Origin: an uncultured Lachnospiraceae bacterium
GTDB lineage: Bacteria; Bacillota; Clostridia; Lachnospirales; Lachnospiraceae
Direction of reading: 5' to 3'
NCBI GenBank assembly: GCA_946614165.1
Contig: CAMOGQ010000001.1
Coordinates: 52,503 to 116,502 of the forward strand
Length of the DNA: 64,000 bases
The translations under genes and the position numbers were made by a program. Positions 1 to 64,000 of this stretch are shown here, one piece after another. The notes beneath the pieces are model-generated. The model saw only the letters and a list, made by a program, of their open reading frames with translations. It was not told the DNA's origin and did not search any database. The first letter of the stretch is position 1; each line of letters opens with the position of its first letter.

Positions 1-51
1 GAATAGGGCCGTTTCCGAATAAGCAACATTAACAAAAGGAGTTTTCCGCGT

Positions 52-1425
52 ATGTATCAGATAGAAGATAATAAGGGCTATATAACGGAAGTGGAAGAGG
101 CCTCCGATAAAAAGAAGGCTACCAGAAAGGACCGGATCAAAACCGCCATCATCGTTTTCCTGGTGATCATGCTGATCCTTACCTTTTTCTCCAACACCAT
201 CATGAACCATTCCCTGTCTCAGGTCTCCGTCCAGTATGTGACATCCGGCGAGATCACCCCCAAGGTCAGGGGAGCGGGCCAGGCCGAGGTCACCAATCCC
301 TACAAGCTGATGATCAAGGGCAACCGGACCGTCCGACTGGTGAATGTCAAGGTGGGAGATACCGTAGCCGAGGGAGATATGATCTACCGCCTGAAGAAGA
401 CTTCCTCCGCCGAGCTGGAGGAGGCCAAAAAGAATCTGGCCTCTCTGGAGACGGAGTATGAGAAGGATATGTTCTCCGGCGCCCTTTCCGACGCGGATAT
501 TTCCCGGATCCGTCAGGGCAACTGGCGCAGCACCGACACCATGCAGTCCCAGATGTCCGGCGTGAACGGCCGTCTTTCCAGCGCCCAGGCCAGTGTGGCC
601 TCCGCCAAGAACAAAGTCAACGGCATTACCGGAAACGGCAAAAAGGCCCAGAAGGCCAGGGCCGACGCGGAAGCCGCCCTTTCCCAGTGGGAAGCCTCCG
701 TGGAAAGCATTACGGCGGAGAGAGATCAGCTGATCGAATCCATCAGCGCCGAGATCGACCTTCATGCCAAATATGACGAGATCCAGGAGGTCAGGGCCCA
801 GGTTGAATCCCTTCAGAAGAAGGATACCAGGACCAAGGTCACTTCTCCCATTGCCGGCAGGATCGTTTCCCTGTCCTACAGCGCCGGAGACGAGACCTCT
901 CCCGACGCGGAAGCGGCCGTGATCCAGCCCGAGGGCTCGGCCATGACCGTCCATTTTTCCGTATCCAAGGAACAGGCGGCCAACCTTAAGACCGGAACGG
1001 CCGCAGAGGCCCAGAACGCCTGGTATTACGAAGATTTCAGCGCAAGGCTGGAGGCCATCAACAGGGATCCCGAAAACAAGGACAACAGGATCCTGGTCTT
1101 TTCCGTGGTCTGCCCCGAGGTGGAAGCGGGAGACAACATAGGCCTGACTGTGCCTCAGAATTCCGTCTACTATGACTATATCGTCCCCAATTCGGCCATC
1201 CACGAGGACAATCAGGGCAAGTTCATCCTGATCGTGGAGAGCAAACAGTCCCCCCTGGGCAACCGCTATGTGGCTTCCAGGGTCAACGTGGACGTTCTGG
1301 CCTCGGACGAAAGCGTGTCTGCCATCTCGGCCATTCTGCTGGGATATGAATATGTGATCACCAATGCCACAAAGCCGGTGTCTGCCGGCGAGCAGGTAAG
1401 GCTTGCGGAGGATGCAGATGTCTGA
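52..1425 (+). CDS. HlyD/RND-type periplasmic adaptor (membrane fusion) protein, efflux accessory
   Basis: 457 aa ORF; one N-terminal TM segment, lipoyl/barrel-like halves (VRLVNVKVGDTVAEGDMIYRL ... TKVTSPIAGRIVSLSYSAGDETS) flanking a helical region. Confidence 0.85.
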   Translation: MYQIEDNKGYITEVEEASDKKKATRKDRIKTAIIVFLVIMLILTFFSNTIMNHSLSQVSVQYVTSGEITPKVRGAGQAEVTNPYKLMIKGNRTVRLVNVKVGDTVAEGDMIYRLKKTSSAELEEAKKNLASLETEYEKDMFSGALSDADISRIRQGNWRSTDTMQSQMSGVNGRLSSAQASVASAKNKVNGITGNGKKAQKARADAEAALSQWEASVESITAERDQLIESISAEIDLHAKYDEIQEVRAQVESLQKKDTRTKVTSPIAGRIVSLSYSAGDETSPDAEAAVIQPEGSAMTVHFSVSKEQAANLKTGTAAEAQNAWYYEDFSARLEAINRDPENKDNRILVFSVVCPEVEAGDNIGLTVPQNSVYYDYIVPNSAIHEDNQGKFILIVESKQSPLGNRYVASRVNVDVLASDESVSAISAILLGYEYVITNATKPVSAGEQVRLAEDADV

Positions 1426-2851
1426 TAAAGCAAAAGTCTCCGGGAAACGTTCCCGGCGGACTGCCATCCTGGCCGGAACAGGCCTGTTCTTTCTTCTGCT
1501 GGCAGCCATCATCAGCCTTCTGAAGGGCCGTTTTGCAGCGTCTCTTTATGACCAGAGAGAAGGAGAACGCTGGGGACTGAGCGGCGGCGCTGCCCAGATC
1601 AGCTGCTTCTACGGCAGCGGCCAGGCTCTTAAGGAAGAGGATATCCCGGAGCTGCAGTACCAGCTGGAGGAGATCCTGAAAAACAGATCGATATCTCAGG
1701 AGACCCTGGGCGTTCCGGAGACTGCCAGACTTTTTGCCCTGGGCTACAGCGGCCTGGGACAGGTGGAGATCACCGGAAAGGACAGGACCTTTACCGTGAA
1801 CGCGGTGGGAGCGGGAGGAGACTATTTCCTTTTCCATCCCGTAAGGCTCCTGACCGGATCCTATTTTTCCGGAGAAGACCTGATGCACGACAGGATCCTC
1901 ATCGATGAGGAAACGGCCTGGTCCGTGTTCGGATCTCCGGACTGTGTGGGAAAGTCCCTGGACATAAACGGCGTTCCCCACTATATTTCCGGTGTATACC
2001 TGCGGGAGAACGATTCTCTGACCAGGAAGGCGGGCTGCGCCAGATCCATGGTCTATATTTCCTTTGATTCCCTTGCCCGGTACAGCACCGGAGGCTTTGT
2101 GACAGCCGCCTATTCCGAGACCAGCGCGGTCAGGGAAGAGGAAAGCCTGTCAGAGACCGGGGCGGATGTTTCCCCGAACGGGGACATGGCCGAAGCTTCC
2201 TCCGAAGAGGCAGGGGGCGGCATCACCTGCCTGGAAACGGTCCTGCCCAATCCCGTGGAGGGCTATGCCCTGGGGATCATGAAGGAGGCGGCCGGTTCCC
2301 CCTCCGGCATGGTTATGGTGGACAATACCGCCAGATACAGAGACGGCGCCCTGCTGGACCTTTTCCTGGACTTTACCTCCCGGGGCATGCAGACGACGGG
2401 GATTTCCTTCCCCTTCTGGGAGAACAGGGCCAGAGCCTGGGAGAATATTCTTTCCCTGGTCTTTATGGCCTACTGTCTCTGCCTCTTTGCTGCGGCTCTG
2501 GTCCTGGTGATACTGATCGTCACCTGGTACAGAAATAAAAAGTGGAATACCGGCTCTCTGGCGAAAAAGGCCTCCGACTGGTTCTATGACAGACAGGCCG
2601 AGAAGGCAAGGATCGCCGCCATGAGCGGAGACAAGGCTCAAAGGATCTCCGCGGATGAGACGGACCCGGATTTTGACTTCAGTGATCTTGACGATCCGGA
2701 CAGCGACAGCTTTGATTTTTACGATGAAGATGAGGAACCGGACCCTGAAGATCAGTGGGATGCGGCGGAGGATGCTCAGGCTCCCGCCGATGATACAGAA
2801 GGCAGCGTAAACACGTCGGAACACGAGAAAGGTTACGAAAATGAAAAATAA
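1418..2851 (+). CDS. FtsX/MacB-like ABC transporter permease with acidic C-terminal tail
   Basis: N-terminal TM, MacB-PCD-like extracellular domain (DRILIDEETAWSVFGSPDCVGKSLDINGVPHYISGVY), C-terminal TM, then Asp/Glu-rich tail; start at ATG 1418 after GGAGG, overlapping the upstream stop. Confidence 0.65.
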   Translation: MSDKAKVSGKRSRRTAILAGTGLFFLLLAAIISLLKGRFAASLYDQREGERWGLSGGAAQISCFYGSGQALKEEDIPELQYQLEEILKNRSISQETLGVPETARLFALGYSGLGQVEITGKDRTFTVNAVGAGGDYFLFHPVRLLTGSYFSGEDLMHDRILIDEETAWSVFGSPDCVGKSLDINGVPHYISGVYLRENDSLTRKAGCARSMVYISFDSLARYSTGGFVTAAYSETSAVREEESLSETGADVSPNGDMAEASSEEAGGGITCLETVLPNPVEGYALGIMKEAAGSPSGMVMVDNTARYRDGALLDLFLDFTSRGMQTTGISFPFWENRARAWENILSLVFMAYCLCLFAAALVLVILIVTWYRNKKWNTGSLAKKASDWFYDRQAEKARIAAMSGDKAQRISADETDPDFDFSDLDDPDSDSFDFYDEDEEPDPEDQWDAAEDAQAPADDTEGSVNTSEHEKGYENEK

Positions 2852-5234
2852 GAAAAAAGTGATCAGCCTGCTCCTGGCGGGCGTCATGGCTCTGTCCCTG
2901 GCCGGCTGCGGCGGCGGACAGAACGGAGAAGGCGGGGGATCGTCCGATGCGGCTCCTTCTTCCTCTTCCGAGATGAGCACGGCGGTAGCCTCCGGAAAGA
3001 TCGTATATACTGACAGCGAGATCAGGATCGACGAGCTTGACGACCAGGACCTGGTTTACGAGATCTCCTATATGGAGGCTTTCGGAGACGAGATCCGGGG
3101 CTACGGTTTCTACTACGACCTTGAGAACGGCGGCCAGGTGGATTTCCTGTGCAGCTTCAAGAGCGACGGGTCGGATATGAAGATCACCCCTCTGGAACTG
3201 GTATATGACGGCTTCAATACCTATTACAGCAATTATGCCATGGACGGGGAAGGCGGCGTCTACTTCATCAAGCAGACTATGAGCGATACGGAAGAAGGAG
3301 ACGAGGAGCTGACGGAAGAGGAAGAAAATGATCTCTTCTTCGATGCGGAAGAGTCCTTCTCCCTGGTCAAAACGGACGATACGGGCAAGACTGTCTGGTC
3401 CTCGGATATCGAATTTGAAGACGATGACAGCGAATATTCCTATCCCGCCGTCTACGGCCTTGTCTATTCCGGTCAGGCCGGCCTGTACGTTTCCACCTCA
3501 CAGGGCATTCTCAACTACGATCCCAAAAACGGCGATCTGCTGGGGACCCTGGAAGGGTCGGAGGATATGGCCGAGTGCCAGATGCACATCATGGCAGACG
3601 GAAATCTCCTTCTGATCTACAACAACGGCGAAGGCTACAGGTACAGCCTGATCGATGCCGGAACCGGTGAGGCATCCGAGCCGGAAGTCAGTCCCGATAT
3701 CCGCATCGATTACAACTTCAGTATGTTCCCCGGCAGGAATTCCGATCTTCTGCTGACAGATTCCAACGGCATCTACTCCTATAATTTCGGTGACAACGGC
3801 ATGACGGAGATCGTCAACTTCATCGGCTCCGAAATGGATGTCAACTTCGTGGTGTCCATGGCGGAAATGGAAGACGGAAAGATCGCCGTCATGGTCATGG
3901 AAGCCGCCACCGGCCTGCAGAAGCTCCATATCCTGACTCCTGTGGATTCCTCTACCCTCAAGGAGAGGAAAGAACTGAAGCTGTCCTGCTACTACATGGA
4001 CGCCAATGCCCGCAGGGAGATCATCAACTTCAACAAGACCAACGAAGAATACAAGATCATCGTCAATGACTATTCCAAGTTCGACGATGTTTCCAGCATG
4101 GATTACGCTTCCACCTCTCAGGGCGCGGCCCAGTTCAACACGGACATCGTTTCCGGCAACGTTCCGGATATCGTGATCCTGTCGGGAGATATGTTCCCGG
4201 AGAACTATATCAGCAAAGGCATCTTTGAGGATATGGCCCCCTATCTTGAGAAGGATCCGGAGCTGTCCGGCAAGGAATACCTGACCAACATCTTTGAAGC
4301 AGTCAATCCCTGGGGCGGACTCTATGTCCTTTCCCCTTCCTTCACCCTGGCCGCCATGCTGGGCAAGGAAGAGTATATCGGGGACGGCATCGATCTGACC
4401 CAGCTGATCAGACTGGCCGACCAGAAGGGCATCGAATACAAGAACATCTTTACCTTCGAGCTCAGAAATGCCATCCTCTACAATGCCATGATGCTGAACG
4501 GCAGCGAGTTCATCGACCTCTCCAGCGGCAAGTGCCGCTTCGACTCCGATGATTTCATCAATCTTCTGGAGTTTACCAACAAGCTGCCGGCGGACTATTC
4601 CGAGGAGACGGAAGAAGACTACGGCGCCTATGAGTCCTACTACAGGGATGACAGGGCCCTGCTGGCCATGTCCTATCTCTACAGCTTCGATTCCTATAAG
4701 GAAGCCATTCAGGCTACCTTCGGGACCGACGTATCCGTAACGGGATTCCCCTCCGCCGCAAAGAGCACGGCTGCCGTATATCCCGAGCTCAGGATCTGCA
4801 TGTCGGCCACATCCTCCGAAAAAGAGGGCGCATGGCAGTTCATCCGCAGCTTCCTGACGGACGAGTACCAGGAGACCATCTGCAGCAGCGAAATGTCCAC
4901 GGCCTTCCCCGTATCCGTGACCGCTCTGGAAGGCATGGCCAAGGCCTCCACGGAGCAGCAGTACTACACGGACGAGTTCGGACTGGAGCAGCCCGAGAAT
5001 CCTCTGGTGACCGTCGACGGCGTGGATGTGGAACTGGTCCCTCTCAAGAAGAAAGAGGCCCAGAAGCTGGTGGACGTTTTAAAGAGCGCGGACCACACCG
5101 CCTATACCAACTATGAAGTCATGGACATCGTGATCGAAGAAGCCGAATCCTACTGGAACGGAGAAAAGTCCTCCAGGGAAGTGGCGGATATCATTCAGAG
5201 CCGTATTTCCATCTTCATCAACGAGAACAGCTGA
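2841..5234 (+). CDS. Lipoprotein: N-terminal beta-propeller-like region plus C-terminal extracellular solute-binding domain
   Basis: Lipobox LSLAGCGG; C-terminal half resembles family 1 ABC solute-binding proteins ([23 protein letters not shown]...[23 protein letters not shown]). Confidence 0.75.
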
Positions 5235-5251
5235 TTGAAAGTGAGTTTTTT

Positions 5252-7069
5252 ATGACAGATAGAAACCAGGAATGCATTCGTAATTTCTGTATCGTAGCCC
5301 ACATAGACCATGGCAAGTCCACCCTGGCGGACAGGATGATCGAGAAGACGGGCCTTCTGACCAGCAGGGAAATGCAGGATCAGGTCCTCGACAACATGGA
5401 TCTGGAAAGGGAACGCGGCATTACGATCAAATCCCAGGCAGTCCGTCTGATCTACAAGGCCAGAAACGGAAAGGAATATACCTTCAACCTGATCGACACC
5501 CCCGGCCACGTCGACTTCAACTATGAGGTCAACCGGTCCCTGGCGGCCTGTGACGGAGCCATCCTGGTGGTGGACGCCACCCAGGGCATCCAGGCCCAGA
5601 CCCTGGCCAATGTCTATCTGGCCCTGGAGCAGGACCTGGACGTATTTCCTGTCATCAACAAGATCGACCTGCCCTCCGCCATGCCGGATGCGGTCAGGAC
5701 CGAGATCGAGGACGTGATCGGCATCGAGGCCGAGGACGCTCCTCTGATCTCTGCCAAGCAGGGCATAGGCATTGAGGACGTGCTGGAAGCCGTGGTGGAA
5801 AAGATCCCGGCTCCGGACGGAGATCCCGAGGCCCCCTTAAAGGCTCTGATCTTCGACTCCCTCTATGATTCCTACAAGGGCGTCATCGTGTTCGTAAGGC
5901 TCAGGGACGGCGTCATCCGCAGAGGGTCCCGGGTCCGCATGATGGCCACCGGCGCCGTGGTGGAAGTGGTGGAAGTGGGCTATTTCGGCCCCGGCCAGTT
6001 CATCCCCTGCGAAGAGCTTTCGGCAGGCATGGTAGGCTATTTTACTGCCTCCATCAAAAATATCCGGGACGCCAGAGTGGGCGATACCGTAACGGAAGAC
6101 GAAAGACCCTGCAGCGAGCCCCTTCCGGGCTACAAATCCCCCCAGCCCATGGTCTACTGCGGCCTTTATCCCGCGGACAGCGCCAGGTATCCGGACCTTC
6201 GGGATGCCTTGGAAAAGCTCCAGCTCAACGACGCCTCCCTTTTCTTCGAGCCCGAGACCTCTCTGGCTCTGGGCTTCGGCTTCCGCTGCGGCTTCCTGGG
6301 ACTCCTCCACATGGAGGTCATCCTGCAGCGTCTGGAGAGAGAGTACGACCTGGATCTGATCTCCACCTCCCCGGGCGTTGTCTACAAGGTCTATAAGACC
6401 GACGGCACCATGATCGAACTGACAAACCCTTCCAACCTGCCCGACGTGACACTGATCGAGCACATGGAGGAGCCCATCGTCAGCGCCGAGATCATGGTCA
6501 CCACCGAGTTCATAGGTCCCATCATGCAGCTCTGTCAGGAACGCAGAGGGGTCTATATTTCTACGGAATACATCGAACAGACCAGGGCAGTCCTTCATTA
6601 TGACCTGCCTCTGAACGAGATCATCTATGACTTCTTCGACGCTCTCAAGTCCAGGTCCAGAGGCTACGCCTCCTTTGACTACGAACTCAAGGGCTATGAG
6701 ACTTCCAGGCTGGTCCGCATGGACATCCTGGTCAACAAGGAGCCCGTGGACGCCCTTTCCTTCATCGTCCACGCGGACGGCGCTTATGAAAGAGGCCGCC
6801 GCATGTGCGAGCGCTTAAAGGACGAGATCCCCAGACAGCTCTTCGACGTGCCCATCCAGGCCGCCGTGGGCGGAAGGATCATTGCAAGAGAGACCATCCG
6901 CCAGCTGCGCAAGGACGTCCTGGCCAAGTGCTACGGCGGTGATATTTCCAGAAAGAAGAAGCTTCTCGAGAAACAGAAAGAAGGCAAGCGCCGGATGCAG
7001 GTGGTAGGAAACGTGGAGATCCCCAAGGAGGCCTTCATGAATGTCCTCAAGCTGGATTCCGGAAACTGA
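5252..7069 (+). CDS. lepA: Elongation factor 4 (LepA) GTPase
   Basis: [38 protein letters not shown] and LepA C-terminal region; 605 aa. Confidence 0.98.
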
Positions 7070-7082
7070 GAACGGGAGAGCC

Positions 7083-8216
7083 ATGGATCAGAGCCTTTCC
7101 TTGTATATTCATTTCCCTTTCTGCGTCCGCAAATGCAGGTACTGCGATTTTCTCTCAGGCCCTGCGGACTCTGCGGCCAGGGAGGCATATCTGGGGGCAC
7201 TGGAGAGAGAGATCTCTCTGGTGCCCGAATTTATAGCAAAAAGACCCGTCAGGACCCTCTTTTTCGGAGGAGGGACCCCTTCCCTTATGGAGGAGGACCA
7301 GCTGGCCTTCCTGATGGAGGCTCTGGAGGACAGATTTTCCCTGGAAGAGGGCGCAGAGATCAGCATGGAGGTCAATCCGGGAACGGCGGACCTTGAGAAG
7401 CTGAGGGGCTTTCGGAAGCTGGGCGTAAACCGCCTTTCCATCGGCGTCCAGTCTTTCCATGACGGGGAACTGGCATTGCTTGGCAGGATCCACAGAGGGG
7501 AGGACGCCCTGAGGATCTTTAAGGAAGCCAGGCGGGCGGGCTTTGACAACCTGAATCTGGACCTTATGAGCGCCCTGCCGGGCCAGAGCCCGGAGAGCTG
7601 GCAAGGCAACCTGGAAATAGCCTGCGGCCTGGGACCGGAGCATATCTCCGCCTACAGCCTGATTATAGAAGAGGGGACTCCCTTTGCCTCCATGGACCTG
7701 CCTCCCCTGCCGGACGAGGAAGAGGACAGGCGCATGTACCACGAGACCGGAGAGATCCTTTTATCCCACGGCTATGAGCGCTACGAAATCTCCAACTACG
7801 CAAGGGAAGGCTTTGCCTGCCGCCACAACTGCGTCTACTGGACCTGCAGGGACTATCTGGGACTGGGGCTTGGCGCTTCCTCCCTCATTGGAGAGAGCCG
7901 CTTTGACTGCGTAAGATCCATGAAGGACTATCTGGCGGCGCGCAGATGGGAGGATTTCCATCCGGAAAAGATCCTTCTGACTTCGGAAGACCGGATGGAG
8001 GAATTCATGTTCCTGGGGCTTCGCATGACAGAGGGGATCCGCCTGGCAGAGTTTGAAGAGCGGTTCGGAGTATCCTTTGAAAAGATCTACGGAAAGATTT
8101 CCGGAAAGCACCTGGAAGAGGGCCTTCTGGCAGAGGAAAAAGGAAGGCTTTTTCTGACGGAAAGGGGCCTGGACATAGCCAACTATGTCATGTCCGACTA
8201 TATCCTGGACAGGTAA
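7083..8216 (+). CDS. hemW: Radical SAM heme chaperone HemW (coproporphyrinogen III oxidase-like)
   Basis: LYIHFPFCVRKCRYCDF radical SAM motif, FFGGGTPSLM; start taken at ATG 7083. Confidence 0.93.
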   Translation: MDQSLSLYIHFPFCVRKCRYCDFLSGPADSAAREAYLGALEREISLVPEFIAKRPVRTLFFGGGTPSLMEEDQLAFLMEALEDRFSLEEGAEISMEVNPGTADLEKLRGFRKLGVNRLSIGVQSFHDGELALLGRIHRGEDALRIFKEARRAGFDNLNLDLMSALPGQSPESWQGNLEIACGLGPEHISAYSLIIEEGTPFASMDLPPLPDEEEDRRMYHETGEILLSHGYERYEISNYAREGFACRHNCVYWTCRDYLGLGLGASSLIGESRFDCVRSMKDYLAARRWEDFHPEKILLTSEDRMEEFMFLGLRMTEGIRLAEFEERFGVSFEKIYGKISGKHLEEGLLAEEKGRLFLTERGLDIANYVMSDYILDR

Positions 8217-8346
8217 GGATACTCCCGGGCGGCCCGGCATATGTCTGGCTTTCCTGTTTCTCTTTTCTTTTTCCTTGTCTTTTCCCTCCGGGAGCGAACC
8301 TTTTTGCCTTCTGCACATGCAGGGCGCCATATGGTAACATAGCAGG

Positions 8347-8376
8347 CAGGAACGGACGATCGTTCCTGTCTTTTTT
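8347..8376 (+). terminator. Hairpin with U-rich tail downstream of hemW
   Basis: CAGGAACG-GACGAT-CGTTCCTG followed by TCTTTTTT. Confidence 0.6.
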
Positions 8377-8406
8377 CCTTTTTTCCCCATGCAGGTAATT
8401 ATTCAG

Positions 8407-8433
8407 AAGGAATGGTCTGATCATTCCTTTTTT
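8407..8433 (+). terminator. Second, related hairpin with U-tract upstream of dprA
   Basis: AAGGAATG-GTCTGAT-CATTCCTT followed by TTTT. Confidence 0.6.
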
Positions 8434-8465
8434 AGCGTGCCCTGCGGGGCGGAAGGAGAAAAGAC

Positions 8466-9680
8466 ATGAAAGGAAGAAAGCGTTTCGACCCCTGGGGCCT
8501 CTGGCTGTCTCAGGCAGAGGGAATCGGAAGCGGAACGGCGCTCCGGCTCTTCGGAGCCTTCCGGAAACTTTCCGGTCAGGGAGAAGCCTCCCTGTTTGAA
8601 CTGGCAGCTGCCATGCAAGGCAGCGGCTTTGCAAGGCGGCTGTATGAGATGGGAGAAAGAGATCTCAGGGACCTGGCCCGGACGGGCCTGGGAGAGAGGG
8701 GAGCTGCAAGGGCTGCAGGCATCCTTGAGAAAGCAAAAAGAAGGGGGCCGGAAGAGGCGGAGAGGGACCTGTTATCCAGGGGACTTTCCTTTGTTTCCCT
8801 GGAGGACCCGGAGTATCCGGAAAGGCTCCGCGCCATACCCGACATGCCCCTGGGCCTGTATTATAAGGGGAGGCTGCCGGATCCGGAGAAGCCTTCTGCG
8901 GCCGTCATAGGATCCAGAAGGGCCGACCGCTACGGCCTGGACCAGGCAGGGCGCTTTGCCTCTGCCCTGGCATCGCAGGGCGTAAGCGTCATCAGCGGCA
9001 TGGCTCTCGGGGTGGACGGAGCCGCCGGCAGGGCGGCCCTGCGGGCGGGAGGAGACTCCTTTGCCGTTCTGGGATCCGGAGCGGACGTCTGCTATCCTCC
9101 CGGGAACCGGGACCTTTATGACCTTCTTTCCGGGAGGGGAGGGATCCTTTCCGAATATATGCCGGGGACGCCCGCAAGGCCCGGCCTTTTCCCTCCCCGC
9201 AACCGGATCATCTCGGGCCTCTCGGACCTGATCCTGGTGATCGAAGCCAGGGGAGGATCCGGGACACTGATCACCACGGACTATGCCCTGGCCCAGGGAA
9301 AGGAGGTCTTTGCCCTGCCGGGCCGGGTCACGGATCCTCTCTCGGAGGGCTGCAACCGCCTGATCGCCCAGGGGGCCTCCATGGCCCTGGAGCCCGGAGA
9401 CCTGACAGAGCGATTCTTCGGCATTCCGGCAGGGGATAACAGCTCCGGGAAAAGAAAGGAAAGGGCAATGGATCCGGGCGAAGTCAGGAGCCTTATCCTT
9501 TCCGTCCTTTCGGATCAGAAGCCCATGACGGAAGAGGAGATCCTTCTTCGCTGCGGGAGAAGGTCCCCTGGCCCCGGGGAGAATCTGCGCCCTGCCCTGA
9601 TGCTTCTTATCCTGCAGGACCTGGCGGAGGAAAGAGAGGGAGGATTTATCAGAAAGAGGGGAAAGGAGGAGAGGATCTGA
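8466..9680 (+). CDS. dprA: DNA processing protein DprA/Smf
   Basis: Rossmann-like core AAVIGSRRADRYG, VISGMALGVDGAAGRAAL, GSGADVCYPPGNRDLYD, FPPRNRIISGLSDLILVIEA; C-terminal winged-helix-like tail. Confidence 0.95.
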   Translation: MKGRKRFDPWGLWLSQAEGIGSGTALRLFGAFRKLSGQGEASLFELAAAMQGSGFARRLYEMGERDLRDLARTGLGERGAARAAGILEKAKRRGPEEAERDLLSRGLSFVSLEDPEYPERLRAIPDMPLGLYYKGRLPDPEKPSAAVIGSRRADRYGLDQAGRFASALASQGVSVISGMALGVDGAAGRAALRAGGDSFAVLGSGADVCYPPGNRDLYDLLSGRGGILSEYMPGTPARPGLFPPRNRIISGLSDLILVIEARGGSGTLITTDYALAQGKEVFALPGRVTDPLSEGCNRLIAQGASMALEPGDLTERFFGIPAGDNSSGKRKERAMDPGEVRSLILSVLSDQKPMTEEEILLRCGRRSPGPGENLRPALMLLILQDLAEEREGGFIRKRGKEERI

Positions 9681-9780
9681 CGGGACGGCGGATCTCCTGC
9701 AGAGCCCCGCGCCATCCTCTGCTTTATGCTTTTTTCTTCTTCACTGCCCGGGCTTATACCACATGCTTCTTTTTTAATTC

Positions 9781-9809
9781 TTTACATTGGAATATAAAAA
9801 ATGTAGAAT
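9781..9809 (+). promoter_or_regulatory. Predicted sigma-A promoter for hisS
   Basis: TTTACA - 17 bp - TAGAAT, 45 bp upstream of ATG 9854. Confidence 0.6.
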
Positions 9810-9853
9810 GAATAGTTGTGAAATTGCCCAAGGCAGAGAGGAAATATACCGAA

Positions 9854-11113
9854 ATGGCACTTATTAAGAAACCTGTTACAGGCATGAAGGACATTATGCC
9901 TGAAGAAATGGAAATCAGAGACTACGCCCAGTCTGTCATCAAAAAGACCTATGCAGAGTTCGGATTTCAGTCTATCGAGACTCCCTGTGTGGAAAGCATC
10001 CAGAACCTGACCAGCAAGCAGGGTGGAGACAACGAAAAGCTGATCTTCAAGATTCTCAAGAGAGGAGAAAAATTAAAGCTGGAAACGGCAGCGTCCGAAG
10101 CCGACCTGGTGGACGGAGGCCTCCGCTACGATCTGACCGTTCCCCTGGTCCGTTATTATTCCAACCACGCCAATGAGCTGCCCGCTCCCTTCAAGGCCCT
10201 GCAGATGGGCAACGTCTGGAGAGCGGACCGTCCCCAGAAGGGACGCTACCGCCAGTTCATGCAGTGCGATATCGATATCATCGGCGAGCCCTCCAACCTG
10301 GCGGAGATCGAACTGATCCTGGCCACCACCACCACCCTTGGAAGGCTTGGCTTCAAGAACTTCCAGATCCGCATCAACGAGAGACGCCTTTTAAAGGCCA
10401 TGGCGGCCTGGAGCGGTTTCCCGGAGGATCGTTTCGACGAGGTCTTCATCATCCTGGACAAGATGGACAAGATCGGCATGGACGGAGCGGCCAGGGAACT
10501 GACGGAGAGCGGCTTCTCACAGGAAAGCACCGACGCCTACATCGGCCTTTTCAAAGGCCTGGAGGAAGCAGAGGACCAGCTTGCCTATCTGGAAGAGAAG
10601 CTTGCAGGCGTCATCGGGCCCGATGTCATTCCCGGCCTCAGGGAAGTCATCGAATCCGTGGACGCCGTAAAGAGCGCCGACTTCCGCATGGTCTTCGACC
10701 CTACCATCGTCAGGGGCATGTCCTACTATACCGGCACCATCTTTGAGATCGCCATGCCCGAACTGGGCATCAGCTGCGGAGGCGGCGGACGCTACGACGG
10801 CATGGTGGGCAAGTTTACGGGACGGGACGTTCCCGCCTGCGGCTTCTCCATCGGCTTCGAGCGCATCATCCTGATCCTTCTGGAGCAGGGCTTCAAGATC
10901 CCCGGCGCCGCTAAAAAGACAGCCTACCTGATCGAAAAGAACATGCCCGCGGACCGTATGAGAGAGGTCCTCTTCCAGGCCCAGAAGGCCAGAGAGGAAG
11001 GCGGACAGGTCCTGATCGCCCGCATGGCCAAGAACAAGAAGTTCCAGAAGCAGCAGCTGACGGACAGAGGCTATGAGGAATTCGTGGAATTCTACAACAA
11101 TCCTCTGAATTAA
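9854..11113 (+). CDS. hisS: Histidyl-tRNA synthetase
   Basis: Class II aaRS motifs GMKDIMPEEM, RYDLTVPLVRYY, FDPTIVRGMSYYTGTIFE; start taken at ATG 9854. Confidence 0.96.
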   Translation: MALIKKPVTGMKDIMPEEMEIRDYAQSVIKKTYAEFGFQSIETPCVESIQNLTSKQGGDNEKLIFKILKRGEKLKLETAASEADLVDGGLRYDLTVPLVRYYSNHANELPAPFKALQMGNVWRADRPQKGRYRQFMQCDIDIIGEPSNLAEIELILATTTTLGRLGFKNFQIRINERRLLKAMAAWSGFPEDRFDEVFIILDKMDKIGMDGAARELTESGFSQESTDAYIGLFKGLEEAEDQLAYLEEKLAGVIGPDVIPGLREVIESVDAVKSADFRMVFDPTIVRGMSYYTGTIFEIAMPELGISCGGGGRYDGMVGKFTGRDVPACGFSIGFERIILILLEQGFKIPGAAKKTAYLIEKNMPADRMREVLFQAQKAREEGGQVLIARMAKNKKFQKQQLTDRGYEEFVEFYNNPLN

Positions 11114-11178
11114 AAAAATGATCCGCCCCATCCCTGCTTTCAGGGATGGCGGCGTGCGCATAAGGAAAGGAAGAAACT

Positions 11179-12972
11179 ATGGCAGAATCAATGAAAGGCC
11201 TGAAGCGCACATGCAGATGCGCGGAACTGACAAACGAAAACATCGGCCAGACAGTGACTGTGATGGGCTGGGTCCAGAAGCAGAGAAACAAGGGCGGCAT
11301 CGTCTTTGTGGACCTGAGAGACAGAAGCGGCATCATCCAGCTGATCTATGAAGAAGCCGACTGCGGCAGCGCAAACATGGAAAAGGCAGCCTCCATGCGT
11401 TCCGAATATGTCGTTGCGGCCACAGGCACCGTCACCACCAGAAGCGGCGCCGTCAACAAGAACATTCCCACGGGAGACATCGAGATCCGCGTTACGGACA
11501 CCAGGATCCTTTCCGAGTCCGAGACACCGCCCTTCGCCATCGAGGAAAACTCCAAGACCAGGGAAGAGCTGCGCCTCAAATACCGCAGCCTGGATCTGCG
11601 CCGTCCCGACCTGCAGAAGAGACTGATCCTCCGCAGCCAGATCACCCGCTACATCCGCGAGTTCATGACCGCTGAGGGCTTTCTGGAGATCGAGACTCCC
11701 ATCCTGTGCAAGTCCACCCCCGAAGGCGCAAGAGACTATCTGGTCCCTTCCCGCGTCCGTCCCGGCACCTTCTATGCCCTGCCCCAGTCTCCCCAGCTCT
11801 TCAAGCAGCTGCTGATGGCTTCCGGCTATGACAGATATTTCCAGATCGCCAAGTGCTTCCGCGATGAGGACCTGCGTGCCGACAGGCAGCCCGAGTTCAC
11901 CCAGCTGGACATGGAGTTCTCCTTCGTGAACGAAGAGGACGTCATGGAGACCAACGAAAGACTGATCCAGTACGTCTGCAAGAAGGCCATCGGCCTGGAC
12001 GTGCAGCTTCCTCTTCCCAGGATCAAATGGATCGACGCCATGAACAACTACGGCTCCGACAAGCCCGATACCCGTTTCGGCATGACCCTGAAGGATGTGA
12101 CGGACATCGCAGCTTCCTGCGAATTCCCTCCCTTCCGTGAAGCGGCCAATGCAAAGGGATCCTCCGTCCGCGCCATCGTTGCTCCCGGCGAAGCCGGCAT
12201 GGCCAGGAAGAAGATCGACAAGTATACAGAGATGGTCAAGGGCTACGGCGCCAAGGGCCTTCCCTATATCGCCGTAAAGGAAGACGGCATCAAGTGCTCC
12301 TTCGCAAAGTTCATGAAGGAAGAAGAGATCACCGCCATGGTCGAGAGGACCGGCGCCCAGAAGGGCGACATGATCTTCTTCGCCTCCGACAAGACCCCTC
12401 TGGTATGGAACGTGCTGGGCGCCCTCCGTCTGAAGCTGGGCGACGACCTGGGCCTGATCGACCATGATCGGTTCAACTTCCTCTGGGTCGTGGAATTCCC
12501 TCTGCTGGAGTGGTCCGAGGACGAGAACCGTTTCGTCGCCATGCACCATCCCTTCACCATGCCCATGGAAGAAGACTGGCCCAGTATCGACGAAGATCCC
12601 GGCAGCGTCCGGGCCAAGGCCTATGACATCGTCCTTAACGGCGTGGAACTGGGCGGCGGCTCTGTCCGTATCCACCAGAACGATATCCAGGAGAAGATGT
12701 TCCAGGTCATCGGCCTGACAAAGGAAGAAGCGGAAGAGAAGTTCGGCTTCCTTCTGACAGCCTTCAAGTACGGCGTTCCCCCTCACGCAGGACTGGCCTA
12801 CGGTCTGGACCGCATGGTCATGCTGCTGACAAAGGCAGACAGCATCCGCGACGTCATCGCCTTCCCCAAGAACAAGGACGCGGCCGACCTGATGAGCGGC
12901 GCTCCCGACGTGGTGGATCCCAGGCAGCTGGACGAGCTCTACCTGAATGTGGAGACCCCCGAAGGAAAGTAA
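11179..12972 (+). CDS. aspS: Aspartyl-tRNA synthetase
   Basis: VTVMGWVQKQRNKGGIVFVDLRDRSGIIQ, RYFQIAKCFRDEDLRADRQPEFTQLD, GLAYGLDRMVM. Confidence 0.98.
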   Translation: MAESMKGLKRTCRCAELTNENIGQTVTVMGWVQKQRNKGGIVFVDLRDRSGIIQLIYEEADCGSANMEKAASMRSEYVVAATGTVTTRSGAVNKNIPTGDIEIRVTDTRILSESETPPFAIEENSKTREELRLKYRSLDLRRPDLQKRLILRSQITRYIREFMTAEGFLEIETPILCKSTPEGARDYLVPSRVRPGTFYALPQSPQLFKQLLMASGYDRYFQIAKCFRDEDLRADRQPEFTQLDMEFSFVNEEDVMETNERLIQYVCKKAIGLDVQLPLPRIKWIDAMNNYGSDKPDTRFGMTLKDVTDIAASCEFPPFREAANAKGSSVRAIVAPGEAGMARKKIDKYTEMVKGYGAKGLPYIAVKEDGIKCSFAKFMKEEEITAMVERTGAQKGDMIFFASDKTPLVWNVLGALRLKLGDDLGLIDHDRFNFLWVVEFPLLEWSEDENRFVAMHHPFTMPMEEDWPSIDEDPGSVRAKAYDIVLNGVELGGGSVRIHQNDIQEKMFQVIGLTKEEAEEKFGFLLTAFKYGVPPHAGLAYGLDRMVMLLTKADSIRDVIAFPKNKDAADLMSGAPDVVDPRQLDELYLNVETPEGK

Positions 12973-13003
12973 TACGCAGGAAACATTCCTTTCTGAAAAG
13001 AGA

Positions 13004-13036
13004 CAGGGCGCTGTACCAAACCGGTACAGCGCCCTG
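13004..13036. terminator. Bidirectional terminator-like hairpin between convergent aspS and PPTase genes
   Basis: Perfect 14-bp stem CAGGGCGCTGTACC / GGTACAGCGCCCTG, 5-nt loop; TCTCTTTT on the minus-strand side. Confidence 0.6.
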
Positions 13037-13054
13037 CTTCAAAGTCCGGGCCCT

Positions 13055-13591
13055 TTATGCTCTGCGGACGATCTCGATATGGTCCGGAAGAGAAGAGGCG
13101 CAGACGCACATGGCATAGCCCGCGGGTCCCTCCAGGATCCGGAATACGGCAAAGGGGCCGCCTTCCTTTCCGGGCAGGATCCTTCCGGCGGACAGATCTG
13201 CCGCGAAAGTGTCCAGGCCCTCTCCCAGGCCCCGCCCCGTGAACTTGATATAGGACTCCTTGACGGTCCAGAGGCGGAAGAAGAAATCCGCCCGCGCCTG
13301 CCCCTCCAGGGACAGAAGGAGGCTTCTTTCCTCCGGCCGGAAAAAGCGTTCCGCCAGGCGGTCGTAGCGCTCCTTATAGGGCAGGACCATCTGCAGGTCC
13401 AGGCCGATCTCTCCCTCGTCGGAGAGGGCAAAGGCGGTGCAGGATCCCGAGTCGGATTTATTGAAGTAATAACCGGAGCCCGGAAGAGAGGGCTTGCCGA
13501 AAGGCCCTTTCTGAATTTCCCCATTCAGTCCGATTTCCTTCAGGAAGTCAGTGACCGCAAGAGGCTTCTGGTACAGGCAGATTCTGATCAT
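13055..13591 (-). CDS. 4'-phosphopantetheinyl transferase, Sfp type
   Basis: GEIGLDLQ ... FFFRLWTVKESYIKFTGRGL (Sfp-family W-x-x-K-E-A/S motif). Confidence 0.85.
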   Translation of the reverse strand: MIRICLYQKPLAVTDFLKEIGLNGEIQKGPFGKPSLPGSGYYFNKSDSGSCTAFALSDEGEIGLDLQMVLPYKERYDRLAERFFRPEERSLLLSLEGQARADFFFRLWTVKESYIKFTGRGLGEGLDTFAADLSAGRILPGKEGGPFAVFRILEGPAGYAMCVCASSLPDHIEIVRRA

Positions 13592-13745
13592 GGCATTTTC
13601 CTTTCCGGGAGGCCTTACGTTTTTTCTGTGCCTTTTCCATCATACTCTCCGGGGAGGACAAAGTCCATTTCCGAAGAGGGGGAAAGAAGAGAACTGCCGG
13701 CAGAAAACGGCAGAAAACGGAAGATGAAGCCTGATAAAAAAATCG

Positions 13746-13774
13746 TTTTACTTCCACATCTTTTGTGCTATAAT
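13746..13774 (+). promoter_or_regulatory. Predicted extended -10 promoter for secDF
   Basis: TTTTAC - 17 bp - TATAAT with TGC immediately before the -10. Confidence 0.6.
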
Positions 13775-13841
13775 TTCAAAGGCTGTTGGCTTTTGACGGA
13801 AAAAGAAGCCGGCAGTGAGTAAAAATAGGAGATATTTCGCG

Positions 13842-16241
13842 ATGAAAAAATCAAGAGCAGCCATTTTTCTGGCTCTGATCCTTATTGTTTCCTGCATTCT
13901 GGGATACGTGGCATATTTCGGAATCGGCAGCGGGCACAAGGGTTCCTACAGGAACATCAAGCTTGGCCTTGACCTGGCCGGCGGCGCATCCATTACCTAC
14001 GAAGCCGTAGGTGAGACGGCCCCCTCCCAGGAAGACATGGATGACACCAAGTACAAGCTTCAGAAGCGTGTCGAACAGTATTCCACGGAAGCCACCGTCT
14101 ATCAGGAAGGCACGGACCGTCTCAATATCGAGATCCCCGGCATCTCCGGCGTCGCCGAGACCAATGCGATCCTGGAGGAACTGGGCCGTCCCGGTTCCCT
14201 GTATTTTATCCGCCACAAGGATGCGGAAGGAAAAGAGAACTATTCTCTGGGCACCATGGAAGACGGTTCCTACGGCTATGTCCTGAACAAATCTCTTGAG
14301 GACTGCATCGCTGACGGCGACGCCGTTCTGTCCGGTACCGACGTGGAGACGGCGGAAGCCGGCTATCAGACCGACAACATGGGCAACCAGCAGATCGTGG
14401 TCTCCCTGACCTTCACTTCCGAAGGCAAGCAGAAGTTCGCGGACGCCACCACGGCGGCCTTCAATGACAACAAAGATACCATCGGTATCTACTACGACGG
14501 TGCCTTCGTATCCGTTCCCAAGGTCAACGATGCCATCACGGACGGCCGCGCCGTCATCGAAGGCGAGGAGACCATCGAGTCCGCCAGGACCCTGGCTTCC
14601 ACCATCCGTATCGGCGGCCTGAAGGTGGAACTGCAGAGACTGCGTTCCCAGATCGTAGGCGCACAGCTGGGCCAGAACGCTCTTAGGACTTCCAAGACAG
14701 CCGGTATCGCCGGTTTTGCCCTGGTCGCCCTTTTCATGATCCTGGTATATTCTTTCCCCGGCTTCCTGGCAGTCGTTGCCCTGGGCATCTATGTCATTCT
14801 GGTAGCCCTGGTCCTCAACGGCTTTGACGTGACCCTGACCCTGCCCGGCATCGCAGGTATCCTGCTTTCCATCGGTATGGCCGTAGACGCCAACGTTATT
14901 ATCTTTGCCCGTATCCGTGAGGATATCGCAGCAGGCTCCTCTGTAAGAGCAGCCATCAAGTCCGGTTTCCAGAAGGCTCTGTCCGCCATCATCGACGGCA
15001 ACGTCACAACACTGATCGCAGCCGTAGTCCTGTATCTGCTGGGCTCCGGTACCGTCAAGGGCTTCGCCCAGACTCTGGCCATCGGTATCGTTCTGTCCAT
15101 GTTTACGGCGCTCTTCGTTACCAGAGCCCTGATGAACATCTGCTACGCTCTGGGCGTGCAGGACAAGAAGTGGTACGGCAAGGGCAGGACCCTGAACGTC
15201 ATCGATTTCGTAGGAAAGAGAAAGGTCGTCTTTGCTGTTTCCATCGCACTGATCATTGCAGGTTTCGCTTTCATGGGCATCAACGCCGCTGGCGGCAGGG
15301 GCGCCCTCAACTACAGTCTTGACTTCGTAGGCGGTACATCCACCAACGTTACCTTCACAGAGGACAAGTCTCTGGAAGACATCGACGCCCAGGTGGTTCC
15401 GATCTTCCAGGATCTTTCCGGCAACAGCAGCGTGCAGGTCCAGAAGGTCACCGGTTCCAGCGAAGTCATCTTCAAGACCGTAGAGCTGTCCACCGAAGCT
15501 TCCACCGAGATCTCCAACAGACTGGTGGATGAGTTCGGCGTAGACAAGGACAAGATCACATCCGAGACCATCAGCTCCACCATCTCCAGCGAGATGAAGC
15601 AGGATGCCATGGTGGCCGTGGTGGTGGCCCTGATCCTGATGCTGATCTATATCTGGCTGAGATTTACCGACATCCGCTTCGGCGCTTCCGCAGTGGTCTG
15701 CCTGGTCCATGACGTTCTGATCGTTCTGGGCGGCTATGCCCTCCTGCGTGTTTCCGTAGGCTCCACCTTCATCGCCTGCATGCTGACCATCGTCGGTTAT
15801 TCCATCAACGCCACCATCGTTGTATTCGACCGTATCCGTGAGAACAGACAGATCATGGGCAGAAAGGAAACCCTGGCCGACATGGTCAACGGCGCTGTGA
15901 CCCAGACCCTGTCCCGAAGCCTGTTTACCTCCCTGACGACCTTCTTCATGGTCGCCACCCTCTGGGTATTCGGCGTTTCCGATGTCAAGGAGTTTGCTCT
16001 TCCCATCATGATCGGTATCATTTCCGGTGCATGGTCATCCGTATGCATTGCCGGTTCTCTCTGGTATGTCCTTCGCAATAAGTTCAAGGCAGCCGAGCCC
16101 GCTCCTTCCGCTCCCGGAAGCCGCATCAATCTTCCTTCCAGGAAGAACACCGTCGACTATTCGGGCATGTCCAGGAAAGAAAGGACCGCAGCCAGAAAAA
16201 AACAGAAAGAAGAAAGCGACAGATCCAAGACTGTGATCTGA
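13842..16241 (+). CDS. secDF: Protein translocase subunit SecDF (fused)
   Basis: GLDLAGGASITYEA, SIGMAVDANVIIFARIRED (SecD) and DFVGGTSTNVTF, YSINATIVVFDRIREN (SecF) in one ORF; RBS AGGAGA before ATG 13842. Confidence 0.95.
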   Translation: MKKSRAAIFLALILIVSCILGYVAYFGIGSGHKGSYRNIKLGLDLAGGASITYEAVGETAPSQEDMDDTKYKLQKRVEQYSTEATVYQEGTDRLNIEIPGISGVAETNAILEELGRPGSLYFIRHKDAEGKENYSLGTMEDGSYGYVLNKSLEDCIADGDAVLSGTDVETAEAGYQTDNMGNQQIVVSLTFTSEGKQKFADATTAAFNDNKDTIGIYYDGAFVSVPKVNDAITDGRAVIEGEETIESARTLASTIRIGGLKVELQRLRSQIVGAQLGQNALRTSKTAGIAGFALVALFMILVYSFPGFLAVVALGIYVILVALVLNGFDVTLTLPGIAGILLSIGMAVDANVIIFARIREDIAAGSSVRAAIKSGFQKALSAIIDGNVTTLIAAVVLYLLGSGTVKGFAQTLAIGIVLSMFTALFVTRALMNICYALGVQDKKWYGKGRTLNVIDFVGKRKVVFAVSIALIIAGFAFMGINAAGGRGALNYSLDFVGGTSTNVTFTEDKSLEDIDAQVVPIFQDLSGNSSVQVQKVTGSSEVIFKTVELSTEASTEISNRLVDEFGVDKDKITSETISSTISSEMKQDAMVAVVVALILMLIYIWLRFTDIRFGASAVVCLVHDVLIVLGGYALLRVSVGSTFIACMLTIVGYSINATIVVFDRIRENRQIMGRKETLADMVNGAVTQTLSRSLFTSLTTFFMVATLWVFGVSDVKEFALPIMIGIISGAWSSVCIAGSLWYVLRNKFKAAEPAPSAPGSRINLPSRKNTVDYSGMSRKERTAARKKQKEESDRSKTVI

Positions 16242-16265
16242 TGCGTAAATAAGTTATTTACCTGG

Positions 16266-16298
16266 CAGGGGGATGCGTGAGTATCCCCCTGTTTGTTT
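16266..16298 (+). terminator. Intrinsic terminator downstream of secDF
   Basis: CAGGGGGAT-N8-ATCCCCCTG followed by TTTGTTT. Confidence 0.65.
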
Positions 16299-16383
16299 AA
16301 CAGATACTCAGCCGGGCATAAATTCCTGCCTGGCGAAATGTCTGTTTCCGGCCTGCCGGAATCTCAGAGAGGAAGCGCGAATT

Positions 16384-18171
16384 TTGTCCAAGTGGATCGT
16401 CTATAACAAGAAGGCGGATTTTAAAGGGATCGCCGAACGTTTTCATATATCCCAGATCACGGCCAGGATCCTGCGGAACCGGGACCTGCAGACGGATCAG
16501 GAATTTCATATGTTCCTTTCAGGGTCTCTTTCGGATCTGCATGATCCATCCCTTCTGCCGGGCCTGGACACTGCGGCGGACCTTGTGCTGAAAAAGATCC
16601 GGCAAAGGAGAAAGATCCGGGTCATAGGAGACTATGACGTGGACGGGATCTGTGCCACCTATATCCTGGTCAGATCCATCCGGGAAATGGGAGGAGATGC
16701 GGACTATGAGCTTCCCGACAGGATCCAGGACGGCTACGGCATCAATGTCAGGATCGTGGAGGACGCCATCAAGGCCGGCGTGGATACCGTTCTTACCTGT
16801 GACAACGGCATCGCGGCGGGCCCTGTGCTGGAAAAGGCGGCAGAGGCCGGTATGACCGTCATTGTCACGGACCACCATGAGGTGCCTTTTGCCCTGGAGG
16901 AGGACGGAAGTAAAAAATATATGCTTCCTCCCGGAGACGCCGTGGTGGATCCCAAGATCCCCCCGGAGCTGACGGAAGGAAGGAAATATCCCTTCCCCGA
17001 GATCTGCGGAGCAGTGGTGTCCTACAAGCTCTGCCAGCTGCTGATGAAGAAGGCTTCCTATCATGGAAGCGCCGTTCTTGAGGAGCTCCTTTCCTTTGCG
17101 GCCCTTGCCACCGTCTGCGATGTGATGCCCCTGAAGAACGAGAACCGGATCCTGGTCAGGGAAGGCCTTAAGGAAGCGGCCCGTACGCCCAATCAGGGGC
17201 TGAAAGCTCTGATCGAAGTGACGGACCTGGCAGACAAGAAGCTGACGGGCTATCACGCGGGCTTTATACTGGGCCCGTGTCTCAATGCCACCGGCCGTCT
17301 GGACTCGGCCATGAAGGCGCTGTCCCTTTTCTTTGAGAAAAGCTATGACAGGGCCCTTGTACTGGCAGGAGAGCTCAAGGCCCTCAACGACAGCCGCAAG
17401 GACATGACCCTGAAGGGAGTGGAAGATGCCTGTGCCCTGGTGGAGACGGAGGAATACGCCGGCGACAGAGTCCTGGTGCTTTTCCTTCCCGACTGTCATG
17501 AATCTCTGGCCGGCATTATCGCCGGCAGGGTCAGAGAGCAGTACGCCAGGCCGTCCATTGTCATGACCAGGACCGAATCCGGCATTGCCAAGGGATCGGG
17601 CAGGTCCATTGAGGCCTACGACATGTTTGAGGAGCTGAGCCGGTGCCGGGATCTCTTTATAAAGTTCGGCGGCCATAAGATGGCGGCAGGTCTTTCCATG
17701 ACCGAGGAGAACGTGGAGATCTTCCGGAAAAGGATCAACGCCCAGTGCAGCCTGACGCAGGAGGACCTGGTGGACACCATCCATGTGGACATGGTCATGC
17801 CTCCGGGCTTTATCGATATGGCCACTGTCCGGGAGATCGAATCCCTGGAACCCTGGGGACAGGAAAATCCCAAGCCTCTTTTTGCCGTAAAGGACGTGAC
17901 CCTGACCGGGGCCAGGATCCTGGGAAAGAACCGGAACGTGGTAAGACTGACCGCCAGGGAAAAATACAGCGGGTTCCTGGATCTGATCCGCTTTGAGGAC
18001 GGTGACGCCTTCCTTCAGAGGATCGAAGACCTGAAGGGACTTTCCGCCGTAAAAGACCTTCAAAGGGGCATGGGAAATGTTACAATAGATATGGTCTATT
18101 ATCCTGATATCAACTCCTGGCAGGGAAGAGACTCCCTCCAGTACGTGGTAAAGGATCTCAGGATCAGATAA
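16384..18171 (+). CDS. recJ: Single-stranded-DNA-specific exonuclease RecJ
   Basis: IRVIGDYDVDGICATYIL, VIVTDHHEVP, GPCLNATGRLDSA, KFGGHKMAAGLSM; TTG start at 16384 preferred because the terminator overlaps the ORF's first codons. Confidence 0.93.
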   Translation: MSKWIVYNKKADFKGIAERFHISQITARILRNRDLQTDQEFHMFLSGSLSDLHDPSLLPGLDTAADLVLKKIRQRRKIRVIGDYDVDGICATYILVRSIREMGGDADYELPDRIQDGYGINVRIVEDAIKAGVDTVLTCDNGIAAGPVLEKAAEAGMTVIVTDHHEVPFALEEDGSKKYMLPPGDAVVDPKIPPELTEGRKYPFPEICGAVVSYKLCQLLMKKASYHGSAVLEELLSFAALATVCDVMPLKNENRILVREGLKEAARTPNQGLKALIEVTDLADKKLTGYHAGFILGPCLNATGRLDSAMKALSLFFEKSYDRALVLAGELKALNDSRKDMTLKGVEDACALVETEEYAGDRVLVLFLPDCHESLAGIIAGRVREQYARPSIVMTRTESGIAKGSGRSIEAYDMFEELSRCRDLFIKFGGHKMAAGLSMTEENVEIFRKRINAQCSLTQEDLVDTIHVDMVMPPGFIDMATVREIESLEPWGQENPKPLFAVKDVTLTGARILGKNRNVVRLTAREKYSGFLDLIRFEDGDAFLQRIEDLKGLSAVKDLQRGMGNVTIDMVYYPDINSWQGRDSLQYVVKDLRIR

Positions 18172-18288
18172 GAAAAACGACAGGCAGGGGTATCCTGTGT
18201 GAGGATATCCGCGTCCGGGCCGGCTGGGAGCGTCCCCGCCCCGGACTCTTTTACAGATATGTGAGACGCTCAGGAATGAGAGGCAGGC

Positions 18289-19812
18289 ATGAGAATCGCA
18301 GATCTGATCAGCAAGCTGGATTATCACTTTAATGACATAAGAGGAGAAGCGGTCACCGATCCGGACCTGACAAGGGCGCTTCTGCAGACAGAGGTTACCG
18401 GAATCTTCAACGATTCCAGACGGATGGAGGAGGGAGGCCTTTTTTTCTGCATCAAAGGCGAAAATACCAACGGACATAAATATATTCCTCAGGTCCTTGA
18501 AAAAGGGGCCAGAGCCCTGGTGGTGCAGGAGGATGAGGACATCACTCCCTATGTGAAGGGAGAAGCGCCCGTAGTGATCCGGGTCTATGATTCCCGTTAT
18601 GCCATGGCCTGGATCTCCGCCGCCTGGTACGGCAATCCCGCATCCCGCATGAAGATCATCGGCATTACCGGCACCAAGGGCAAGACCACCACCACCTACA
18701 TGGTCAGGAGCATCCTGCAGAACGCCGGTTATAAGGTGGGTCTGGTGGGCACCATCGAGACCCTCTACGGGGACGTGAGGATCCCTTCTGCCAACACCAC
18801 GCCCGAATCCATGACCCTGCAGAAGTACTTCCGGGATATGGCGGACGCCGGTATGGACGCCGTGGTCATGGAGGTCTCCTCCCAGGCTCTGAAGATGCAC
18901 CGCACCCAGGGCTTTATCTTCGACTACGGTATTTTCACCAACCTTTCCCCGGACCACATCGGCCACGGAGAGCACGAAAACTTCGACGAATACCTGGGCT
19001 GCAAGAGCATGCTCTTCAAACAGTGCCGTGTGGGCATCGTCAACGGAGACGACCCTTACACGGACCGGATCCTGGACGGCCATACCTGCTCCGTGGAGAC
19101 CTACGGCCTGAAGAATGCCAATGACCTCTATGCGGAGGATCTGGACCTGATCAGAAAGCCCGGCGAGCTGGGCATCCGCTTCCATGTGAAGGGCCTTCTG
19201 GACTTTGACGCGGAGGTTCCCATGCCCGGACGCTTCTCGGTCTATAATGCCCTCTGCGCAATCGCCATCTGCCGCCATTTCGGGGCGGACACGGAAGCCA
19301 TCCGGAAGGCCCTGCTGGGCATCAAGGTCCGCGGCAGGATCGAGATGGTCAAAGTCAGCGACCGCTTTACCCTGCTCATCGACTATGCCCACAACGCCAT
19401 GTCCCTGAAGAGCCTTCTGACCTCCCTCAGGGAATATGAACCGGGCCGCCTGGTGACCCTCTTTGGCTGCGGCGGCGACAGAGATCCGGAAAGACGCTTC
19501 CTCATGGGCGAGGAGAGCGGCAGGACCTCGGACTTTACCATCATTACCTCTGATAACCCCAGGACCGAAGATCCCATGAAGATCATCGAAGACATAGAGA
19601 CCGGCATGAAGCGGACGGACGGGGCTTATATCACCATTCCCGACCGGAAGGAAGCCATTGCCTATGCCATCCACAACGGACAGGACGGCGATATCATCGT
19701 TCTGGCCGGCAAGGGACACGAGGATTATCAGATCATAGGAACGACCAAACATCACATGGACGAGCGCGAACTGATCCGGGATATCCTGGAAGAGGATGCG
19801 CGCAAGGCCTGA
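18289..19812 (+). CDS. murE: UDP-N-acetylmuramyl-tripeptide synthetase (MurE family)
   Basis: IIGITGTKGKTTTTYMVRSIL, NTTPES, NLSPDHIGHGEH, YAHNAMSL, CGGDRDPERR, TSDNPRTEDP. Confidence 0.92.
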   Translation: MRIADLISKLDYHFNDIRGEAVTDPDLTRALLQTEVTGIFNDSRRMEEGGLFFCIKGENTNGHKYIPQVLEKGARALVVQEDEDITPYVKGEAPVVIRVYDSRYAMAWISAAWYGNPASRMKIIGITGTKGKTTTTYMVRSILQNAGYKVGLVGTIETLYGDVRIPSANTTPESMTLQKYFRDMADAGMDAVVMEVSSQALKMHRTQGFIFDYGIFTNLSPDHIGHGEHENFDEYLGCKSMLFKQCRVGIVNGDDPYTDRILDGHTCSVETYGLKNANDLYAEDLDLIRKPGELGIRFHVKGLLDFDAEVPMPGRFSVYNALCAIAICRHFGADTEAIRKALLGIKVRGRIEMVKVSDRFTLLIDYAHNAMSLKSLLTSLREYEPGRLVTLFGCGGDRDPERRFLMGEESGRTSDFTIITSDNPRTEDPMKIIEDIETGMKRTDGAYITIPDRKEAIAYAIHNGQDGDIIVLAGKGHEDYQIIGTTKHHMDERELIRDILEEDARKA

Positions 19813-19830
19813 TTTTTCGGCGAGGCAGGA

Positions 19831-22086
19831 ATGATCAGATACGCGGATGTGATCATAGATATATCCCATGAGAGGCTGGACAGGCCCTTTACATACCGTA
19901 TTCCCGACCGGCTTTCGGACCAGGTTCTTTTAGGCTCCCGGGTCCTGGTGCCCTTCGGCAAAGGCAAAGAACCCAGAACGGGCTATGTGACAGGCTTCAG
20001 GGAAAAGCCGGATCTGGAAGAAGAGAGGATCCGGGATATCCAGGACCTGGTAAGGCCCCGGGAGGGCTACAGCGAAGAAGAAGACAGGGACTTCAGCATC
20101 CGCCTGGCCCTGTGGATGAAAAACAGCTATGGGTCTACCATGATCACAGCCCTGAAGACCGTCATGGCCTCCAGAAAGAGCGGCGCCCCCAAAAAGAAGA
20201 GGACGATCCGCCTTCTGTTTGATTACGACAGGGCCCTGGACCAGCTTTCCTTTTACAGGAGAAAGCACCAGACAGCCAGGGCGAGGCTCCTGGAAGCCCT
20301 GATCGAGACTCCGGAGATCCCCTACGAGATGGTCACCGGAAAGCTCCATATCCAGGCTCCCACCATCCGGTCCCTGAAAAGCGCAGGTGTCCTGGAGGTG
20401 GAGGAAAGGGGCATCCTGAGGAATCCTGTGTCCGTGTCGGATGCGGGAAAAGGCCCGGAGAGGCTCTCCCCCGAACAGCTTGCCATTGCGGACCATGTGG
20501 TGGAGGAATTTGACGCGGGGCGCCCCGGCGTCACCCTGATCCACGGCATCACCGGCAGCGGCAAGACGGAGGTCTATATCAACATCATCAGCCGGATCTG
20601 CAGCAGGGGCCGTCAGGCCATCATGCTGATCCCGGAGATCGCCCTGACCTACCAGACCCTGATCCGTTTCTACCGCCATTTCGGCGACAGGGTCTCCGTC
20701 ATTAACTCCTCCCTTTCCGAGAGCGAGAAGGCGGACCAGTGGGAGCGGGCCAGAAGAGGAGAAATCGATGTGATCATCGGGCCCAGATCGGCCCTCTTTA
20801 CCCCCTTCGAACGGCTGGGCGTGATCGTCATGGACGAGGAGCACGAGACCTCCTACAAGAACGAATCCATGCCCAAGTACCACGCCAGGGAGACGGCGAT
20901 AGAGATCGCAGGGCTGCGGGGAGCATCCGTGGTCCTTGGCAGCGCCACGCCCTCGCTGGACGCCTACTTTCAGGCCAGGGAGGGAAACTACGCTCTCTTT
21001 ACCCTGAAAAGACGGCTGACGGGCGGCACTCTTCCCCGGGTGGAGATCGCGGACATGCGGGCCGAGCTGAAAAGAGGCAACCGCAGCATCCTGTCCGTTT
21101 CCCTTTACCGGAAGCTGGAGGAGAGGCTGAAGGCGGGAGAGCAGACCATGCTCTTTTTAAACCGCCGGGGCTTTGCCGCCAACCTTTCCTGCAGGTCCTG
21201 CGGACACGTGGTAAAGTGCCCACACTGCGACGTGGCCATGTCCCTGCACGGGAGCGGAGGCCGGCAGAAGATGGTATGCCATTACTGCGGCCATGAGGAG
21301 GCGGTGCCGAAAGTCTGTCCTTCCTGCGGGTCCAGATACATCCTGCCCATGAAAGCGGGGACCGAGCAGATCGAAGCCTTCCTGAAGGAGACTTTTCCCC
21401 AGGCGAGGATCCTGCGCATGGACGCGGACACCACATCCGCAAAGGGAAGCTACGAAAAGATCCTTTCCGCCTTTGCCAACGAAGAGGCGGATATCCTTCT
21501 GGGGACCCAGATGATCGTCAAGGGACACGATTTCCCGGGCGTGACGCTGGTAGGGATCCTGATGGCGGATCTTTCTCTCTACGCCAACGACTACAGGGCG
21601 GCGGAGCGGACCTTCCAGCTGCTGACCCAGGCAGCGGGCCGGGCCGGCCGGGGGACCATCCCCGGGGACGTGGTCATTCAGACCTACCAGCCGGACCACT
21701 ACGCCATTACCCACGCTTCCCGTCAGGACTACGAAGGCTTCTACGAGGAGGAGATCCTTTACAGGAAGCTCCTCATGTATCCCCCTGTCTCCCACATGCT
21801 TTCCGTGCAGGTCCAGTCCCCTTCGGAGGATATGGCCGAAGCGGCGGCAGGAGACCTGCGGGAACTGCTGCAGAACAGGGCCTCTATCCTGATCGGCCCC
21901 GCTCCTGCGGGAATCGGCAGGATCCGGGATATATACAGGTTTGTTCTGTACATAAAAGACGTAAGTTATGATAAACTGATAGTCTGTAAGGACCAGGTTG
22001 AGGAATATATACACACAGTGCAGGGAAACGGGACCTATCGGAACGTACAGATCCAGTTCGATTTTGATCCGGTCAATCCCTATTAA
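19831..22086 (+). CDS. priA: Primosomal protein N' (replication restart helicase PriA)
   Basis: LIHGITGSGKTEVYI, DEEHETSYKNE, Zn-finger cysteines CRSCGHVVKCPHCD...CHYCGHE...CPSCGS, TQAAGRAGRG. Confidence 0.97.
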   Translation: MIRYADVIIDISHERLDRPFTYRIPDRLSDQVLLGSRVLVPFGKGKEPRTGYVTGFREKPDLEEERIRDIQDLVRPREGYSEEEDRDFSIRLALWMKNSYGSTMITALKTVMASRKSGAPKKKRTIRLLFDYDRALDQLSFYRRKHQTARARLLEALIETPEIPYEMVTGKLHIQAPTIRSLKSAGVLEVEERGILRNPVSVSDAGKGPERLSPEQLAIADHVVEEFDAGRPGVTLIHGITGSGKTEVYINIISRICSRGRQAIMLIPEIALTYQTLIRFYRHFGDRVSVINSSLSESEKADQWERARRGEIDVIIGPRSALFTPFERLGVIVMDEEHETSYKNESMPKYHARETAIEIAGLRGASVVLGSATPSLDAYFQAREGNYALFTLKRRLTGGTLPRVEIADMRAELKRGNRSILSVSLYRKLEERLKAGEQTMLFLNRRGFAANLSCRSCGHVVKCPHCDVAMSLHGSGGRQKMVCHYCGHEEAVPKVCPSCGSRYILPMKAGTEQIEAFLKETFPQARILRMDADTTSAKGSYEKILSAFANEEADILLGTQMIVKGHDFPGVTLVGILMADLSLYANDYRAAERTFQLLTQAAGRAGRGTIPGDVVIQTYQPDHYAITHASRQDYEGFYEEEILYRKLLMYPPVSHMLSVQVQSPSEDMAEAAAGDLRELLQNRASILIGPAPAGIGRIRDIYRFVLYIKDVSYDKLIVCKDQVEEYIHTVQGNGTYRNVQIQFDFDPVNPY

Positions 22087-22094
22087 GGAGGAAC

Positions 22095-22628
22095 ATGGCA
22101 CTTAGAACCATCAGAGAGTACGGCGATCCCGTGCTGACAAAAAAATGCAAGATCGTTAAGGAAATGAACGACCGTATGAAGACCCTGGTCAGAGACATGT
22201 TCGAGACCATGTATGATACCGGCGGCGTCGGCCTGGCCGCGCCCCAGGTAGGCGTCCTCAAGAGGATCGTCGTCATCGACGTGACAGAGGATCAGAGCGA
22301 GCCCCACGTCCTGGTCAACCCCGAGATCATCTTCTCCGAGGGAGAGCAGTGCGGCATGGAGGGCTGCCTTTCCGTTCCCGGAAAGATGGGCCAGGTCACA
22401 AGACCCAACCATGTCATCTGCAGGGCTTTTGACGAGAACATGGAACCCTACGAGCTGGAAGGCACAGAGCTGCTGGCCAGAGCCATCTGCCACGAACTGG
22501 ACCATCTGGACGGAAAAATGTATGTAGACCTGGTGGAGGGCCCCCTCCACGACGCTTCCGAGGAGATCCCCATCGACGAGGAAGAGGTGCTGGATGAGAT
22601 CGACGCCCAGGTCAGAGGCGAGGCTTAA
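22095..22628 (+). CDS. def: Peptide deformylase
   Basis: GVGLAAPQVG, EGCLSVPG, CHELDHLDG motifs. Confidence 0.97.
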   Translation: MALRTIREYGDPVLTKKCKIVKEMNDRMKTLVRDMFETMYDTGGVGLAAPQVGVLKRIVVIDVTEDQSEPHVLVNPEIIFSEGEQCGMEGCLSVPGKMGQVTRPNHVICRAFDENMEPYELEGTELLARAICHELDHLDGKMYVDLVEGPLHDASEEIPIDEEEVLDEIDAQVRGEA

Positions 22629-22632
22629 ATAT

Positions 22633-23559
22633 ATGAAGATTATTTTTATGGGAACGCCGGACCTGGCAGCTTCGGTCCTTAAGACCATGCTGGAGGCCGG
22701 CCTTTCGGTATCCCTGGTGGTGACCCAGCCCGACAGGCAGAAAGGCCGGGGCAAATCCGTGGTCAAGACCCCCGTCAAGCTCCTGGCCGAGGAATGGAAC
22801 ATTCCGGTCTTCCAGCCGGTAAAGGTCAGGACCCCGGAAGCGGTTGAGAGGCTCAGAGAGGAAAAGGCGGACCTGATCGTGGTGGCAGCCTTCGGCCAGA
22901 TCCTTTCCAGAGAGATCCTGGACCTGCCCCCTTACGGCTGCGTCAATGTCCATACATCCCTCCTGCCCATGTACCGGGGAGCGGCCCCCATTCAGTGGGT
23001 CATCCTGAACGGCGAGAAATACAGCGGCGTCACCATCATGAAGATGGACGAGGGACTGGATACCGGTCCCATCCTGCTGCAGGAAAAGCTGGAGCTGGAC
23101 CCCGGGGAAACGGGAGAATCTCTTTATGACAAACTCTCCCTGATGGGAGGAAAGCTCCTTCTGAAAGCCATTGAAGGACTGGAAGCAGGGACCCTGACGC
23201 CTGTACCCCAGGAGGGAGAGACCTGCTACGCTTCCATGCTGAAAAAGGAAATGGGAGACATCGACTGGACCTGGTCCGCGGAAAAAACGGAGCGCTATGT
23301 CAGAGGCCTCAACTCCTGGCCCAGCGCCTATACCAGGTACCAGGGAAAGATCCTGAAGATCTGGGACGCGGACGTCCTTGAAGAAGATGCCGGGGCAGCG
23401 CCCGGCACGGTGGTCCGCACCGATAAGTCGGCCATTTATGTGGCCTGCGGCCAGGGGACCCTGGCCCTGAAGGAGGTCCAGATCGAAGGCAAAAAGAGAA
23501 TGCCTGTTTCGGCCTTCCTTCTGGGATATCACGTGAAGGCCGGAGACATTCTGGGATAA
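22633..23559 (+). CDS. fmt: Methionyl-tRNA formyltransferase
   Basis: IIFMGTPDLAASVL, NVHTSLLPMYRGAAPIQWVILNGE; ATG at 22633. Confidence 0.97.
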   Translation: MKIIFMGTPDLAASVLKTMLEAGLSVSLVVTQPDRQKGRGKSVVKTPVKLLAEEWNIPVFQPVKVRTPEAVERLREEKADLIVVAAFGQILSREILDLPPYGCVNVHTSLLPMYRGAAPIQWVILNGEKYSGVTIMKMDEGLDTGPILLQEKLELDPGETGESLYDKLSLMGGKLLLKAIEGLEAGTLTPVPQEGETCYASMLKKEMGDIDWTWSAEKTERYVRGLNSWPSAYTRYQGKILKIWDADVLEEDAGAAPGTVVRTDKSAIYVACGQGTLALKEVQIEGKKRMPVSAFLLGYHVKAGDILG

Positions 23560-23571
23560 GAGGAAAAGAAC

Positions 23572-24930
23572 TTGGGCAGAGTAAACGAGAGAGACCTGGT
23601 CCTGGGCGTCCTTCTGGAAAATGAAAAGAAGGGCACCTACAGCCATATCCTGGTGAGGGAGATGCTGGATTCGCATAAGGACCTTTCCGAACAGCAGAGA
23701 GCCTTTATGAAGCGGCTCACGGAAGGGACCCTGGAGCGGAGGATCGAACTGGACTCTGTGATCGACCGCTTTTCGAAAAAGCCGGCTTCGGGCCTTCGGC
23801 CCCTGATCCGCCAGATCCTGCGGATGGGGATCTACCAGATCCTGTACATGGATTCGGTGCCGGATTCCGCGGCCTGCTCCGAGGCGGTAAGCCTTGCAAA
23901 ACTTCATAAGATGAATGCTCTGTCCGGCTTTGTCAATGCCGTGCTCAGAAATGTGATCCGCAGCAGGGATAAGGGTGAACTGGAGAGCCTTATGGGAGAA
24001 GCCTCCCTTTCCGTCCGCTATTCCATGCCCCAGTGGCTGATCGACCTGTGGAAGGAACAGCTGGGAGAGGGGGAGACGGACCAGCTTCTTAAATCCCTCC
24101 TGGAGATCCGTCCCGTCTGCATCCGTTTTTCCCCGGACACTGATCCCGAAAAAAGGGACAGGATCCTTGAACAGATACGGGAAGCGGGCACGGAGGTCAC
24201 CCCTGGCCGCTGGCTGCCCTATGCCTGCTGCCTGAGGGGGACCAGCGCCATCCAGGATCTTCCCGGCTTCCGGGAGGGCCTCTGGACCATACAGGACGAA
24301 AGCTCCATGTTCGTGACGGAGGCTGCGGGGATCAGGGGAGACGAGATCATCATGGACGTCTGCGCCGCCCCCGGCGGCAAGTCCATGCATGCGGCCTCCC
24401 TCCTGAAGAAAGGCCGGGTACTGGCCTTTGACCTGACCCATAAGAAGACGGAGCAGATCCGGAAGAATATCAGAAGAATGGGCCTGGAGGAGAAGATCTC
24501 CGTATCCGAGCAGGATGCCAGGATCCATAACAGCCGCTATGAGGGCTGTGCCGACATTCTCCTGTGCGATCTTCCCTGCTCGGGCCTTGGCATCATTGGA
24601 AGAAAGCGGGATATCAAGTACAGGATCAGCCGGCAGGAGCTGACAGACCTGGCCGCCCTGCAGAGGGAGATCCTGAAAAACGCAGTATCCTATCTGAAGC
24701 CGGGCGGGATCCTGATCTACTCCACCTGCACCATAGACGCGCTGGAGAACGGGGACAATGCCGACTATATAGAAGAGGAGCTGAAACTTGAGGCAGACAG
24801 CCTCCTTCCCTTCCTTCCCCAGGGAATCCCCGGAATCGAAGGGAAGGGCAGGAACCGCCTGCAGCTTCTGCCCCACGTACACGGGACGGACGGCTTCTTC
24901 GTGGCCAGGTTCAGAAAGCCCATGGCTTAA
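23572..24930 (+). CDS. rsmB: 16S rRNA (cytosine(967)-C(5))-methyltransferase
   Basis: NusB-like N-terminus plus MDVCAAPGGKSMHAA, LLCDLPCSGLGIIGRKRDIKYR; TTG start. Confidence 0.94.
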   Translation: MGRVNERDLVLGVLLENEKKGTYSHILVREMLDSHKDLSEQQRAFMKRLTEGTLERRIELDSVIDRFSKKPASGLRPLIRQILRMGIYQILYMDSVPDSAACSEAVSLAKLHKMNALSGFVNAVLRNVIRSRDKGELESLMGEASLSVRYSMPQWLIDLWKEQLGEGETDQLLKSLLEIRPVCIRFSPDTDPEKRDRILEQIREAGTEVTPGRWLPYACCLRGTSAIQDLPGFREGLWTIQDESSMFVTEAAGIRGDEIIMDVCAAPGGKSMHAASLLKKGRVLAFDLTHKKTEQIRKNIRRMGLEEKISVSEQDARIHNSRYEGCADILLCDLPCSGLGIIGRKRDIKYRISRQELTDLAALQREILKNAVSYLKPGGILIYSTCTIDALENGDNADYIEEELKLEADSLLPFLPQGIPGIEGKGRNRLQLLPHVHGTDGFFVARFRKPMA

Positions 24931-24987
24931 GGAGGGCCTCTTCCCCAAAAGAAATATCCGAAAGAAATATCTGAAATATATATATTT

Positions 24988-26067
24988 ATGGAAGAAACAA
25001 ATATCAAAGACAGGCCTCTGCCGGAGACGGAAAAGCCGGATCTTAAATCCATGACCCTTGCCGAGCTGGAAGAAGCCGTGAAAGCCATGTCCCAGCCGGC
25101 CTTCCGGGCACGCCAGCTCTACCAGTGGATGCACGTCAGGCTGGCTCCGGACTACGGTGCCATGACCAACATCCCTTCCGTCATGAAGGAAAAGCTGGAG
25201 GAGAACTATTCCTATACCAGGGTACGGATGATTGACAGACAGATCTCGAAGCTGGACGGGACCCAGAAGTTCCTCTTTGCCATGCCCGACAATTCCCTGG
25301 TGGAGAGCGTCTTCATGAAATACAAATTCGGCAACAGCATCTGCATTTCCTCCCAGGTGGGATGCAGGATGGGATGCCGCTTCTGCGCCTCCACCCTGGA
25401 CGGCTTAATCCGGTCCCTGACTCCCTCGGAGATGCTGGAGCAGATCTATGAGATCCGGAGGGTAACGGGAGAGAAGATCTCCCACGTGGTGGTCATGGGC
25501 ACGGGAGAGCCTCTGGACAACTACGACAACCTGGTCCGCTTCATTCATCTTCTGACCGATGAGAACGGCATGAACCTGAGTCAGAGAAATGTGACGGTGT
25601 CCACCTGCGGCATCGTGCCCAGAATGTACGACCTGGCAAAGGAAAATCTGTCCATTACCCTGGCCCTGTCCCTCCATGCGGTCACCGACGAAAAGCGGCG
25701 GGAGATCATGCCCATCGCCGAGCGCTACAGCATAAAGGAGCTGATGGAGGCCTGCGCCGCCTATTTCAGGGAGACCGGCAGGCAGGTCACCTTTGAGTAT
25801 TCGCTGATCCGGGACGTGAACGACTCGGCCCAGGACGCGGCGGGACTGGCCGCCCTGGCAAGGCCCCTCAGGGCCCACATCAATCTGATCCCGGTCAATC
25901 CCGTCAGAGAGAGAGGATACCGGCATCCGGAGGACGAAGCGGTCCGGGCCTTCAAAAATAAACTTGAAAAACGTGGTATAAATGTTAGTATTAGGAGAGT
26001 AATGGGCCGGGATATCGACGGCGCCTGCGGGCAGCTCAGACACCGGCACCTGACAGATTCTCAGTAA
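24988..26067 (+). CDS. rlmN: Dual-specificity 23S rRNA/tRNA adenine-C2 methyltransferase
   Basis: ISSQVGCRMGCRFCAST, GTGEPLDNYDN, SLHAVTDEKR, VSIRRVMGRDIDGACGQLR. Confidence 0.96.
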   Translation: MEETNIKDRPLPETEKPDLKSMTLAELEEAVKAMSQPAFRARQLYQWMHVRLAPDYGAMTNIPSVMKEKLEENYSYTRVRMIDRQISKLDGTQKFLFAMPDNSLVESVFMKYKFGNSICISSQVGCRMGCRFCASTLDGLIRSLTPSEMLEQIYEIRRVTGEKISHVVVMGTGEPLDNYDNLVRFIHLLTDENGMNLSQRNVTVSTCGIVPRMYDLAKENLSITLALSLHAVTDEKRREIMPIAERYSIKELMEACAAYFRETGRQVTFEYSLIRDVNDSAQDAAGLAALARPLRAHINLIPVNPVRERGYRHPEDEAVRAFKNKLEKRGINVSIRRVMGRDIDGACGQLRHRHLTDSQ

Positions 26068-26101
26068 AAAAACAGTCTGAAAACGGGGGAGAGAGGGCAT
26101 A

Positions 26102-26857
26102 ATGGCAGTCTCGTATTCAGTATCCGACGTAGGCCGGAGACGACAAATGAATCAGGACTTTGTGTTTTCCAGTGACAAACCGGTGGGCAGATTTCCCAAT
26201 CTCTATATCGTCGCGGACGGAATGGGAGGCCACCAGGCAGGGGAATATGCTTCCCAGTTCACTGTGGACAGGATCGCATCCATCATGCAGGATTCGGACA
26301 ATCCTTCGCCGGACGAGGTCATGGTCCTGGCCCTGCAGGAGGCCAACCGGGAGCTGCGGCTGATCGCTCAGTCCGATCCCAAGTATTACGGGATGGGCAC
26401 CACGGCGGTCATGGCCGTGATCACGGGCAATATTCTGCAGGCGGCCAATGTGGGAGACAGCAGGCTTTATATCGTGGACCGCACCAGGGGGATGTACCAG
26501 GTCACCACCGATCATTCCCTTGTGGAAGAGATGATCCAGGCGGGCAGTCTTGACAAGGAGGCCGCCAGGAATCATCCGGACAAGAATGTCATTACCCGGG
26601 CGGTGGGTGCAGAGTCCACTCTCAAGGTGGACCTTTTTACGGAAGTTCTTACGGGCCAGTCCCTGATCCTCATGTGTACGGACGGACTGACCAACATGCT
26701 GGACGACAGACAGATCGAACAGATCATATGGCGCAGCCGGACCATCGAAGAGGCAGCCAGCGTCCTGGTGACGGTGGCCAACGAGGCCGGCGGCATGGAC
26801 AACATTTCTGTCACGCTGATTGATCCGTCCCGATCAGGGAACGGAGAAAAGGCATGA
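26102..26857 (+). CDS. PP2C-family Ser/Thr protein phosphatase (Stp/PrpC type)
   Basis: YSVSDVGRRRQMNQDFVF, VADGMGGHQAGEYAS, MGTTAVMAVI, NVGDSRLY, TDGLTNML. Confidence 0.95.
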   Translation: MAVSYSVSDVGRRRQMNQDFVFSSDKPVGRFPNLYIVADGMGGHQAGEYASQFTVDRIASIMQDSDNPSPDEVMVLALQEANRELRLIAQSDPKYYGMGTTAVMAVITGNILQAANVGDSRLYIVDRTRGMYQVTTDHSLVEEMIQAGSLDKEAARNHPDKNVITRAVGAESTLKVDLFTEVLTGQSLILMCTDGLTNMLDDRQIEQIIWRSRTIEEAASVLVTVANEAGGMDNISVTLIDPSRSGNGEKA

Positions 26858-26876
26858 GTGAATTGCGGAGGAAAGC

Positions 26877-29099
26877 ATGATCAAGATAGGAATGCTGATC
26901 GCGGATCGATATGAAATACTCGATAAGGTCGGAAACGGCGGCATGTCCGATGTCTATAAGGCAAAGGACCAGAAGCTGAACAGACTGGTCGCGATAAAGG
27001 TTCTCAAGCAGGAATTCTCTGAGAACGCGAATTTTGTATCCAAGTTCAGGGTGGAGGCCCAGGCGGCAGCCGGCCTGATGCACCCCAACATCGTCAACGT
27101 CTATGACGTAGGTGAGGAAAAAGGCATCTACTACATCGTCATGGAACTGGTGGACGGGATCACACTGAAAAAATATATCGAATCCAAGGGAAGGCTCAAC
27201 GAACAGGAAGCAGTCACCATTGCTATCCAGGTCTCCATGGGTCTTGAAGCTGCGCACAGAAATCACATCATTCACAGAGATATCAAGCCTCAGAACATCA
27301 TTATTTCCAAGGAAGGCAAGGTAAAGGTCACCGATTTCGGCATTGCCAAGATCGCCACCTCCAATACCATTACTTCCAATGTCATGGGATCCGTGCACTA
27401 TACCTCTCCCGAGCAGGCCAGAGGCGGCTATTCGGATGCCAAGAGCGATATCTATTCCCTGGGCATCACTCTTTTCGAAATGCTGACCGGCAGGGTCCCC
27501 TATACGGGAGAGACCACCGTCGCCATTGCCATCAAGCATATCCAGGAGCCCATGCCTTCCCCCAGGCAGTATGTCCACGATCTTCCCTACAGCATAGAGC
27601 AGATCGTCATGAAGTGCTGTGAGAAGAGCCCCGACAAGCGGTATCAGAACATCTCCGAGCTGGTGGCCGACTTGAAGCACTCCCTGATCGATCCCGACGG
27701 AGATTTCGTGACCAGGTTCAGTGTGGACGACCTGGGAGCCACCAGATCCGTGACGCCTGAGGAACGGAAGACCATCAAGGAAGCCGCCGAAACGGCGGCA
27801 GCCGCGGCCGCCGGCGCCGATACCATTTCGGCAGAGGCCTCCTCCGACAGGAGAGACCGCCGCGGAGGACAGGACGAGGATCAGGACAGAAATGAAGATG
27901 TCATTTACGATGAATATCTGGACGATGAGGAAAATCACCGCACCGAAAGGATGACAGCCATCATTTCCATTGCGGCGGCCATCGTCATCGGTCTGGTCAT
28001 CATCTTCTTTGCAGCCAACAGGCTGGGCCTGATCGGCGGAAGCAGCTCCGGAGAAGAGGCTGTGGAGACCACAAAGATGCCCAATGTCATCGGCAAGACG
28101 GAGCAGGCCGCTTCCGAAGCCCTGCGCGCCGCCAACCTGATTCCGGACGTGGTCTATGAGACCACGGACAGCTATGATCCGGGCTATGTCATTGCGGCCA
28201 GCGAGGAAGAAGGCTCCAAGGTCCAGACCGGCACCATCGTGACCATTACCGTCAGCATGAACGACGGCGTTCAGGTCCCTCTGGTGGTGGAAATGGAGGA
28301 AGAGGAAGCCGTTGAGGCTCTGGAGAAAGCCGGCTTTACCGCCAGGATCGAGACCGATTACAGCGAGGATGTAGAGGAAGGCATCGTCATGTCCCAGACG
28401 CCCGACGGAAACACCAAGGCCCAGAAGGGATCTGAGGTCACCATTACCGTCAGCCTGGGACCGGATCTGGAAGGCAAGGTGGAAATGATCTCCCTGGTGG
28501 ATCTGTCCGAGACCCAGGCCAAGCTTCTGCTGGAGCAGATGGGCCTTCGTATGGGCAGAGTCACACCGGTAGTGACCTATGACCACAACCAGGTAGGCAT
28601 CATCCTGAGCCAGACGGTGGGAGAAGGCGTCTACGTGGACAGAGGTACGGCCATCGATGTGGAGGTAGGCTCCCAGATGACCTACAGCTATACGGCTTCC
28701 ATCAATAAACCTTCCGCCAATGACGGCAGCCAGGGAGCGGATTACGTGGATGGGACCATCGTCCACATCGTGGTCAAGACGGTCAGCGGCCAGGTCCTTC
28801 TGGAAACCGATACGGCGACCTTCCCCTTCGAAGGAACAAGATATACCGGCATCAGTGATTCGGCAGGCGTCGTGACCCTGTCCTGGAATTATACCTACCA
28901 GGAAGAGGTCGAGGTGGAAGTCGAACAGGGAAATACCCAGGAACCGGCTGAAGAGGAAAATTCCGAAGGTGAGAGCGAAGAAGGCGGAGAGAAAGAAGAG
29001 GAGCAGCAGCCTCCTGTACCTGCCACCACCACAAAGATCATCGAACGGTCCGAACCCCGTTCCGTGACCAGGACCATCACCTTTACGCCCGAGTATTAA
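26877..29099 (+). CDS. prkC: PASTA-domain Ser/Thr protein kinase (PrkC/Stk type)
   Basis: Kinase motifs VAIKVLKQEF, HIIHRDIKPQNIII, KVTDFGIAK; TM; three PASTA repeats; C-terminal extension. Confidence 0.95.
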   Translation: MIKIGMLIADRYEILDKVGNGGMSDVYKAKDQKLNRLVAIKVLKQEFSENANFVSKFRVEAQAAAGLMHPNIVNVYDVGEEKGIYYIVMELVDGITLKKYIESKGRLNEQEAVTIAIQVSMGLEAAHRNHIIHRDIKPQNIIISKEGKVKVTDFGIAKIATSNTITSNVMGSVHYTSPEQARGGYSDAKSDIYSLGITLFEMLTGRVPYTGETTVAIAIKHIQEPMPSPRQYVHDLPYSIEQIVMKCCEKSPDKRYQNISELVADLKHSLIDPDGDFVTRFSVDDLGATRSVTPEERKTIKEAAETAAAAAAGADTISAEASSDRRDRRGGQDEDQDRNEDVIYDEYLDDEENHRTERMTAIISIAAAIVIGLVIIFFAANRLGLIGGSSSGEEAVETTKMPNVIGKTEQAASEALRAANLIPDVVYETTDSYDPGYVIAASEEEGSKVQTGTIVTITVSMNDGVQVPLVVEMEEEEAVEALEKAGFTARIETDYSEDVEEGIVMSQTPDGNTKAQKGSEVTITVSLGPDLEGKVEMISLVDLSETQAKLLLEQMGLRMGRVTPVVTYDHNQVGIILSQTVGEGVYVDRGTAIDVEVGSQMTYSYTASINKPSANDGSQGADYVDGTIVHIVVKTVSGQVLLETDTATFPFEGTRYTGISDSAGVVTLSWNYTYQEEVEVEVEQGNTQEPAEEENSEGESEEGGEKEEEQQPPVPATTTKIIERSEPRSVTRTITFTPEY

Positions 29100-29102
29100 T
29101 AT

Positions 29103-30002
29103 ATGAAGGGAAAGATCATAAAAAGCATTGCCGGCTTCTATGAGGTGCACACGGGAGAGGAGATCTACCGCTGCAGAGCCAAGGGACTCTTCAGGGCCCT
29201 GAAGCAGAAGCCTCTGGTCGGCGACGACGTGGAATTCGACGTTACGGATACGGTCAGCGTTCCCATGGAGGGAAACGTGACCAGGCTCCTTCCCAGAAAG
29301 AACGAGCTGGTCCGCCCCAACGTGGCCAATGTGGACCAGGCCTTCTGCCTCTTTGCCATAACCAGACCGGATCCCAACTATAATACCCTGGACCGCCTTC
29401 TGATCGTTCTGGGACAGAAGGATCTGGACGCGGTGATCTGCTTCAACAAGGCGGACATTGCCTCCCCGGAGGAAATCGAAGAGCTGCGGTCCACCTACGA
29501 AGCCTGCGGCTGCAGGGTCATGTTCATCAGTGCTCTGGATGAGGGGTCCCTTCCGGAGGTGAAAAAAGTCCTCCTTCATAAGACCACCGTCCTGACCGGT
29601 CCTTCCGGGGCCGGCAAGTCCACCCTGATCAATGCCCTCTGTCCGGAAGCCCGCATGCAGACAGGAGAGCTGAGCAGAAAGATCCAGAGAGGCAAAAATA
29701 CCACGCGCCACGTGGAGCTTCTAACTTCCGGGGAAGATACCTTCCTGGTGGACACCCCCGGTTTTACTTCTCTCTACCTTCTGGATATAGAAGCGGACCA
29801 CCTGAAGGATTATTATCAGGAGTTCGTGGAAAGAGAGGAAGGCTGCCGCTTCAAGGGCTGCGTCCACATCAACGAACCGGACTGCGCCGTCAAGGCGGCT
29901 CTGGAAAAGGGAGAGATCTCTCCCATCCGCTATCAGAACTACTGTGAGATCTACCGGGATCTGAAGATGCAGAAGCCGGTCTATAAAAAGAAAGAAAAGT
30001 AA
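29103..30002 (+). CDS. rsgA: Ribosome small-subunit-dependent GTPase A
   Basis: Circularly permuted GTPase: CFNKADIA, LTGPSGAGKSTLINAL, DTPGFTSL; Zn-binding CRFKGCVHINEPDC. Confidence 0.96.
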   Translation: MKGKIIKSIAGFYEVHTGEEIYRCRAKGLFRALKQKPLVGDDVEFDVTDTVSVPMEGNVTRLLPRKNELVRPNVANVDQAFCLFAITRPDPNYNTLDRLLIVLGQKDLDAVICFNKADIASPEEIEELRSTYEACGCRVMFISALDEGSLPEVKKVLLHKTTVLTGPSGAGKSTLINALCPEARMQTGELSRKIQRGKNTTRHVELLTSGEDTFLVDTPGFTSLYLLDIEADHLKDYYQEFVEREEGCRFKGCVHINEPDCAVKAALEKGEISPIRYQNYCEIYRDLKMQKPVYKKKEK

Positions 30003-30068
30003 TTGGCAGGGGACCTTCCTTCCGGCGATATCCTCCGGATCGGAGGTCCTTTCTTTTGGGAGAAAGAT

Positions 30069-30809
30069 ATGAACGAGATACTGGCAGGGCAGCTGGCCCT
30101 GGACTACTGCGTGAGTAAAGAAGAGGTGCGGGATAGCAGAAATCACTTTGCCTCCTGGCAGCCCCTGGAGGGCAGAAGACGCTTCCGGGAGGAAGAACCC
30201 TGCTTTCTGAAGATCGCTTCAGTGGGCGGAAAGCTGCTTTTTTGCGGAGAAGCTTCCTTATTAATATGGTGCCGTGAATGGTATGAAAAGACAGGGGCCG
30301 AATGGTTCTTCGAAGCAAAGAACATGAGAGCCCTGAACGACCGCCTTCATGAGGAGGGGTACCGGATCGAAATGGTCCATCCCTTCTTTATCAGCGACAC
30401 GCCATTTAAGGTAAATACGCAGGGATGGGAGATCCGCTGGTATGAGGGAGAGGAGATCGAGGCCTTCCGGGGAGATCCCCGCTTTACCAGCGCCTTCACC
30501 TTTGACCCGGGCGCCCCGGATGTGATCGGGGCAGCGGCCCTGAAGGAGGGCCGGATCCTTGGCATGGCGGGAGCCAGCGCCGACTCTCCTTCCATGTGGC
30601 AGATCGGCATCAACGTGGAAGAGGAGGCAAGAGGACTTGGCATCGGAAGGATGCTGACAGGACTCCTTCGGAATGAGATCTTAAAGAGGGGAAAGCTCCC
30701 CTTCTATGGGACGGCCATGTCCCATATCGGATCTTTGAGGGTGGCCGTGGGAGCAGGCTTTGTGCCCGCCTGGAGCGAGCTGGTCACATCAAAGACGGAC
30801 CATGAATGA
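30069..30809 (+). CDS. GNAT-family N-acetyltransferase
   Basis: IGINVEEEARGLGIGRMLTGLLRNEIL acetyl-CoA-binding motif; ATG 30069 preferred. Confidence 0.75.
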   Translation: MNEILAGQLALDYCVSKEEVRDSRNHFASWQPLEGRRRFREEEPCFLKIASVGGKLLFCGEASLLIWCREWYEKTGAEWFFEAKNMRALNDRLHEEGYRIEMVHPFFISDTPFKVNTQGWEIRWYEGEEIEAFRGDPRFTSAFTFDPGAPDVIGAAALKEGRILGMAGASADSPSMWQIGINVEEEARGLGIGRMLTGLLRNEILKRGKLPFYGTAMSHIGSLRVAVGAGFVPAWSELVTSKTDHE

Positions 30810-30821
30810 TCTGTAAAGAGC

Positions 30822-30869
30822 AAAGGATCCTGTCTGTTTCCGTGAGGGAAGCGGGCAGGATCCTTTTTT
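30822..30869. terminator. Terminator between convergent GNAT gene and histidine kinase gene
   Basis: AAAGGATCCTGTCTG...CGGGCAGGATCCTTTTTT. Confidence 0.75.
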
Positions 30870-30898
30870 CGTCTTATGGCCGGGGTGATTCAAAGGGA

Positions 30899-31798
30899 CT
30901 ATGACAGGGAAGGGAAGGTGAGAGTGATATACAGGCGTTTTTCCTTATACCGGGCACTGATCCTTCCTCCCATACGCTCTGTCAGGGCTTTTGCTATGGA
31001 CAGGCCAAGGCCTGTGGAGTCCCGGCCGGAGGATACGGTGTAGAAACGGTCGAAGAGCCTGCCGGCCGACACAGGATCCAGATCGGGTGCACGGTTGGAA
31101 AAGGTGATGGATCCCTCCCCTGTCATGACGACGGAAAAATCTCCGTCGGAATACCGGAGCGCATTGGCAATGATGTTGGAGAAGATCCGGCTGACGGATT
31201 CCCTGTCCAGATCTCTCCAGACCGGTCCGTCCGGCAGCTGGATCCGGGGCTCGATCCCCTTTTCCAGGATCAGGTCGTAGAAGGAGACCAGGCTCTCTTC
31301 CAGGGCCCCTTTCAGATCCATTCTTTCCGGGGAGAGAGGCCTCACGTCTGCAGCCAGACTGTAATCCATGAGTTCCTCCATCAGATTCTTCATGGCCTCC
31401 GCCCGGCCCCGGATCATGGAAAGATAGCGCTCTGCATCCGGACCCGTTTCTTCTCTGTCCAGCAGATCCAGATATCCGAAGATGGCCGTAAGGGGAGTCC
31501 GAAGATCGTGGGAGATGCCGGTGACAGCCTCCTTCAGATTTCTGTCCCCTGCCTGGAAGCGCCGGCGCTGGTCCCGGAGAATGCGAAGTTCCTGGTTGAT
31601 ATGGGAGGCCAGCTTCAGAACATAGGGATCCCGGGAGGAAACGCAGACCAGGGTATTGGTATCTGTCGCCAGTATGTCGTGGAAGTCCTTTCCGATCTCT
31701 TTGAGGGACCTGTGCAGGATCCGGATCCGGACCAGAAGCAGGCAGACCAGAAGAAACAGAAAAAGGCAGGCAGCCAGGGACAGATACAGCAGTTTCAT
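30899..31798 (-). CDS. Sensor histidine kinase (HisKA/HATPase)
   Basis: GISHDLRTPLTAIFGYLDLL H-box, IFSNIIANALRYS N-box, STGLGLSIAKALTERMGG G-box; start at 31798 avoids overlap with the permease gene. Confidence 0.92.
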   Translation of the reverse strand: MKLLYLSLAACLFLFLLVCLLLVRIRILHRSLKEIGKDFHDILATDTNTLVCVSSRDPYVLKLASHINQELRILRDQRRRFQAGDRNLKEAVTGISHDLRTPLTAIFGYLDLLDREETGPDAERYLSMIRGRAEAMKNLMEELMDYSLAADVRPLSPERMDLKGALEESLVSFYDLILEKGIEPRIQLPDGPVWRDLDRESVSRIFSNIIANALRYSDGDFSVVMTGEGSITFSNRAPDLDPVSAGRLFDRFYTVSSGRDSTGLGLSIAKALTERMGGRISARYKEKRLYITLTFPSLS

Positions 31799-31824
31799 CT
31801 TTACCTCCTGTATTGCATCTTTGT

Positions 31825-32601
31825 CTAATTGATATTTTTCCTTTCGAACAGCCTGCAGCACAGGACGGTCAGAGCTGCAGTCAGCAGGAGATTGAGAAGC
31901 AGGACCCGGATGGGATGGGGAACTTCCCAGGTAGAGAGCTGGGCGGCCTGGCCGCAGGGGTTGAGATCATGGAGGATTCCGTAGACCATCCTTCGGATGC
32001 CGCCCACATATTTGGGATTCAGGACCCCGTCCTTATAGCGGTCCTGGACCAGGAGGGAGTTGGTATGCATGGCAAGGAAGAGCATTCCGAAGGCGGAAGC
32101 CATGCAGACCACCACTGCTCTTGTTTTTTCTCCAAGGAGCAGGGTGACGGCGGCAAAGAGAGCGCCGCAGGTAAGGCTCATGCTGACTCCCAGAAGATAG
32201 AAGCGGACCAGGTCAGACGCCATTACATTGTTTTCAAAGAAAAAGCGCCCGATGGCAGCGGTAAAAACAGTGGCCGCCGTATAGAGGGCGGCGCAGGCGG
32301 TGCAGCTGACAAAGATCTGGGAAAGTACATAGCTGCTGCGGCGCCTGACGGCCAGGAGCTTCATGCGTATAAAGCCGCCGCTGAAATCATCTCCCGCAAA
32401 TACGCTGACCAGGGCAGCAGCCGCCACCCCGTACATGCTCATGGGAAGGAAGATCACTCTGCTTAAGGGAACGCTGTAGTCCATGGCCGTGGCCTGCATG
32501 ACCATAAAGGCTGCGCTCAGGGCCAGCATGCCCGCAAGTGAAAGGCCGAAGGCCCTGCTTTTTACCAGTCTTACCAGGTCGGCTCTCATCAGTCTGATCA
32601 T
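31825..32601 (-). CDS. ABC-2 type transporter permease
   Basis: 258 aa, about six hydrophobic segments; overlaps the ATPase stop codon by 4 bp. Confidence 0.8.
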   Translation of the reverse strand: MIRLMRADLVRLVKSRAFGLSLAGMLALSAAFMVMQATAMDYSVPLSRVIFLPMSMYGVAAAALVSVFAGDDFSGGFIRMKLLAVRRRSSYVLSQIFVSCTACAALYTAATVFTAAIGRFFFENNVMASDLVRFYLLGVSMSLTCGALFAAVTLLLGEKTRAVVVCMASAFGMLFLAMHTNSLLVQDRYKDGVLNPKYVGGIRRMVYGILHDLNPCGQAAQLSTWEVPHPIRVLLLNLLLTAALTVLCCRLFERKNIN

Positions 32602-33509
32602 GATGCATCACCCCCTACCAGCGACAGGAAGTAGCCTTCCAGGTTCTGGTCCTTTTCCTGCATGGAAAGGACCTGACAGTTTTCCGCGGAAAGAGCAAGG
32701 ACCAGGTCTGTGGGACTGACCCGGGCATAGACGTCTGCTTCTGTATCGGAGAGGATCTTATAATCCAGACCCATGCCGTCCAGCAGGCGGGAGAGGACAG
32801 AAATGCTGGTGACTTCCAGGTGCAGGCACTTGCGGCACTCTGCTTCCAGCTCCCCGGCACTGAGTTCTCTGACCATGCGGCCGTGGTCAATGATGCCGTA
32901 ATGGGTGGCCAGGCGGGAGAGTTCGTCCAGGATGTGGCTGGAGATCAGGAATGTGACCTGTCTTTCCCGGTTGAGCTTCAGGATCAGTTCCCTGATCTCG
33001 ACGATCCCCTGGGGGTCCAGACCGTTTGCGGGTTCGTCCAGGACCAGAAAATCCGGGTCCCCCGCCAGGGCCACCGCTATGCCCAGGCGCTGTTTCATGC
33101 CCAGGGAGAAGTGCCTGACCTTTTTCCTGCCGGTGTCCGAAAGGCCCACCAGCTGCAGAAGCTCCCGGATCCCTTCATAGGAGGGGAGCCCCAGGATCAG
33201 GTACTGCTGCCTCAGATTTTCTTCTGCCGTCATGTCCATGTACAGGGCGGGTGTTTCCACCACCGCGCCAATCCTTCGCCTGGCATCCGCCATGTCCCTG
33301 CTGCCGCTTTGAACGCCGAAAAGGGTAAAGCTTCCTGAGGAAGGCTCCTGCAGTCCGCAGAGCAGGCGGATCAGGGTGGTCTTTCCCGCTCCGTTTCTTC
33401 CGACAAATCCGTAAATGGCGCCTCCCTGCACATGCATGGATAGTCCGTCCAGGGCCAGAAAATTCCCGTATCTTTTGGTCAGGCCTTCTGTCTGAAAAAC
33501 AAAGTCCAT
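32598..33509 (-). CDS. ABC transporter ATP-binding protein (lantibiotic-immunity/bacitracin-like class)
   Basis: GRNGAGKTTLIRLL Walker A, HFSLGMKQRLGIAVAL signature, FLVLDEPANGLDPQG Walker B. Confidence 0.95.
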   Translation of the reverse strand: MDFVFQTEGLTKRYGNFLALDGLSMHVQGGAIYGFVGRNGAGKTTLIRLLCGLQEPSSGSFTLFGVQSGSRDMADARRRIGAVVETPALYMDMTAEENLRQQYLILGLPSYEGIRELLQLVGLSDTGRKKVRHFSLGMKQRLGIAVALAGDPDFLVLDEPANGLDPQGIVEIRELILKLNRERQVTFLISSHILDELSRLATHYGIIDHGRMVRELSAGELEAECRKCLHLEVTSISVLSRLLDGMGLDYKILSDTEADVYARVSPTDLVLALSAENCQVLSMQEKDQNLEGYFLSLVGGDAS

Positions 33510-33526
33510 TTGGTTTACCTCCTTAT

Positions 33527-33591
33527 ATCCTGACTATATCTCATAAAGGTCATGAAAGCGGTCAGGATAAAAGTCAGGATTTGGTCAGGAT
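33527..33591 (-). promoter_or_regulatory. Predicted response-regulator operator/promoter region
   Basis: Plus-strand GTCAGGAT at 33561, 33573 and 33584, degenerate GTCATGAA at 33549, inverted ATCCTGAC at 33527; just upstream of the ATPase start. Confidence 0.5.
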
Positions 33592-34256
33592 TCCGGATCC
33601 CGAAGCTTAAAGCCTATGCCCCATACGGTCTCGATATAGTCCATGCCGCCGGCATCCTGGAGTTTCTTTCGCAGGTTGCTGATATGCTGCTTCAAGGATC
33701 TTTCCGTACAGTCCGGCGTATCGGCTCCGATCCTGTCCAGAAGAACGCTTCTGGCGATGACCCTTTCCGGGTTTTCCATCAGGAGCTTTAGTATGGCATA
33801 CTCCGTTCTGGTCAGCCGGACCTCCTTTCCGCATACGGACAGGCTCCTGGACAGGAGATCTATGGACAGATCGCCTGCAGTCAGGAAAGCGGCTTCCTTT
33901 AGAGAATCCCTTCTGCGCAGCTGCACGGCGATACGGGCCAGAAGCTCCCCCGTATCAAAGGGCTTGGTCATGTAGTCGGCGGCCCCGCCCAGAAGAAGAG
34001 CAATCTTGTCCTTTACGTCAGCCCTTGCGCTCAGAACGATGACCGGGATCCCTTTTATATAGGAAAGAACTTCTTCCCCGGACATGCCCGGCAGCATCAG
34101 ATCCAGAAGGACCAGATCGGGCTTCTTTTCTTTCAGAAGGTAGAGGGCCTCCGTACCCGAATAGGCGCGCAGGACGGAAAAGCCCTCTTTTGCAAGCACT
34201 TCCGAGAGCATGTCTCCTATATACTGATCGTCGTCTATAATGGCTATTGTTTTCAT
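33585..34256 (-). CDS. OmpR/PhoB-family response regulator
   Basis: IAIIDDDQYIGDML, LVLLDLMLPGMSG receiver; winged-helix VRLTRTEYAILKLLMENPERVI; start at 34256. Confidence 0.94.
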   Translation of the reverse strand: MKTIAIIDDDQYIGDMLSEVLAKEGFSVLRAYSGTEALYLLKEKKPDLVLLDLMLPGMSGEEVLSYIKGIPVIVLSARADVKDKIALLLGGAADYMTKPFDTGELLARIAVQLRRRDSLKEAAFLTAGDLSIDLLSRSLSVCGKEVRLTRTEYAILKLLMENPERVIARSVLLDRIGADTPDCTERSLKQHISNLRKKLQDAGGMDYIETVWGIGFKLRDPES

Positions 34257-34497
34257 AAACTGCTTCCTTTCGGGCTTAGCATAGCAATTCTTCAGGGCTC
34301 TTTCAAGATGACGGCTTCCCCCGGCAGAGGTAGAAAGCAAAGTATTTTCTAAAAATGGTAGAGAAACAGGAGCCGATGTGATAAAGTAATTTCTGTCAAA
34401 TCCGGTCCCGCTTCGAAAGAATGAACCGGAGGGCCAAAAGATATATCAACCGGGGAATCCCGTGTAAAATACAGGAAACAAGGAGACACTTAGAAAA

Positions 34498-35595
34498 ATG
34501 AAATTAGGTATCGTAGGTCTGCCCAATGTCGGCAAAAGCACACTTTTCAATTCTCTGACAAAGGCCGGTGCGGAATCCGCCAATTATCCCTTCTGCACCA
34601 TCGACCCCAACGTGGGCGTCGTAGCGGTACCCGATGAAAGGATCCGCCTTCTGGGAGATATGTATCATACAAAGAAAGTCACCCCTGCTGTGATCGAGTT
34701 CGTGGACATCGCGGGCCTGGTCAAGGGCGCCTCCAAGGGCGAAGGCCTGGGCAACCAGTTCCTGGCCAACATCCGCGAGGTGGATGCCATCGTGCATGTG
34801 GTCCGCTGCTTTGAGGATTCCAACGTCATCCATGTGGACGGCAGCGTAGATCCCCTGCGCGACATCGAGACCATCAACCTGGAGCTGGTCTTCGCGGACC
34901 TGGAGGTCCTGGAGAGAAGGATCGCCAAGGTAGCCCGCACGGCCAAGATGGACAAGGACGCCGGCAAGGAGCTGGCTTTCCTGAAAAAGCTCAAGGACCA
35001 TCTGGAAGAGGGCAATATGGCGTCCTCTCTGGAGCGGGAAGACGAGAACGAGGTCAAATGGATCAAAGAGTACAACCTGCTGACAGACAAGCCCGTCATC
35101 TACGCGGCCAACGTGGATGAGGACAGCCTGCAGGACGACGGCGAATCCAATCCCTTCGTGCAGAAGGTCAGAGAATACGCAGCCGGCACCGGCAGCGAGG
35201 TATTCGTGATCTGCGCCAAGATCGAAGAGGAGATCGCGGAGCTGGACGATGACGAAAAGGCCATGTTCCTGGAAGACCTGGGACTTTCCGAGTCCGGTCT
35301 GGAGAAGCTGATCCGGGCCAGCTACCATACCCTGGGCCTCATGAGCTTCCTGACGGCAGGAGAGGACGAGTGCAGGGCCTGGACCATCAAGATCGGCACC
35401 AAGGCGCCTCAGGCAGCCGGCAAGATCCACAGTGATTTCGAAAGAGGCTTCATCAAGGCAGAAGTCGTCAACTACGAAGTCCTTCTCAGGGAAGGCTCTC
35501 TTGCGGCCGCCAGGGAAAAAGGCCTGGTGGGCATCGAAGGCAAGGAATATGTGGTACAGGACGGAGACGTCATCCTGTTCCGCTTCAATGTTTAA
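34498..35595 (+). CDS. ychF: Redox-regulated ATPase YchF (Obg-like)
   Basis: [42 protein letters not shown] domain C-terminus. Confidence 0.97.
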
Positions 35596-35638
35596 GATTC
35601 CATGTCTTCCGAACGGATATTTCCATAAAGAAGCTTTG

Positions 35639-35673
35639 GGCGGATGCGGGTTTTACCCGCATCCGTCTTTTTT
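35639..35673 (+). terminator. Intrinsic terminator downstream of ychF
   Basis: CGGATGCGGGT-TTT-ACCCGCATCCG followed by TCTTTTTT. Confidence 0.85.
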
Positions 35674-35858
35674 CATTTCTCTTATCTTTTCTTCTTCACC
35701 GGATCCAAACGCCATTTTCCGGAATTTTTCATTTCTGCTTTTTTAGCCTTTTTCACAAATCGTGCCATGCTTTTTTGTGCATTTTCCTGTAAGCTAAGGG
35801 GACGGACCTCAGACTGCTGCAGTCCTTGGCCCGGCGCTTTTTAATAGAAATTTTCGAA

Positions 35859-35887
35859 TTGTTCCGGGAGGAGTGTGCTACTATATA
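35859..35887 (+). promoter_or_regulatory. Predicted promoter for lgt
   Basis: TTGTTC - 17 bp - TATATA. Confidence 0.45.
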
Positions 35888-35925
35888 GTCGCGTTACTAT
35901 ATCCAAAAGGAAGAGGTGATTAAAA

Positions 35926-36810
35926 ATGGATCTAATGGATATTTCCTTTCCGCACCTGGGAATCTATCTCAGGAACGTGCCAAAGACCCTTTCGGTCTTC
36001 GGCTTCGATGTTGCCATGTACGGGATCGTGATCGCCACCGGCATGCTGCTGGGCCTGACCATGGCTGCCCATATCGCCAAAAAGACAGGCCATGACCCGG
36101 ATACCATCTGGGATCTTTCGGTGTGGCTCCTGACCCTTTCGGTCCTGGGCGCCAGGATCTACTACGTGATCTTCATGTGGGACATGTATAAGAATGACCC
36201 CATACAGGTCTTCAACATCCGGGGAGGCGGCCTTGCCATCTACGGCGGCATCATTGCCGGCGTTCTGACCGTCATCGGATTCTGCAGGATCAAAAAGATC
36301 AGCCCTCTCTGGGTCCTGGACTGCTGCGCCTACGGCCTTCTGATCGGACAGATCCTGGGCAGGTGGGGAAATTTCTTCAACCGTGAGGTCTTCGGAGAGT
36401 ATACGGATTCTCTCTTTGCCATGCGGATCCCGGCGGCCATGGTGAGAGAAAGCGACATCAGCGAGAAGATCGCTGCCCATATGGCGGACGGCTGCATACA
36501 GGTACATCCCACTTTCCTGTATGAAGGCATCTGGAACCTGGCGGTACTGGTCTTCCTCCTGATCTTCTTAAAGCATAAGAAGTTCGACGGCCAGATCATC
36601 CTCATGTACTTTGCGGGATACGGGATCGGCAGGGCCATGATCGAGTACATCCGTACCGACCAGCTTTTTATTCCGGGGACCACTGTCCCGGTCAACCTGG
36701 TCCTGGGCATCGGCGCCTTTGCCCTTTCCTCCGTCATTATTTTTCTGAATCTTGCCCGGATTTCCAAAAAAAGCGGGGGAAAACAATCAGTTAATATTAT
36801 GAAAAGTTGA
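35926..36810 (+). CDS. lgt: Prolipoprotein diacylglyceryl transferase
   Basis: VLGARIYYVIF, GGGLAIYGGIIAG, GRWGNFFNREVFG, HPTFLYEGIWN. Confidence 0.94.
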   Translation: MDLMDISFPHLGIYLRNVPKTLSVFGFDVAMYGIVIATGMLLGLTMAAHIAKKTGHDPDTIWDLSVWLLTLSVLGARIYYVIFMWDMYKNDPIQVFNIRGGGLAIYGGIIAGVLTVIGFCRIKKISPLWVLDCCAYGLLIGQILGRWGNFFNREVFGEYTDSLFAMRIPAAMVRESDISEKIAAHMADGCIQVHPTFLYEGIWNLAVLVFLLIFLKHKKFDGQIILMYFAGYGIGRAMIEYIRTDQLFIPGTTVPVNLVLGIGAFALSSVIIFLNLARISKKSGGKQSVNIMKS

Positions 36811-36847
36811 AATAATTAAATAGCGGGGTATTGAACGAGGCCTCAGG

Positions 36848-36896
36848 TGGTGGTAAGATGGTAGAAAAGTGGTACTAAAGTAGTACCAAAGTGGAT
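36848..36896. promoter_or_regulatory. MraZ-box-like tandem repeats upstream of mraZ
   Basis: TGGTG/TGGTA/TGGTA/TAGTA/TGGAT at 36848, 36859, 36870, 36881, 36892: exact 11-bp period. Confidence 0.65.
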
Positions 36897-36926
36897 CATT
36901 TTAACAGCCCAGTGGGAGGCCGGAAG

Positions 36927-37361
36927 ATGTACATGGGTGAATCTGATCACTCGCTCGATTCGAAGGGGCGGCTGATCATTCCCTCCAGATTCAAAGACGG
37001 ACTTGGAGACAAAATCATCATAACGAAGGCATTTGATCGTTGCCTGTACATCTATGACCTGGCAGCCTGGGAAGACTTTGTCTCCAGGCTTAATAAGCTG
37101 CCCGCAAATACGGACCAGACCAGGAAGCTCAGAAGGCATTTCATAGGCGGCGCTGCCGAAGTCGAGATCGACAAGCAGGGCCGTGCGCTGATCCCCGCTA
37201 AACTCCGTGAATTCGCACGCATCACCAAGGATATCGTCCTGACCGGAACCGGCAGCAATATCGAGCTCTGGTCCAAAGAGGTAAGGGATGCCAGCGAAGC
37301 GGAACCCGAAGACATCAACGCCATAGCGGAAGATTTGTTCAAGGGAGGCTACGAGATCTGA
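36927..37361 (+). CDS. mraZ: Transcriptional regulator MraZ
   Basis: SDHSLDSKGRLIIPSRFK ... IDKQGRALIPAKLREFA duplicated SpoVT/AbrB-like motifs. Confidence 0.95.
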   Translation: MYMGESDHSLDSKGRLIIPSRFKDGLGDKIIITKAFDRCLYIYDLAAWEDFVSRLNKLPANTDQTRKLRRHFIGGAAEVEIDKQGRALIPAKLREFARITKDIVLTGTGSNIELWSKEVRDASEAEPEDINAIAEDLFKGGYEI

Positions 37362-37395
37362 TCGATCCCGGCTTTCCTGAACAGGAAAGGATCAG

Positions 37396-38352
37396 ATGAG
37401 CAGTTTTACATTCAAACATGAATCCGTGCTCCTTGAGGAGTGCATTGAAGGCCTGAAGATCAGGCCGGACGGGATCTATGTGGACGGGACCCTGGGCGGC
37501 GGAGGCCACTCCTGGCACATTGCCGGGGCTCTGACAGAGGGCGGACGCCTGATCGGGATCGATCAGGACAGGGACGCCATCGAAGCGGCCGGAAAGCGGC
37601 TGGCAGAGTTCGGGGAGAGAGTCACACTGGTACACGATAACTACGAAAATACGGCGCAGGTCCTGGACGATCTGGGGATCGATATGATCGACGGAATGCT
37701 GATGGACCTGGGCGTTTCCTCCTACCAGCTGGACAATCCGGAGCGAGGCTTTTCCTATATGGCGGACGCTCCTCTGGATATGCGGATGGATCAGGACAAC
37801 CCCCTGAGCGCGAGAGAGATCGTCAACGAATATCCGGCGGCGGAGCTGACCAGAATCCTGAAGGACTACGGAGAGGAAAGATTCGCTTCGGCCATCGCAA
37901 GAGGCATCGAAAAGGAAAGAGCCCTGCATCCCATCGAGACCACGGGAGAGCTGGCGGCCATCATCCGCAGGTACATCCCCCGCAAGATGCAGGAAAAGGG
38001 AGGCAATCCCTGCAAGAGGACCTTCCAGGCCATCCGCATCGTCTGCAACAGGGAACTGGACGTGCTGGAGGATTCCATCGACACCATCATCGACAGGCTT
38101 TCGCCGGGAGGCAGGCTCTGCATCATCACCTTCCATTCCCTGGAAGACAGGATCGTCAAGAATGCCTTTAAGCGGAACGAGAACCCCTGCATCTGCCCTC
38201 CTGAATTTCCGGTCTGCACCTGCGGCAGAAAGTCAAAGGGAAGGGTGGTCAGCAGAAAGCCCGTGCTTCCCTCTCCGGAGGAGCTGGAAAGGAACCGGAG
38301 ATCTGCCAGCGCAAAGCTCAGGATTTTTGAGAAGACAACGGAGGTGAGCTGA
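37396..38352 (+). CDS. rsmH: 16S rRNA (cytosine(1402)-N(4))-methyltransferase
   Basis: [52 protein letters not shown]. Confidence 0.97.
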
Positions 38353-38353
38353 A

Positions 38354-38815
38354 TTGGCAGTCAAAAGAAGAAAACCAGTCCGGCAGGAGCCTCAGAAGCA
38401 GGAGAGCAGGTTCTGGGAAGAAGCCGGGACCGGAAGAAAGAGCACCGGAAGCGCCGAGGTAGGCGCACAGGTCAGAAAGAACCGGGCCAGGGCAGCCCGC
38501 ATGAATCTTGGCTATGCCGTTTTCATGCTGATCCTTTTAACGGTCATCGTGGTCGCTCTGATCGGCTACATTTCCCTGCAGACCAATATCAAAAAGGCGA
38601 TTTCTAGGATCTCCACCCTGGAGTACCAGGTGGCGGAAAAGAAATCCGCCAATGACGAGAACTACAACGAAATCATGAACAGCATCGACCTCGATGAGAT
38701 CCGGGATTATGCCATCAACGTGCTTGGCATGCAGTATGCTTCCGACGACCAGGTGGTCACCTATTCCAGCGGAACGGAAGAATATGTTCATCAGGTCTCG
38801 GAAGTGGGAGACTGA
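38354..38815 (+). CDS. FtsL/DivIC-like septum protein
   Basis: Basic N-terminus, one TM, short coiled coil; position between rsmH and PBP; TTG start. Confidence 0.65.
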   Translation: MAVKRRKPVRQEPQKQESRFWEEAGTGRKSTGSAEVGAQVRKNRARAARMNLGYAVFMLILLTVIVVALIGYISLQTNIKKAISRISTLEYQVAEKKSANDENYNEIMNSIDLDEIRDYAINVLGMQYASDDQVVTYSSGTEEYVHQVSEVGD

Positions 38816-38819
38816 CAGG

Positions 38820-40856
38820 ATGGCTGTAAAACGTAGACAAGCTTCAAGAAGCAATCCTCCCGTCAGAAGGAGAAGAAGAGCTTCCAGAAAAACAAAAAAA
38901 TTTACTGTAAAAATGCAGAAGAAGCTGCTGGTCTTCTTCACCATTATCTGTGCGGCATTTTTAGTCCTGATGGTCAGGTTGATCTCCATCACCAGGAACA
39001 ACGGGGCCGAATATTCCATGGCGGTCCTTTCCCAGCAGAGCTATGAAAACCAGACTCTTCCCTATAAGAGGGGCAAGATCACGGACGCAAACGGGACCAT
39101 CCTGGCCGACTCCACCATGGTCTACAACGTGATCATCGATTCCAAGGTTATCGGCGAACAGCCCTTTTACATGGAACCCACCCTGGCGGCAGCCGAATAC
39201 CTGGGCCTGGATAAGGAAAAGATCCGCACCTATGTGGAAGAACATCCCAATTCCCAGTATTACATAGCCAGAAAAAGGGTCCCCTATAAGGACAAGCTGG
39301 CCTACGACGACTGGGTCAGCAAGGGGATCGAGGAGGAGAACACCAAAAAGGGACTCCTGGAAGAAAACAAGTTCTACAACAACATCAAGGGGATCTGGTT
39401 CGAACAGAATTATATCAGGACCTATCCCAGCGGTTCCCTGGCCAGCGATGTGATCGGCTTTGCCAACAACAGCAACGTGGGAGCCTACGGACTGGAAGAA
39501 TATTACAACGATGTGCTCAACGGCGTGGAGGGCAGGACCTACGGCTATCTGGACGAAGCCAGGAACCTGGAAACCACCACCGTCGAAGCCAGGGACGGCG
39601 ACAACCTGGTCCTGACCCTGGACGGCAATCTTCAGGGCATCGTGATGAAGTACCTGGAAGCCTTCGGCGAGCAGTACAGGGACAACGACCATGAGGGGAA
39701 CGGAGCCAACAACATAGGCTGCATCATCATGGATGTGAACACCGCAGACGTCCTGGCCATGGGATCCTATCCCGGCTACGATCTGACGGATCCCTACGAT
39801 ACCGACAGACTGGTGGGCATGCCCAAGCTTTCCAAGATCGACGAAGCCACGGACGAATATCTGACAAAGGAAGAAGTGGATGCCTTTTCCGAAAAGGAAC
39901 AGACCCGCTACCTCAACGCCCTGTGGCGCAACTACTGCATTACGGACTACTACGAGCCCGGTTCCGTTATCAAGCCCTTTACCGTGGCAACGGGACTGGA
40001 GACCGGAACGGTCAGCCCGGACGACACCTTCGTATGTGAAGGCAGGCTGCATGTGGCGGACCAGTGGATCAAGTGCCACAACATTTACGGTGACGGCACC
40101 CTGACAGTGGCAGAGGCTGTGGAGCGTTCCTGCAACGTGGCCCTCATGTACATGGCCGAACAGATCGGCAACAAGCTCTTCTCCCAGTATCAGAAGACTT
40201 TTAACTTCGGTCTCAAGACCAACATCGATCTGGCGGGCGAAGCCAAGACGGACACCATGGTCCAGGCTCCCGATATGGGACCTGTCGATCTGGCCACCAA
40301 CTCCTTCGGGCAGAACTTCAACGTGACCATGATCCAGACCATCACAGGCTTCTGTTCCCTGGTCAACGGAGGAATCTATTACGAGCCCCATATCGTTTCC
40401 AAGATCACCAGCTCCAGCGGCGCCACGGTCCAGACCCGGCAGCCCAGGATCCTGAAGAGGACCGTCTCGGAAGAGACCTCCGAAATGCTCAGGGACTATA
40501 TGGTCCGGGTCGTGGAAGGAGCCAACGGCACCGGCCACTCCTCCAGGCCTGCCGGCTACAGGATCGGCGGCAAGACCGGCACGGCCGAGACCCTTCCCCG
40601 CGGAAACAACGAATATGTGACCTCGTTCCTGGGATTTGCCCCTGTGGACAATCCGCAGATCGCCATCTATGTGGTGGTGGACCGGCCCAACGTTGAGGAG
40701 CAGGATACCGCGAGATACGCCTGCGTGCTGGCAAAGGACATCCTGCAGGAGGCCCTGCCCTATCTCAACATCTATATGACGGAGGATCTGACCGACAGAG
40801 AAAAACAGGAACTCGAGGAAAAGGGCCTTCGCGATACCAACGGCCTGGGAGACTGA
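38820..40856 (+). CDS. Division-type class B penicillin-binding protein (FtsI/SpoVD-like)
   Basis: GKITDANGTILAD, EPGSVIKPFTVATGLE (SxxK), KTGTAET; no PASTA tail visible; start at ATG 38820. Confidence 0.92.
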   Translation: MAVKRRQASRSNPPVRRRRRASRKTKKFTVKMQKKLLVFFTIICAAFLVLMVRLISITRNNGAEYSMAVLSQQSYENQTLPYKRGKITDANGTILADSTMVYNVIIDSKVIGEQPFYMEPTLAAAEYLGLDKEKIRTYVEEHPNSQYYIARKRVPYKDKLAYDDWVSKGIEEENTKKGLLEENKFYNNIKGIWFEQNYIRTYPSGSLASDVIGFANNSNVGAYGLEEYYNDVLNGVEGRTYGYLDEARNLETTTVEARDGDNLVLTLDGNLQGIVMKYLEAFGEQYRDNDHEGNGANNIGCIIMDVNTADVLAMGSYPGYDLTDPYDTDRLVGMPKLSKIDEATDEYLTKEEVDAFSEKEQTRYLNALWRNYCITDYYEPGSVIKPFTVATGLETGTVSPDDTFVCEGRLHVADQWIKCHNIYGDGTLTVAEAVERSCNVALMYMAEQIGNKLFSQYQKTFNFGLKTNIDLAGEAKTDTMVQAPDMGPVDLATNSFGQNFNVTMIQTITGFCSLVNGGIYYEPHIVSKITSSSGATVQTRQPRILKRTVSEETSEMLRDYMVRVVEGANGTGHSSRPAGYRIGGKTGTAETLPRGNNEYVTSFLGFAPVDNPQIAIYVVVDRPNVEEQDTARYACVLAKDILQEALPYLNIYMTEDLTDREKQELEEKGLRDTNGLGD

Positions 40857-40898
40857 GCCCGGGCCCTTCAATAACTTTTGGAAGGACAATATCGATTT

Positions 40899-41879
40899 AT
40901 GTATAAAGAAGTAGATCTGTGGATTTTGATCATTCCCTTTCTGATCGCCTTTGCGGTCAGCCTTGTGTCCGGCAAATTCCTGATTCCCTTTCTCAGAAAG
41001 GTGAAGGCGGGACAGACGGAAAGAGAAGAGGGACTGGAATCCCATCAGAGCAAGAGCGGCACCCCCAATATGGGCGGTATCATGTTCCTTCTGGGAGCCG
41101 CCGCCGGCGCTGCATATTCGGCCTATACGGGAAGGATGGAAGTACTTCCAGTCCTGATCCTGACAGCGGCCTTCGGAGCAGTGGGATTTATCGATGACTT
41201 CATTAAAGTCGTCCTGAAGCGGTCCGACGGACTTAAGGCCTGGCAGAAGTTCCTGCTCCAGATCCTGGTGGCAGGCGCCTGGTGCTACTACACCGGATGG
41301 ATGCTGCAGATGCCCATGAGCCTGAAAATCCCCTTCATGCCCGGAAGCTTTCTGGACTTCGGCCTGGAAGGAAACGCGGCCGTCATGATCTTTATCGCGG
41401 TGGCCACCGCCAACGGAACCAACTTTACGGACGGCGTGGACGGCCTGGCCGGCTGCGTGACCGTAGCCACAGCCCTTTTCCTGACAGTGACCGCCTGCCT
41501 TACTTCCTCGGGCGTGGCCCCCATGGGAGCCGCCATGATCGGGGCTCTTCTGGGATTCCTGGTATACAACGCCTATCCCGCAAAGGTCTTCATGGGCGAT
41601 ACCGGATCCCTGGCACTGGGAGGCTTTGTGGTCGCCATGTGCTACAGCCTGCAGCTGCCCCTGCTGATCCCTGTCATCGGATTCATTTACATGATCGAAG
41701 TCATCTCGGTCATCCTTCAGGTGGGATACTTCAAGATCAGCCACGGAAAGAGGATCTTCAGAATGGCTCCCATCCACCATCATTTCGAGAAGGGCGGATG
41801 GTCAGAGGTAAGAGTAGTAGCTGTATTCACCGTTGTGACCGTTCTTCTGTGCGCGGTATCACTTCTGGGAATATGGTAA
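40899..41879 (+). CDS. mraY: Phospho-N-acetylmuramoyl-pentapeptide-transferase
   Basis: SGTPNMGGIMFLLG, GFIDDFIKV, NFTDGVDGLAG, MAPIHHHFEKGGW. Confidence 0.96.
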   Translation: MYKEVDLWILIIPFLIAFAVSLVSGKFLIPFLRKVKAGQTEREEGLESHQSKSGTPNMGGIMFLLGAAAGAAYSAYTGRMEVLPVLILTAAFGAVGFIDDFIKVVLKRSDGLKAWQKFLLQILVAGAWCYYTGWMLQMPMSLKIPFMPGSFLDFGLEGNAAVMIFIAVATANGTNFTDGVDGLAGCVTVATALFLTVTACLTSSGVAPMGAAMIGALLGFLVYNAYPAKVFMGDTGSLALGGFVVAMCYSLQLPLLIPVIGFIYMIEVISVILQVGYFKISHGKRIFRMAPIHHHFEKGGWSEVRVVAVFTVVTVLLCAVSLLGIW

Positions 41880-41904
41880 GGAGAGAGACAGGAAATAAAA
41901 ATAT

Positions 41905-43098
41905 ATGTCTATATTCTCACCCAAGAAAAGAAGAAGAGGCCTTGAAGCAGCCAGGGCCCGGGAGTGGATCCCTTTCAAGGACTACACACTCTTTTTCGTG
42001 ATCGCGGTCCTGCTGCTGTTCGGACTGGTCATGCTCTACTCCATCACCTCCTATCAGGGACAGGTGCTCTGGGGAGACCCGGCCTTTTACTTTAACAATC
42101 AGGCCAGATATACGGGCCTGGGCCTGATCATCATGTTCGTCGCGGCCTATTTTCCCTATGCGGTCACCAAACAGCTGGCGGTGCCGGTATACCTGGCATC
42201 CGTGATCTCGGTCCTGCTGACGCTGACGCCCCTGGGCTACAGCGCCAACGGCGCCACCAGATGGCTGGACTTCAAATACTTCAATGTACAGCCGGCAGAG
42301 ATCGTCAAGGTAGGCGTGATCTTCCTGACAGCCTCCATCATCGACAGGCTGGGCACCAGGGTCAACACCATCCGGGGCTTTATCATTCCCCTGATCCCTT
42401 CGGGCATCGCAGCTCTGATGATCTGGAGGATCACCAGAAACATGAGCTCCGCCATCATCGTAATGGCCATCGTCATGGGGATGCTCTTTGTGGCCTGTCC
42501 CTTCTATAAGCCCTTCATCGCAATGACTGCCATTGTCGGAGGGGCCGGCGGCTACTGGATCTATCATACGGTAGAGACGGCAAGGGAGTTCGGTGTGACG
42601 GCGGACTTCCGCGGAGAGAGAATCCTGGCCTGGCTGAACCCGCAGGCCTATGCGGACAACAAAGCCTACCAGACCCTGCAGGCCCTCTACGCCATAGGCT
42701 CGGGCGGCATCTTCGGAAAGGGCCTGGGTCAGTCCATGCAGAAGCTGGGACATGTCCCGGAGCTGCAGAACGATATGATTTTTTCCATCATCTGTGAAGA
42801 GCTGGGGCTCTTCGGAGCGATCGGCGTCATGATGATCTACCTCTTCCTGATCTGGCGTCTGGCGGTGATCGCAAGCAATACGGCGGATCTCTACGGAGCT
42901 CTGCTGGTCATAGGGGTCATGACCCATATCGCGGTCCAGGTCATTCTGAACATCGCGGTGGTGACAAATACAATTCCCAATACTGGCGTTACACTTCCCT
43001 TCATCAGTTACGGCGGTACTTCCATACTCCTGCTTCTGGCGGAGATCGGCGTCGTGATGAGTGTATCCAGAAAGCTGGGAATAAAGAAACCAGTTTAA
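41905..43098 (+). CDS. ftsW: SEDS-family peptidoglycan polymerase FtsW (SpoVE-like)
   Basis: NGATRWLDFKYFNVQPAEIVKV, NDMIFSIICEELGLFGA, NTIPNTGVTLPFISYGGTS. Confidence 0.92.
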   Translation: MSIFSPKKRRRGLEAARAREWIPFKDYTLFFVIAVLLLFGLVMLYSITSYQGQVLWGDPAFYFNNQARYTGLGLIIMFVAAYFPYAVTKQLAVPVYLASVISVLLTLTPLGYSANGATRWLDFKYFNVQPAEIVKVGVIFLTASIIDRLGTRVNTIRGFIIPLIPSGIAALMIWRITRNMSSAIIVMAIVMGMLFVACPFYKPFIAMTAIVGGAGGYWIYHTVETAREFGVTADFRGERILAWLNPQAYADNKAYQTLQALYAIGSGGIFGKGLGQSMQKLGHVPELQNDMIFSIICEELGLFGAIGVMMIYLFLIWRLAVIASNTADLYGALLVIGVMTHIAVQVILNIAVVTNTIPNTGVTLPFISYGGTSILLLLAEIGVVMSVSRKLGIKKPV

Positions 43099-43134
43099 AG
43101 GAAGGAAATCTTCGGAACACCGGAGGAACGGCAC

Positions 43135-43962
43135 ATGAAAGGCAACGGAAAAGACTACAGAACAAGAAAATATGCCATGAACGGAACTTCAGCTGCGGTT
43201 ACGGCAGCTGCAGGAAGGCTTCGGGCCCAGGAAGCGGCAGAGATCGTACCCCTGCTGACTCCCGTGAATCTGGTCCTGACCTTTGCCCTTGCCATCACGG
43301 TGATCGCCGCAGTCCTGATAACCTTCTTCAACGTGCATTCCGCCCACGTGATCGGCAACACGGTCTATACCAACGATGAGATGACGGAATACGTACAGAG
43401 AGGCGCTTTCGGAGAAAACACCTTCGCCCTTTCCCTTCTGTATCATGACCGCACCGTGGACGACCTGGCCTTTGTGGAATCCATCGACGTCCAGATGCTG
43501 AATCCCGTGGAGATCAACGTGGTGGTCAGGGAAAAGACTCTGACCGGCTATATCAACGCCGGAGACGGAAACATCTATGTGGACGAGGACGGCCGCGTGA
43601 TCGAGCGTTCCATGAAGACCATCTATGGCGTTCCCAGAATCGACGGCCTGGAAGTGGAAGAGGCTGTCAAGGGAGAGAAGGTGGTGGTGGACAATCCCTT
43701 CGGCCTGAACGCCGCGCTCCACGCCCTGCACACCATGAAAAAATATGACATCAGTGTCAGTAATCTCAGTACAGACCCTTCCGCCAGCGTTACCATCGAC
43801 CTGGGAGACATCGATGTGGTCCTGGGACAGGATGAGAATTATGACCTGAAACTGTCCAGACTTGCAGGACTTATGCCGGAATTGGAGGGCAGAAGCGGCG
43901 TCATTAATTTAATGACATACACGTCAGAAAAAAATATCATGATTTTGCAGAAAAAAAGATAA
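43135..43962 (+). CDS. ftsQ: Cell division protein FtsQ/DivIB
   Basis: TM then POTRA-like (FNVHSAHVIGNTVYTNDEM), PVEINVVVREKTLTGYI. Confidence 0.85.
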   Translation: MKGNGKDYRTRKYAMNGTSAAVTAAAGRLRAQEAAEIVPLLTPVNLVLTFALAITVIAAVLITFFNVHSAHVIGNTVYTNDEMTEYVQRGAFGENTFALSLLYHDRTVDDLAFVESIDVQMLNPVEINVVVREKTLTGYINAGDGNIYVDEDGRVIERSMKTIYGVPRIDGLEVEEAVKGEKVVVDNPFGLNAALHALHTMKKYDISVSNLSTDPSASVTIDLGDIDVVLGQDENYDLKLSRLAGLMPELEGRSGVINLMTYTSEKNIMILQKKR

Positions 43963-43971
43963 AAAAACTGA

Positions 43972-44000
43972 TTGATTTTTTGCAAATTGCTCTGTAATAT
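43972..44000 (+). promoter_or_regulatory. Predicted ftsZ promoter
   Basis: TTGATT - 17 bp - TAATAT. Confidence 0.5.
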
Positions 44001-44057
44001 TATTGTCGTTAGCAGTGATTTAACAAAATTGTAATTTTTTTAAAGGAGGAGCTTACC

Positions 44058-45194
44058 GTGCTTGAGATTAAGACGAACGAAGCTGAACCCGCTTGTAAGA
44101 TAAAAGTGGTTGGTGTTGGCGGTGCAGGAAACAATGCAGTCAACAGAATGGTTGATGTGGATGTAACGGATGTAGAGTTCATCGGAGTGAATACCGATGT
44201 ACAGGCACTTCATTACTGCAGAGCCCCCAAGCTGATCCAGATCGGCGAGAAGCTGACAAAGGGCCTTGGTGCCGGAGCCAATCCGGAAGTCGGTATGAAG
44301 GCAGCCGAGGAAACAGCGGATGAGATCGCTGAGGCAATCAAGGGCGCGGATATGGTATTCGTTACCTGCGGTATGGGCGGCGGAACCGGTACAGGTGCAG
44401 CTCCCGTTGTTGCCAAGCTGGCCAAGGATCAGGGTATCCTGACCGTCGGCGTTGTTACAAAGCCTTTCAGCTTTGAAGCAAGAAGCCGTATGACCAAGGC
44501 TCTTTCCGGTATTGAAAGAATTCAAGAGAACGTAGATACTCTGATCGTTATTCCAAACGACAAGCTTCTGCAGATCATGGACAGAAGGACCACTCTGCCC
44601 GAAGCTCTGAAGAAGGCTGACGAAGTCCTTCAGCAGGCAGTCCAGGGAATCACTGACCTGATCAATGTTCCCGCTATCATCAACCTTGACTTTGCGGATG
44701 TACAGACTGTCATGCGCAACAAGGGCATTGCCCATATCGGTATCGGCAGCGGCAAGGGCGAGACCAAGGCTCTGGATGCTGTCAAGATGGCAGTGGATTC
44801 TCCTCTGCTGGAGACATCTGTCAGCGGCGCTACCGATGTGATCGTCAACATTTCCGGCGATATCTCCCTGACCGATGCTTCCGAAGCTGTAGGCTATATC
44901 CAGGAGCAGGCAGGCGAAGACGTCAACATCATCTTCGGCGCAATGTATGATGAGAGCAACACAGACGGCTGCGATATCACTGTCATCGCTACCGGCATCG
45001 GCCAGAAGACCACCGATATCCCTGTATACAACGGAAGCAGCAGCCATGCAGGTCCGGCTCCCGCTCCCGCCAGAGGCGAGTATACCAATAAGAGCGCAAG
45101 ACCTTCTTCCCCTCAGCAGAGAAGGCCTCAGCCCAGGAGCAATTCCGGCCAGAGCCTGGAGATTCCTTCCTTCCTGAAGAACAACGGACGCTGA
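44058..45194 (+). CDS. ftsZ: Cell division protein FtsZ
   Basis: [30 protein letters not shown]-terminal peptide [11 protein letters not shown]. Confidence 0.98.
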
Positions 45195-45225
45195 TCACGG
45201 GTTCCCGAAAACAAGATGAAAAAGC

Positions 45226-45261
45226 AAAAGGCTTCGGACTTTAAGTCCGGAGCCTTTTTTT
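45226..45261 (+). terminator. Intrinsic terminator downstream of ftsZ
   Basis: AAAAGGCTTCGGACTT / AAGTCCGGAGCCTTTTTTT. Confidence 0.9.
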
Positions 45262-45388
45262 GGCTTTCCCGGGGGCGGAAAGGTCCCGAAAGGTCCCGGA
45301 AGGAAAAGAAGAGAGGATGCCGGGATTGACCGACCGGATTGAAGAACGGGGGCCTTGAAGACTTTTCGGCCTCCCTGCAGGGAATAGA

Positions 45389-45409
45389 TTGACTGACCAG
45401 GTCGGTCAA
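45389..45409. promoter_or_regulatory. TetR-operator-like palindrome upstream of the RND transporter
   Basis: TTGACTGACC-A-GGTCGGTCAA (9 of 10 arm positions paired); related half-site TTGACCGACC at 45326-45335. Confidence 0.5.
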
Positions 45410-45652
45410 AAATGCTGTTTTGGCGGAAAACAGACGGCATTTCGGCTGCAGAGGAGCTTTTTCCGAGGGTTTGGTCATTTTGCTAACGATTCCTGTTATT
45501 ATGTAATTCATTAATAATTTACAAATTATTTTCCACAACCCGATTGCATTATGCTAATTTTAACTGTTGTACGGTAATCATAATGCCGGCATAATGCCGT
45601 GCTTAATCCCTTTTTTACATTTCAGATCTTTTTAACACCGGAAAGAGAATTT

Positions 45653-48600
45653 ATGGAACGATTCAGCGTTAAAAAACCCTTTACCATCCTGGTGGCCGTC
45701 ATCTCGGTCATTGTCCTGGGCATTGTATCCTTTACAAAAATGCCCCTGGATCTGCTGCCGGAGCTGTCCCTTCCCTATCTGATGGTCATTACCACCTATC
45801 CGGGCGCCAGCCCCGAAAAGGTCCGCAAGGAGATCAGCGGACCCGTGGAGAATGCCCTTGGAACAGTTTCCAACGTGGAGAATGTCTATTCCGTCAGCTC
45901 CGAGAACTTTTCCATGGTCCAGCTGGAGTTCGTGGACGGAACCAACATGGATTCCGCCATGGTCAAGGTCTCCAGTGCCATCGACCAGCTGAACGGAAAC
46001 CTTCCCGAAACGGCTTCTACCCCCACCATCCTGGAGCTTTCCATGGATATGCTGGCCACGGCCTACGTGGGCATCGAGAGGGAAGACTATGATATTTATG
46101 AGATCTCGGACTACGTGGAAAGGTCCCTTCTCCCCTACATGGAGCGCCAGGAGGGCGTTGCCAGCGTTTCGGCCATAGGCCTGGTGGACAGGACCGTGGA
46201 GGTTAGGCTCAACAAGCAGAAGATCGACAGCCTGAACGACAGACTGCAGAAGGAAGCCCGGGATAAACTGAGCGATGCCGAAAAGCAGCTGGACGATGCC
46301 CTGGAACAGGTGGAGGATGGGCAGAAGCAGCTGGAAAGCCAGGAATCCTCCTTCGGATCCACCCTGGCCAAAGGCGTTTTCGGCGCTCTGGACGGACCGG
46401 TAAAAACCATCAGCTCCGCCATGAGGAGCGGGATCAATTCCCTGATCGACAGGGTGCTCTCCCTGCAGTCCTCCGCCGACGGGATCGGCGGCATGTCCGA
46501 TACCGCAAGGGAGGCGGCCGAAGATGCCAGGAAGGCCTTCGAGGAAGCCCAGAGCGATGTGCAGACTCTTACGGAAGCCGTACAGAAGGCCCAGGCCGAT
46601 TATGAAAAAGCCATGGAAGATCTGGCAAATGTATCCCAGGAAGCTGCCGGGGAAGCCCTTCCCGGCCTGCAGGAAGCTGCCGACCTGGCGGCCCAGGCCC
46701 TGCAGGAGGCCCAGAGCGATCTGACAGCGGCCAGGGCCAGGATGGAAGAGGCCGCCGCAAAAGTGGCCGAGACGGCCTCCCAGGCCGTTTCCACCATCGA
46801 TGCCGCCGGCATCCGGGAAGAGGTGGAAGGCATTGTGGCAGACCTCAGGGAGGCCGCCTCCGTTCTGGACGGGGGATCCCTTTCCAGCCTGATGAGCGCC
46901 GCCAACAAGCTGGGCTCCGTCATGCCCAGGATCCAGGCTCTGCTGAACCGGATCAGGGCCATGGACACGGGAAGCCAGATGGCTGACCCCATTTCCGCCG
47001 TGACCGCAGGTCTCTATGCCCTGGAGGGCTCCGTGGACAGGATCCCCTCCGTTCTGGATTCCCTGGAAGCGGTCTACGGAGGCCTGACCCAGGCCCAGCT
47101 GTCCGCTGCCGTAGGCTTTTCCACCGCCGCCAGCCAGCTTCTGGGGGCCCAGAGCCAGCTCAAGAGTGCCCAGACCCAGTTCGAGCAGACCAGGGAACAG
47201 GCCATGAACGCGGCCAACCTGGATGCTCTTTTATCCATGACCACCCTGTCCTCCATGATCTACGCCCAGAACTTCTCCATGCCGGCCGGCTATATCTCCG
47301 ATGCCAACGACAATTCCTGGCTTCTGAAGATCGGCGACGAGTTCGAATCCTCCGACGACATCGCCCAGGCTCTCCTGTGCGACATAGACGCCGTGGGGAC
47401 CGTGCGTCTTGACGACGTGGCGGATATCACCGTAACGGACAACGCCGGCAAGAGCTACGCCAGCCTCAACGGCAATCCGGCCATTCTCCTGGCCATTTAC
47501 AAGGGCTCTTCCTCCGGCACCAACGAGGTCTCCCGCAACATCGCGGCGGCCATGGCCGAGCTGGAAGAGAGGGACGAGGGCCTCCACATGGTCACCCTGA
47601 TGGACCAGGGCTCCTATATCTCCATCATCGTGGGGGACATCCTCAGGAGCATGGGCCTGGGCGCCCTGCTGGCCATCCTGATCCTGGCCCTTTTCCTCAA
47701 GGACGTCAGACCGACCCTGGTGGTGGGCATTTCCATCCCTCTGTCTGTCATGTGCGCCCTTCTGCTCATGTATTTCAGCGGCCTCTCCCTCAACATCATG
47801 ACCCTGTCGGGCCTGTCCCTGGGCATAGGCATGCTGGTGGACAACTCCATCGTCGTCATGGAGAACATCTTCAGACTGCGGGGCAGGGGCCTTGCTGCAC
47901 CCAGGGCGGCGGTCCAGGGCGCCAGGCAGGTCAGCGGCTCCATCATAGCCTCTACCCTGACCACGGTCTGCGTCTTCGCTCCCATGGTCTTTACCAAGGG
48001 CACGGTAAGGTCCCTTCTGGTCCCCCTGGCCCTGTCCATTTCCTTCTGCCTGCTGGCTTCCCTGATCGTGGCCATGTCCGTGGTTCCCGCCGCGGGCTCC
48101 ACCCTTCTGAGGAACACGGCTCCCAAGAAGAACAGGATCATGGAAAAGATCCAGGCAGCCTATGCGGAGAGCCTGCGCTGGTGCCTGTCCCATAAGCTGG
48201 TTCCCCTGGCCGTGGCGGCCCTGCTGCTGGCCGTATGCATCGCCCGCCTTGTCAGCACCGGCATCGTGGTCCTGCCCGAAATGAACGGCGACGACATCCA
48301 GGTCAGCATCCAGACCCCGGAGGGACTTGAAAGAGAAGAGTCCTACGCCAGGGTCGACCAGGTCATGGAAGCCGTGAAGGGCGTGGACGGCGTAGGCGAC
48401 GTGGGCATCATGGACTCCGGATCCACCGTGGGCCTTCTGGGCTCCTTCGGCGGAAGCTCCGACAGCTACGGAGGGTATCTGTGCTATGTAAGGCCTGTAG
48501 AGGGCGCCGCCTTTTCCGGCGACATGGACAGGATCTGCGCCGACATAGAGCAGGCGGTCTCCGGGATCGACGCCGAGATCACGGTCTCCAACGGAGGCGG

Positions 48601-49936
48601 CATGAGCGACACCAGCGCCCTGCTTTCCTCGGGCCTGAGCATCAATATCTACGGCACCGACCTGAACAGGGTCGAGGAAATCGCCGAGGATGTGCGCGGC
48701 ATGGTCCGGAAGCTGGAGGGCGTGGAAGAGGTCTCCGAAAGAGAGGACCAGACCGAGGCGGCCCTGCATCTGATCATCGACAAGGACAAGGCCATGTCCT
48801 ACGGCCTGACCGTGGCCCAGATCTACGGCCAGATCGCGGCCAGGCTGTCCACCTCCGTGACAAGCACCTCCATCTCCGTAGGGGATTCCGACTACGACGT
48901 CCTGATCCTGGACGAGACCGATCCCCTGACAAGGGAGAACCTGATGGATATGGAGTTTGACTCTTCTGCCGCCTCCGCCATGTCCGGGGCCGGCATGGGA
49001 AGCACCATGGGCGGCGCATCCATGGGCGGCGCATCCATGGGAGGAGGCTCCGCTTCCTCGCTCATGGCCATGATGGGCGGCGCCGGGACGGATGAGACCG
49101 GTGAGGCAGAGGAAGAAGAGGATACGGTCCACAGACTGCACGAGTTCGCCACCCTGGAGACGACGGACTCCCTCAGCTCCATCCGCCGCAAGAACCTGAC
49201 CAACTATCTGACGGTCTCGGCCAGCCTGAAAGAGGGCTACAATACCACCCTGCTCTCCAGAGAGCTGCAGAAGGACCTGGACGCCTATGAGACTCCCAGA
49301 GGCTACACCATCGAGATCGAGGGCGAAGCCAGTCAGGTAAGGGACATGCTGAAACAGATGATCGAGCTGATCCTTCTGGCCTTCATGTTCATCTACATGG
49401 TCATGGTGGCGGAGTTCCAGAGCCTCCTGTCCCCCTTCATCATCATCTTTACCATTCCCCTGGCCTTCACCGGCGGCATGCTGGGCCTGATCGCCGCGGG
49501 AGAACAGCTTTCCCTCCTGTCCCTGATGGGCTTTGCCATCCTGATGGGCACCGTCGTCAACAACGGCATCGTCTTCGTGGACTATGCCAACGAGCTGAGA
49601 AAGGGCGGCCTGGAGAGAAGGGATGCCCTGGTATCCACCGGCCTGACCCGTATGAGGCCCATCCTCATGACGGCCCTGACCACCATCCTGGCCATGAGCC
49701 AGCTGATCTTCGGAAGCGGCATGGGCAGCCAGATGGGCAGGGGCATGGCCATCGTCATCGCGGGCGGCCTGATCTACGGCACCCTGATGACCCTGTATAT
49801 CATCCCTGTCATGTATGACATCCTCTTCCGCAGACAGCCCCGGGATATCGATACCGGAGACGATCTGGACGAAGTGCCGGACGACGCGGCAGAATTCCTG
49901 GAGCAGCTGGCCAGGGAGAGGGCAGCGGAGGCCTGA
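45653..49936 (+). CDS. RND-superfamily efflux permease (AcrB/HAE1-like) with a large helical insertion
   Basis: MERFSVKKPFTILVAVISVIVLGIVSFTKMPLDLLPE, GLSLGIGMLVDNSIVVMENIFRL, GFAILMGTVVNNGIVFVDYANELR; Ala/Gln-rich helical region about 46206-47240. Confidence 0.93.
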   Translation: MERFSVKKPFTILVAVISVIVLGIVSFTKMPLDLLPELSLPYLMVITTYPGASPEKVRKEISGPVENALGTVSNVENVYSVSSENFSMVQLEFVDGTNMDSAMVKVSSAIDQLNGNLPETASTPTILELSMDMLATAYVGIEREDYDIYEISDYVERSLLPYMERQEGVASVSAIGLVDRTVEVRLNKQKIDSLNDRLQKEARDKLSDAEKQLDDALEQVEDGQKQLESQESSFGSTLAKGVFGALDGPVKTISSAMRSGINSLIDRVLSLQSSADGIGGMSDTAREAAEDARKAFEEAQSDVQTLTEAVQKAQADYEKAMEDLANVSQEAAGEALPGLQEAADLAAQALQEAQSDLTAARARMEEAAAKVAETASQAVSTIDAAGIREEVEGIVADLREAASVLDGGSLSSLMSAANKLGSVMPRIQALLNRIRAMDTGSQMADPISAVTAGLYALEGSVDRIPSVLDSLEAVYGGLTQAQLSAAVGFSTAASQLLGAQSQLKSAQTQFEQTREQAMNAANLDALLSMTTLSSMIYAQNFSMPAGYISDANDNSWLLKIGDEFESSDDIAQALLCDIDAVGTVRLDDVADITVTDNAGKSYASLNGNPAILLAIYKGSSSGTNEVSRNIAAAMAELEERDEGLHMVTLMDQGSYISIIVGDILRSMGLGALLAILILALFLKDVRPTLVVGISIPLSVMCALLLMYFSGLSLNIMTLSGLSLGIGMLVDNSIVVMENIFRLRGRGLAAPRAAVQGARQVSGSIIASTLTTVCVFAPMVFTKGTVRSLLVPLALSISFCLLASLIVAMSVVPAAGSTLLRNTAPKKNRIMEKIQAAYAESLRWCLSHKLVPLAVAALLLAVCIARLVSTGIVVLPEMNGDDIQVSIQTPEGLEREESYARVDQVMEAVKGVDGVGDVGIMDSGSTVGLLGSFGGSSDSYGGYLCYVRPVEGAAFSGDMDRICADIEQAVSGIDAEITVSNGGGMSDTSALLSSGLSINIYGTDLNRVEEIAEDVRGMVRKLEGVEEVSEREDQTEAALHLIIDKDKAMSYGLTVAQIYGQIAARLSTSVTSTSISVGDSDYDVLILDETDPLTRENLMDMEFDSSAASAMSGAGMGSTMGGASMGGASMGGGSASSLMAMMGGAGTDETGEAEEEEDTVHRLHEFATLETTDSLSSIRRKNLTNYLTVSASLKEGYNTTLLSRELQKDLDAYETPRGYTIEIEGEASQVRDMLKQMIELILLAFMFIYMVMVAEFQSLLSPFIIIFTIPLAFTGGMLGLIAAGEQLSLLSLMGFAILMGTVVNNGIVFVDYANELRKGGLERRDALVSTGLTRMRPILMTALTTILAMSQLIFGSGMGSQMGRGMAIVIAGGLIYGTLMTLYIIPVMYDILFRRQPRDIDTGDDLDEVPDDAAEFLEQLARERAAEA
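49007..49036 (+). repeat. Two perfect 15-bp tandem copies encoding MGGAS within a Met/Gly-rich loop
   Basis: ATGGGCGGCGCATCC x2 followed by ATGGGAGGAGGC. Confidence 0.9.
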
Positions 49937-49959
49937 AAAAAACCATAAAAAGCACTGCC

Positions 49960-50001
49960 GGACCCGGCGGGAGCGTCATGCCCCCGCCGGGTCCTTCTTT
50001 C
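49960..50001 (+). terminator. Intrinsic terminator downstream of the RND gene
   Basis: GGACCCGGCGGG...CCCGCCGGGTCC followed by TTCTTT. Confidence 0.75.
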
Positions 50002-50231
50002 CGGAAAAGGTACAGGATGGTATAATAGCAGGCAGAAGGAAAAGGAAAAGGACCGGCCTCCCTGCCAGAGGGGCAGGAGCCGCAGATGATACCGCTGCGG
50101 CCTTTATTTTTACCCTGCAGAGGCTTTTTCTCCCGCCCGGCGGGCAGATAGGCGCCATGCGGAAAAAGAGCCTCAGAGGGGCGTTTTGAGGGCCGGGGAC
50201 AATAGAGAGAGAAAGGATACAGAGGAAACAT

Positions 50232-50588
50232 ATGGCGGAAAATCTTGACAGGGATACAGAGAACAGAAGGGAAGAGGAAAAGGCCGATCCGGTCAGGAAG
50301 GACCTTTACGGGATCCTCTACTACCTCTACGGGGAAGCCAACTACGGATCCTATCAGGGGCTGCGCTTCAGGGTGGCCAGGAACCCTCTGGAGCACGTAT
50401 TCTACGTGCCGGAAGCCAAAAGAGGGCCGGCCACCCTGCAGGTCATCTGCTGGAAGGGGCCCATGAACTTTGCCTCCACGCCGGAGGAAGAGAAGACCGT
50501 GCGGGACTTCGAATTTTCCCCGGAGGGGATCGACCAGGCGGCGGCCTGGATCTATGAGGAGCAGGCCAGGATCTTCGGCAAAGCCTGA
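50232..50588 (+). CDS. Hypothetical protein, 118 aa
   Basis: ORF with RBS-like AGAGGAAAC, own terminator and candidate promoter upstream; no family recognised. Confidence 0.65.
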   Translation: MAENLDRDTENRREEEKADPVRKDLYGILYYLYGEANYGSYQGLRFRVARNPLEHVFYVPEAKRGPATLQVICWKGPMNFASTPEEEKTVRDFEFSPEGIDQAAAWIYEEQARIFGKA

Positions 50589-50743
50589 AGAATTGTGGAA
50601 AACAGAGAAAATATTTGTTAAATTTCTCTGTTTTCAGTACAAAGTGCCGATAAATGAAGTACAATGATGGGGGAGAGAAGGACTGCGCCGTCCGGGGGAC
50701 CGGGAGGGGCGTCAGGAGAAGAAAGCCCGAAAGGAGTATTTCC

Positions 50744-52156
50744 ATGCCAAAGCACAGTGAGAGGATCTGCATCATCGGCGGCGGCCCCGCCGGGATCTCC
50801 GCAGCCATGTACCTGGAAAAAAAGGGATACATGAACTATACGGTATATGAGAAGCAGGGCAGGGTCGGAGGCAAGGCCCATTCGCCCAGGATCTTCGCAG
50901 GCGGGGAGGAGAGGACCTATGAGACCGGCGCCATCATGGGCGCCAGGACCTACTTTGCCGTCAGCGAAGTGGAGAAGTTCGGGGGAGAGACCCACGACGA
51001 CGGCCCCTCCATGCGCCGCATGTACAGGGATAAGGACGGCTATGTGATCCATCCCTTCGAGATCGGGGAGGATTTTTCCCTGTCCAGGGCCCTGGGCCTT
51101 CTGAAGCTGAAAAGACAGATGAAAAAGCTGGTCAGGCTCATGAACACCAAGTACCGGGGCTATGACACCTACGGTCATGTGGGCGTGGCAAAGGGCGAAT
51201 TCTTCGGCCTTTCCAAGGAAGTGGACCGGCCCCTGCACAGGATCAGGGGACGCAATCCCAACCTGAAGGATCTGGCCCTGCCCTTCTCGGAATTCTGCAG
51301 GATCAACGGGGTGGAGGAGGTCCAGAGGATCTGGCTCGGTCCCTACACCTCCTTCGGATACGGCTATTTCGACGAGATCCCCGCGGCCTATGTGATGAAA
51401 TATCTGGATACCACCACGGCCATAGAGTTCGTGAACATGCGGCTCTGGACCTGGAAGAGGGGCACCCAGTCCATCTATGAGGCGGCCAACAGAAAGCTCC
51501 GCCATCCGGCCTGCCTGAATACGGAGGTCATCGGAGTGGAGCGCCCCGTTGAGGGAAAGAGCGGAAAGATCAGGGTCACCCTCCGGGACGGGGAAGGAGA
51601 AAGGACAGAGGAATTCGACAGACTGATCGTCACCTCTCCTCTGGACTGGTTTTTGAACATCGCCGACGCCGGAGAGGAGGAAAAGGATCTCTTTTCGAAG
51701 ATCATCCACGAGAAATACGTGGACTTCACGGCCCTTTTCGAAACGGGAGAGGGACCGGATATTTCCGGCTACATCTTCGACAACATGACCCCGGACCGCC
51801 GGGGCCACGCCATGGTCTACTACCACAGGTGGGAAGACCTGGGCAGGGACTGCCCCTGCCCCGTCTATGCCCTCAGGAACCATACGGGCGATGCGGACGT
51901 ACCCTATGAGGAGACCATCCGCCTGATGGAGGAGGACATGAAAAAGTGCGGCTTCCCCGTAAAGGAAAGGCTCTTCGAGCAGGAATCCTACTACTGTCCC
52001 CATATCAGCCCTACGGACTACGCGGCGGGCTGGTACGACAGACTGGACGTCCTGCAGGGCAGATGCGGCACCTATTATGCGGGCGAGATCCTCTCCTTCG
52101 GGGACATGGAGGACACCTGCGCAGCCTCCAGAGACATCGTGGGCAGATTTTTCTGA
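50744..52156 (+). CDS. FAD-dependent NAD(P)-binding oxidoreductase (amine-oxidase-like fold)
   Basis: ICIIGGGPAGISAAMYLEKKGYMNYTVYEKQGRVGGKAHS dinucleotide-binding motif; start at ATG 50744. Confidence 0.85.
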   Translation: MPKHSERICIIGGGPAGISAAMYLEKKGYMNYTVYEKQGRVGGKAHSPRIFAGGEERTYETGAIMGARTYFAVSEVEKFGGETHDDGPSMRRMYRDKDGYVIHPFEIGEDFSLSRALGLLKLKRQMKKLVRLMNTKYRGYDTYGHVGVAKGEFFGLSKEVDRPLHRIRGRNPNLKDLALPFSEFCRINGVEEVQRIWLGPYTSFGYGYFDEIPAAYVMKYLDTTTAIEFVNMRLWTWKRGTQSIYEAANRKLRHPACLNTEVIGVERPVEGKSGKIRVTLRDGEGERTEEFDRLIVTSPLDWFLNIADAGEEEKDLFSKIIHEKYVDFTALFETGEGPDISGYIFDNMTPDRRGHAMVYYHRWEDLGRDCPCPVYALRNHTGDADVPYEETIRLMEEDMKKCGFPVKERLFEQESYYCPHISPTDYAAGWYDRLDVLQGRCGTYYAGEILSFGDMEDTCAASRDIVGRFF

Positions 52157-52190
52157 AAAACAAAGACAAAAAACAGGGTGAGGAACGAAT

Positions 52191-55004
52191 ATGGGAAAAT
52201 CATTTGCTGAGTGGAAACCCGGCGATCCGATGATCAACGAATGGGACTATTTCCAGGATCCGGACTATGTGGCCGAGGATCCCGAAAAGGAAAAAATGGT
52301 CCTGCAGCTGGCCTGCATGATCACGGACCGCTATGTCAAGCGCTATACCAGAAAACTGAATAACCGGGATCCGGAATACTGGGCCCTGGACCATATCCTG
52401 TCCAAGAAGGAGGTGGCCTTCTGCCTGTCCTTCAAAAAGACAAGAAAGCTCTATACGCCGGCCCAACTGGCCGGGATGAACCGGATGTCCCTGGAAAAGA
52501 CGGAAAAGATGCTCAGGCGTCTGTGCTGGATCGGCATCGTGGAGATGGTCCGCCGCCCGGAGGAGCCCCACGACAAGATGTACAACGTGCCCATCTTTGT
52601 CCCCGGCTCCGCCGAGTTCATGATGATGAACGACAAGCTGACGGACAAGTTCCCGGAGATGGCCACCTTCTTCAACCTCATGACCCAGCTGCCCCTGGCC
52701 GGCATCACCCAGATGGTGCCCCCCGGAGGAGCCGGCATCGGCATGCACGTCATTCCCGTGGAAAAGGCCATCGAGACCGAGAACCAGTCGGTGTCCGTGG
52801 AGCACATCTCCCACTGGCTCAGGAAATACGACAAGATCTCCATCGGCATCTGCACCTGCCGCAAGCAGCAGAGGATCCGGGGAGAGGGCAGCGGCGAGAT
52901 CGAGGGCGAGTACTGCATGGGCCTGGGCGACCTGGCGGAATATTCCGTGGACAGGGGCATGGGCCGCTACATCACCTACGACGAGGCCATCGAGACTTTA
53001 AAGAGAGCCGAGCGCCACGGCTATGTCCACCAGATCACCAACATCGACGGGGAAGACAAGATCGTGGCCATCTGCAACTGCGCGCCCGGCGTATGCAACG
53101 CCCTGCGCACCTCCCAGCTCTTCAATACCCCCAACATGTCCGCCTCCGCCTACAGGGCCCACGTGGACAGGGAAAAGTGCGTGGCCTGCGGCAAGTGCGT
53201 GGAGGTCTGCCCCGTGGGCGCGGCAAAACTGGGCCAGAAGCTCTGCACGAAGAACGGCCCCGTGGTCTATCCCCTTACGGAGCTGCCGGACGCCCAGTCC
53301 TGGGGACCCGACAAGTGGAACTACAACTACAGGGACGACGCCAAGGTGGGCTGCTATCCCACCGGCACGGCTCCCTGCAAGACGGCCTGCCCTGCCCACC
53401 TGGCCATCCAGGGCTATATCAAAATGGCTTCCGAGGGCCGATACCGGGAGGCCCTGGAGCTGATCAAGCAGGACAACCCCTTCCCCGCCGTCTGCGGCGC
53501 CGTCTGCAACAGGCGCTGTGAGGACGCCTGCACCAGGGGCACCATCGACAAGCCCCTGGCCATCGACGAGATCAAGAAATATATCGCCTCCCTGGACCTG
53601 AAGGCAGAGGACCGCTACATTCCTCTGTGCGAGAACGGGGAAGGAAAGTTCTATCCCCAGAAGATCGCCGTGATCGGTGCCGGCCCCGCCGGCCTCTCCG
53701 CCGCCTACTTCTTAAGGCGCAGCGGCTATCCCGTGACGGTCTTCGAGAAGGAAAAGAGGCCCGGCGGCATGCTGATGAACGGCATCCCCAGCTTCCGTCT
53801 GGAAAAGGACGTGATCGAAGCCGAGATCGATGTCATCCGCCGGATGGGCGCCGAGATCCGCTGCGGCGTGGAGGTGGGAAGGGACATTACCCTGGATGAA
53901 CTCAGAAGGGAAGGCTATAAGGCCTTCTACCTTGCCATCGGCGCTCAGGGCGGCCGCATGGCGGGCGTGCCCGGCGAGGACGCAGAGGGCGTTCAGACCG
54001 GCGTGGAATTCCTCAGAAAGATCAACCTGGACCGCAGCATTGCCCTGAAGGGGGATACGGTCGTCGTGGGCGGCGGCAACGTGGCCGTGGACGTGGCAAG
54101 GACGGCCCTCAGGGCAGGCGCTGACAAAGTCACCATGCTCTGCCTGGAATCCAGGGAAGAGATGCCGGCGGCCAGGGACGAAGTGGAAGAGGCCCTGGAG
54201 GAAGGCATCGAAGTGATGAACGGCTGGGGACCCGGGGAGATCCTTACGGAAAAGGGAAAGGTGACCGGCATCGTCTTTAAGAAGTGCACCTCCGTGAAGG
54301 ATGCGGAAGGACGCTTCAACCCTTCCTACGACGAGGAAGAGACCATGACCCTTTCCTGCGAAAACGTCCTTCTCTCCATCGGACAGTCCGTGGAATGGGG
54401 GAGCCTGCTGGAAGGCAGCCGGGTAGAGCTTAACAGGAACGGAACGGCCATAGCGGATCCCGTTACCCTGCAGACCGCGGAGCCGGATATCTTCGTGGGC
54501 GGCGACGTCTTTACGGGGCCCAGGTTCGCCATCGACGCCATCGCGTCGGGCCGTGAGGGCTGTGAGTCCATTCACCGCTTCGTCCATCCCGGCCAGTCCC
54601 TGACTCTGGCCAGAGACCTGCGCCGTTTCATCGAGCTGGACAAGGACGACATCGTGGTGGAGGAATTCGACAACGCAAAGCGCCAGATCCCCGGAAAGAA
54701 GGCCGGCGTGGCATCAGCTACCTTCGACGACCTGCGCCTGACCCTGACGGAAGACCAGGTAAAGGCCGAGGCAAAGCGCTGCCTGGGGTGCGGTGCCACC
54801 ACCGTGGACTACAACCGCTGCATCGGCTGCGGCCTGTGCACCACCCGCTGCGAGTTCGACGCCATCCATCTGACCAGGGATGTGCCCGAAGCCAGCACAA
54901 TGTATTCCTGCGAGGAAAAATTCCTTCCCATCGGAGCCTACGCCGCAAAGAGGGGCGTGAAGATCGCTTCCTCCGCCCTGCTGAAAACCATTAAGAAGAA
55001 ATAA
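52191..55004 (+). CDS. Multidomain Fe-S flavoprotein: winged-helix-like N-terminus, ferredoxin clusters, GltD-like FAD/NAD(P) module, C-terminal ferredoxin
   Basis: CVACGKCVEVCPVG; GltD-like CKTACPAHLAIQGYI...CGAVCNRRCEDACTRG; IAVIGAGPAGLSAAYFLRRSGYPVTVFE; VVVGGGNVAVDVARTALR; CIGCGLCTTRCEFDAI. Confidence 0.88.
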   Translation: MGKSFAEWKPGDPMINEWDYFQDPDYVAEDPEKEKMVLQLACMITDRYVKRYTRKLNNRDPEYWALDHILSKKEVAFCLSFKKTRKLYTPAQLAGMNRMSLEKTEKMLRRLCWIGIVEMVRRPEEPHDKMYNVPIFVPGSAEFMMMNDKLTDKFPEMATFFNLMTQLPLAGITQMVPPGGAGIGMHVIPVEKAIETENQSVSVEHISHWLRKYDKISIGICTCRKQQRIRGEGSGEIEGEYCMGLGDLAEYSVDRGMGRYITYDEAIETLKRAERHGYVHQITNIDGEDKIVAICNCAPGVCNALRTSQLFNTPNMSASAYRAHVDREKCVACGKCVEVCPVGAAKLGQKLCTKNGPVVYPLTELPDAQSWGPDKWNYNYRDDAKVGCYPTGTAPCKTACPAHLAIQGYIKMASEGRYREALELIKQDNPFPAVCGAVCNRRCEDACTRGTIDKPLAIDEIKKYIASLDLKAEDRYIPLCENGEGKFYPQKIAVIGAGPAGLSAAYFLRRSGYPVTVFEKEKRPGGMLMNGIPSFRLEKDVIEAEIDVIRRMGAEIRCGVEVGRDITLDELRREGYKAFYLAIGAQGGRMAGVPGEDAEGVQTGVEFLRKINLDRSIALKGDTVVVGGGNVAVDVARTALRAGADKVTMLCLESREEMPAARDEVEEALEEGIEVMNGWGPGEILTEKGKVTGIVFKKCTSVKDAEGRFNPSYDEEETMTLSCENVLLSIGQSVEWGSLLEGSRVELNRNGTAIADPVTLQTAEPDIFVGGDVFTGPRFAIDAIASGREGCESIHRFVHPGQSLTLARDLRRFIELDKDDIVVEEFDNAKRQIPGKKAGVASATFDDLRLTLTEDQVKAEAKRCLGCGATTVDYNRCIGCGLCTTRCEFDAIHLTRDVPEASTMYSCEEKFLPIGAYAAKRGVKIASSALLKTIKKK

Positions 55005-55075
55005 GAGGGCGGAAAAAGTCTTTGAGAAACAAAGTCTTACAAAGACTTATGAAATCAAATCTGAGAGCATAAAAA

Positions 55076-55115
55076 AGACACCGGCCGGAGCGATCCGGCC
55101 GGTGTCTCTTTATAT
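55076..55115. terminator. Bidirectional terminator between convergent genes
   Basis: AGACACCGGCCGG...CCGGCCGGTGTCT with A-run on the left and T-rich right flank. Confidence 0.85.
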
Positions 55116-55186
55116 GCGTTAAAAAATATTCCGGGCTGCCTGCTTTGATCAGGTTTTCCCTGCCTGCCCTTTTACGGCGCCGCACT

Positions 55187-56041
55187 TCATGCGTCCCTGA
55201 ATTCCTGGGGAACGCTGATCTCTTCCACGGAGTCGAAGCTTTTAAAGGTCACGGTCAGGTCCATGGCCTTCAGGCTGATGCCGCTCAGCTTTGTCTGGGA
55301 GGCGATCGTGTTGACGAAGTCCGTATCGCTTACGGTCAGGGCATAGGGAAGGAGAGACTCCTTGTCGATATAGATGTCCGCAGGCGTCTTCTGGTCGCCG
55401 AAATCCACTTCGGTCCCTTCCTTCTGCAGCATGGAAAGGTCTGCGGAAGAGGTCAGGAACTCATAGATCAGAGAGGAAGGGAATCTGGCGTGGATCAGAT
55501 AGCACTCCTTTTCATCCCGGGTCACAGTGCCTTCCTCCATGCTGATGGTGTCGTCGCTGACGGCCTTCCAGGCACCGAAGAGAGCTTTGTACCAGGGCTC
55601 CTTGTCCTGAGATCCGGCCTCCTGCGCGGGAAGGACCTTCCTGCCGTACATCCCCATGATATTGGTGTACATGACGGTGTCTTCGCCCTCGGGGACGGTG
55701 TAGATCTCCATGGGAATGTCCCCCAGGAGGGGAATGCCCAGGCTCAGGCTGCCGTTTCCGTGCATGGCGGAGGGAGAGGACGTGGTCTCGCAGGCCATGG
55801 AAAGTGCTATGGTCCCGGTGGCATGTTCTCCCATGGGAAGGGCTATGCCCAGCAGGGACTGGCTCAGAGCGGAGGTATCCACTTCGGCCCCCAGCTGCAG
55901 ATCCAGATCCATGACGGCAGACTTCGTTTTCTGAAGGTTGGAGTAGGCCTGGCCCGCTATGACGGCGCTGGTGAGCTTATGACTGCAGCCCGAAAGAAGA
56001 AGGAGAGCCGCTGCTGCAAGGATCAGTAATTTCTTTTTCAT
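55187..56041 (-). CDS. Putative lipoprotein, LolA/LppX-like fold possible
   Basis: MKKKLLILAAAALLLLSGCSHK lipobox; start at 56041. Confidence 0.75.
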   Translation of the reverse strand: MKKKLLILAAAALLLLSGCSHKLTSAVIAGQAYSNLQKTKSAVMDLDLQLGAEVDTSALSQSLLGIALPMGEHATGTIALSMACETTSSPSAMHGNGSLSLGIPLLGDIPMEIYTVPEGEDTVMYTNIMGMYGRKVLPAQEAGSQDKEPWYKALFGAWKAVSDDTISMEEGTVTRDEKECYLIHARFPSSLIYEFLTSSADLSMLQKEGTEVDFGDQKTPADIYIDKESLLPYALTVSDTDFVNTIASQTKLSGISLKAMDLTVTFKSFDSVEEISVPQEFRDA

Positions 56042-56135
56042 GATCAAATCCTCCCGTCTGAAGATGAATGGTTTTTTAAGTTTCATCCTCATTCTAGCAC
56101 AGGAGGCGGAAGGCACGGGCCCTTTCTTGTTAAAA

Positions 56136-57146
56136 TCAGGAGATGTTGGACCGGATGTTTCCGTAGATCCTCAGCTCGTTTGAGGACTCGGCCAGAAGGC
56201 GGATGACATCGTCCATGCCGGTGGCCGTCAGGTCTCCCGTGAACTCGGCAAAGAACATGTACTCCCAGTTGTGTTCGGGAATGGGCCTGGACTCCAGCCG
56301 GACCAGGTTGAGGCCTCTGACGGTAAAGATGGTCAGGACTTCCTGGAGGGAGCCGGACCGGTGGGCCGTCTTGAAGGAAATGATGATCTTGTCCCTGCCC
56401 TGGGGCAGCTCCATCCTGGGGGAGACCACCACGAAGCGGGTGGTATTGGAGGAGTTATAGTTGATGGAGGAGGCAAGGATCTCCAGTCCGTAGATCCTGG
56501 CCGCCCGCTCCGAGCAGATGGCGGCCTTGGAAGGGTCTTTCCGCTCCGCCACCATCTTTGCGCTGCCGGCGGTGTCAGGCTGGGAGATGCGGCGCCAGTC
56601 GGGATGTTCGTTTAAAAAGCGCTCCGACTGGAAAAGGCCCTGCTCGTGGGAATAGACGGTATGGATGTCCTCCAGGCGGGTGCCGGGAAGGACGGCCAGG
56701 TTCTGGCTGACCCGCACGGAGGTCTCTCCGGTGATGAAGCAGTCATAGCCGGCCAGGAGGTCGTAGACCTGGCGGATGGCTCCCGTGGAGGAGTTTTCTA
56801 TGGGAAGGACCGCGTAGTCGGCTTTTCCTTCCGTAACGGCCCTGAAGGAGTCCTCGAACTGCCTCAGGCCCCTGGCCCTTACGGATTCCCCGAAGAAATC
56901 GATGGCGGCCATTTCGCTGAAGGAGCCGGGCTCTCCCTGGTAGACCACGAAGGGATCCTCCTTCCTTTCCCGGCTCTGGGACAGGGAGGAGAGGAAATGC
57001 TGGTATTCCTCTGCGTGGAGCCACTGGTCATGCTGCCTCTGGAAGCGGATCAGCTCCCGGCTCAGTTCGGTCTTTCTGATGTACTGCTGGAGGATCTGGT
57101 GCCCGTTTTCTTCCAGGGCGCCCATGATGCGGTCGAGATTGTGCAT
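56136..57146 (-). CDS. pheA: Prephenate dehydratase with chorismate-mutase-like N-terminal helices and ACT domain
   Basis: VVYQGEPGSFSEMAAIDFFG, LPIENSSTGAIRQVYDLL, NTTRFVVVS, ACT region KTAHRSGSLQEVLTIFTVRGLNLVRLESRPIPEHNWEYMFFAEF. Confidence 0.92.
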   Translation of the reverse strand: MHNLDRIMGALEENGHQILQQYIRKTELSRELIRFQRQHDQWLHAEEYQHFLSSLSQSRERKEDPFVVYQGEPGSFSEMAAIDFFGESVRARGLRQFEDSFRAVTEGKADYAVLPIENSSTGAIRQVYDLLAGYDCFITGETSVRVSQNLAVLPGTRLEDIHTVYSHEQGLFQSERFLNEHPDWRRISQPDTAGSAKMVAERKDPSKAAICSERAARIYGLEILASSINYNSSNTTRFVVVSPRMELPQGRDKIIISFKTAHRSGSLQEVLTIFTVRGLNLVRLESRPIPEHNWEYMFFAEFTGDLTATGMDDVIRLLAESSNELRIYGNIRSNIS

Positions 57147-57284
57147 GGCATTCCTTTCCTGCCGGATCTGGCTGAAAGCCTTTCCGCCGGGGAAAGGCTG
57201 CATTTTTTCCGGAAACAATGGCTGTATTCTACCATAAGTTCCGGCATAAGATTTACGGCAATGGTTAAAAAAGCAGAAAAACTG

Positions 57285-57293
57285 TGCTATAAT
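57285..57293 (+). promoter_or_regulatory. Candidate extended -10 element for the M24 peptidase gene
   Basis: TGCTATAAT; no strong -35 seen. Confidence 0.4.
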
Positions 57294-57350
57294 GACCCGA
57301 GGTATGCACAGGCATACCCTGACTTAAAAGAAAGACATAAGGTAGTGATT

Positions 57351-59156
57351 ATGGATAAAAGCATTTACAGACAGAGAGTGGAAGCCCTGCGGCAGGAGAT
57401 GAAGAAGGAAGGCATAGACGCCTACATGATCCTGACCGACGACTTTCATGCCTCCGAATACGTAGGCGATTACTTTAAGTGCCGGGAATACGTGTCCGGC
57501 TTCGACGGATCCGCCGGCGTACTGGCCCTGACGGCCGGGGAAGCCTGCCTCTGGACGGACGGCCGCTATTTTCTGCAGGCCGCGGACCAGCTTAAGGATA
57601 CGGGCATAGATCTCATGAAGATGGGAGAGCCCGGAGTCCCCGTCATTGACACCTGGCTCAAAAAAGTTCTTGAAAAGGGGGGATGTCTGGGATATGATGG
57701 CAGAACGGTCAGCAGTGCCAGGGCACAGGAGCTGAAAAAGCTTCTTTCGGAAAACGGCGTCTCCTTCAGAGAGGATCTGGACCTGGTGGGAAGGATCTGG
57801 AAGGACAGGCCGGGCCTTCCCGAAAAGGAGATCTGGCTGCTGGACACTCTCTACACCGGCATGGAACGCAGCAGGAAGCTGGAGATGGTCCGGGAGAACC
57901 TGAAAAAGGAAAGGGCAGACCTTCAGGTCATTGCCTCCCTGGACGACATCGGCTGGCTCTTCAATATCCGCGGCGGCGACATCGACTTCAATCCGGTCCC
58001 CCTGGCCTATGCCATGATCGGAAGGGAAAATGCCGTTTTATACGCGGCGCCTTCCGCGGCTTCCGGGGAAGTTCTGGCAGCCCTCAGGGCGGACGGAGTC
58101 GAAGTAAGGCCCTACCTGCAGATCTTCGATGACCTGAAAGCCCTGAAGGAGGGGCGCGTCATCATGGATCTGTCCTCCTGCTCCGCGGCCCTCTCAAAGG
58201 CCCTGCCCTCCGCCTGCACCCTGATCGACCGGCCCAGCTGCACTTCGGCGGCCAAGGCCAGGAAGAATCCGGTGGAAATGGAGAACATCCGCAGGGCCCA
58301 CATCCGGGACGGCGTGGCCGTAACCAAACTTCTTTTCTGGCTGGACCAGCCGGAGCAGAAGCAGCTGATCCATGAGGGCAAGCTTACGGAGCTGGATGTG
58401 AGCGAAAAGATTCTGTCCCTGCGCAGGCAGCAGGACGGTTTCGTGGAGCCGAGCTTCGGATCCATCATCGCGGCGGGCCCTCACGGAGCCATCATACATT
58501 ACGAGCCTTCGGAGGAGACCAGCATCCCCGTGCGGGAAGACACCTTCCTCCTGATGGATACGGGAGGCCATTACCTGCAGGGCACCACCGACATCACCCG
58601 CACTGTCGTGATCGGCAGAGCGAGCCAGGATATGAAAAAGCACTACACCGCGGTGCTGCGGGGCCACCTGGATCTGGCCTCCGCCGTTTTCCGCAGCGGC
58701 ACCGGCGGCCTGCAGCTGGATCTTCTGGCCAGAGCCCCTCTCTGGGAGATCGGCCTTGACTTCAACCACGGCACCGGCCACGGAGTCGGCTATCTGATGA
58801 ACGTGCACGAAGGCCCCCAGAGGATCGCAAACCGCGGCAACATGGTCCCCTTTGAGGAGGGCATGCTCACGAGCGACGAGCCGGGCGTCTACCTGACCGG
58901 CAGATACGGCATCCGGATCGAGAACCTCATGCTCTGCACCAGGGCCTTCGATACAGAGACCGGACGCTTCCTGAACTTCGAGACGGTGACCATGGTCCCC
59001 TATGACAGACGGGCCATCGACCCTTCCCGTCTGACGGAGAAGGAGATCGTGATCCTGAACAGCTACCACGAAAAGGTCTACAGACTGCTTTCGCCCTTCC
59101 TCACCTTCGAGGAATGCAGCTGGCTCAGGGAAGCGACCCAGCCCCTTCAGAGATAA
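57351..59156 (+). CDS. M24-family aminopeptidase P (Xaa-Pro aminopeptidase)
   Basis: creatinase-like N-terminus, LLMDTGGHYLQGTTDITRTVVIG, FNHGTGHGVGYLMNVHEGPQ, SDEPGVYLTGRYGIRIENLML; ATG 57351. Confidence 0.93.
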   Translation: MDKSIYRQRVEALRQEMKKEGIDAYMILTDDFHASEYVGDYFKCREYVSGFDGSAGVLALTAGEACLWTDGRYFLQAADQLKDTGIDLMKMGEPGVPVIDTWLKKVLEKGGCLGYDGRTVSSARAQELKKLLSENGVSFREDLDLVGRIWKDRPGLPEKEIWLLDTLYTGMERSRKLEMVRENLKKERADLQVIASLDDIGWLFNIRGGDIDFNPVPLAYAMIGRENAVLYAAPSAASGEVLAALRADGVEVRPYLQIFDDLKALKEGRVIMDLSSCSAALSKALPSACTLIDRPSCTSAAKARKNPVEMENIRRAHIRDGVAVTKLLFWLDQPEQKQLIHEGKLTELDVSEKILSLRRQQDGFVEPSFGSIIAAGPHGAIIHYEPSEETSIPVREDTFLLMDTGGHYLQGTTDITRTVVIGRASQDMKKHYTAVLRGHLDLASAVFRSGTGGLQLDLLARAPLWEIGLDFNHGTGHGVGYLMNVHEGPQRIANRGNMVPFEEGMLTSDEPGVYLTGRYGIRIENLMLCTRAFDTETGRFLNFETVTMVPYDRRAIDPSRLTEKEIVILNSYHEKVYRLLSPFLTFEECSWLREATQPLQR

Positions 59157-59210
59157 AATAAAAGCACCCGAAAGACAGCCCTCCGGGGCTGCCCCGACAG
59201 GAGGTAAATT

Positions 59211-59978
59211 TTGAAGAAAAAGAATCTGATGCTGATGATACTGACACTTGTCATGGCTCTTGAGGCTCCCTTTGCCGCATCCGCCCTGGCAGCTCTTACC
59301 ATGCCTGCCATCACCGCCGAGGCCGCCGGGACCGGCTGGGTCAAGGAGGGAGACTTCTACGCCTATCAAAAGAACGGAAAGAAGGTCAAGGGATGGCAGG
59401 TCATCGACGGCAAGACCTACTATTTTGACAAGCACTATCACCGGGCCACAGGCTGGAGATACCTGAAGAAAAAGACCAAGGCGAAATATTACTGGTTCGA
59501 CAAGAACGGCGTTCTGGACGGAAACGGCGGAGGCATCAAGGAGACCAAGGCCATCTACAAGGTTGCCAAGAATACGGCCATGACCTCAAGATATCTGGCC
59601 ATCGTGGACAGGAAGGAGCACATGATCGCCATCTACGAGAAACTGGAAGGCGCCCTCCACTGCATCCGCTATATGGCCTGTTCCGTAGGCAAGGAAGGCT
59701 ATTCCACCTCCAGAGGCACTTTCTATACCGGCAACACCACCAGGATCTATATCAACTTCGGTACCAGAAGGGGCTTCTATCCCATCGCCATCCTGGGTTC
59801 CTCGGGCTTTTTCCATTCCACGCCCTACACCCAGAGATACGACTATCCCGTGGCCTCCGAGAAGATCGACGAGAGGCTGGGCGAGGACATCAGCAAGGGC
59901 TGCGTCAGAATGTCTCTGAGCAACGCCTACTGGATGTTCTGGAATATGCGCGGTCATCAGAAGGTTATCATTCTGTGA
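59211..59978 (+). CDS. Secreted L,D-transpeptidase (YkuD) with cell-wall-binding repeats
   Basis: signal peptide; repeats GWQVIDGKTYYFDKHYHRATGW; catalytic HSTPY...SKGCVRMS; TTG start. Confidence 0.9.
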   Translation: MKKKNLMLMILTLVMALEAPFAASALAALTMPAITAEAAGTGWVKEGDFYAYQKNGKKVKGWQVIDGKTYYFDKHYHRATGWRYLKKKTKAKYYWFDKNGVLDGNGGGIKETKAIYKVAKNTAMTSRYLAIVDRKEHMIAIYEKLEGALHCIRYMACSVGKEGYSTSRGTFYTGNTTRIYINFGTRRGFYPIAILGSSGFFHSTPYTQRYDYPVASEKIDERLGEDISKGCVRMSLSNAYWMFWNMRGHQKVIIL

Positions 59979-60040
59979 TCATCTGCAATGTTAGAATAGG
60001 CTAACAACTGGTAATGTCTATCCTGCTGACGTATAATGAA

Positions 60041-60089
60041 TGCAGGGGATTCGGGAGATTTTGGGGTTCCCGGATCCCCTGCATTTTTT
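60041..60089 (+). terminator. Intrinsic terminator-like hairpin
   Basis: TGCAGGGGATTCGGGA / TCCCGGATCCCCTGCA followed by TTTTTT. Confidence 0.8.
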
Positions 60090-60109
60090 ACTTGGGAAAG
60101 GGGTTACAT

Positions 60110-60904
60110 ATGAGACCTATACTGCAAAGCGTGGAACGCGGATACAACGAACCGATGGAGACCTACATCGTCGAGCTCAGCATCCGGGACGACGATACGG
60201 GCACCGATCACTATATCAACCTGTCCCAGTTCGATAAATTTCAGAGGCTCTGCATTACCAGCGAATCTGTATTTTCACTGATGATGGAGGAGATCTCCGA
60301 GGAGACGGACAACAAGGTATCCCAGGTCCTGGAAAGACTTTACGAGCCGGCCAAGCCCAACGACTACTACGACGAGTTCGACCATACCGGCTACCGCAGA
60401 TCCGTCAAGTTCGCCTGCTACGTCCTGGACGAGCTGATGCACGGAGACGACGAGGAGGCCGTCGACATCTTTATCGACGAAGTGACGGGCCAGAACCTGA
60501 ATACGATCTTTATTCCCGACGTGGAGGGCTTTGTCTACAAGCAGAAGGAGCTGCCTCTGGACGAGAGCAGGATCATCGAGCGGGAAGCCCACAAATACCA
60601 GCTGACAAGCGACCTGGAGGTCCTGTGCGCCGAACTGATCGTCATGATCGACGGAGCGCCCATCTGCCTCCATGCCAGCTACCTGTTTTCCGAGCAGTTC
60701 TATGTTTCCTACAATTCCATCATGGCGGCCGTGGAGCTGGCCATGAACCATACGCCCTACGGCTTCGGAGACAGAGTGGATGCCTATTACCAGGCCCTGG
60801 AAAGCAGCGAGACCATAGCCTCCTACGAGACCAGCCAGGCGGCCATGCGGTCCGAATACCGCCAGTATTTCGCCATTCTGGAAAAAATGCTGCAGAGTCT
60901 GTAG
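60110..60904 (+). CDS. Conserved-looking acidic cytosolic protein of unknown function
   Basis: ATG 60110 to 60904, clean ORF with own terminator; no motif recognised. Confidence 0.7.
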   Translation: MRPILQSVERGYNEPMETYIVELSIRDDDTGTDHYINLSQFDKFQRLCITSESVFSLMMEEISEETDNKVSQVLERLYEPAKPNDYYDEFDHTGYRRSVKFACYVLDELMHGDDEEAVDIFIDEVTGQNLNTIFIPDVEGFVYKQKELPLDESRIIEREAHKYQLTSDLEVLCAELIVMIDGAPICLHASYLFSEQFYVSYNSIMAAVELAMNHTPYGFGDRVDAYYQALESSETIASYETSQAAMRSEYRQYFAILEKMLQSL

Positions 60905-60923
60905 GAAGAGATCAGATCACAGG

Positions 60924-60955
60924 AAATCCCATGTCGCACGGCATGGGATTTTTTC
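60924..60955 (+). terminator. Intrinsic terminator
   Basis: AAATCCCATG-N8-CATGGGATTTTTT. Confidence 0.85.
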
Positions 60956-60985
60956 TGCCGGAGGGGCGGCGGAAAGGAAACGGAT

Positions 60986-61678
60986 ATGAAAAAAGAGGGA
61001 AAGCTGTGGCGGATCAGCCCCCATGTGTGGGTATTTCCGCTGGAGGGCAGAAGGGACCGGCCAAACCTTGGCTATGTGCTGGGAGAAAAGACGGCGCTGG
61101 CGGTGGATGCGGGACATTCCGCCTCCCACGTGGAGGATTTTTACAGGGCCATAGAGGAGGAAGGGCTTCCGCTCCCTTCCCTGACGGTGATCACCCACTG
61201 GCACTGGGACCATACCTACGGCATGCACGCCGTGCACGGAAAGACCCTGGCCAGGGCGGAGACAGATGCCATCCTGAAAAGGATCCGGGAGACCTATGAA
61301 CAGGACCCCGGAGAGGGGGAGCGCTTTCTTTCCTCCGATCCCAGCATCCGCCGGGAATATGCCGGAGGCCTTCCTCTGAAGGTGGCGGCCGCGGACGAGA
61401 CCCTTTCGGAAGAGAGGACCCTGGACCTGGGCGGCGTAAGCGCCAGGCTCATACCTGCAGTGGCGCCCCATACGGAGGATTCCCTCCTGATCCTGATCCC
61501 GGAGGACCGGGTCCTTTTCGTGGGGGACGCGGCCCTGGGAGAGTTCCCCTCCTGGCGCATGGACTACGCGAAGATGAGAGCTCTCCGGTCAAAGGTGAGC
61601 CTTCTTGGCGCGGACACGGTAGTGGAGGGCCATGCGGAGCCCTGCAGCACAAGAGACTTTCTGGAAGGACTCTGGTAA
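60986..61678 (+). CDS. Metallo-beta-lactamase-fold hydrolase
   Basis: ITHWHWDHTYGMHA (HxHxDH), FVGDAALGEFPSW, VVEGHAEP. Confidence 0.88.
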   Translation: MKKEGKLWRISPHVWVFPLEGRRDRPNLGYVLGEKTALAVDAGHSASHVEDFYRAIEEEGLPLPSLTVITHWHWDHTYGMHAVHGKTLARAETDAILKRIRETYEQDPGEGERFLSSDPSIRREYAGGLPLKVAAADETLSEERTLDLGGVSARLIPAVAPHTEDSLLILIPEDRVLFVGDAALGEFPSWRMDYAKMRALRSKVSLLGADTVVEGHAEPCSTRDFLEGLW

Positions 61679-61760
61679 GCCCCCGGGCGGGGCTGCATGC
61701 CCGCCGGGAAAAAATATTCCGCTGCAAAAGTGATCAGAGCTGTTCTTCTGGCGCAGATAT

Positions 61761-61818
61761 AAAAGGCCCCTTCCGGGACCTGCCCCATGAGGGCAGTGCT
61801 CCGGAAGGGGCCTTTTTT
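61761..61818. terminator. Bidirectional terminator between convergent MBL and LysR genes
   Basis: AAAAGGCCCCTTCCGG...CCGGAAGGGGCCTTTTTT. Confidence 0.9.
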
Positions 61819-61853
61819 GCTTTTTTCTTTCGGGACTGTCCTTATGGCTGCTG

Positions 61854-62741
61854 CTACAGGGGGAAGGCCACCGCGTCCCGGTAGAGCCTCTGCAGGGTCT
61901 TTACGAAGGCGGAAAGGGAGGGCCGTCTGTCTTCTTTGTGGCTCAGCAGCACGCAGGAGAAGCTTTCCGGGCAGTCGAAGGGGATCCAGGCGAACTGGCC
62001 GCTGTGGTCGTTTAAAAAGCCCGGGGCCAGGCAGATGCCCCTGCCTGCCGCCACGTTGGTCAGGGTGGTGTCGTGGTCCGGACTGTTGAAGTAGTTTATT
62101 TTTCCGGAGGATGTCAGGCGGTGCTGGACGGTTCTCAGGGCCGGAGGAGAGCCGCCTCCGATCATGAGGGTGCGGCCGTAAAGGTCCTCTCCGGTCACCA
62201 GGTCTTTGGAGGAGAGAGGATCATCCCGATCTGCGATCAGGTAGATCCGGCTCTCGAAGAGGTCATGGACCTGAATGCCGGGGATCTGCCGGGCGTTTTC
62301 CCTGAGTGCGAAGAGAATGTCGGCATCGTTCCTGAAAAAGACCTCCGCGCTGTTTTCATACTGAAAGATGGGGAGGATCTGGACGTCGGGATGGGTCTCT
62401 CCGAAGAGGCGCATGGCTTCCGGCAGGAAATACAGGGCCTGGCGGACCATCATGCAGATGGAGACGGAATCCTTATATCTGGCGCTGAAGTTCTGCCCCT
62501 GCTCGATTGCTCTTTTCAGATCCTGGCGCATGCCGGCAAGGAAGGCGGTGAACTGGGCTCCGGCGGGGGTCAGGGCGGCTCCTTTGCCGCTCCTTTCGAA
62601 GATGGCAAAGCCGACCTCCTCCTCCAGGAGCCTGATCTGGTAGGAAAAGGTGGGCTGAGAGACAAAGAGATTTTCGGCCGCCCGGCTGAAGTTCAGGGTA
62701 TGGGCCAGTTCTATGCAGTAATCGATCTGTTTGGTGTTCAT
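61854..62741 (-). CDS. LysR-family transcriptional regulator
   Basis: MNTKQIDYCIELAHTLNFSRAAENLFVSQPTFSYQIRLLEEEVGFAIFERSGKGAALTPAG. Confidence 0.95.
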   Translation of the reverse strand: MNTKQIDYCIELAHTLNFSRAAENLFVSQPTFSYQIRLLEEEVGFAIFERSGKGAALTPAGAQFTAFLAGMRQDLKRAIEQGQNFSARYKDSVSICMMVRQALYFLPEAMRLFGETHPDVQILPIFQYENSAEVFFRNDADILFALRENARQIPGIQVHDLFESRIYLIADRDDPLSSKDLVTGEDLYGRTLMIGGGSPPALRTVQHRLTSSGKINYFNSPDHDTTLTNVAAGRGICLAPGFLNDHSGQFAWIPFDCPESFSCVLLSHKEDRRPSLSAFVKTLQRLYRDAVAFPL

Positions 62742-62755
62742 TCCAGACTCCTGTT

Positions 62756-62770
62756 ATTTAATAATTAAAT
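62756..62770. promoter_or_regulatory. Candidate LysR operator palindrome
   Basis: ATTTAA-TAA-TTAAAT immediately upstream of the lysR RBS. Confidence 0.45.
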
Positions 62771-62922
62771 CAATAATAGCATGTTTCGATTGGACTTTGC
62801 AATGAAGGACGGGCAACAATAGGGCCATAAGGAAGAGGACAGAACAAAGTCCATTCATAAAGCCGCCGCATCAGGGCCGGCAGCAGATACAGATACATTA
62901 AGAAAAACAGGAGGAATTCAAA

Positions 62923-63444
62923 ATGGCAAAGACACTGATCGCATTCTTTTCAAGAGCAGACGAGAACTATTTCGGAGGCGCCATGCGCTATGTAAAGGTG
63001 GGCAACACCGAGATCGTCTGCGATATCATTAAAGATCTGATCCCGGCGGACAGCTTTAAGATCGAGATGAAAAACCCCTATTCCCCCGTATATATGACCT
63101 GCATCGCCGAGGCCAAAAAGGACATGCGGGAGAACGCCCGTCCTGAGCTGGTCAGCATGCCGGAGAGCATCGACGAATATGACACCGTGATCCTGGGCTA
63201 TCCCAACTACTGGGGAACCATGCCCATGGCGGTCCTGACCTTCCTGGAGAACTTCGATTTTACCGGAAAGACCATCCTGCCTCTGTGCACCAACGAGGGC
63301 AGCGGCCTGGGATCCAGCGAGAGAGACATCAGAAAGTATGCAAAGGGCGCCAGACTGGGCAGAGGCCTTTCCGTCACAGGCAGCAGAGCGGCAGATTCCA
63401 TAGCCGCCCTGGAGAGATGGCTGAAGGGCGAAGGTCTGATGTAA
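62923..63444 (+). CDS. Flavodoxin-family protein
   Basis: MAKTLIAFFSRADENYF, YDTVILGYPNYWGTMPMAVLTFLENFDFTGKTILPLCTNEGSGLGSS. Confidence 0.9.
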   Translation: MAKTLIAFFSRADENYFGGAMRYVKVGNTEIVCDIIKDLIPADSFKIEMKNPYSPVYMTCIAEAKKDMRENARPELVSMPESIDEYDTVILGYPNYWGTMPMAVLTFLENFDFTGKTILPLCTNEGSGLGSSERDIRKYAKGARLGRGLSVTGSRAADSIAALERWLKGEGLM

Positions 63445-63468
63445 GGATAGAAGAAGGGAGGAAAGACC

Positions 63469-63749
63469 ATGGAATATATAAAGCTGAACAACGGCGTATA
63501 ATGTCCCGTCGTCGGGATCGGGACCTTCATGCTCTCCCCGGAGGATGCAGAGAGGAGCGTAAGAGAAGCATTAAGGATGGGATACCGCAAATGCCTATGT
63601 CAACGAAAGGGCCGTGGGCAGGGGCATGAAGGAAAGCGGCGTGCCCAGAGAAGAGGTCTTCCTTTCCACCAAGCTCTGGCCCGGCGAATACGAAAACGAG
63701 AAGGCAGTGGACCAGACTCTGGAGCGCCCGGGCACCGACTATGTGGATG
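63469..63749 (+). pseudogene. Aldo/keto reductase remnant (in-frame stop, frameshifting deletion, 3' truncation)
   Basis: MEYIKLNNGV*CPVVGIGTFMLSPEDAERSVREALRMGYR / NAYVNERAVGRGMKESGVPREEVFLSTKLWPGEYENEKAVDQTLERPGTDYVD, then homology ends. Confidence 0.85.
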
Positions 63750-64000
63750 CTTGTGGAATAATAGGACTAAATCAGGAAAGCCCGATAAACACTGGGTTTG
63801 AGCGGTTTGGTCCTTTTTCTTTAACCCGGAAAGCAGGATGAAAACTTCATGCGAAGGAGGTGAGCGGCGATTTAGACAGCACCGGAAACTGAATACAGTT
63901 ACAGGTAACGAGACGTTTATTTGTTTCTCTTGCCCTGTCTTTTTTATTATCGAAACGGCGCGTAAAACCCCGGCCGACCAAAGTCGTCCGCGGGATATAA
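63750..64000. other. Unrelated lower-GC sequence abutting the AKR remnant; possible end of an insertion or mobile element
   Basis: Abrupt loss of AKR coding homology and visible drop in GC; open frame from ATG 63838 runs off the window; strong Shine-Dalgarno-like AAGGAGGTGA near 63855. Confidence 0.4.

Follow-up and report, generated by a model that had tools for sequence, protein, structure and literature searches.

A conserved four-box direct-repeat array predicted to control an internal promoter in a clostridial response regulator-ABC transporter-histidine kinase operon

Results and discussion

A tandem array of four heptamers lies between the response regulator (RR) gene and the ABC transporter ATPase gene of a minus-strand operon in the window, i.e., the whole 64-kb stretch of DNA analysed here. 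We propose, with a probability of roughly 90%, that the repeats act as the operator in an internal promoter that depends on an activator. The RR of the operon is predicted to bind there and to drive the ABC ATPase, permease and histidine kinase (HK) genes. That the ABC-HK part of the operon has an internal promoter under RR control had been put forward in an earlier, sequence-only reading of this DNA; this proposal is now supported by the conservation of the array, its absence from loci that lack an orthologous RR and the covariation of its bases with the recognition helix of the regulator.

Genes of the operon

All four genes are encoded on the minus strand. The RR gene (33,585-34,256) is followed by the gene for the ABC transporter ATPase (32,598-33,509), with which the internal transcription unit would begin, by an ABC-2 type permease gene assigned through its family match to PF13346 (31,825-32,601), and finally by the HK gene, with HisKA and HATPase_c domains (30,899-31,861). 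The true start of the latter may be an ATG near 31,798, past the permease stop. The RR combines a receiver (PF00072) with a C-terminal winged-helix Trans_reg_C domain (PF00486), both far above cut-off, can be aligned over its full length to MtrA and DrrD, and is thus an OmpR/PhoB-family response regulator; its recognition helix reads RSLKQHISNLRKKL. It does not qualify as a PhoB equivalog (TIGR02154, 183 bits vs a cut-off of 296). The best NCBIfam match of the ATPase is the lantibiotic-protection subfamily TIGR03740, with a score (214 bits) under the cut-off of 309.75 that leaves it outside the lantibiotic-protection (TIGR03740/LanFEG) group. The 258-residue permease matches ABC2_membrane_5 (PF13346) only, so that the operon is not a BceAB-type module with its large FtsX-type permease. 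The sequence TTGAAA-17-TATGCT at 34,278-34,306 (minus strand) is a candidate for a constitutive promoter serving the RR gene; it is devoid of boxes, and such sites are no commoner than chance.

The repeats in the window

On the plus strand, GTCAGGAT occurs at 33,561-33,568, 33,573-33,580 and 33,584-33,591, accompanied by GTCATGAA at 33,549 and by an inverted copy, ATCCTGAC, at 33,527-33,534. The three exact copies had already been listed in the sequence-only reading. The window holds nine occurrences of GTCAGGAT (3.0 expected), a number reached by none of 100 shuffles, and the triple is the only 8-mer triple of such density within it; no 8-mer triple within 31 bp appeared in 60 random first-order-Markov sequences of 64 kb. 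The genome-wide scan that the same reading had asked for recovered the exact pair GTCAGGAT-N3-GTCAGGAT once in the 3.78-Mb genome of the bacterium, at the present locus. The full four-box array is likewise found there only once, with no further full array that would point to a wider regulon, and it is mostly single per genome among the relatives as well.

The functional orientation of the repeats is that of the minus strand, i.e., the strand of the operon. Read in this direction, the putative operator consists of three TCCTGAC boxes and one TCATGAC box, spaced by 11, 12 and 12 bp, each of which matches both the template and the profile described below and is conserved in relatives. Box 1 (TCCTGAC, 33,584-33,590) contains the TGA stop codon of the RR gene (33,585-33,587), in agreement with the earlier observation that one copy overlaps this stop. 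Box 2 (TCCTGAC, 33,573-33,579) follows at 11 bp, and box 3 (TCCTGAC, 33,561-33,567) and the promoter-proximal box 4 (TCATGAC, 33,549-33,555) each at 12 bp from the preceding box. The copy at 33,549 had been regarded as degenerate; this was mistaken, as it is a full fourth box that relatives share. The description of the spacing as one helical turn is correct as an approximation, the actual distances of 11, 12 and 12 bp being not exactly one turn.

Exactly 10 bp past box 4 there is a -10 hexamer, TATAGT (33,533-33,538, minus strand). Its position places the predicted transcription start at the A at 33,526, inside the range of 33,515-33,545 that had been anticipated, with a leader of about 17 nt. 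The sequence of the leader includes a ribosome-binding site, AAGGAGG, for the ABC ATPase gene (33,518-33,524). No -35 hexamer is present 16-18 bp from the -10 hexamer of the window, where the best candidate matches in one of six positions.

The nominal -35 position (33,556-33,561) covers the last part of box 3 together with the spacer before box 4. Family-wide, the bases at this position are well conserved yet not -35-like, the commonest being CCGCTT, CCGGTT and CCGTTT.

The inverted copy at 33,527, listed with the repeats in the sequence-only reading, was also considered as an operator half-site. The aligned position in the relatives falls in the variable start-site region, and the copy, which does not belong to the conserved element, is a window-specific coincidence over the predicted start.

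Conservation of the array

The permease had no match in 61 other genomes of the same genus, and orthologs were therefore sought at the family level. Searching with the permease recovered relatives from 71 of the family's 397 genomes and from eight named contigs. Most of them share the gene order of the window, with a gap of about 75-135 bp between the RR and ABC genes. The aligned gaps display a common layout: four TCTTNAC heptamers whose starts lie 11, 12 and 12 bp apart, then 10 bp, a TANNNT hexamer and a ribosome-binding site. Of the 29 RR-adjacent relatives first fetched, 28 have this template at the ABC start, and the window site fits it with no shift.

A profile was built from 28 related loci, with the window excluded. 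It assigns 30.0 bits to the window site, compared with 5.1 bits for the next best site in the 64-kb window and 11.4 bits for the best one in 4 Mb of random sequence. The boxes of the window have diverged further than those of most sites, for which scores of 40-60 bits are typical, and box 4 carries an A where a T is otherwise nearly invariant. In thirty-odd later loci that did not contribute to the profile, the array occupies the same position, apart from a few exceptions; one of these loci (L143) has it in a shifted form. Among 58 distinct sites, TANNNT occurs at the exact offset in 56, and in 56 the hexamer at 16-18 bp has at most two of six matches to a -35. The array extends to other families of the class, again between the RR and ABC genes. 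Boxes upstream of the RR gene were seen in none of the 22 loci read there. Absence from orthologous loci had been named beforehand as an observation that would count against a regulatory role; when examined, the array turned out to be conserved across dozens of genera. As head-to-tail repeats at about 10-12 bp that are conserved together with a regulator, the boxes are, by comparative sequence evidence, a predicted direct-repeat operator of the OmpR/PhoB type.

One genome (G393) contains a second perfect four-box site (L147, 1,545-1,665), with a -10 of TAGGAT, upstream of genes for PAP2-superfamily and VTT-domain proteins, which suggests a second, envelope-related target.

Correspondence between the boxes and the regulator

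The presence of the boxes tracks the orthologous RR and not its paralogs. In two genomes the RR gene is displaced, either to a site just downstream of the permease gene (G330, L132) or to about 2 kb upstream, behind a MerR-like gene (G356, L139); in both, the boxes are still found at the ABC gene and the nearby RR is 59-62% identical. Six loci have no boxes (G261, G185 and the genomes of L062, L063, L064 and L067), and there the closest RR reaches only 36-41% identity. A distant paralog set (L151; ABC 42%, RR 42%) likewise has no site of the four-box type.

Examination of the recognition helix provides a further tie. The residue x in the motif SLK-x-H shares the most mutual information with base 5, in all four boxes (z of 12.7, 10.2, 8.9 and 8.3), and its values with base 4 of boxes 2 and 1 are also high (z of 9.3 and 6.4). 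RSLKQ is paired with G at base 5 in 28 of 28 boxes, M at residue x with T in 40 of 40, and SSLKT with A in 12 of 12; V goes with A or T, and SSLKQ, where the arginine is absent, with T or G. Loci from outside the set follow the same pattern: L196, which belongs to another taxonomic family, combines RSLKQ with GGGG, L132 and L156 combine M with TTTT, and L191 and L195 combine V with T or A. When mapped on the ABC tree, RSLKQ and all-G change three times apiece and agree in every contrast, of which one is on well-supported branches. The residue-base covariation is thus strong by count, but as a test corrected for the tree it is weak, owing to the few phylogenetically independent contrasts. In most RSLKQ systems, the box TC[CT]TGAC also encodes the last serine of the RR and its TGA stop.

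Proposed mechanism and comparison with known systems

Phosphorylated PhoB and PhoP bind tandem repeats head to tail and contact region 4 of sigma. The Pho box stops about 10 bp short of the -10 and takes the place of the -35, and PhoP sites in B. subtilis often comprise four repeats. The array described here shares this class-II (PhoB-type) geometry, with its operator 10 bp from a TANNNT -10 in 56 of 58 sites and no TTGACA-like hexamer, the lack of which is expected for an activator-dependent promoter. Since the geometry is the same as that of PhoB and PhoP, we infer activation of the ABC-permease-HK genes.

According to the proposed mechanism, the RR would be made from its own upstream promoter and then phosphorylated. 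The phosphorylated form would bind the four head-to-tail heptamers (TCCTGAC-type) as tandem dimers, take the place of the missing -35 and recruit RNA polymerase to the -10 at 33,533-33,538. The internal promoter would drive the ABC ATPase, permease and HK genes and not the RR gene itself, such that a signal would amplify the transporter and the sensor while the level of the regulator would be fixed by its own promoter. Binding and its dependence on phosphorylation are predicted in this scheme, and the preference for activation over repression is read solely from the geometry. The signal is probably a cell-envelope-active peptide or antibiotic: envelope stress is indicated by the lantibiotic-protection match of the ATPase, itself below cut-off, and by the additional site before the PAP2 and VTT genes in G393.

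PHO boxes consist of direct 11-bp units, seven bases of each being conserved, to which an OmpR/PhoB-type RR binds in tandem (PMC4415409). Like the Pho boxes of PhoB in E. coli and PhoP in B. subtilis, the units of the present array are arranged head to tail, measure about 11 bp and have seven conserved bases, and their geometry is class-II-like. It differs from them in its heptamer (TCTTNAC, compared to CTGTCAT in E. coli), in a fixed 11/12/12 spacing, of which 12 bp exceeds the classical 11-bp Pho unit, and in its operon-internal position, with an ABC-2 transporter and a sensor as its target and no link to phosphate. Among clostridia, the OmpR-family regulator RR_1586 of C. difficile binds a direct, not inverted, repeat of an 11-bp unit with a TTAAG core (PMC6222199). 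A clostridial OmpR-family RR with a direct-repeat site is thus common to both cases, binding being predicted in ours; RR_1586 sites have two units, hundreds of predicted targets and partly repressive action, whereas the array comprises four units with, in essence, a single target in each genome. In the CprABC/CprRK, NsrFP/NsrRK and LanFEG systems, an OmpR-family RR and a sensor kinase control an ABC transporter for peptide protection, and the operator of NsrR is itself a prediction (PMC4773095). The present operon resembles these lantibiotic-resistance modules in associating an OmpR-family RR and a sensor kinase with an ABC transporter whose ATPase best matches the lantibiotic-protection subfamily, but the ATPase is below the family cut-off and there is a single permease gene.

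Alternative explanations

The same boxes could in principle serve repression, the RR covering the promoter and blocking RNA polymerase until phosphorylation frees it, as has been reported at some RR_1586 sites in C. difficile. Some OmpR-family regulators indeed leave DNA on phosphorylation (PMC6222199), but here the last box stops exactly 10 bp short of the -10, at the place of the -35 and with no -35 hexamer, which is the class-II activator geometry of PhoB; we consider repression improbable. Repressor sites usually lie over the -10 or the start. Still less probable is an RNA element, in which ATCCTGAC copies would pair with the inverted GTCAGGAT ahead of the ribosome-binding site, forming a hairpin in read-through mRNA that controls RR-ABC translation or processing. 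The window segment does fold better than its shuffles (z of -2.9 and -2.5), and the inverted copy adjoins the ribosome-binding site. Across the loci, by contrast, the median fold z is -0.4, and only two of 55 (the window and L132) contain, downstream of the -10, an inverted copy of the full heptamer. What is conserved, moreover, are direct and not inverted repeats, at a fixed spacing and with a -10, and the 5' arms of the hairpin would fall upstream of the start of the internal-promoter transcript. The hairpin with the inverted copy, strong as it is in the window, is no family trait and is largely refuted by this non-conservation.

The many RR paralogs in the genome of the bacterium make it conceivable that a different OmpR-family regulator, encoded elsewhere, uses the boxes. 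We regard this as highly improbable, given that the boxes track the orthologous RR, not paralogs, and that their bases covary with the helix of their own RR. Functionless repeats, arising by chance or from low complexity, might have been suspected while a single sequence was at hand; conservation across dozens of genera, together with the profile and random-sequence statistics, refutes this, leaving it a negligible chance.

Significance

The open-licence literature yielded no direct description of the motif, nor of Lachnospiraceae lantibiotic two-component systems with direct repeats. The type of switch is known; the operator family, its motif and the code that matches protein to DNA are apparently undescribed. 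Beyond the window, we consider it reasonably probable that the clostridial RR-ABC-permease-HK family shares one such four-box operator, that the base-5 code (RSLKQ to G, M to T, SSLKT to A, V to A or T) evolved repeatedly, and that RSLKQ systems carry the RR stop inside box 1. If so, the family would represent a natural record of RR-operator coevolution. It also provides natural variants for studying how one recognition-helix residue of an OmpR-type regulator selects one base. The motif is transferable and predicts the target promoter in a large, apparently uncharacterised family of two-component ABC systems from gut and rumen, and the circuit would place the transporter and sensor within the feedback loop and the regulator outside it.

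Genomic setting of the operon

A GNAT gene and the RR-ABC-permease-HK operon sit between rsgA and ychF (window 30,003-34,497). In a genome of the same genus (G057) whose ychF is 98% identical, the rsgA-ychF gap measures about 315 bp and contains neither the GNAT gene nor the operon; this empty site implies that the block was gained or lost as a unit. In another relative of the same genus (L197, 1,190-1,877; G003, contig 12), the locus is occupied by the GNAT gene and the kinase, the kinase gene being split by about 690 bp that, judged by eye, seem to encode an IS200/IS605-type transposase; this contig stops short of the permease. In the window, the GNAT and kinase genes are convergent, and a long GC-rich hairpin with a T-run between them (30,822-30,866) is likely to be a two-way terminator.
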